25,811 nucleotides of DNA, from the IMG/VR virus record IMGVR_UViG_3300045611_000272, positions 1-25,811 of that record; one strand, given 5' to 3'. Position 1 is the first letter of the stretch. The number at the start of each line of letters is the position of its first letter. Shown in pieces: positions 1-25,811 of this stretch. The notes below the pieces were generated by a model, which was not told where the DNA came from, did no database searches, and worked only from the letters and a program-made list of their open reading frames with translations. The position numbers and the translations under genes are program-made. Origin of the DNA: a virus.

Positions 1-228
1 AACGCCCTGATTGCGTTTGCGCTCGATCTCCCGCAACGCCTGCATCTCAGCATTACTGATTGCCGGGGTGTTAAGATGCTCGGCCTCCTGAAGCGCGGCC
101 TGCCAAGCGGCACGTTCTTCCGCTTGACGACGAGCGGCATCGGCTGCACGCCCGAAGTCTACGGCAGCTGCGCGCCTCTCCGGACTGCGGGACAGTATGG
201 ACCAGCTTGGCTCTTTCATTGGTAGCAT
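1..228 (-). CDS. Unknown protein, N-terminal part only (cut by window edge)
   Basis: Leftward open frame that runs off the left edge after 76 codons. I chose the ATG at 226-228 because an AAGGA site lies 7 bases upstream of it; a second in-frame ATG lies at 217-219. The visible part is rich in Ala, Arg and Glu (for example RAADAARRQAEERAAW) and is probably a long, possibly coiled helix. It is the next gene after the 257-682 ORF in the terminase operon, where portal or other head genes often follow, but nothing visible identifies it as one. Function unknown. Confidence 0.6.
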   Translation of the reverse strand, partial: MLPMKEPSWSILSRSPERRAAAVDFGRAADAARRQAEERAAWQAALQEAEHLNTPAISNAEMQALREIERKRNQGV

Positions 229-256
229 TACAAAGTCCTTTATCGACCCAAGAAGT

Positions 257-682
257 TTAACCGCGTATGCCAAATACGCTAGTGATAACGCGTTGCCCGT
301 TGCTATCGGGGAACTGCGTATCAATACGCGGATGTTTCGCCAAACGCAAGAAGCTGTCGAGCGAGGTGCGGTCGCCTTCCTGTAATGCTCGCGCTTGATC
401 CAAGGCGTATAGCCTGCGGATGTTTACAGGGCGAGTAGCGGCCAATAAGGGCGAGTCGATGCCATGTAGGATAGCTTCGGCCCCTGCACGCTGGTACCCG
501 CGAAGGGCAAGCGCCAACAACGCTCCGATAGACTTCGGCACCGCCGCAGCCAGCAAGGTCGGATCAAGGAAAGGCGCTTCCAGACCTTGGCGCGGATTCA
601 GGCGCTCATTGGACGCCAGATACGCGGCGAAGCCGGGGTCCATCTGGGAATAGGATTCTAGGTGCTCGCGCGAATCAGCCAC
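257..682 (-). CDS. Unknown 141-aa protein downstream of the large terminase
   Basis: The frame starts at GTG (680-682), with AAGGA seven bases upstream, 53 bases after the large terminase stop. It begins MADSREHLESYSQMDPGFAA. The middle is Ala/Leu-rich (AAAVPKSIGALLALALRGYQ), but too short and mixed to call a membrane segment with confidence. I do not recognise the family. Its place after TerL in the leftward morphogenesis arm suggests a head or packaging accessory role, which is inference from position only. Confidence 0.55.
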   Translation of the reverse strand: MADSREHLESYSQMDPGFAAYLASNERLNPRQGLEAPFLDPTLLAAAVPKSIGALLALALRGYQRAGAEAILHGIDSPLLAATRPVNIRRLYALDQARALQEGDRTSLDSFLRLAKHPRIDTQFPDSNGQRVITSVFGIRG

Positions 683-735
683 GATGACATCCTTTCATTT
701 GCACCAGCCCACCTTTCTTGCGCAAATCGCCACGT

Positions 736-2310
736 TCAAGCCCCATACGGATTTTCGCGCCTCGCGGATTTCCGGTGGTAATCTATCTCCTCAATCGGGT
801 CCTCGTCGGTGATCGGGAGGTCGAACCACAGGTTATCCTTCAAATAGATAATTGCTTGGGTGAAGGTGTCCACATAGTCGTCATGCTCGGCGACGGGAAA
901 CTTTGCAAGTTGCTTAACAAACGCCTGCGCCCAGCCGATCATTTGTCCGGGATTCTTTTTGCTTTCGGGAATCCAAAGTACGTCAAGCTCGAGCGTAGGT
1001 GCGGACTGATGGGCGCGGCTGATTTTGTCAGCCCTCCCGGGATTGTAACCGATGGCCGGCACCTTAGCAAGGCGTAGGTCTTGCAGCAGCGACAAGCCGG
1101 ACGCCTTCTCCTCGACTAGCAGCAGATCCGGCTTGCGCGGGCGCGCAGGTGGATTCACCCGGTTATCGCCGCCGTAGGTGTTATGCCAGTCATCGATGAC
1201 GCGTTGGCGCAGGTTCGGATAGGAGAGGTGCTCGCACCATGCGTCCAGCAACATGCCATGCCGTTGCTGCATGTAGCTGAATACGCCCCACACACTGCAA
1301 GCGGTCGGGTCGCCGGTAGTCTTCTCGGTGAAGGCGCAGTCGTAGGACTGCAACACGAACTCGAACTGCGGCAGCGGGCGGTCGGTAGGCCAAAGCTGGA
1401 AATGATCGGTCTTGAGCAGGCCACCGCCACTCGGCACCGGGTCCTGTTGTAACTGACCGGAAGTACCGTACTCGCCGAGTTGCTGCTTCAGTGCGGTCAA
1501 TTCCTTCGGGCCGAAGCGCTCCGGCCACAGCAGCTCATTCTCCGCGGCGCGCGGATCATAGCCGTCCGGAAAAATAACGGTGAAGCGCGCCTTCCGATCG
1601 AATTCGGCAGGCAAGCAAACATGCTCCCAGCCGCCGAGCTCGAGGATGCGCCCCGAGACGTCGGACTCGTGCAGGCGCTGCATAATGGTAACCATGGCAT
1701 CGCGCTTTGGGTCATTGCGCCGCGTGGACCACACCATGTCGAACCACTCGATAGTCGATTCGCGCATGGCATCGGACTGCGCGTCCTGTGCGCCGTGCGG
1801 ATCGTCCAGCAGCAGGCGCGAGCCGCCCTCGCCAGTGGCGGTGCCGCCAACCGAGGTAGCAATGCGGTAGCCCGTGTGGTCGTTCTCAAAGCGCTGCTTC
1901 TGGTTCTGGTCCCCGGTTAAGACGAAGCGATCATGCCAAAGAGATTGATACCAAGGGGAAGTCAGCAAGCGCCGCGATTTGACGCTATCGCGGGTGGACA
2001 GTACGCTGCTGTAGGAGGCGCAGAGGAACTTTTCGTGCGGGCGATGCAACCATTCCCAGCACGGCCACATTACTGATACGATTGTGGACTTGGCATGGCG
2101 CGGCGGGATGTTGATCAGCAGGTTGCGCAGCTCGCCGTACGTAATGGCCTCGAGGTGCTCGCAAATGATTTGCAGGTGCCACCCATCGATGAACGGCACG
2201 CCGGGCTCTACCACCGCCCATGCTTGCCGCACAAACTCGTAAAGGCTGGCCTCCGCCTTGCGCCGCTGCTCCTCCGCCTCGACAATGCGAAGCAGCTCGC
2301 GCGGGTTCAT
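736..2310 (-). CDS. terL: Terminase large subunit (packaging ATPase/nuclease)
   Basis: The 524-aa length is typical of TerL, the motor that packages concatemeric phage DNA into proheads and cuts it. The N-terminal ATPase has a Walker A-like P-loop in INIPPRHAKST (about residues 66-76) and a Walker B at RLLLDD (165-170). The C-terminal RNase H-fold nuclease has its first acidic residue in SYDCAF (D324), a second acidic stretch in VEEKASG and a third in HDDYVD. These patterns fit the Terminase_6/phage_term_2 type. Its ATG overlaps the stop of the upstream 360-aa gene by 4 bases (ATGA), which indicates translational coupling. All key residues seem intact. Confidence 0.95.
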   Translation of the reverse strand: MNPRELLRIVEAEEQRRKAEASLYEFVRQAWAVVEPGVPFIDGWHLQIICEHLEAITYGELRNLLINIPPRHAKSTIVSVMWPCWEWLHRPHEKFLCASYSSVLSTRDSVKSRRLLTSPWYQSLWHDRFVLTGDQNQKQRFENDHTGYRIATSVGGTATGEGGSRLLLDDPHGAQDAQSDAMRESTIEWFDMVWSTRRNDPKRDAMVTIMQRLHESDVSGRILELGGWEHVCLPAEFDRKARFTVIFPDGYDPRAAENELLWPERFGPKELTALKQQLGEYGTSGQLQQDPVPSGGGLLKTDHFQLWPTDRPLPQFEFVLQSYDCAFTEKTTGDPTACSVWGVFSYMQQRHGMLLDAWCEHLSYPNLRQRVIDDWHNTYGGDNRVNPPARPRKPDLLLVEEKASGLSLLQDLRLAKVPAIGYNPGRADKISRAHQSAPTLELDVLWIPESKKNPGQMIGWAQAFVKQLAKFPVAEHDDYVDTFTQAIIYLKDNLWFDLPITDEDPIEEIDYHRKSARRENPYGA

Positions 2311-3389
2311 TTTATTTTGCCGTACTGGGAAAGAAAGAGGTCTTGTAGCCAGGCCCCGCAGGCAGTCCGCCCGTCAAGAACTTTGGCTACCAAGTCGTCC
2401 ACGTCAAAGCGGAAATACTCTTGGGCAGCACTAGGAATATGTTTCGGCGGGGCAAAGATGTTATTGTAGTGCTCGAACCCTTTGCGCTGGGAAAACACGA
2501 ATGCCAACTGCTCGGGAGACGGGGTTGCGGTGTCGTACAGGTCTTTGGCTTCCTGCAAAGCCTGTTGAAGGTCCTCGCGCGTAACGGAATAGTCCGCTAG
2601 AGCTTCCTCCGGGGATTCAACAGAACGCCAAAGTTCTTTAGGCGTCTCCTCTGCAAGAAATTGGAGATTTTGATGCTCTTCTGCAAGGTCATCAATCAGG
2701 TCCTGTCGAAAACCCGAGCTTGCGCGCTCGGCGTAACCTGGGTAGGTCTTTTCCAGGTACTGCAGAGTAGTTCCTTCTGGGAAGCCGGCAAGACGATCCA
2801 CGTCCGCTTCGTACACACGGGCTTCCAGCCACCCGCGCGGATTGAAGTAGTCTTCTGCGTTTTCAGCAACGGCATCCGGGTCCTCTAGGTGAGCATAGCG
2901 CGTGCGCATCAACTCCTCAAAGTCTGCAGGATTTACCTTACCGGCTTTGCGCGCGGTCGGACCGGAGGCCTTCAAGAGCTGGTCCTGAATAGCTGCCCAT
3001 ATGGCTGCCTGTATGGACTCGTCGGGAATAGGCGCGGAGGATTTCAAAGCGGCGCGGCCAACGGCACCAAGGGCAGTATCAACCACATCAGGTACCGCCT
3101 GCCGTGCCGCAGTAGCGATCGCCTGTTTCAGCAGCTTGCGCCTCCCAGGGGACTGCAACCCAGTCTCGGCCTCGTTAATTGCCCGCTGCACGGCCTTCAG
3201 AGAGCGCTGATCGCCGGCATAAGCTGCTGGAAGATTCAGTCCGCGCAAAGCCGATAGGCCGCCGCTTTCCGAAAGAGCATTCAGCTGCCCAGCCATCCGG
3301 GCAGCAATAGCTTGCGCCAAAGGATCTGGGTTCTCGCCCGCAACCGCTTTACTAGCAACTGCTAACCCGCGCAGTACTGGACCGGCCAT
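2307..3389 (-). CDS. Unknown 360-aa phage protein between the terminase genes
   Basis: A GGAGG site is spaced 7 bases before the ATG at 3387-3389, and the end overlaps the TerL start by 4 bases. The N-terminal third is Ala-rich and helical (MAGPVLRGLAVASKAVAGEN). The rest is acidic and helical, with many Glu, Asp and Gln (for example DDLAEEHQNLQFLAEE), ending near a short Cys-Gly-Ala-Trp stretch. No catalytic motif, signal peptide or membrane span is evident. It looks like a structural or internal virion-type protein, but I do not recognise it; only its place in the packaging operon is informative. Confidence 0.7.
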   Translation of the reverse strand: MAGPVLRGLAVASKAVAGENPDPLAQAIAARMAGQLNALSESGGLSALRGLNLPAAYAGDQRSLKAVQRAINEAETGLQSPGRRKLLKQAIATAARQAVPDVVDTALGAVGRAALKSSAPIPDESIQAAIWAAIQDQLLKASGPTARKAGKVNPADFEELMRTRYAHLEDPDAVAENAEDYFNPRGWLEARVYEADVDRLAGFPEGTTLQYLEKTYPGYAERASSGFRQDLIDDLAEEHQNLQFLAEETPKELWRSVESPEEALADYSVTREDLQQALQEAKDLYDTATPSPEQLAFVFSQRKGFEHYNNIFAPPKHIPSAAQEYFRFDVDDLVAKVLDGRTACGAWLQDLFLSQYGKIK

Positions 3390-3402
3390 GCTAATTCCTC
3401 CG

Positions 3403-3708
3403 CTATGTGGTAAGGTCCGCTTCTTTCACGAAGACGCCGTTGATCATCCGACCCTTGCGGTCCTTGATCTCGTCCCAGGCGGCGGCCACACAAGCCTCCA
3501 GGTTCACATTGTGCTGCGCGGCCAGGATGGTCAGCACCACCACGGCATCGCCGATGCCATCGATAATTTCATCTGGGCGACTCTTGGACATGCCGTGCGC
3601 CAGCTCGCCCAGCTCCTCCATCAGCTTCACAAACTGTGCTTGCGGGGTGGAACCTTGCAGGATATTGCGGTCGCTGGCCCATTGGCGAATCTGGTCAAAC
3701 TGGTTCAT
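3403..3708 (-). CDS. MazG-like nucleotide pyrophosphohydrolase
   Basis: This 101-aa all-alpha protein has the MazG/dUTPase-like metal-binding pattern: E31-E32-x2-E35 in KLMEELGELAHG, then E47-x2-D50 in DEIIDGIGD. The family hydrolyses NTPs or dNTPs to the monophosphate and PPi with Mg2+. In phages it is thought to tune nucleotide or (p)ppGpp pools, or to clear noncanonical dNTPs. AGGAA precedes the ATG by 5 bases, and the start overlaps the stop of the next upstream gene by 4 bases. The exact substrate cannot be read from sequence. Confidence 0.85.
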   Translation of the reverse strand: MNQFDQIRQWASDRNILQGSTPQAQFVKLMEELGELAHGMSKSRPDEIIDGIGDAVVVLTILAAQHNVNLEACVAAAWDEIKDRKGRMINGVFVKEADLTT

Positions 3709-3899
3709 TTCAATTCCTGTTTAATGCGCTCGATATAAACCGCAGCGTCCAGTAGTTCTTCCTGCAGATGCTGCAACCAACCGCGCAGGTCGATATCGCA
3801 GCGCTCGGTGGTGACGCCATACTTAAGCATGCCGGCCACGCTGCGCACGCGCAAGGCTTCGCGCACACGCTCGACATTCGGATCAGGTGCCGTCGGCAT
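3705..3899 (-). CDS. Small MazG-like helical protein
   Basis: A 64-aa protein containing KYGVTTERCDIDLRGWLQHL followed by QEELLDAAVYIERIKQE. The pattern W-x2-H-x2-EE-x2-D-x3-Y is what I recall from short phage proteins annotated as NTP pyrophosphohydrolase-like or dATP/dGTP diphosphohydrolase N-terminal domains; the assignment is tentative. It overlaps the TerS end by 17 bases and the MazG-like start by 4 bases. Two adjacent nucleotide-pool type genes inside the terminase cluster are notable. Confidence 0.65.
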   Translation of the reverse strand: MPTAPDPNVERVREALRVRSVAGMLKYGVTTERCDIDLRGWLQHLQEELLDAAVYIERIKQELK

Positions 3900-4329
3900 C
3901 TACGGCTTTCGTGGCTAGCGCCTTCAACTGGGCCAGCTCGTCATCGGACATATTCTTGACGCCGGTTAGTTGCAACGGGCCGCCGCCAGCTCCGGTAATC
4001 TCGCGCTTCTCCGGGGTATCCAAGCCAAGATACTTGGAGCGCCGCTGCATGATGCCAAGGCATTTATTGATGGCATCGGTATCGCCACCTACCGCAGCAG
4101 CGAAGGCCAACCGATACAGCTGGTCCAAGCGCTGCAACTCCAAGTCAATGACTTCCTGCCCAGGCTCCTTGATGGCCTGCTCCATCGCAGACTTGACCAA
4201 GCTGCGCGCCGCCTGCTCGGTGATCTCATAATGCTCACCGATTTGGCTGTAGCTGTAGCCGAACTTGCGCATCTCCAAAGCAAGCGCGTGGCGCTCGCGC
4301 GTAATCGCATCACGCTGCTCTTGGCTCAT
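3883..4329 (-). CDS. terS: Terminase small subunit-like protein
   Basis: The 148-aa product has an N-terminal helix-turn-helix (about residues 18-50: RKFGYSYSQIGEHYEITEQA) that would recognise packaging DNA. A helical segment follows (LQRLDQLYRLAFAAAVGGDT, then IMQRRSKYLGLDTPEKRE), typical of HTH-type phage TerS proteins, which form a ring that hands DNA to TerL. The ATG at 4327-4329 has only a weak upstream GGGG. A perfect TAAGGAG (complement of 4400-4406) lies 7 bases before an in-frame ATT at 4390-4392, so the real protein may be 21 residues longer (adding FFDPVTNYPFPKPPPARRGS). The 67 codons between the previous gene's TGA and this ATG are all open. Confidence 0.8.
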   Translation of the reverse strand: MSQEQRDAITRERHALALEMRKFGYSYSQIGEHYEITEQAARSLVKSAMEQAIKEPGQEVIDLELQRLDQLYRLAFAAAVGGDTDAINKCLGIMQRRSKYLGLDTPEKREITGAGGGPLQLTGVKNMSDDELAQLKALATKAVDADGT

Positions 4330-4426
4330 GGAGCCCCGACGCGCGGGAGGCGGCTTGGGAAACGGGTAGTTGGTAACTGGATCGAAAAAAATACTAATTC
4401 TCCTTACGCCTGGAGGCGCTTCAGGG

Positions 4427-4456
4427 ATTTTAACGGAGCGGCCGCCTACAAAGCAA
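4427..4456 (-). promoter_or_regulatory. Possible sigma70-like promoter for the terminase genes
   Basis: On the leftward strand, TTGCTT (complement of 4451-4456) is separated by 18 bases from TAAAAT (complement of 4427-4432). The -10 is a 5/6 match and the -35 only 3/6. Transcription would begin about 15-20 bases before the strong TAAGGAG at 4400-4406, in agreement with the long TerS reading frame. Moderate evidence only. Confidence 0.35.
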
Positions 4457-4479
4457 CAGCTCGCCGAAGCGGGCTGTTG
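4454..4479 (-). terminator. UUCG-capped hairpin between the 94-aa gene and TerS
   Basis: In the leftward transcript, an 11-bp stem (one G-U pair) is closed by a UUCG tetraloop of the very stable C-UUCG-G type, followed by CUUUGU. It lies 52 bases after the stop of the 4531-4815 gene. It could be an intrinsic terminator with a weak U tract, or a processing/stability element that separates the small upstream genes from the terminase genes. Confidence 0.5.
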
Positions 4480-4530
4480 GACAGTTTCTACCGAGAGTGC
4501 GGGAGGTGGGGCGCTCCGGTACGGTTGCTG

Positions 4531-4815
4531 TCAACCGCGGGGAGTGACCATCCCGTGATACTGACGCCAACGGGCGATCTGGGTCTTCGCCGTCGAAACG
4601 TTGACGTCGGGGTTCTTTTTCTGAACCTCTTCGATAACGGCTTTCGGGCTCGGCGTGCCGGTCTCGGACTTGGCGGCCAGCTTATCGCAGGCGGCCCAGA
4701 CGGCGGCCGAGGCGGTACCAGCAGCGGGCGGGGCGACGCCGTTCTGGCTATCAGGGTTCTGTTGACGACCGCGCGGCTTCGCTTCCGCGTCTACTTCCTT
4801 CTTGGCTCGTGCCAT
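4531..4815 (-). CDS. Small basic protein with the shared VW...Q(Y/I)xxW C-terminal domain (copy 1)
   Basis: 94 aa, with AGGAG 6 bases before the ATG at 4813-4815. It starts with a charged, disordered, Ala/Pro-rich tail (MARAKKEVDAEAKPRGRQQN). From about residue 38 there is a compact domain: AVWAACDKLAAKS, then TPSPKAVIEEVQKKN, then VSTAKTQIARWRQYHG. The same layout appears at the C-termini of the next two upstream proteins. The pattern (helix, helix, T-x3-Q-x3-W helix) could be a small HTH-like nucleic acid binding module, but I cannot name the family. Confidence 0.7.
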   Translation of the reverse strand: MARAKKEVDAEAKPRGRQQNPDSQNGVAPPAAGTASAAVWAACDKLAAKSETGTPSPKAVIEEVQKKNPDVNVSTAKTQIARWRQYHGMVTPRG

Positions 4816-4837
4816 GATGTTCTCCTAGTAGTGGTAA

Positions 4838-4882
4838 CGCTGCCCTATGCAGCGCGTAGGAAGAATATAATCGTATTCTTCC
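4838..4882 (-). promoter_or_regulatory. Two tandem hairpins with a possible promoter
   Basis: The 82-base gap holds a perfect 9-bp inverted repeat (GGAAGAATA at 4859-4867 and TATTCTTCC at 4874-4882, loop TAATCG). A second, 6-bp stem lies at CGCTGC 4838-4843 and GCAGCG 4849-4854. On the leftward strand a TATATT lies inside the first palindrome, with TTGCAT 17 bases upstream. The palindrome may thus be an operator over a promoter for the 94-aa gene, or an RNA hairpin. Confidence 0.4.
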
Positions 4883-4897
4883 CGCGATGCAACAAGT

Positions 4898-5500
4898 TTA
4901 TTGAACCTTCTTCCACTTACTGTACTGCACCGAAACCGTCCCAGCCTTGATACCTTCCTTATCGCATTCGGCAAGGGCTTCCTTTGAGGTAGGTAAGCGC
5001 CCCAGCGCAGCCTTCAGTTGATCGCACAGTTCCCACACTAGCGCCGTGGTGGTACCGGCCTTTGGGCGCTCCGGATTCTGGAAGCTGATGTCCTTCGGCT
5101 TCTGGAGCTTGGCTGCGACCGGCTTCGGCGCAGCATGGGTCAGGTTAGGCTCGGGCACCCCAAGGCGGTGCACCTCGCGCTCGAGGCTAGCGCATGCCTC
5201 GGTGTCCGGATCGCGCGCTTGCACCAGCGCCAGGGCTTGCTGCACCTGCGCAGCGTAATCGCCTTCCGGCGCGCTGCCGAGGGAGTAAATCAGGTGCAAC
5301 AGTTGGTTCGCGGTCAGTGCGGAGAAGCTGCGGCCTTCCACCGGCGGAGCGATGTAAGTGCTGCCGGGATTACGGAAGGTTTCCAGCCGAGCATGCAACT
5401 GCGCTTCCCGCAGCGGCGCTTTCAGCAAGAAGCGAACGGTACCGTTGGTGGTCTCCAGCAGCATGTAATAGACCGTATCAAATTGGATTGCTTTGCGCAT
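4898..5500 (-). CDS. Unknown 200-aa protein with the shared C-terminal domain (copy 2)
   Basis: I start this at the ATG 5498-5500 (MRKAIQFDTVYYMLLETTNG), which has AAGGAG 6 bases upstream; an earlier in-frame ATG at 5522-5524 has no such site. The N-terminal ~110 residues are unlike the neighbours, with a beta-rich start (TVRFLLKAPL) then helices. A linker follows (AAPKPVAAKLQKPKD), then the domain seen in the two flanking genes: ALVWELCDQLKAALGRLPTS, then GTVSVQYSKWKK. Function unknown; possibly DNA binding. Confidence 0.65.
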   Translation of the reverse strand: MRKAIQFDTVYYMLLETTNGTVRFLLKAPLREAQLHARLETFRNPGSTYIAPPVEGRSFSALTANQLLHLIYSLGSAPEGDYAAQVQQALALVQARDPDTEACASLEREVHRLGVPEPNLTHAAPKPVAAKLQKPKDISFQNPERPKAGTTTALVWELCDQLKAALGRLPTSKEALAECDKEGIKAGTVSVQYSKWKKVQ

Positions 5501-5526
5501 GGATGGCTCCTTGTAGTAAATCATTT

Positions 5527-5550
5527 AAGGGGCCGCTCGCGCAGCCCCTT
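5527..5550. terminator. GC-rich hairpin between two leftward genes
   Basis: AAGGGGC (5527-5533) pairs with GCCCCTT (5544-5550) around a 10-base GC-rich loop, 8 bases after the stop of the 5558-5863 gene. On the leftward strand it is followed by AAAUGAUUUA and on the other strand by TGGTG, so no true U tract exists. It may attenuate or stabilise the transcript. Confidence 0.35.
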
Positions 5551-5557
5551 TGGTGAT

Positions 5558-5863
5558 TCACTTCTTGGAGGAGTACCATTGTTGGTATTGGGTCTTGGCA
5601 GTGCCGAGCGGGATGCCAGCTTCCACGCAAGCCGCGACCACGTCCTTGCGGCGCGCACCCGGCATGGCTTCAGTGATATCCCACACGCGGGAGCAGTTGC
5701 CATTGCGCTTGGGTTCCTTATCGGCCGGCTTGGTATGCTTCGAAGAAGCGCGCCAACCTTCCGGCCTATGGTGCAGGTTCATGGTCTCGGGGTCAATCCC
5801 AGCGGCCTTGAGCGCGCGAAGAAGATTGGACTTGGACGAGTAGGTTTTGAGCGTGGCGGTCAT
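5558..5863 (-). CDS. Small basic protein with the shared C-terminal domain (copy 3)
   Basis: 101 aa, with AGGAG before the ATG at 5861-5863. The N-terminal half (LLRALKAAGIDPETMNLHH) may form a small helical unit, followed by a basic linker (KHTKPADKEPKRNGN). The C-terminal domain reads SRVWDITEAMPGARRKDVVA, then AACVEAGIPLGTAKTQYQQW. The latter half looks like a short helix-turn-helix. I recall similar domains in small phage and plasmid proteins of unknown role. It is the first gene after a good promoter-like site at 5923-5950. Confidence 0.7.
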   Translation of the reverse strand: MTATLKTYSSKSNLLRALKAAGIDPETMNLHHRPEGWRASSKHTKPADKEPKRNGNCSRVWDITEAMPGARRKDVVAACVEAGIPLGTAKTQYQQWYSSKK

Positions 5864-5879
5864 TTTGGTTCTCCTGTGC

Positions 5880-5956
5880 TTGGTTGGCTGGTGTAGGACC
5901 GTTTAATTGCATCCATGACTTCATTATATAGAAGCCAACCAATAAATCAACCAATA
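5880..5956 (-). promoter_or_regulatory. Leftward sigma70-like promoter within repeats
   Basis: On the leftward strand TTGATT (complement of 5945-5950) is 16 bases from a perfect TATAAT (complement of 5923-5928). A 10-base inverted repeat brackets the -10: TTGGTTGGCT at 5880-5889 and AGCCAACCAA at 5933-5942. CAACCAAT is repeated directly at 5938-5945 and 5949-5956, overlapping the -35. The layout suggests a regulated promoter driving the three small shared-domain genes. Confidence 0.55.
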
Positions 5957-5965
5957 TCGAAGAAA

Positions 5966-6424
5966 TCAGCATTCTTTATGTCTATTCTCCAATACCCTTC
6001 TTAATCCGGGCGGATGCGCCGTCCAAGCCTCCATTAGGTGGTTCCTGAACCAGAAAAGAAATTCATCCATGGAGAAGTCCGCGTTTATCTCGAAGTTACC
6101 CGGGAGCACTGCCCACATGCGCACGCGCCACTTCGCGTTCTTCTTGCGATGAATTAGCACTGGCAGCAACTTCACGCGATCGGCCTGAACGGTTGCCTGC
6201 TCCCACCACTTTTCCACCTGCGGGTTTTCCTGGAACTTGACCTCCACTGCCAAGCCCGGTATTCCCACAAGGTCGTGTCCGCCTTTCATCGATTGCATCA
6301 AATTACGCTGAACTTCCGGCACAAACGGCAACTCCATTTCCCGGCCGACTTCATCCATTACCTTTTGCAAGAGGTCCCGAACTTCTCTTTCCCCGCGGGC
6401 GCCCTTTGAGCGTGCGTTAAGCAT
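5966..6424 (-). CDS. PD-(D/E)XK nuclease, Holliday junction resolvase-like
   Basis: 152 aa. The motif order fits a small resolvase-type PD-(D/E)XK enzyme: SKGARGEREV near the N-terminus (early Glu), then QRNLMQSMKGGHDLVGIPGL with the catalytic Asp, then LAVEVKFQE with Glu-x-Lys. Such enzymes trim branched DNA before packaging or during recombination. AAAGGAG lies 9 bases before the ATG, inside the end of the overlapping HNH gene (8 bases shared). Remnants of what looks like its original start lie upstream of the HNH gene at 7013-7048. Confidence 0.75.
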   Translation of the reverse strand: MLNARSKGARGEREVRDLLQKVMDEVGREMELPFVPEVQRNLMQSMKGGHDLVGIPGLAVEVKFQENPQVEKWWEQATVQADRVKLLPVLIHRKKNAKWRVRMWAVLPGNFEINADFSMDEFLFWFRNHLMEAWTAHPPGLRRVLENRHKEC

Positions 6425-7016
6425 AGTAACGGTCTCCTTTAGAAAGGTTTTCGGAAGCCCACAATGGTTGTAGGTTGGTTAAAGCGTTAATTTCTTTAAT
6501 AGAGGTTATCCCTTCCCTTGCAAAAGCGGAAATTGGTTTGATGTGATCCACGTGCCACTCTCCATAGTTCTCCCAGCACATGCCCTCTAAAAATTTGGAT
6601 TCGAGGTGCTGGCGCAAATCTTCCGTTGTGTATCCAAGTAAGAGTTGGGTCCTCTCGCTTTTTACTTGGTAAAGCGCCAGAAGACTGTTCCGTACGAGGG
6701 TTCTCGCTATCTTCGGCAATAACCCAGCCCCTCGATAGTACTTTCTTTTATAAAGGTTAGCCTGCTCGCGGTAACGAATAAGGTTTAATTTATCACGCTC
6801 TTTCATCTTAGCACGATAAACTGGATCAGATGCGTAGCGTTCCCGTAACCACTTCTTTTTGTCTTCATAACGAAGGGCATCCCTGAGCTTCTCGCATTCA
6901 AGGCACTGGCCGCCGGTGGCATACCGTTTAGCCACATGGCCGCGCTTGCATGGGCGACCAGTAAAGAAAAGGGTCTCCCCTTTCGCCGCGGCTTCTTTTT
7001 TGGAAATATAGGTCAT
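6417..7016 (-). CDS. HNH endonuclease with N-terminal zinc finger (likely homing type)
   Basis: 199 aa. A zinc finger-like set C23-x3-H27 ... C38-x2-C41 starts the protein, followed by a long basic helix region rich in Lys and Arg. The C-terminal HNH core reads EWHVDHIKPISAFAREG, then ALTNLQPLWASENLSKGDR, with the His-Asp-His and the Asn of the beta-beta-alpha metal fold. These phage HNH proteins nick or cut DNA and spread as free-standing homing genes. Its base composition looks more AT-rich than neighbouring genes. It begins with a 4-base overlap with an 11-codon ORF resembling the resolvase N-terminus, and ends overlapping the resolvase start, as if inserted into that gene. Confidence 0.88.
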   Translation of the reverse strand: MTYISKKEAAAKGETLFFTGRPCKRGHVAKRYATGGQCLECEKLRDALRYEDKKKWLRERYASDPVYRAKMKERDKLNLIRYREQANLYKRKYYRGAGLLPKIARTLVRNSLLALYQVKSERTQLLLGYTTEDLRQHLESKFLEGMCWENYGEWHVDHIKPISAFAREGITSIKEINALTNLQPLWASENLSKGDRYYA

Positions 7017-7048
7017 GATTGCCCTTTACTTCTAGAATTTATCGCCAT
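7013..7048 (-). pseudogene. 11-codon remnant resembling the resolvase N-terminus
   Basis: ATG at 7046-7048, preceded by AAGGAT, encodes MAINSRSKGQS and stops in an ATGA overlap with the HNH start. The working resolvase begins MLNARSKGARGERE. The match in M-x-N-x-R-S-K-G suggests this is the original 5' end, cut off when the HNH gene entered. It may now serve as a coupling leader for the HNH gene. Confidence 0.5.
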
Positions 7049-7323
7049 GCTTATCCTTCAAAAAAATCACCTATAAGGAATTCGTTATGGTTAAATCAAG
7101 TATCATAAGGCGAATTCGGAGTTGTTAGATGTTGTTTTTTTGTTGAGATTTCCTTTTATGCCTAAGCTATTGATTTTATTATTTTGTTTATATGTTTATA
7201 ATTTATTATATATATATAGGGGTATTTAGGGCTTAGGGTATTAATAAAGCAAAACCATAAACACCTTGCGCGCCAATGGGTTAGCCGAAACATGTTTATA
7301 ACAAAAGTTGTTTTTTCGGCCTT
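7049..7323. other. AT-rich non-coding island (possible origin or control region)
   Basis: About 275 bases without a convincing gene and far richer in A/T than the rest of the window, including the alternating TA run at 7209-7217. Repeats: ATGTTTATAA occurs twice (about 7193 and 7291), GGGTATT twice (7220-7226 and 7236-7242), and GCCGAAA (7284-7290) pairs with TTTCGGC (7314-7320) just past the stop of the primase-helicase gene. It may contain a replication origin, promoters for the HNH/resolvase genes, or both. I saw no clean -35/-10 pair. Confidence 0.5.
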
Positions 7324-9501
7324 TTAAGCCAGAGATGCCCAGGCCGCGCCCACCGTATAGGCGGTCATTCTGGTCCCAAAATCGGCCGCCATTTGGGCTT
7401 GTGGCACCTCGTTTAGGACCCCAGCCGCCACCAAAACTTCCAGCGTTTTACGGCAGTGGAAGGAGGCCCCTTGCTTCCGAAAAGCCGCCAGGCCGGCGGT
7501 GCGGCGGAGGAAAAAGGCCAGCGGAATTACCCCCTCCCTTATCATCTTGCCGGTGGCTCCGCTAGTCTTTAGGCTATCCGGCCCGCCCTTAAGGTAGCGC
7601 TCCACCAGCTTGCGGATTTCGTAAATTTGCCTGGCGTCGCCGTCGCCGACATTGCCTTCGCTGAAATGGCGCAGCATATTGCGGGCGTCCTCGGCCACCA
7701 TATATATAGCCCAGCGCGCGCATTCGGGGGTTATCACTGGCGCCTTGTGGTCAAGCCCGACGGCAATCAGGCCGGCCAGCTTGAGCGCCTTGAGGTGGGC
7801 GCGATTCCACAGCTGCGCCTCCACCTCGCTGCCATGCTTATTTAGGTGGCGGTCGCATTCGCGGTCAAACTCGTCCAGCAGTATTTGCGCTTTGGCGTCC
7901 AGCGGAATATCGTAGTGGGCGCGGTTGGCCTGCATAGTCAGCGATTGGGTAACCACGGCGCACAGCGCCTTGACCAGGTCGGCGTCGGGGACCGGGTTGC
8001 CGCCATTGCGCTCGGGGCGGCCGCCGGTATACTCCAGCACCAGGAAGCGCGGAATCAAGCCTTCGGCAATATGGCTGGCCGAAACCCCTTCGAAGAATGC
8101 CTCGGGGGTGGACTCGCCGAGTATGGTAACGGCGGGGGCTTGAATAATTTTGGTATTCTTCTCGCTGTCCGAATAGACGGTGGAGCGCAGCACATTATCC
8201 TTGCCGGACTTGGTATATAGGTCGAGGATAACCTTCTTCAGCATGGTGGTGGCGGAATTGGCGCGCGGGTCGGAGAGTTGTTGCAGGGTGAGGCCGAACT
8301 CGCCGAGCACCGATACAAAGCAGGGGTGCGCATCCAAAGTCTTGATTAAGCCTTGCCCGGAGGCGAAGGCGGCGGGGCCAATGAAATTGTCCACCATGGG
8401 AATGTGGGGGCGGATGGCGGAGGTCAGGCGCTCGATACCGGTCATGGCGCCTTCCTTACCCGAACCGGTCTTGGCTAAAACCAGGAGATACTGGTTAAGA
8501 CCGGTTCCCGATACATTGTAGGCGCGGCCGATTAGCCCGGCAAAATAGGCAATCGCGCCGGCGAGGGCCACCTCGGGGACCGGGCGCACCGCCTGTTGCA
8601 GAATATAATCGGCAATGGCACCCACCAAGCCTTTCGGGAAGGTGATGGGGCGTGGCTTCTCCGCGCCAGGGATGCCAGAGACGGCGGCCGCGGCTTGCGC
8701 CTGTACCGTCTCCATATTCAGGAACTGCGGCTCATTCGCCCGAATGCGCTTGATGGCGTAGTTCAAATAGGTATCATTCTTGGTGGCCTTGTCGCGCTTG
8801 CCAAGCTCGGACATTCGGAACAGGCGTTTCACCTGCTCGTTGTTGCGCGTGTAGAACGCCAGGATGGAAAGCAAGGCGAGGTCGGCTTCCGATTGCGACG
8901 GGTAGTGGCTGACATCCCCTTGGCACAGCAAATTGAACTTATCGGCGTTGGCGGCGCGCATGGCGGTTTCCACCAACTCCCCATCGGTCAGCAGCTCTTC
9001 CCCGTCCACCGGCTGACCGCTGGTGGTGGTGCGCTTGATTTCCCGATAGAGGATAGTCAATAGCTCTTGGCAATTCTGGATCGGTGCATCCCGATACACA
9101 TTGCCGGTCATGATAAAGAAGCGGCTATGTGGATATATCTCTACCTTATCCCGCCGTGCGCCTTCGGGGATATCGCCTCGGCATATAATATGGTAGCCGT
9201 TGCCGGATTGGCTGCGCTCGATATAGCTATCAAAGTGCTCGAGGATTTTTTGCTGGCGGGCGGCATCCACTTCATTGCGCGGCTGGTCCAGGTCGATGCC
9301 CACATAGGGATCGTCGCCAGTGAAGACAAAGCCGATATGCTGGGTACCGGCCTGGCAGGCTTCCTCGAAGGTGCCCCAGGTGGTAGGGTCCAGCACGGAG
9401 GCGGGACTTTGGTCGCGCGGATTGAGCGGGCGCTTATTGGCTTCGGCACAGACCCATTGGGGTAGCTCCCGCAGTTCGGCGGGGATATGTTCGCGTCCCA
9501 T
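7324..9501 (-). CDS. Primase-polymerase/helicase fusion (AEP PrimPol plus DUF3987-type ATPase)
   Basis: 725 aa. The N-terminal ~160 residues match an archaeo-eukaryotic primase/polymerase domain: VGIDLD with D70 and D72 (motif I), SGNGYH at 99-104 (motif II), then EIYPHSRFFIMTGN (motif III). A helical middle part (SEADLALLSILAFYTRNNEQ) resembles the segment after the AEP domain in plasmid and phage PrimPols. The C-terminal part has a P-loop, AKTGSGKEG (G346-K349), as in DUF3987 helicase-like proteins. Such fusions prime and unwind at phage and plasmid origins. It sits in the leftward arm, 2 bases after the HTH gene, while the rest of the replication genes are in the rightward arm. Confidence 0.85.
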   Translation of the reverse strand: MGREHIPAELRELPQWVCAEANKRPLNPRDQSPASVLDPTTWGTFEEACQAGTQHIGFVFTGDDPYVGIDLDQPRNEVDAARQQKILEHFDSYIERSQSGNGYHIICRGDIPEGARRDKVEIYPHSRFFIMTGNVYRDAPIQNCQELLTILYREIKRTTTSGQPVDGEELLTDGELVETAMRAANADKFNLLCQGDVSHYPSQSEADLALLSILAFYTRNNEQVKRLFRMSELGKRDKATKNDTYLNYAIKRIRANEPQFLNMETVQAQAAAAVSGIPGAEKPRPITFPKGLVGAIADYILQQAVRPVPEVALAGAIAYFAGLIGRAYNVSGTGLNQYLLVLAKTGSGKEGAMTGIERLTSAIRPHIPMVDNFIGPAAFASGQGLIKTLDAHPCFVSVLGEFGLTLQQLSDPRANSATTMLKKVILDLYTKSGKDNVLRSTVYSDSEKNTKIIQAPAVTILGESTPEAFFEGVSASHIAEGLIPRFLVLEYTGGRPERNGGNPVPDADLVKALCAVVTQSLTMQANRAHYDIPLDAKAQILLDEFDRECDRHLNKHGSEVEAQLWNRAHLKALKLAGLIAVGLDHKAPVITPECARWAIYMVAEDARNMLRHFSEGNVGDGDARQIYEIRKLVERYLKGGPDSLKTSGATGKMIREGVIPLAFFLRRTAGLAAFRKQGASFHCRKTLEVLVAAGVLNEVPQAQMAADFGTRMTAYTVGAAWASLA

Positions 9502-9503
9502 GG

Positions 9504-9704
9504 TCAGACCTCCAGTTTTTTGCCGGACAGATGCGTATACAGTGCCTCCACATCTACCACGTTCGGGCGCGCTGGCGGGTCCGCCTTAAACTTCTGCAGC
9601 CAATAAAGGGATATGCCGGTCGCAAGCGCGATATCTTGCAGGGAGTGCTCCGTGCTTTGCAGCAGCTCGTGCGTCCTTAAAAGCAGTCTACTTTGGTGAT
9701 TCAT
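9504..9704 (-). CDS. Small XRE/Cro-like helix-turn-helix protein
   Basis: 66 aa, with a near-perfect AAGGAGG upstream of the ATG at 9702-9704. The helix-turn-helix is visible in SLQDIALATGISLYWLQKFK (about residues 21-40), followed by a short conserved-looking tail (VDVEALYTHLSGKKL). It is the first gene of the leftward arm and lies beside the divergent control region, so it may regulate one or both arms. Its partner PrimPol gene begins 2 bases after its stop. Confidence 0.75.
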   Translation of the reverse strand: MNHQSRLLLRTHELLQSTEHSLQDIALATGISLYWLQKFKADPPARPNVVDVEALYTHLSGKKLEV

Positions 9705-9724
9705 ATGCCCTCCTTAGGTGCCCA

Positions 9725-9754
9725 ATTATAGGGCGGGCCTAGGAAAATTTTCCA
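9725..9754 (-). promoter_or_regulatory. Leftward sigma70-like promoter with overlapping palindrome
   Basis: On the leftward strand TGGAAA (complement of 9749-9754, 4/6) lies 18 bases from a perfect TATAAT (complement of 9725-9730). Transcription would start only about 15 bases before the HTH gene. The perfect palindrome GGAAAATTTTCC (9742-9753) covers the -35, a natural place for a repressor site. Confidence 0.6.
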
Positions 9755-9789
9755 CGAAAAAAATCCTAGCTTTAATTCCTAATTCGGGA

Positions 9790-9800
9790 TATATTAATAT
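9790..9800 (+). promoter_or_regulatory. Possible rightward -10 and palindrome
   Basis: TATATT at 9790-9795 lies 32 bases before the first rightward ATG and overlaps the perfect palindrome ATATTAATAT (9791-9800). I see no good -35 at 16-18 bases, so the promoter may be weak, activator-dependent or absent. Confidence 0.35.
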
Positions 9801-9827
9801 CACCTTAACCAAGAACGGAGAATGATC

Positions 9828-10073
9828 ATGACCCATGCAATAGCCGCTGCGCGCCAGCCGGAGCGCACCTACGCCCTCGTCACCATCACGGGCCTTTGCT
9901 ATACCGGACGTGCTGGGGAAGGCTGGCTATCCGCCGAGTTGCAAGACGCCTTTCCCTTCCAGTCGCTTGCGGGCGCGCGCTTGCGTGCCGGAAAGTTTAA
10001 TGCGCAACATCCCACCACTTCCTTTCGCGTAGTAAACCTTACTACTGGCGAAACTATGTGGAGGGCGCAATAG
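9828..10073 (+). CDS. Unknown 81-aa early protein
   Basis: First gene of the rightward arm. I start it at the second ATG (9828) because GGAG at 9817-9820 is correctly spaced (7 bases) from it and almost touches the first ATG at 9822. The product starts MTHAIAAARQPERTYALVTI and has no motif I recognise; it is small and probably globular, with beta-like stretches (YALVTITGLCYTG, SFRVVNLTTGETMW). Its leader (ACGGAGAATGATCATG) resembles that of the 24530 gene. Confidence 0.6.
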   Translation: MTHAIAAARQPERTYALVTITGLCYTGRAGEGWLSAELQDAFPFQSLAGARLRAGKFNAQHPTTSFRVVNLTTGETMWRAQ

Positions 10074-10087
10074 GTACCAAAAAATGC

Positions 10088-10116
10088 TTGACGGACTAGG
10101 CACGCGCGCCTAAAAT
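10088..10116 (+). promoter_or_regulatory. Strong sigma70-like early promoter
   Basis: TTGACG (10088-10093, 5/6) is separated by exactly 17 bases from TAAAAT (10111-10116, 5/6). The predicted start is about 20 bases before the GGAG of the 10147 gene. It likely drives the long rightward replication and modification operon using host RNA polymerase. Confidence 0.75.
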
Positions 10117-10146
10117 AATATCATTAAACAACCACTGGAGAACATG

Positions 10147-10545
10147 ATGATCGCTGAAGAACTGTACACCAAGATTGGCCGCTGGAATGAGTTACAAGCG
10201 CAGCTTGTAACCATCAAGGACCAAGAAATGAAGCTGCGTCGGGAAATCTTTGCCGCCTGCTTCCCGGCCCCGACGGAAGGTACTAATAAACTCGAGCTTC
10301 CGGAAGGCTGGACCATGAAAGCCACCTACAAGCTCAACCGCTCTCTTGACGAAGCCGCGTTGCCGGCGGTGCTGGCGGAGCTGCGCAAGCACAAAGTCAA
10401 TACTGAAGAGCTGGTGTCCTACAAGCCGTCGCTTTCGCTCTCTGCTTACAAGAAGCTCGACCCGCGCTGGGTCGCGATCCTGGACCAGGTGGTCACCACC
10501 ACGCCGGGCGCTCCCACTCTCGAATTGGTTGCACCAAAATCATGA
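10147..10545 (+). CDS. Conserved phage protein upstream of the Sak4-like ATPase
   Basis: 132 aa from the second of two ATGs (10147; GGAG 6 bases upstream; 10144 also possible). The first half is a charged helix (ELQAQLVTIKDQEMKLRREI), followed by FPAPTEGTNKLELPEGWTMK, LNRSLDEAALPAVL and YKPSLSLSAYKKL. I recall this arrangement (short helix, an 'EGTN' segment, a 'KPSL..AY' segment) from unnamed proteins encoded beside Sak4 and DUF669 in many siphoviruses. A recombination or replication accessory role is inferred from neighbours. Confidence 0.75.
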   Translation: MIAEELYTKIGRWNELQAQLVTIKDQEMKLRREIFAACFPAPTEGTNKLELPEGWTMKATYKLNRSLDEAALPAVLAELRKHKVNTEELVSYKPSLSLSAYKKLDPRWVAILDQVVTTTPGAPTLELVAPKS

Positions 10546-10769
10546 CCGCGGTCTATTGGCTTAGCCCCCTCGGGGGCTTCGACGACTTTGACTCCCCATA
10601 CGACCTGAAACCGGGCGGCATCATGTATGATGCGCGCACCAAGCACGGGCCGTGGGCCAATATGACCGAAGACTCTTTCCAAGTTCACGGGGCCGGCCGT
10701 CTTGGTCCCGGGTATGGGCAGAAGTACCAGATGCAAGAAGACGGACGTTGGCTTAAAATCGCAGGATAA
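10542..10769 (+). CDS. Unknown 75-aa protein
   Basis: Its ATG overlaps the previous stop by 4 bases (ATGA). The sequence is rich in Gly, Asp and Tyr (MTAVYWLSPLGGFDDFDSPY, then YDARTKHGPWANMTEDSF). No known domain. The tight coupling between two conserved recombination-module genes argues that it is real. Confidence 0.6.
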   Translation: MTAVYWLSPLGGFDDFDSPYDLKPGGIMYDARTKHGPWANMTEDSFQVHGAGRLGPGYGQKYQMQEDGRWLKIAG

Positions 10770-10785
10770 CTTCACAGGAGAATTT

Positions 10786-11487
10786 ATGGCAATTCGTATT
10801 ACCACCACCAATCAAGCGGCGGCGCTGCACGGGGTCAAGATGCTGGTGTACGGCAAAGCCGGCACCGGCAAAACCACCCTTTGCGCCACCGCGCCGAACC
10901 CGATCATTCTCAGCGCCGAAGCTGGCCTGTTGAGCTTACGGGACTATAACCTGCCGGTCATCGAAATCAAAAGCATCGACGATCTGACCGACGCTTACGC
11001 ATGGGCTACTGAATCGGAGGAGGCCAAGCACTTTGAAACAGTGTGCCTGGACTCCCTTTCGGAAATTGCCGAAGTCGTACTGCTCAATGCCAAGCGCCAG
11101 TGTAAAGACCCGCGTCAAGCCTACGGCGAGCTGATCGAAAAAATGGGCAATACGGTACGCGCCTTTCGCGATCTCTCCGGCAAGCATGTTTACATGTCGG
11201 CGAAGCAGGAGATGCTCAAGGACGAGGCGCTCGGCACCTCGGTGTACATGCCCAGCATGCCAGGCTCCAAGCTCGGCGGGCAACTACCGTATCTGTTCGA
11301 TGAAGTGCTGCGGCTGAATATCGGCCGGGCCGCCGATGGGCAGGAGTATCGCTATTTGCAGACGCGCCCTGACTTCCAATCGGAAGCCAAAGACCGCTCC
11401 GGCAAGCTGGACCCAATGGAGCAGCCGAACCTGACGGTGGTCATCAACAAAATCCTCAACCTTTCCCATACTCATCAAGGAGAATAA
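10786..11487 (+). CDS. Sak4-like RecA/Rad51-fold ATPase
   Basis: 233 aa, started at the ATG 10786 with AGGAG 6 bases upstream rather than at an earlier in-frame start inside the previous gene. Walker A is YGKAGTGKTT (residues 22-31) and Walker B is TVCLDSLSEIA (about 86-96). A conserved MPSMPGSKLGGQLPYLFDE stretch is typical of phage AAA_24/Sak4 proteins. Sak4 supports single-strand annealing recombination and works with the phage ssDNA-binding protein, which here is the next gene (4-base gap). A nuclease gene follows a few genes later. Confidence 0.88.
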   Translation: MAIRITTTNQAAALHGVKMLVYGKAGTGKTTLCATAPNPIILSAEAGLLSLRDYNLPVIEIKSIDDLTDAYAWATESEEAKHFETVCLDSLSEIAEVVLLNAKRQCKDPRQAYGELIEKMGNTVRAFRDLSGKHVYMSAKQEMLKDEALGTSVYMPSMPGSKLGGQLPYLFDEVLRLNIGRAADGQEYRYLQTRPDFQSEAKDRSGKLDPMEQPNLTVVINKILNLSHTHQGE

Positions 11488-11491
11488 ACTC

Positions 11492-12019
11492 ATGGCATCA
11501 CTCAACTTCAATGCTGCTGCGGTCGCGCCGCAACAATCCTTTGAACCGCTACCGGAAGACTGGTACATAGTCTGCATGACCGAGTCGGAGATGAAACCGA
11601 CCAAGGACAGCGCCACCACCGGCAATGCCTACCTGGAAACGGTTCTTACCGTGCAAGACGGCGACTACAAGGGGCGCAAGCTGTTCTACCGGCTCAACGT
11701 GAAGAACAGCAATCCGGTGGCGCAGGAAATCGCCTACAAGCAGCTGTCCGCCATCTGCCACGCTACCGGCGTCATTCAAGTCGAGGACAGCCGTCAGCTG
11801 CATGGCCTGCCCTTCCAGGTCAAGGTGGTGGTGCGCAAGGATGATTCCGGCAAGTACGATCCGACCAATGAAGTCAAGGCCATTAAGGGTTTGCAGGACG
11901 CGGCCGCTCCGGCTATGCCGCCGACTGGCTTCGCTGCTCCAGCCGCACCGATGCCCACACCGATGGCAACGCCGACCGCTGGCGGAAGCCTGCCGCCGTG
12001 GATGCAACCCAAGCAGTGA
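11492..12019 (+). CDS. DUF669-type single-stranded DNA-binding protein
   Basis: 175 aa, with AAGGAG upstream. The N-terminal ~130 residues match what I know of DUF669: FEPLPEDWYIVCMTESEMKP, then TGNAYLETVLTVQDGDYKGR, then LFYRLNVKNSNPVAQEIAYK. A low-complexity Ala/Pro/Met linker follows (about 132-163), then a tip ending SLPPWMQPKQ that resembles the partner-binding tails of SSB proteins. It should coat ssDNA for the Sak4-like ATPase encoded just upstream. Confidence 0.85.
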   Translation: MASLNFNAAAVAPQQSFEPLPEDWYIVCMTESEMKPTKDSATTGNAYLETVLTVQDGDYKGRKLFYRLNVKNSNPVAQEIAYKQLSAICHATGVIQVEDSRQLHGLPFQVKVVVRKDDSGKYDPTNEVKAIKGLQDAAAPAMPPTGFAAPAAPMPTPMATPTAGGSLPPWMQPKQ

Positions 12020-12169
12020 TTCGGTCCCGGCGGGCTGACTTACGGTAACCCACCGTACCGAAAAGGGTGACAGGCTCCGGAAAGACGGGGCATTTGGAGA
12101 GGGCGCTGCCGCGTCTGCTGGAATGCACGACTGCGCGCCCTCTCTAAATAATGCGAGGAGTTGAGAAAA
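12020..12169 (+). other. Structured non-coding segment (nested hairpins)
   Basis: About 150 bases without a gene. TTCGGT (12020-12025) can pair with ACCGAA (12057-12062) around an inner TACGGT (12041-12046)/ACCGTA (12052-12057) hairpin, which shares base 12057. Further on, a 10-12 bp stem forms between GGAGAGGGCGC (12096-12106) and GCGCCCTCTCT (12135-12145). The second is followed by AAATAA, not a U tract. It may be a terminator/attenuator, an RNA element or a processing site; I could not match it to a known riboswitch. Confidence 0.5.
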
Positions 12170-12182
12170 ATGGACCTTAACA

Positions 12183-12350
12183 ATGGCGACTGAAGCTATA
12201 CACGGCCGCGTCGCAATCGGCGAGGAAGGCGGGCATGTTATCATGTATTTCGATGATGGTTCTTTTATCGTGATGACCGTCGAGCAGGCCAGCGAAGTGT
12301 CAATCGCGCTGGAATATACGGTATGTAGGATTAAGGGGGAGGTTCAATGA
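12183..12350 (+). CDS. Small 55-aa unknown protein
   Basis: Starts MATEAIHGRVAIGEEGGHVI and continues MYFDDGSFIVMTVEQASEVS, a pattern of beta strands followed by a helix. It overlaps the next start by 4 bases (ATGA). Its own ATG has no close Shine-Dalgarno. A GAGGAG (12155-12160) serves a 7-codon ORF (12170-12193) that overlaps the ATG in another frame, so initiation may be by coupling. Function unknown. Confidence 0.55.
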   Translation: MATEAIHGRVAIGEEGGHVIMYFDDGSFIVMTVEQASEVSIALEYTVCRIKGEVQ

Positions 12351-12580
12351 GCGAGAAGTATGACTGGTTTCGCATCAATCACCCGGAACCACGCAAAACC
12401 ACCGGCATCGGTGCAACTTTTATGTGCCCCAAGTGCAGGCAATCTAAGGAGCTATATGGGAGTCGGCAATGGACTAGCAAAGTCACCGGGAAGCGCCATC
12501 GAATGTGTAAAACCTGCTGGGAGAAAGCTACCGCTTTTGGCAAAAAGTCCGATCTTGCAGGTGCTCCTGAGGCTGCTTGA
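12347..12580 (+). CDS. Small zinc-ribbon-like protein
   Basis: 77 aa. GGGGGAGG lies just before the ATG. Two CxxC knuckles, MCPKC and MCKTCW, separated by about 25 residues with several basic residues between, suggest one zinc ribbon for nucleic acid binding. The role is unknown. It overlaps the following HTH gene in another frame. Confidence 0.6.
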   Translation: MSEKYDWFRINHPEPRKTTGIGATFMCPKCRQSKELYGSRQWTSKVTGKRHRMCKTCWEKATAFGKKSDLAGAPEAA

Positions 12581-12905
12581 AGACGGGAGCTCTTTCAACA
12601 AGCTCCAAGCGGCGACGGCGCTTGAATGCCACCAACGCACGGCGCAACGCTATTTAAGCAGCCTGCATGCGATCGGATTCGTGCGCATTTGTGGTTATCA
12701 GCGTTGCAACGGAGGAGCCTTGCCAAGCTATGTTAAAAGCGATGGCAAGGGCGATGCGCCTGCGCCGCAGCCGCTATCGCCGAGTCGCCGAGCGCGCCGC
12801 TATCGCAAGGTCCATAAAGAATACTTGCAGGAGTGCTCGCGCCACAAATGGGCAACGCAAAAAGCACTTTCCGGAAAAGTTCGCATTGGCATTTGGGGCT
12901 TGTAG
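12537..12905 (+). CDS. Winged-helix/HTH protein (start uncertain)
   Basis: The frame is open from 12360, but its early part is a shadow of the zinc-ribbon gene. I place the start at the TTG 12537; TTG 12555 and GTG 12561 are alternatives. The core is a wHTH: ILQVLLRLLEDGSSFNKLQA, then HQRTAQRYLSSLHAIGFVRI, followed by a beta wing (YQRCNGGALPSYVKSDG). A basic tail (SPSRRARRYRKVHKEY) follows, an arrangement I recall from HTH proteins in phage replication regions. It probably regulates transcription or replication. Confidence 0.65.
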   Translation: MAKSPILQVLLRLLEDGSSFNKLQAATALECHQRTAQRYLSSLHAIGFVRICGYQRCNGGALPSYVKSDGKGDAPAPQPLSPSRRARRYRKVHKEYLQECSRHKWATQKALSGKVRIGIWGL

Positions 12906-12907
12906 GA

Positions 12908-13342
12908 ATGGACTATACCAAGCACCTTAAATTCATGCTGATGGCGGAAGCTATTGCAACCTTTTCCAAAGACCCATCGACTAAGGTCGGTGCCGTAATA
13001 CTTGATGACGACTGCGTGGTGCTGTCCGCCGGATGGAACGGCTTTCCCCGCGGCGTCGAAGATAGTGAGGAACGCTTATGCAATCGGGACCTCAAATACC
13101 CATTGACGGTGCACGCCGAGGCCAATGCTATCGCCGCGAGTGCGCGGAAAGGGCACAGCACCAAGGGGGCAATTATCGTTGTTTCTTCGCTGTTTCCGTG
13201 CGTGGATTGTGCGGGCTTGATAGCCCAAGCGGGGATCAAGGCCGTGATAGCGCCACCGCCGAACAACCCGCGCTGGAAGGACAGCAACCTTCTGGCTCAG
13301 ATCATCTTTGAAGAAGCAGGAGTAGAACTTGTCTACGGTTAG
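12908..13342 (+). CDS. dCMP deaminase-like cytidine/deoxycytidylate deaminase
   Basis: 144 aa from the ATG at 12908; longer readings run into the previous gene. Zinc and catalytic residues are present: H69-A-E71 in TVHAEANAI and P97-C98-x2-C101 in FPCVDCAG. FSKDPSTKVGAVI and GWNGFPRGV are typical of dCMP deaminases (ComEB family). The enzyme converts dCMP to dUMP, feeding thymidylate synthesis during phage replication. It is overlapped by the start of the following nuclease gene by 14 bases. Confidence 0.92.
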   Translation: MDYTKHLKFMLMAEAIATFSKDPSTKVGAVILDDDCVVLSAGWNGFPRGVEDSEERLCNRDLKYPLTVHAEANAIAASARKGHSTKGAIIVVSSLFPCVDCAGLIAQAGIKAVIAPPPNNPRWKDSNLLAQIIFEEAGVELVYG

Positions 13343-14309
13343 GTTAGCAACTCAGACGCTCGCTGCTATTGATGCAGCACTTCAGGCGGACAACGGCGCA
13401 CGCTATCGCGGGCTGCTCAAGGAAGAATTCGCCCAGCTTTCGGATGCCTTCGCAACGAAGGAAGATACAGGCTTTCGCACGCATCTAGGAGCTTCTCTGA
13501 TCGGTAAACCCTGCGCGCGCGAACTCTGGTACTCCTTTCACTGGTCCAAGCGCTCGGCATTCTCCGGTCGCATAATCCGCCTGTTCAACCGCGGGCATTT
13601 GGAGGAGGCGCGGTTTCTCGCGCTGCTGCGCCTAATCGGCTGCGAGACCTGGAGCATCGACGATAACGGCAACCAGCTTCGTTTTTCCGCATGCGACGGG
13701 CACTTTGGCGGGTCGCTGGATGGTATCGCGATGAAGATTCCGGACGCGCCGTTGATTCCCCATCTGGTTGAATTCAAGACGCATAGCGCAAAATCCTTTG
13801 CGGGTCTTTCGGAAGGCGTGCGCTCTGCCAAGTTCGAGCATTACGTTCAAATGCAATGCTACATGCACGCCTATAACCTCACCGAGGCTTTGTATTTGGC
13901 GGTCAATAAAGACACCGATGACCTGCACGCAGAGCTGATTACCTACGAGCGCGCGGTCGCCGAACGCTATCTACTGCGCGCACAGGCCATCATTGACGCT
14001 CCGGAGCCGCCGACGCGCCTTAGCGACAAGCCCTCTTGGTACCAATGCAAGTTTTGCGACTATGCGCCGCTTTGCCACACCTTTGACCATCCGGAGACGA
14101 GCTGCCGCACGTGTGCGCATTCTACGCCAGCCAAGGAGGCCACCTGGGACTGCGCGCTGAACCGCGAGATTCCAAAAACTTGCGCGGCCTGCGAAAACCA
14201 CATCTATAATCCAACTATGCTTAACAAGATAACCATAACAGCGGCGACCCCCACCTGGATGGAATACACCACCGCGGACGGGCGCATGTTTACCTCAGGA
14301 AAGAAATGA
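13329..14309 (+). CDS. Cas4/RecB-like PD-(D/E)XK exonuclease with Fe-S cysteines
   Basis: 326 aa from a TTG start (13329) with AGGAG 7 bases upstream. The catalytic core is D131 in GGSLDG and E148-x-K150 in LVEFKTHS. A cysteine at 62 together with C240-x2-C243-x5-C249 (YQCKFCDYAPLC) gives the 4Fe-4S pattern of Cas4/AddB-type nucleases. A further set of cysteines near the C-terminus (SCRTCAHS, TCAACEN) may bind zinc. It probably resects DNA ends to make ssDNA for the DUF669 and Sak4-like proteins. Its stop overlaps the helicase ATG (ATGA). Confidence 0.85.
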   Translation: MSTVRLATQTLAAIDAALQADNGARYRGLLKEEFAQLSDAFATKEDTGFRTHLGASLIGKPCARELWYSFHWSKRSAFSGRIIRLFNRGHLEEARFLALLRLIGCETWSIDDNGNQLRFSACDGHFGGSLDGIAMKIPDAPLIPHLVEFKTHSAKSFAGLSEGVRSAKFEHYVQMQCYMHAYNLTEALYLAVNKDTDDLHAELITYERAVAERYLLRAQAIIDAPEPPTRLSDKPSWYQCKFCDYAPLCHTFDHPETSCRTCAHSTPAKEATWDCALNREIPKTCAACENHIYNPTMLNKITITAATPTWMEYTTADGRMFTSGKK

Positions 14310-16921
14310 AGCTCCGCCCGTATCAAGAGGAGGCGGTAGCCTCCATCTGGAATTACTTTTCGGTGCATTCCGGAAACCCGTTGCTGGCGCTTCCAACCGG
14401 CTGCCATGCGAAAGGGCAGCGGATTTTAATGTTTGATGGAAGTCTAAGATGCGTAGAAGACATTAAAGTTGGCGACCTTTTAATGGGACCAGACTCAACA
14501 CCGCGCACCGTCTTGACTCTGTGTCGAGGTCGCCAAGAGATGCGCCGCATTGTGCCGATTAAAGGAGAGAGCTGGGTAGTCAACAAAGATCATATCCTAG
14601 CCCTCTATCGTTGTAAAACAAAAAATGGATCGAAGTACCCAAGCCACGCGGAAAAGTTAGTTACTCAAACTGTGGCGGATTTCGAGCAAGCATCAAAGTG
14701 GCATCGTCATTACCACAAGTTATATCGAACAGCTGTAACTTTTCAAGCGGGAGGGGAGCTTCCGCTCCCGCCATATTTTCTTGGTGTGTTTCTTGGAGAC
14801 GGATGCTACACCCAGTCGCAGGTTGGAATCACTTCAGCGGACGAAGAAATCCATGCCTACTGCACTTCCTATATGATCAGCATAGGAGATCGCACTCGGA
14901 GAACTAATAATGGGTCGAAAGCCGATACTACTTACGCTACGACCGGCATAATAAACCGAGCGCGCCGCTCAGAAACTGCCAAAAAATTGGATTTGCTTGG
15001 GCTGCGAAATTGTAATTGTTTTTCAAAGTACATTCCTCAAAGTTATAAAACAGCATCCTACGAGAGCCGCCTAGCCCTTCTAGCTGGGTTGATGGATACG
15101 GACGGCTCGGAACTCCACGGCACCTTTGATTATGCTACCGTTTCTCACCAATTAGCCGAAGATATCCTTTTTGTGGCTAGAAGTGTCGGGTTAGCGGCAT
15201 ATTCCGTTTTCAAAAAGAATAAATATAAAGGATACTATCGAATCTCCATCTCTGGAGACTGCTCAAAAGTTCCTACCTTACTCCCGCGCAAAAAAGCCCA
15301 ACCAAGGCGCCAGAAAAAGAATTGGCTAGTTACATGCTTTACGGTGGAATCACTCCCAGAAGATAATTATTATGGCTTTACCTTGGATAAGGATCACCTC
15401 TACCTGTTAGATGATTTTACAGTAACCCATAACACCGGAAAAAGTGTCATTATCGCGGAGCTACTGCGCAGGTCTTTTTTCGCATGGGAAGATCAGCGCG
15501 TTTTGGTGCTGACCCACGTTAAGGAGCTGCTGGCACAAAACTTCGAGAAGCTCTTGGCTTTGTGGCCTACGGCACCCGCCGGGATATATTCGGCTGGCCT
15601 CAAGCGGCGCGACACCAAGCATCCGATTCTATTCGGCGGCATTGCCAGCCTAAATAACCTCGCCGTCGAGGCGCTGGGTAAAATCGATTTAATTCTGATC
15701 GACGAGTGCCATTTGGTTAGCCATCGCTCGGAGACTATGTATCAAGCGTTGCTGCAAAGGCTCACGGAAATCAACCCCCTATTAAAGGTAATAGGGTTCA
15801 CGGCTACTCCTTATCGACTTGGGTTGGGTCACATGACGGACGGCGGCATTTTCACGGATGTCTGCTATGACCTAACCGGGCGGGATGCCTTCAACCAGCT
15901 GGTCGCCGATAGCTATCTGGCTCCGCTTATTACCAAAAAGACCGTTCAAGAACTTGATCTATCCGGTGTGCATATTCAGGGCGGCGAGTATGTGCAATCC
16001 GAGTTGCAACATGCCGTGGATCGCGCTGCCGTTACCGACGCTGCTGTGCAGGAACTGATTTATTATGGGAAATATCGTGAGCACTGGCTAGTCTTTGCTT
16101 CCGGCATCGAGCATTCGCAGCACGTCGCAGAGTGCTTAAACTACTATGGCATACCGGCAGCGACGGTCCATTCCAAGTGTACTAGCGAAGAGCGTGATGC
16201 ACTGCTGGCCGACTTCCGTTCAGGGCGCATTCGTGCTCTGGTGAATACCAATATCCTGACGACGGGCTTTGACTTTCCGGGCATCGACTTGATTGGCGTA
16301 CTGCGCCCAACTGCTTCGGCAGTCCTATGGGTGCAGATGCTCGGGCGCGGTACCCGCCCAGCGGAAAATAAAGAGAATTGTCTGGTTTTAGATTTTGCCG
16401 GAAATACCCGCCGGCTCGGCCCTATCAACGATCCAGTCATGCCTCGCAAGAAGGGCCAGAAGGGGCCAGGGCAGGCACCGGTGCGCGTCTGCGACAACTG
16501 CGGAACCTACCAGCACGCCTCGCTTCGCTTTTGCGAAGCCTGCGGGGTGGAATTTCCGCGTAACCACAAGCTAGCCATGACGGCGTACGCCGAAGAAGTA
16601 GTCGCACAGAGCGAGCCCGTAGTAACCGATTTCAAAGTGGATCGCGTAACCTATTCAACGCATGCCAAGCCCGGCAAACCGCCATCCATGCAGGTAAGCT
16701 ACTATTGTGGATTGCGCCTTTTCCGCGAGTATGTTTGCCTCGAGCACGACGGCTACGCCGGGAAAAAATCCCGCGAATGGTGGCGAAAGCGCGCCGGTGA
16801 AGACCCACCCGAGACTACTGCGGAAGCCGTGGACCTCGCAGAGGGTCTACCCGTTCCCGCCACCATCAAGGTGTGGGTGAATACCAAGTATCCGGAAGTT
16901 CTTGAACATACCTTTCTTTGA
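14306..16921 (+). CDS. SF2 DEAH/DExH helicase precursor interrupted by an intein
   Basis: 871-aa precursor. After removal of the 344-residue intein (33-376), the mature protein is 527 aa. Extein motifs: MKLRPYQEEAV (Q-motif-like), a P-loop rebuilt as LPTG + TGKS, LIDECH (motif II), GFTATPYR (motif III), TGFDFPGIDLIG, and MLGRGTRP (motif VI). A zinc ribbon (CDNCGTYQHASLRFCEACG) and a C-terminal domain follow. It resembles phage and prophage helicases that act in replication or repair. ATP binding would be impossible before splicing, because the insertion splits Walker A. It sits between the nuclease gene and QueE. Confidence 0.92.
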   Translation: MKLRPYQEEAVASIWNYFSVHSGNPLLALPTGCHAKGQRILMFDGSLRCVEDIKVGDLLMGPDSTPRTVLTLCRGRQEMRRIVPIKGESWVVNKDHILALYRCKTKNGSKYPSHAEKLVTQTVADFEQASKWHRHYHKLYRTAVTFQAGGELPLPPYFLGVFLGDGCYTQSQVGITSADEEIHAYCTSYMISIGDRTRRTNNGSKADTTYATTGIINRARRSETAKKLDLLGLRNCNCFSKYIPQSYKTASYESRLALLAGLMDTDGSELHGTFDYATVSHQLAEDILFVARSVGLAAYSVFKKNKYKGYYRISISGDCSKVPTLLPRKKAQPRRQKKNWLVTCFTVESLPEDNYYGFTLDKDHLYLLDDFTVTHNTGKSVIIAELLRRSFFAWEDQRVLVLTHVKELLAQNFEKLLALWPTAPAGIYSAGLKRRDTKHPILFGGIASLNNLAVEALGKIDLILIDECHLVSHRSETMYQALLQRLTEINPLLKVIGFTATPYRLGLGHMTDGGIFTDVCYDLTGRDAFNQLVADSYLAPLITKKTVQELDLSGVHIQGGEYVQSELQHAVDRAAVTDAAVQELIYYGKYREHWLVFASGIEHSQHVAECLNYYGIPAATVHSKCTSEERDALLADFRSGRIRALVNTNILTTGFDFPGIDLIGVLRPTASAVLWVQMLGRGTRPAENKENCLVLDFAGNTRRLGPINDPVMPRKKGQKGPGQAPVRVCDNCGTYQHASLRFCEACGVEFPRNHKLAMTAYAEEVVAQSEPVVTDFKVDRVTYSTHAKPGKPPSMQVSYYCGLRLFREYVCLEHDGYAGKKSREWWRKRAGEDPPETTAEAVDLAEGLPVPATIKVWVNTKYPEVLEHTFL
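14402..15433 (+). mobile_element. Intein with LAGLIDADG homing endonuclease in the helicase P-loop
   Basis: 344 codons in frame. Block A starts with C33 (CHAKGQRILMFDGSLRCVED), block B is SWVVNKDHILAL, the two endonuclease motifs are FLGVFLGDG (D165) and LLAGLMDTDG (D266), and block F/G is YYGFTLDKDHLYLLDDF through to VTHN, followed by Thr as +1 residue. Both catalytic aspartates and all splice residues (Cys1, His-Asn, Thr+1) are present, so it looks active for splicing and homing. The DNA appears more AT-rich than the exteins, as expected of an acquired element. Confidence 0.95.
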
Positions 16922-16933
16922 GGAGGAAACCTG

Positions 16934-17629
16934 ATGCGAAACAACCAAGCGGCGGAGAAACCACTTCGCCACTCCGGTGAAGTTCTGGAGGTGCATTCCA
17001 TCTTCCACACCTTGCAAGGCGAAGGGCCATATGCCGGGGTGCCTGCCGTGTTTCTACGGCTGGCTGGATGCAACTTGCAATGCCCCGACTGTGATACCGA
17101 TTACACCGCCGGGCGCGAGCCAATGCACCTTGATGCTATTCTTCTGCGCATCGACGGGGTCGCCTTGCCGTTCCCGATGACGCGCCTGGTGGTGATCACC
17201 GGCGGCGAACCTATGCGGCAGCCTCTTGGGCCCCTAATCCGCCAACTACTGCGCCACGGCTGGGAGGTGCAGCTCGAGACCAACGGAACCCTCTTTCAAG
17301 AGGGGATTCCGTACGAGGGGATTACCGTGGTCTGTAGTCCGAAAACAGGTTCTATAAATAAAGCGCTGGCCCCCCACCTGTCTGCGTTAAAATACGTCGT
17401 AAATAAGGCCGCGCTTGGAGCAGACGGCCTGCCGGACACCGCGCTTAACCACGGCACCTCGCTTTTGGCGCGGCCTCCGCAGGATTTCGCAGGGACCGTC
17501 TACTTGCAACCTTTTGACAGCGGAAATGCTGAAGAGAACCGAGTACATCAACTAGCAACGGTAGAAGCGTGCCTCCAAACCGGCGCAACCTATTGCCACC
17601 AACTTCATAAACTACTAGAACTGGAGTGA
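16934..17629 (+). CDS. queE: 7-carboxy-7-deazaguanine synthase QueE
   Basis: 231 aa behind a strong GAGGAGG. This radical SAM enzyme converts 6-carboxy-tetrahydropterin to 7-carboxy-7-deazaguanine. The cluster motif is C46-x3-C50-x2-C53 (GCNLQCPDCDT), preceded by the substrate-binding region TLQGEGPYAGVPAVFLRLAG. ITGGEP (88-93) is the SAM-binding GGEP, and the length is normal for the family. Downstream, QueC begins 2 bases after the stop, so the two are translated together. All recognisable catalytic features are intact. Confidence 0.95.
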   Translation: MRNNQAAEKPLRHSGEVLEVHSIFHTLQGEGPYAGVPAVFLRLAGCNLQCPDCDTDYTAGREPMHLDAILLRIDGVALPFPMTRLVVITGGEPMRQPLGPLIRQLLRHGWEVQLETNGTLFQEGIPYEGITVVCSPKTGSINKALAPHLSALKYVVNKAALGADGLPDTALNHGTSLLARPPQDFAGTVYLQPFDSGNAEENRVHQLATVEACLQTGATYCHQLHKLLELE

Positions 17630-17631
17630 TC

Positions 17632-19080
17632 ATGACCAAAGCACTAGTAATACTTTCGGGCGGCCAAGACTCAACTACGTGCCTCTTCTGGGCAAAGCAC
17701 AATTTTACCGAGGTGCATGCTATTACCTTCGACTATGGGCAGCGGCATCACATCGAGATTGATGCAGCGCGTAAGGTAGCGGAAATGGCGGGCGTCGCCT
17801 CGCACGAGGTGGTGGAGGTGCCGAATTGCTTAACCGGAAAATCCTTCCTTACCGATCTTACCGCCCCAGTGGAGCGGTTCGAAAGTCTGGAACACATGGA
17901 GCACCACAACGCCTTCAAAGAGAATAAGCTGGACAGTAGTTTCGTCCCTATGCGCAATGTTCTTTTCTTGACCATAGCCGCCAACCGCGCGGCCGTGCTG
18001 GGGTGCCTTACGCTGGTCACCGGGGTCACTGCGGCGGACTTTGCCGAATACGGAGGATTTTCGTGGGAATGGCTCGGCGGCTTCGTAGATGCCAAAGGGC
18101 ATTTCAGTGAATCGAACGGCTCTTCGCGTACTTTGCGCTTGGCGATTTCTCAGAACGATCCGGAGCTGCTGGTGCGCCTGGGAAAATGGGTTCAAGGCCA
18201 ACTACCGAAGGCTAATTACTCGGTTAGCGGCGATAGCCTTTATTTTGGCGTTCGCGCTCTGCGTGAAATGGCACCCTTTTTGACACCGCATTTGCATAGT
18301 CCACATCGTCGAAAGCAAGCCGCTGAGAAAGGGGAAGGTCTCTCGCTCGCAGCAGAAGCTCCGCTCACCGATGCTTATGTGACCGGCTTTTGGGAAGGGG
18401 ATGGCAGTTACTATGCGGCATGGACAAAAACACGCGCATCGAAAAAATCTGGGAAAGACGGAAGAACTCGCATGGCCTATTTTTCTTTCTTTCAAAAAGA
18501 TCCGGCCGTCCTGGAAAAAATTAAAGATTACCTGGGTCGCGGGTATTTAGGCCAACGCCATACCCAGAACGAAATTTACTACCTTCAGGTCGGGGATGGT
18601 CCTAGGAAGGCAACGCTGCATCGGCGCATGCTCCCGCACCTGAACGTTTTGGGGTCGTTTGAAAAACTAACCAAGTGGCGGCACGCCGTCGAGCTAACGG
18701 CCGGAGGCTTTAATCCGCCCTACCCCGATTGCACGCCAGACTTTGTTCGCGCTGCGCAAGAAACTATTAACGAAGCATTGCGTTCCCCGGAACAGGAAAA
18801 GATCCAAATAGCTACGCCGGTGATGTTTCTAACTAAGGCGCAGTCTGTACACCTTGCTAAGGCGCTTCCCGGCTGCTGGGAAGCAATGGCCTATTCACAT
18901 ACCAGCTATGATGGAAAGTATCCGCCGACTGATATGAATCATGCCAATGTCCTGCGCGCCCATGGTTTCGAGAAAGCCGGCCTCCCCGATCCGCTGGTAC
19001 TGCGCGCCGTTCGCGAAGGGTTGATGGAGCTGCCGATGACGAGCAATTACCAAAATGTTCAACTGGAACTGGAGTTCTGA
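17632..19080 (+). CDS. queC: preQ0 synthase QueC with a LAGLIDADG insertion
   Basis: 482 aa, about twice the usual length (E. coli ~231). I use the ATG 17632 with GGAG 5 bases upstream, not the GTG 17626. QueC converts 7-carboxy-7-deazaguanine plus ammonia to preQ0 using ATP. The N-terminal part has the PP-loop LSGGQDSTTCL, FDYGQRHHIEI and VPMRNVLFLTIAANRAAVLG. Residues 144-360 (18061-18711) are an inserted LAGLIDADG domain. The QueC sequence resumes at NPPYPDCTPDFVRAAQ and continues with TPVMFLTKAQSVHLAK. The C-terminal region that normally carries four zinc cysteines reads TSYDGKYPPTDMNHAN and has none. If the insert is tolerated the enzyme may still work, since the ATP site is intact. Confidence 0.9.
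   Translation: MTKALVILSGGQDSTTCLFWAKHNFTEVHAITFDYGQRHHIEIDAARKVAEMAGVASHEVVEVPNCLTGKSFLTDLTAPVERFESLEHMEHHNAFKENKLDSSFVPMRNVLFLTIAANRAAVLGCLTLVTGVTAADFAEYGGFSWEWLGGFVDAKGHFSESNGSSRTLRLAISQNDPELLVRLGKWVQGQLPKANYSVSGDSLYFGVRALREMAPFLTPHLHSPHRRKQAAEKGEGLSLAAEAPLTDAYVTGFWEGDGSYYAAWTKTRASKKSGKDGRTRMAYFSFFQKDPAVLEKIKDYLGRGYLGQRHTQNEIYYLQVGDGPRKATLHRRMLPHLNVLGSFEKLTKWRHAVELTAGGFNPPYPDCTPDFVRAAQETINEALRSPEQEKIQIATPVMFLTKAQSVHLAKALPGCWEAMAYSHTSYDGKYPPTDMNHANVLRAHGFEKAGLPDPLVLRAVREGLMELPMTSNYQNVQLELEF
18061..18711 (+). mobile_element. In-frame LAGLIDADG domain inserted in QueC without splicing blocks
   Basis: 217 codons between two copies of Gly-Gly-Phe (18052-18060 and 18703-18711). It has two LAGLIDADG-type helices: WLGGFVDAKGHF and YVTGFWEGDGSY. 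In the first, the usual catalytic Asp is Lys (K155); in the second it is present (D257). The first motif begins only a few residues after the junction and the end has no His-Asn, so there is no room for intein splicing domains. The frame is open throughout, and an intron core has no visible space. Confidence 0.85.
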
Positions 19081-19082
19081 TT

Positions 19083-19538
19083 ATGCCTTATATTTCCACC
19101 AAAACCTATGGTGCTGAGCGTGGCTTTGCGGTGGCTTACCGCCAGTGGCGCGCGGACACCCATTGCAACAAGCTGCACGGCTACGCTTTGAGCTTTATCT
19201 TTGAGTTTGAAGCGGACACGCTCGACTTTCGCAACTGGGTTGCGGACTTCGGCGGCTTCCGCTCGCTTAAGGAGCATCTCGACGAATGGTTCGATCACAC
19301 CTGTCTGGTGGCGGAGGATGATCCGGAGCTTGAGACCTTCAAAATGCTGCATGGAAAGAGGCTCATAAAAATGGTAGTGGTAGAACGTACCGGGTGCGAG
19401 GGGCTTTCCAAATGGCTCTATGACTACCTGGAGGAAATCTGGCTTCCGGAAAACGGTTACAATGATGGTCGCGTGCGCGTGCGCAAAGTCGAAGTTCGGG
19501 AAACCCCTGCAAATTCTGCAATGTATGTGAGAGGTTAA
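19083..19538 (+). CDS. queD: 6-carboxy-tetrahydropterin synthase QueD (divergent zinc site)
   Basis: 151 aa, with GGAG before the ATG and a 2-base gap from QueC. It would convert dihydroneopterin triphosphate to 6-carboxy-tetrahydropterin. Catalytic-type residues are present: C28 in CNKLHGYAL, D71-H72 in WFDHTCLV and E140 in EVRETPANSAMY. Of the three zinc His ligands of the family (F-x2-AH and LHGH), only H32 is kept; the others align with Y19 (GFAVAY) and Y34 (LHGY). H27 next to the catalytic Cys might compensate. I recall phage and bacterial relatives with the same RQWRA...LHGYAL signature, so this is probably a variant subfamily rather than decay. Confidence 0.88.
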   Translation: MPYISTKTYGAERGFAVAYRQWRADTHCNKLHGYALSFIFEFEADTLDFRNWVADFGGFRSLKEHLDEWFDHTCLVAEDDPELETFKMLHGKRLIKMVVVERTGCEGLSKWLYDYLEEIWLPENGYNDGRVRVRKVEVRETPANSAMYVRG

Positions 19539-19539
19539 T

Positions 19540-20595
19540 ATGACCAAGAAGATCAAACTTACCAATGCCAACGTAGACCGCATGGCGGATCACCTTGCCA
19601 ACCTTATTCGGGCGGAGTTCCCTCATGAGGTAGTTCCGATCTATGGCATCCCGCGCGGCGGGGTCCCGGTGGCTTACCTTCTGGCGCGTTACCAGAATAT
19701 CCGCGTAGTGGACGACCCGGCGGATGCCGCACTGTTTGTGGATGATATCATCGACTCAGGGACCACTCTGGAGCACTGGTGCGATACTTACCCGGGCACG
19801 CCGTTCTTCGCGCTCATTGACAAGCGCAATCCCCACTCGCCGTGCAACAGCGAAGAGGCGCTGGATTTTATCCGCTCTGGCGGCTGGATTGAATTCCCGT
19901 GGGAAGCCGGCAATGAGCGGGCGGAAGATGACTCGATCGTCGGAACCATTTTGAATCGCATTAAGCATGCAGGCGTTGGCTACTACGCCAATGACAACAT
20001 CTCCGCTTTTATCCATTCTGGCGAGCTGGAAGAGCTGCAGAATGAAGTGCAGCACCGCGCCGAGCATTTCCTGCGCGGACTGATCATCGATGTGGACAAT
20101 GACCACAATACGCGCGGGACCGCGAAACGCATTGCGAAGATGTACTTGCATGAAGTTTTCAAAGGTCGCTACAAGGAAGCTCCGCATATTACCGATTTCC
20201 CGAATGCCAAGAAGCTGGACGAGATGTATATGACCGGCCCGATCACCATTCGCTCCGCTTGCTCGCATCATTTCGTGCCGATCATTGGGCGTTGCTGGAT
20301 CGGTTTGATCCCTGGCGACCGCGTAATTGGCTTATCCAAGTTTAACCGCATTGTGGACTGGATCGCCTCGCGTCCGCAGATTCAGGAAGAACTGGTGGTG
20401 CAGATTGCGGACTTCATCGAGGAGCAAATTGCGCCGGTTGGTCTCGCGGTAGTGGTGGAGGCTACCCATATGTGCATGACTTGGCGCGGGGTTAAGGAGC
20501 CGCTCGAATCCAAGATGACTACGAATGTCATGCGCGGGGCGTTTCGCGACTCCCCTGAAGCGCGTTCTGAGTTCATGGCTTTGGTGGCAAAGTGA
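19540..20595 (+). CDS. folE: Phosphoribosyltransferase-GTP cyclohydrolase I fusion
   Basis: 351 aa. Residues ~1-150 are a type I phosphoribosyltransferase: VVPIYGIPRGGVPVAYLLA and the PRPP loop LFVDDIIDSGTT (65-76). Residues ~155-351 are GTP cyclohydrolase I: RGTAKRIAKMYLHEVFKGRY, SACSHHFVP (C241, H244), and THMCMTWRGV (C312). These three are the zinc ligands, with the same Cys-Cys spacing of 71 as in E. coli FolE. FolE opens GTP to dihydroneopterin triphosphate, the first step to preQ0. The PRPP domain could salvage guanine or another base to supply GTP, which is inference. It starts 1 base after queD and its stop overlaps the dpdA-like GTG. Confidence 0.93.
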   Translation: MTKKIKLTNANVDRMADHLANLIRAEFPHEVVPIYGIPRGGVPVAYLLARYQNIRVVDDPADAALFVDDIIDSGTTLEHWCDTYPGTPFFALIDKRNPHSPCNSEEALDFIRSGGWIEFPWEAGNERAEDDSIVGTILNRIKHAGVGYYANDNISAFIHSGELEELQNEVQHRAEHFLRGLIIDVDNDHNTRGTAKRIAKMYLHEVFKGRYKEAPHITDFPNAKKLDEMYMTGPITIRSACSHHFVPIIGRCWIGLIPGDRVIGLSKFNRIVDWIASRPQIQEELVVQIADFIEEQIAPVGLAVVVEATHMCMTWRGVKEPLESKMTTNVMRGAFRDSPEARSEFMALVAK

Positions 20596-21509
20596 AACTG
20601 TACCTTGCAGGCACCTACACTAGCGGGTGCTACGTGGGTGGGACCCTTTACCAGCGGATGACTCCGCAAGAGCGCCTTCATTGCGAAAGCGCGGAGCATC
20701 TGCTGGATTCATACCACTATATCCACAAGGAGGCCAAAGTCCGCCAAATTCGCGAAAGCCAGCGAAAGGACAAGGTCTTTCTGGACTCCGGGGCTTTCTC
20801 GGCATTCACCAAGGGCGCGACTATTGACCTGCCGGGGTACTGCGAGTACATCAAGCGCAACGAGGATATTATCGAGAAGAGTGACGGTGTGCTCATGGCT
20901 TCCGTTTTGGATGGCATTGGTGATCCGCTGAAGACCTGGCAAAACCAAAAGGCTATGGAAAGCCTTGGAGTGCGCCCGCTGCCCTGCTTCCACTACGGGG
21001 AGGATGAACGTTACCTGGAGGAGTATGTTAAGAATTATGAATACATAACCCTTGGCGGTATGGTACCGATCTCCACGCCACAATTGTTCCTGTGGCTGGA
21101 TCGTATTTGGGATAGGTATTTGACGGATGGTTCGGGTCGCCCGCGCCTTAAGGTTCACGGATTTGGCCTGACCGCCATACCGCTGATGCAGCGCTATCCA
21201 TGGTATTCGGTAGACTCGTCCTCTTGGGTGCAGATTGCATCGGTGGGCAGCGTAATCCTTCCGCGCGGCAAGGTGGTGTGTCTTTCGTCAAAGAGCCCTT
21301 CGCGGAAGGTGGCTGGGCAGCACCTAGATAATCTTCCCGAGGAGCTGTCGCAGCCCGTGGTCGAAGAGCTGGAATCCTACGGCCTTGATGTTGCCAAGGC
21401 CCGCGATCATTACGTTCCGCGCTGGGTATTCAACATCTGGAGCTACTCGCAGATTGGAAAAGCTATTCCGGATCATAGCTTCAAGGCTGACCAACCTTTA
21501 CTTTTTTAA
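20592..21509 (+). CDS. dpdA: DpdA-like DNA 7-deazaguanine transglycosylase
   Basis: 305 aa from GTG 20592, overlapping the previous TGA. It resembles tRNA-guanine transglycosylases in fold signals: KVFLDSGAFSAFTKG (acidic residue in the DSG motif), DGVLMASVLDGIGDP, YITLGGMVPI, VHGFGLTAI and WYSVDSSSWVQ (candidate nucleophile Asp). Phage DpdA proteins exchange guanine in DNA for preQ0 or a derivative. It closes a QueE-QueC-QueD-FolE cassette, which strongly supports DNA rather than tRNA as its target. The protein is shorter than bacterial DpdA, as I recall for phage versions. Confidence 0.85.
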   Translation: MKLYLAGTYTSGCYVGGTLYQRMTPQERLHCESAEHLLDSYHYIHKEAKVRQIRESQRKDKVFLDSGAFSAFTKGATIDLPGYCEYIKRNEDIIEKSDGVLMASVLDGIGDPLKTWQNQKAMESLGVRPLPCFHYGEDERYLEEYVKNYEYITLGGMVPISTPQLFLWLDRIWDRYLTDGSGRPRLKVHGFGLTAIPLMQRYPWYSVDSSSWVQIASVGSVILPRGKVVCLSSKSPSRKVAGQHLDNLPEELSQPVVEELESYGLDVAKARDHYVPRWVFNIWSYSQIGKAIPDHSFKADQPLLF

Positions 21510-21514
21510 CCGCT

Positions 21515-22462
21515 ATGCTAAAAGAATTGCAGTTTGTACAAGGAGCCGTTGCCCGCAAGGATTTTCAGCCGGCGCTGGTCCACTTCCACATCACTGCCGG
21601 AAAGATACAGGGATATAACGGCGTCTTGGCGCTTGGCTGCCCGATTGCTCTCGACCTGGACGTCACCCCCAATGCTACGCAGCTAGTCAAAGCCGTGCAA
21701 TCCTGCAAGGATACCGTTGCGGTGTCCATGACGGCCTCGGGGCGCTTGGCGATCAAATCGAAGAACTTCAAAGCCTTTGTGGAATGCTTCCCCGGCGGCT
21801 TTCCGGAGATCATTCCGACCGGGAAAAGGCTGGAGCCTACTGCTCCGATTTTACCGGCACTGCGGGTACTGGCTCCGTGCATTGCCGAGGACGCGAGCCG
21901 TCAATGGGCGCGCGGTATTCTCTTTCGCGAGCGCTCCCTGTTTGCCACAAACAACGTGGTGCTGATTGAGCACTACATCGGCGACGCCTGGCCGATTGAA
22001 ATGAATCTTCCAGGCGAAGCAGTCAAGGAGCTGCTGCGTATCGGAGAGGAGCCAGAATCCTTGCTCGTCGAGGACGGCGCAGTCACCTTCTGCTTTAGCG
22101 GCAACCGCTGGCTGCGCTCCCAGCTCTACACTGCGCAATGGCCGGACGTATCTCGCGTGCTTGATACGGAGAGCCGTCAAGCGCCTCTGCCGTTCCGAAG
22201 CGAAGCGCTGGACGGTCTCGCTGCATTTCTGGACGAAGGCGGAAGAATCTATTTTCAAGATGGTAAGGCAAGCACTTCTCATACCGAAGGAGTGGGAGCC
22301 GCGGTGGAGCTTCCAAACATACCCGAAAAAGGGATATTCAATTACCAGATGCTGCGCCTGGCATTGGATCGCGCCAGCACCTTCGACTTCTCTCCCTATC
22401 CGAAGCCGTGCCCATTCTTCGGAGAGCGTCTGCGCGGCGTTCTGATGGGGATGAAAGCGTGA
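21515..22462 (+). CDS. DNA sliding-clamp-like protein (DnaN/beta-type)
   Basis: 315 aa. The start at ATG 21515 has no good Shine-Dalgarno; coupling to the upstream stop (5 bases) is likely. The architecture of alternating strands and helices, LKELQFVQGAVARKDFQPAL, then VSMTASGRLAIKSKNFKAFV, and SQLYTAQWPDVSRVLDTE, resembles bacterial beta-clamp domains found in phages. The position directly before DNA polymerase, with a 4-base overlap (GTGA), supports a processivity role. The similarity is remote, so this is moderate confidence. Confidence 0.65.
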   Translation: MLKELQFVQGAVARKDFQPALVHFHITAGKIQGYNGVLALGCPIALDLDVTPNATQLVKAVQSCKDTVAVSMTASGRLAIKSKNFKAFVECFPGGFPEIIPTGKRLEPTAPILPALRVLAPCIAEDASRQWARGILFRERSLFATNNVVLIEHYIGDAWPIEMNLPGEAVKELLRIGEEPESLLVEDGAVTFCFSGNRWLRSQLYTAQWPDVSRVLDTESRQAPLPFRSEALDGLAAFLDEGGRIYFQDGKASTSHTEGVGAAVELPNIPEKGIFNYQMLRLALDRASTFDFSPYPKPCPFFGERLRGVLMGMKA

Positions 22463-24468
22463 GAGCCGACGCCGTTGGTATGTTCTGGGAGGATATCCAG
22501 GAAGACCGGGCGCGCGGAGAAATCATTCGCCCGATGCCGCCGATACCTGAGACCGGTTGGAAGCCGCCTACGGACTTTCCGCGTCTCGACAATGTCGCAG
22601 TCATCGCTTTGGATACGGAAACCTATGATCCGGAGCTGCTGACACGCGGCCCGGGATGGGCGCGCGGCTCGGGTCATGTAGCTGGCGTATCCATCGCAGT
22701 TCCGGATGCCTCTTGGTACTTTCCGCTGCGCCATACCATTCAGCCCGAAACCAACATGGATCCCGAACCGGTTTTCCGTTGGCTTCGCGCGGTGCTTGGC
22801 ACCGCCACCCCGAAGGTGGGCGCAAACCTGCTATATGATATCGGTTGGCTGTCCGAAGAAGGGGTAGAAGTTAACGGCCCGCTCTTCGACGTTCAGTTTG
22901 CGGAAGCCTTGCTTGACGAAGCTGCTGAAGTCAATCTTGATGCCCTTGGGGAAAAGTACCTCGGCACCGGAAAGACCACCGAGGCCGTTTACCGCTGGTG
23001 TGCCGACTTCTATGGCGGCCAACCGAACGGCGGCCAACGTAAGAATCTGTGGCGAGCGCCTCCGTGCTTGGTCGGCCCCTATGCGCAGGGCGACGCTGAA
23101 TTGCCGCTGCAAGTTCTAGCGCGCCAGTGGCCCCTGCTGGAAAAGGAGGGCCTACTCCCAGTGTTCACCATGGAGAACGGGCTTATTCCGCTCCTGGTAG
23201 CCATGCGGCGTGCCGGGGTGAGCGTTAACCTGTCCGCTGCGGAGCAAACCCAGGAAGCGCTGCGGCTCAAGGCAGCGGAAGAGGCGAAGCGCTTACGGAG
23301 CCTAGTTGGATTCGAGGTAAATGTCAATGCGTCGGACAGCCTTGCAAAGGCGTTTGATAGCATCGGCCTTTCATACAGTAGGACCAAGACCGGAAAGCCG
23401 AGCTTTACCAAAGAGTTCTTAGCCGGACTGGAGCATCCAGTGGCACAGGCCATTATGGCTATCCGCAAGTACGACAAGTTACGCGGAACGTTCATCGAAA
23501 GCTATATTCTGCAATCGGCCGTCAACGGCAAGGTTTATGGACAATTTCATCCGCTGCGCGGGGACAGCAATGGCACCCGCTCCGGGCGGCTGGCGTCCTC
23601 CACGCCGAACCTGCAGAATCTTCCGTCCCGCGACGAAGAGCTGGCTCCGCTAGTGCGAGGTATCTTTTGCCCGGACCCCGGACATGAGCGCTGGGTGAAA
23701 ATTGACTACAGCCAGATCGAATACCGCTTCATGATTCATTATGCGCTAGGGCCTGGGAGCGAAGAAGCGCGCACGCATTTCAACACCCATCCGGATACCG
23801 ATTACCATGAAATGACCTTGGACCTGGTCGCCCCTGCGGCTGGCTGGGATATCTCGACGGCTGCGCTGCGCAAGAAGCACCGCAAGCCAATCAAGAACAT
23901 CAACTTCGGCCTAATTTATGGCATGGGCGTAGATAAACTCTCGCGCAGCCTCGGCCTTACGGCGAAAGAAGGCAAGGATTTATTCGCAGCGTATCACCGC
24001 GGCGTCCCGTTTGCAAAACCGACCATGGATTATGCAATGAGCGAGGCGGCGGAAAGCGGGACAGTGTCCACAATTCTTGGGCGGAAAAGTCGCTTCAACC
24101 TATGGGAACCGGCTACCTGGGGAAGCGATACGCTGGCCCTGCCGTATGAAGAAGCTATCCTCCGCTATGGCAACATCCGCCGCGCCTATACGCACAAGGC
24201 ATTGAACCGGCGTCTGCAAGGAAGCGCCGCAGACCTGATGAAAATGGCCATGTGGAAATGCTGGGAAAGCGGGGTATTTCACGCGACTGGGGTTCCCCGG
24301 CTGACTGTACACGATGAGCTCGATTTCTCTGATCCTGGCGGCAGGCGTGAAGCGTTTCGGGAAATGAAGCGTATCCTGGAAACCGCGATACCGCTGAAAA
24401 TCCCGGTGCGCGCCGACGCTGATGCTGGACCAGATTGGGGAAATGTAACGGAATGCAAAGAGTTCTAA
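22459..24468 (+). CDS. Family A DNA polymerase with 3'-5' exonuclease
   Basis: 669 aa from GTG 22459, which overlaps the clamp-like stop; an earlier in-frame GTG at 22408 lies inside that gene. Exonuclease motifs: LDTETYDPE (D52, E54), GANLLYDIGWL, and YAQGDAEL. Polymerase motifs: KIDYSQIEYR (D416, motif A), RKPIKNINFGLIYG (R475, K479, F483, Y487, motif B) and VHDELDF (H618, D619, E620, motif C). There is no 5' nuclease domain, as usual for phage replicases. F483 in motif B suggests discrimination against dideoxynucleotides, as in E. coli Pol I. All core residues are intact. Confidence 0.95.
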   Translation: MRADAVGMFWEDIQEDRARGEIIRPMPPIPETGWKPPTDFPRLDNVAVIALDTETYDPELLTRGPGWARGSGHVAGVSIAVPDASWYFPLRHTIQPETNMDPEPVFRWLRAVLGTATPKVGANLLYDIGWLSEEGVEVNGPLFDVQFAEALLDEAAEVNLDALGEKYLGTGKTTEAVYRWCADFYGGQPNGGQRKNLWRAPPCLVGPYAQGDAELPLQVLARQWPLLEKEGLLPVFTMENGLIPLLVAMRRAGVSVNLSAAEQTQEALRLKAAEEAKRLRSLVGFEVNVNASDSLAKAFDSIGLSYSRTKTGKPSFTKEFLAGLEHPVAQAIMAIRKYDKLRGTFIESYILQSAVNGKVYGQFHPLRGDSNGTRSGRLASSTPNLQNLPSRDEELAPLVRGIFCPDPGHERWVKIDYSQIEYRFMIHYALGPGSEEARTHFNTHPDTDYHEMTLDLVAPAAGWDISTAALRKKHRKPIKNINFGLIYGMGVDKLSRSLGLTAKEGKDLFAAYHRGVPFAKPTMDYAMSEAAESGTVSTILGRKSRFNLWEPATWGSDTLALPYEEAILRYGNIRRAYTHKALNRRLQGSAADLMKMAMWKCWESGVFHATGVPRLTVHDELDFSDPGGRREAFREMKRILETAIPLKIPVRADADAGPDWGNVTECKEF

Positions 24469-24496
24469 AAAAGACTTCCACGCCGTAAAATTCCGC

Positions 24497-24502
24497 TATA
24501 AT
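24497..24502 (+). promoter_or_regulatory. Possible -10 element before the small 3' genes
   Basis: A perfect TATAAT at 24497-24502 lies 27 bases before the ATG of the 24530 gene, in a short AT-rich gap after the polymerase stop. No convincing -35 lies 16-18 bases upstream. It may give separate expression of the small 3' genes. Confidence 0.4.
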
Positions 24503-24529
24503 AAAAATACGTAAATAACGGAGAATATC

Positions 24530-24733
24530 ATGCCTAAGCTTAGTATCCACATCGACGAGACTTTCCCAGCACGGCCAACCGCGGTTTTGCGCATTGCCAG
24601 CGTCGGCGAGATTCATCTAGATGACCGTGAACTTGACGCGCTCATAATGGAGATATTATGGGCCAAGGATTGCATTAGCGAAGCGCGAGGGTTTCATTTC
24701 CAACAGCTTGCAACCAAATACAAAGGAGGTTGA
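24530..24733 (+). CDS. Unknown 67-aa protein
   Basis: ATG preceded by CGGAGAATATC. The sequence starts MPKLSIHIDETFPARPTAVL and continues with a beta/alpha pattern (LRIASVGEIHLDDRELDAL). No known domain. Probably a small accessory protein of the late part of the rightward operon. Confidence 0.6.
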   Translation: MPKLSIHIDETFPARPTAVLRIASVGEIHLDDRELDALIMEILWAKDCISEARGFHFQQLATKYKGG

Positions 24734-24734
24734 C

Positions 24735-24989
24735 ATGCGTATCCGCACCCCTATCAGACCCGTTATCGGTATTGAAGTCCGTAAGACCTATCTGCCGCAT
24801 TTGCTCGTTATCCTGCTGCTCTGGTCTATCGCAATGACCTTTGATTTCCGTGATCAAAAGCTACAGGCTGAAATTGTGGCAACCCAACATGAACGCGATT
24901 TCACTGAGTGCCTAAAGGGTCGCTGGCGCACGGTCACCGAAGACGGTACGGAGTGGGGATGTTTGCCGGTACAGGCGAATAAGAAATGA
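24735..24989 (+). CDS. Small single-pass membrane protein
   Basis: 84 aa from ATG 24735 with AAGGAGG 5 bases upstream, one base after the previous stop. A positively charged start (MRIRTPIRPVIGIEVRKTY) precedes one transmembrane segment, LPHLLVILLLWSIAMTF (about residues 20-36). A soluble tail of about 48 residues with two cysteines (ECLKGRW, WGCLPV) follows. Type II or III orientation is unclear. Function unknown. Confidence 0.65.
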   Translation: MRIRTPIRPVIGIEVRKTYLPHLLVILLLWSIAMTFDFRDQKLQAEIVATQHERDFTECLKGRWRTVTEDGTEWGCLPVQANKK

Positions 24990-25005
24990 AATAGCTTAAC
25001 ACCAA

Positions 25006-25218
25006 ATGCAAATTAACATCAGACGCGCAAACTCAGCCAAAACACCGCGCGATCTCGCCAGCGTACGCCTTGAGCCAGAGACAAGCGCAATGATTCAGCA
25101 AGAAGCCATCGAAGTTTTCACCGCGATGACTAACAGCGGCCGCAGCTTTCAACACGCATTACAGGCTGTATTTTTGAGCGGCATGAGGGCAGCAATTATT
25201 ACTGAGAAAGGAGAGTAA
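25006..25218 (+). CDS. Unknown 70-aa protein
   Basis: ATG 25006 lacks a clear ribosome site. The sequence (MQINIRRANSAKTPRDLASV, then LEPETSAMIQQEAIEVFTAM) is mostly helical and basic at the start, in the style of small DNA-binding or ribbon-helix-helix-like proteins, but I cannot assign it. Confidence 0.5.
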   Translation: MQINIRRANSAKTPRDLASVRLEPETSAMIQQEAIEVFTAMTNSGRSFQHALQAVFLSGMRAAIITEKGE

Positions 25219-25221
25219 GCG

Positions 25222-25290
25222 GTGGCAACCACGATGGCAGAAGCGACGTTGGAGCAGGAACGCGACTCTGCGCGGCACGAAATGACCTAG
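25222..25290 (+). CDS. Possible 22-aa peptide
   Basis: GTG start with AAAGGAGA about 8 bases upstream; encodes MATTMAEATLEQERDSARHE plus MT. It fills the space between two genes, but could be chance; translation is not otherwise supported. Confidence 0.35.
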   Translation: MATTMAEATLEQERDSARHEMT

Positions 25291-25299
25291 GAGAAAACC

Positions 25300-25641
25300 A
25301 TGAACATCGAAGAGCTTACCTTGAAACAGATTCGCGAAATCCAATCGCTGTGCGCGCTCTCGCAACATGCACCTAGCGTGCATCCATTGATCGGCAGGAA
25401 TGTCGTTGTCCGCACGGTGACGATGATCTATACGGGGCGTCTTGTCGATGCTGACGCCGACACCCTGACACTGATCGATTGCTCATGGATTCCCGAAACG
25501 GAGCGCTACATGCAGTTCGTCGAGAACGGGGCTGCACGAGAGTGCGAGCCGTATCCTGATGGCATGCACGTTTACATCAATCGTGGCGCGTTGCTGGATA
25601 TGTGTGAGCTTAGGAATGCGTTGCCGAGGTCACAAAAATGA
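25300..25641 (+). CDS. Conserved 113-aa protein preceding a repeat protein
   Basis: AGGAG lies 7 bases before the ATG. IGRNVVVRTVTMIYTGRLVD, then DTLTLIDCSWIPETERYMQF, and PYPDGMHVYINRGALLD look like a small beta-barrel. I recall relatives in phages and plasmids, often encoded beside low-complexity Gly/Ser-rich proteins, as here. No enzymatic motif. The stop overlaps the repeat ORF by 4 bases (ATGA). Confidence 0.65.
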   Translation: MNIEELTLKQIREIQSLCALSQHAPSVHPLIGRNVVVRTVTMIYTGRLVDADADTLTLIDCSWIPETERYMQFVENGAARECEPYPDGMHVYINRGALLDMCELRNALPRSQK

Positions 25642-25811
25642 ACGCCGCCATATTGCGCGCACTTTGGTCGCGAGCGTGGTCGCGGTCGGGGTCGTGGTCG
25701 GGGTCGGGGTCGGGCTCGGGCTCGGGATCGGGGTCATGGTCGCGGTCGTGGTCGGGGTCGCGGTCGCGGTCGGGGTTGCGGGCGTGGTCGGGGTCGTGGT
25801 CGGGGTCGGAG
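25638..25811 (+). CDS. Ser-Gly/Trp/Arg dipeptide-repeat protein (cut by window edge)
   Basis: From ATG 25638 (overlapping the previous stop) the frame starts MNAAILRALWSRAWSRSGSW and then becomes an almost perfect alternation of Ser with Gly, Trp or Arg until the window ends at codon 58, with no stop. Such proteins are low-complexity and probably disordered or fibrous. The repeated S-W and S-R pairs would give a basic, aromatic surface. Function unknown. A repeat-expanded or decayed gene is also possible. Confidence 0.55.
   Translation, partial: MNAAILRALWSRAWSRSGSWSGSGSGSGSGSGSWSRSWSGSRSRSGLRAWSGSWSGSE
25668..25811 (+). repeat. Degenerate TCG-NGG hexamer repeat
   Basis: About 24 imperfect copies of a hexamer TCGNGG, with N mostly G, T or C, in frame as Ser-Gly/Trp/Arg. 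The strand is strongly G-rich (runs such as GGGTCGGGGTCGGG), so it may form unusual DNA or RNA structures and change copy number by slippage. It continues past the window. Confidence 0.85.

Follow-up and report, generated by a model that had tools for sequence, protein, structure and literature searches.

An in-frame LAGLIDADG domain within QueC of a phage preQ0/DNA-modification operon

In this study, we analyzed a 25.8-kb phage contig (IMG/VR record IMGVR_UViG_3300045611_000272, positions 1–25,811; this whole stretch of 25,811 nucleotides is referred to as the window), in which profile searches identified a terminase, a helicase, and a family A DNA polymerase together with genes for preQ0 synthesis and DNA modification. 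The latter genes are all on the + strand, and their tight operon spacing is kept. queE (16934–17629; NCBIfam QueE models, E-values down to 5.5e-23) is located upstream of queC (17632–19080), which is followed by queD (19083–19538; PTPS at 1.5e-18 and a match to the QueD model), a gene encoding a phosphoribosyltransferase-FolE fusion (19540–20595; GTP cyclohydrolase I at 1e-48 plus Pribosyltran), and a gene encoding a DpdA-like DNA transglycosylase (20592–21509; phrog_887 at 8.7e-77 and a DpdA match). The minimal set of QueE, QueC, QueD, FolE (here fused to the phosphoribosyltransferase), and DpdA is complete in the window and, on the basis of PMC6884629, predicts dPreQ0 in the DNA of this phage. 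In that work, Gat-QueC of phage 9g provided preQ0 to DpdA but failed to restore queuosine in an E. coli queC deletion assay (PMC6884629). The fusion of FolE to an N-terminal phosphoribosyltransferase-like domain is common to many related phages; in one related phage contig (L042), the two are encoded by adjacent separate ORFs. Elsewhere in the window, a 199-aa ORF on the − strand (6417–7016) contains an HNH-like stretch (WHVDHIKPISAF...LQPLWASENLSKGDR) with no Pfam match at 0.001 and is a probable free-standing HNH endonuclease. The window ends in a low-complexity stretch (25641–25811, translated as VGVGVGLGLG...), which is perhaps the reason why the contig ends there.

The queC ORF encodes 482 amino acids without interruption. 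Pfam matched QueC (6e-48) in two stretches of this ORF with a LAGLIDADG domain between them, in agreement with an earlier reading of the DNA (hereafter the sequence-only reading), which had placed such a domain, with two motifs, in frame inside QueC. The N-terminal part of QueC (17632–18051) carries the PP-loop SGGQDS, VPMRN, and TGVxxxD...Y, as judged from Pfam QueC, TIGR00364, and alignment to 69 distinct phage QueC proteins, and the C-terminal part with the stop codon (18724–19080) extends from PDC to HTSYDGKYPPTDMNH and is likewise aligned with phage QueC. The insert between them is a double-motif LAGLIDADG domain of 672 nt or 224 codons (18052–18723); the boundaries 18049–18720 are equally possible because TAC is present at both junctions. 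At this place, uninterrupted phage QueC proteins have the 14-residue stretch TGVCQxDNANY[PDS]DC, in which Y is followed directly by [PDS]DC; the window protein reads TGVTAADFAEY, the insert, and PDC. The QueC signature D-x-x-x-Y|P-D-C is interrupted at its Tyr. In all 48 relatives, which were picked through DpdA so that the sample is not biased towards insert-free QueC, no residue separates the two halves (gap of 0).

This register moved the boundaries. The sequence-only reading had described an insert of exactly 217 codons (18061–18711) bounded by two Gly-Gly-Phe copies, and the homologs place both copies (GGAGGATTT and GGAGGCTTT) within the insert ends, as parts of the short linkers GGFS... 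and ...GGFNPPY; the shorter span corresponds to the insert minus its linkers. A target duplication marked by the GGF direct repeat was rejected on the same ground. A contig that stops inside queC near the insertion site (L061) proved to be merely a contig end. The frame of the insert is open beyond chance expectation, as only 1 of 5000 dinucleotide shuffles stays open in that frame, and the remaining five frames contain 4–14 stops each. Since no start codon occurs between the junction and motif 1, the domain can be produced only in frame with queC. The codon usage of the insert falls between that of the phage genes and random synonyms, near that of the helicase intein described below.

LAGLIDADG_1 was matched at 2e-8 by the insert alone, and this profile match together with the two motifs identifies the LAGLIDADG fold. 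Motif 1 (LGGFVDAKG, 18073–18099) was aligned to the ADG of an endonuclease from Staphylococcus phage RQ1 and has Lys at the catalytic acid position (18094–18096), a substitution that the sequence-only reading had recognized. Motif 2 (VTGFWEGDG, 18379–18405), also on the + strand, keeps the catalytic Asp; its aligned counterpart in I-MsoI is GFLDGDG. In its second half, the insert shows sequence matches to I-MsoI, rps3/homing-endonuclease fusions, and others. A strong-looking PDB match, 7rdr, is a repeat protein matched by a 22-residue stretch only and was discarded. AlphaFold models of the chimera and of the insert alone both predict the LAGLIDADG half-fold (helix-2 strands-helix-2 strands-helix) in the first half of the insert, and the second half was modeled without confidence. 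The top five Foldseek matches of the insert-alone model were LAGLIDADG proteins (nucleases and maturases), which are supportive only because this model is of low confidence (mean pLDDT 45). VIA structure rows for the whole chimera contained no LAGLIDADG protein and are uninformative, as QueC fills the list. In two-motif LAGLIDADG enzymes, each motif contributes one metal-binding acid. Because the insert has Lys in motif 1 and Asp in motif 2, and not the catalytic acid in both motifs that marks an active homing endonuclease, its double-strand cutting is probably impaired, and it may still nick DNA or simply bind it.

In IMG/VR, relatives were sought with the insert protein, with an alignment that included the RQ1 endonuclease, and with GFxDAKGHF as a degenerate motif. 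No second copy of the insert was found in IMG/VR, GTDB genome contigs, phages, or plasmids, or in the 48 DpdA relatives; the sole relative found was the distant, free-standing RQ1 endonuclease (E-value of 8e-3), and a search through QueE found no nearer relatives. Empty queC sites are common among the relatives, and the insert is known in one copy. A second copy that would demonstrate mobility of the insert was thus not found; its occurrence in one copy and the Lys of motif 1 point to a homing stage that is late or impaired. The same Lys, in a frame that is still intact, could alternatively mark a domain that no longer cuts and has been put to use by the phage, for instance to tether QueC or to repress its own operon. 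Domesticated LAGLIDADG regulators such as WhiA exist, and WhiA is among the weak Foldseek matches of the insert model. However, motif 2 keeps its catalytic Asp, none of the 48 DpdA relatives carries the chimera conserved by descent, and retention in one copy is indistinguishable from recent decay. We therefore consider such domestication unlikely.

The QueC part of the chimera retains the features of the enzyme. With the insert in place, the protein passes the TIGR00364 QueC equivalog cut-off (151.9 vs. 150.3 bits), and it has the PP-loop SGGxDS, VPxRN, D...YxDC, and the fold. All 23 residues that are invariant over 11 diverse QueC proteins are kept. Its identity to 47 relatives is as predicted from the QueE and DpdA identities (z from −1.3 to +0.8), and relaxed evolution of QueC is unsupported by this ordinary level of identity. 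In the AlphaFold chimera, a model that the sequence-only reading had proposed as a check, the QueC core on both sides of the insert is mostly above pLDDT 90 and aligns to Bacillus subtilis QueC (3bl5) over 191 of 199 residues (Z score of 20.8, rmsd of 2.9); the check was informative for this core but not for the second half of the endonuclease. The highly conserved QueC columns differ at 15 of 106 positions, some of them grouped at 72–103 and beside the insertion, where TGVC is changed to TGVT and NANY to FAEY. These differences could reflect adaptation or an activity that is partly lost. Not all QueC proteins have the Cys of TGVC. Phages Dp-1 and StAshley have QueC proteins with two natural extra residues in the same loop, suggesting that the loop is permissive. 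Judging from the constraint on its sequence, QueC with the insert is probably functional.

The nearest relative as judged by DpdA (73% identity) and QueD (70%) is IMGVR_UViG_3300033067_002266, and its uninterrupted QueC is only 62% identical, below those neighbors. This lower value (z of −1.0) is a weak hint of a queC exchange or of faster change in one lineage.

The location of the insert in a signature motif and the conserved columns lost around it raise the question of whether QueC is dead, its active-site loop disrupted and its gene drifting while the host supplies preQ0, which most bacteria make themselves. Against this, the ORF has no stop or frameshift, the deep invariants are complete, the divergence is ordinary, and the operon spacing is intact, so that a dead QueC appears quite improbable.

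The insert has no recognizable splicing element. A Pfam scan detected no Hint domain or intein blocks in it, whereas the same scan detected Hint in the phage's own helicase. This internal control is an intein of 344 aa (14402–15433, + strand; Cys1 ... His-Asn|Thr+1, Walker A motif; Hom_end_hint at 3.9e-19). The helicase carrying it is RadD-like, and the intein has Hint and LAGLIDADG domains and a GC content of 0.46, compared with 0.56 for the window. The insert in queC starts with Gly-Gly-Phe (or Tyr) and ends with Pro-Pro-Tyr before Pro, with neither a Cys/Ser start nor a His-Asn end, and the view that it is not an intein is upheld. The absence of space for a group I intron core was also confirmed: no Rfam intron match was obtained at E-values up to 10, and the T4 nrdD intron was found at 1.3e-27 with the same settings. 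No endonuclease hidden in another frame, as in the ShiLan type, was apparent, with open stretches in the alternative frames reaching at most 114 codons. The search with the insert and intact QueC homologs, suggested by the sequence-only reading, returned uninterrupted homologs that shifted the insert boundaries, and no recognizable intron or intein lies at them. The insert is open, occupies a conserved site in a host gene that is otherwise intact, and has no intein or intron, as expected when a phage modification gene carries a LAGLIDADG domain in frame and unspliced.

Spliced elements are usually seated in conserved enzyme loops, and this position could suggest that the domain is removed by an RNA or protein mechanism of an unfamiliar kind; insertions of the ShiLan type are likewise unexplained (PMC11855218). 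The negative intron and intein searches, with the control intron recovered, argue against such processing, as do linkers that read as ordinary protein and a site that tolerates natural insertions, and we regard it as very unlikely. The sequence-only reading had offered a permanent chimera and unseen processing as its two options; the former is the better one, and the latter gained no support. An assembly artefact joining two phage sequences, conceivable for an insert seen in one viral contig with no second copy, is scarcely credible given the residue-precise junctions in codon phase, homologous QueC on both sides, the intact frame, and an insert GC content (0.53) matching that of the flanking queC parts (0.55 and 0.53).

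We favor as the likely explanation a homing-endonuclease gene that lies in frame and unspliced in a permissive loop of QueC, forms a permanent chimera with it, and encodes a domain whose cutting is impaired or limited to nicks. The in-frame insert is real, it is most likely unspliced, and its host QueC is probably working. A LAGLIDADG homing-endonuclease gene would have inserted into the conserved D-x-x-x-Y|P-D-C loop of queC, presumably through gene conversion of an empty queC, driven by the endonuclease. The host gene would have supplied expression, the permissive loop would have stood in for splicing, and the final product would be the 482-aa protein. The endonuclease would fold as an independent domain on two short Gly/Pro linkers, projecting from a loop that tolerates small insertions, while the two QueC halves would adopt their fold around it and continue to supply preQ0 for DNA modification. 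Because motif 1 lost its catalytic acid, the present copy probably only nicks or does not cut at all; it would have left its active homing phase or have been retained as a module that binds DNA.

The arrangement is less singular than the sequence-only reading implied, because actinophage DNA methylases with a lone in-frame LAGLIDADG domain, without intein or intron, have been published (PMC9957025, PMC11855218). Like queC, the methylase gene is a phage DNA-modification gene with an open in-frame insertion, which in the methylase closely follows a conserved catalytic motif (DPPY...KTWD). On re-checking, Taj gp79 is one open frame with LAGLIDGEG from about residue 63, shortly behind DPPY; it has Pfam matches to methylase and LAGLIDADG_1 (6.9e-16) and no Rfam intron match. 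The Taj-type insert differs from that in QueC in its methylase host, its length of about 139 aa, its single motif, and its kept catalytic Glu (LAGLIDGEG), and the two have no sequence kinship beyond a 35-residue pairwise match (E-value of 0.01). The methylase LAGLIDADG domain is inherited vertically in cluster F (PMC9957025). A related insertion is present within annotated DNA methylases of the Rhodobacter phages RcAqua, RcAquaphina, and RcMrWorf. That of RcAqua (L089:1749–3482) is in frame at the same site as in mycobacteriophage Taj and extends the published case outside the actinophages.

Other systems share some of these features. The ShiLan domain is open in the host frame, lies between codons in conserved residues, and has no splicing domain (PMC11855218), but its endonuclease is an out-of-frame HNH enzyme, whereas that of QueC is an in-frame LAGLIDADG enzyme. 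In the rps3-LAGLIDADG fusions known from fungal mitochondria (PDB 6bcg and relatives), LAGLIDADG is likewise joined in frame to a host protein (PMC7902536), and sequence similarity to the QueC insert is detectable in motif 2; unlike that insert, these fusions are fungal and mitochondrial and do not lie within a loop of a phage-encoded enzyme. LAGLIDADG phage inteins, among them the one in the helicase described above, similarly place an endonuclease domain in frame at a conserved site but carry Hint splicing blocks, which the QueC insert lacks. Aeromonas phage Aeh1 nrdA, as cited in PMC5374615, is an unspliced homing-endonuclease insertion with enzyme function kept; in that citing account it is split into two proteins, in contrast to the one continuous frame of QueC. 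The yeast WHO elements, which home without protein splicing, are a more remote relative (PMC7282813).

Among the papers searched, none connected LAGLIDADG with 7-cyano-7-deazaguanine synthase. The category itself is already known from the lone in-frame LAGLIDADG domains of phage DNA methylases, which are little studied; new here are QueC as the host, an unrelated two-motif endonuclease, and a substituted catalytic acid. As the QueC insert and the methylase inserts are unlike in size and sequence, in the number of motifs, and in the catalytic residue, the former is apparently a second, independent case. In the textbook view, homing endonucleases inside conserved genes need an intron or intein. 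QueC is the second, apparently independent, phage gene family that seems to break this rule, and both families are DNA-modification enzymes protecting phage DNA. We tentatively raise the possibility of a recurring class of selfish genes without splicing, in which LAGLIDADG genes would invade phage DNA-modification enzymes (methylases and QueC) by homing into their permissive loops and persist there as permanent bifunctional chimeras. If this is true, a single polypeptide would make the protective base and attack or nick rival alleles. The QueC chimera offers a simple testable system, in which preQ0 synthesis with a 224-residue domain in place, and binding, nicking, or cutting at the empty queC site, can be examined.
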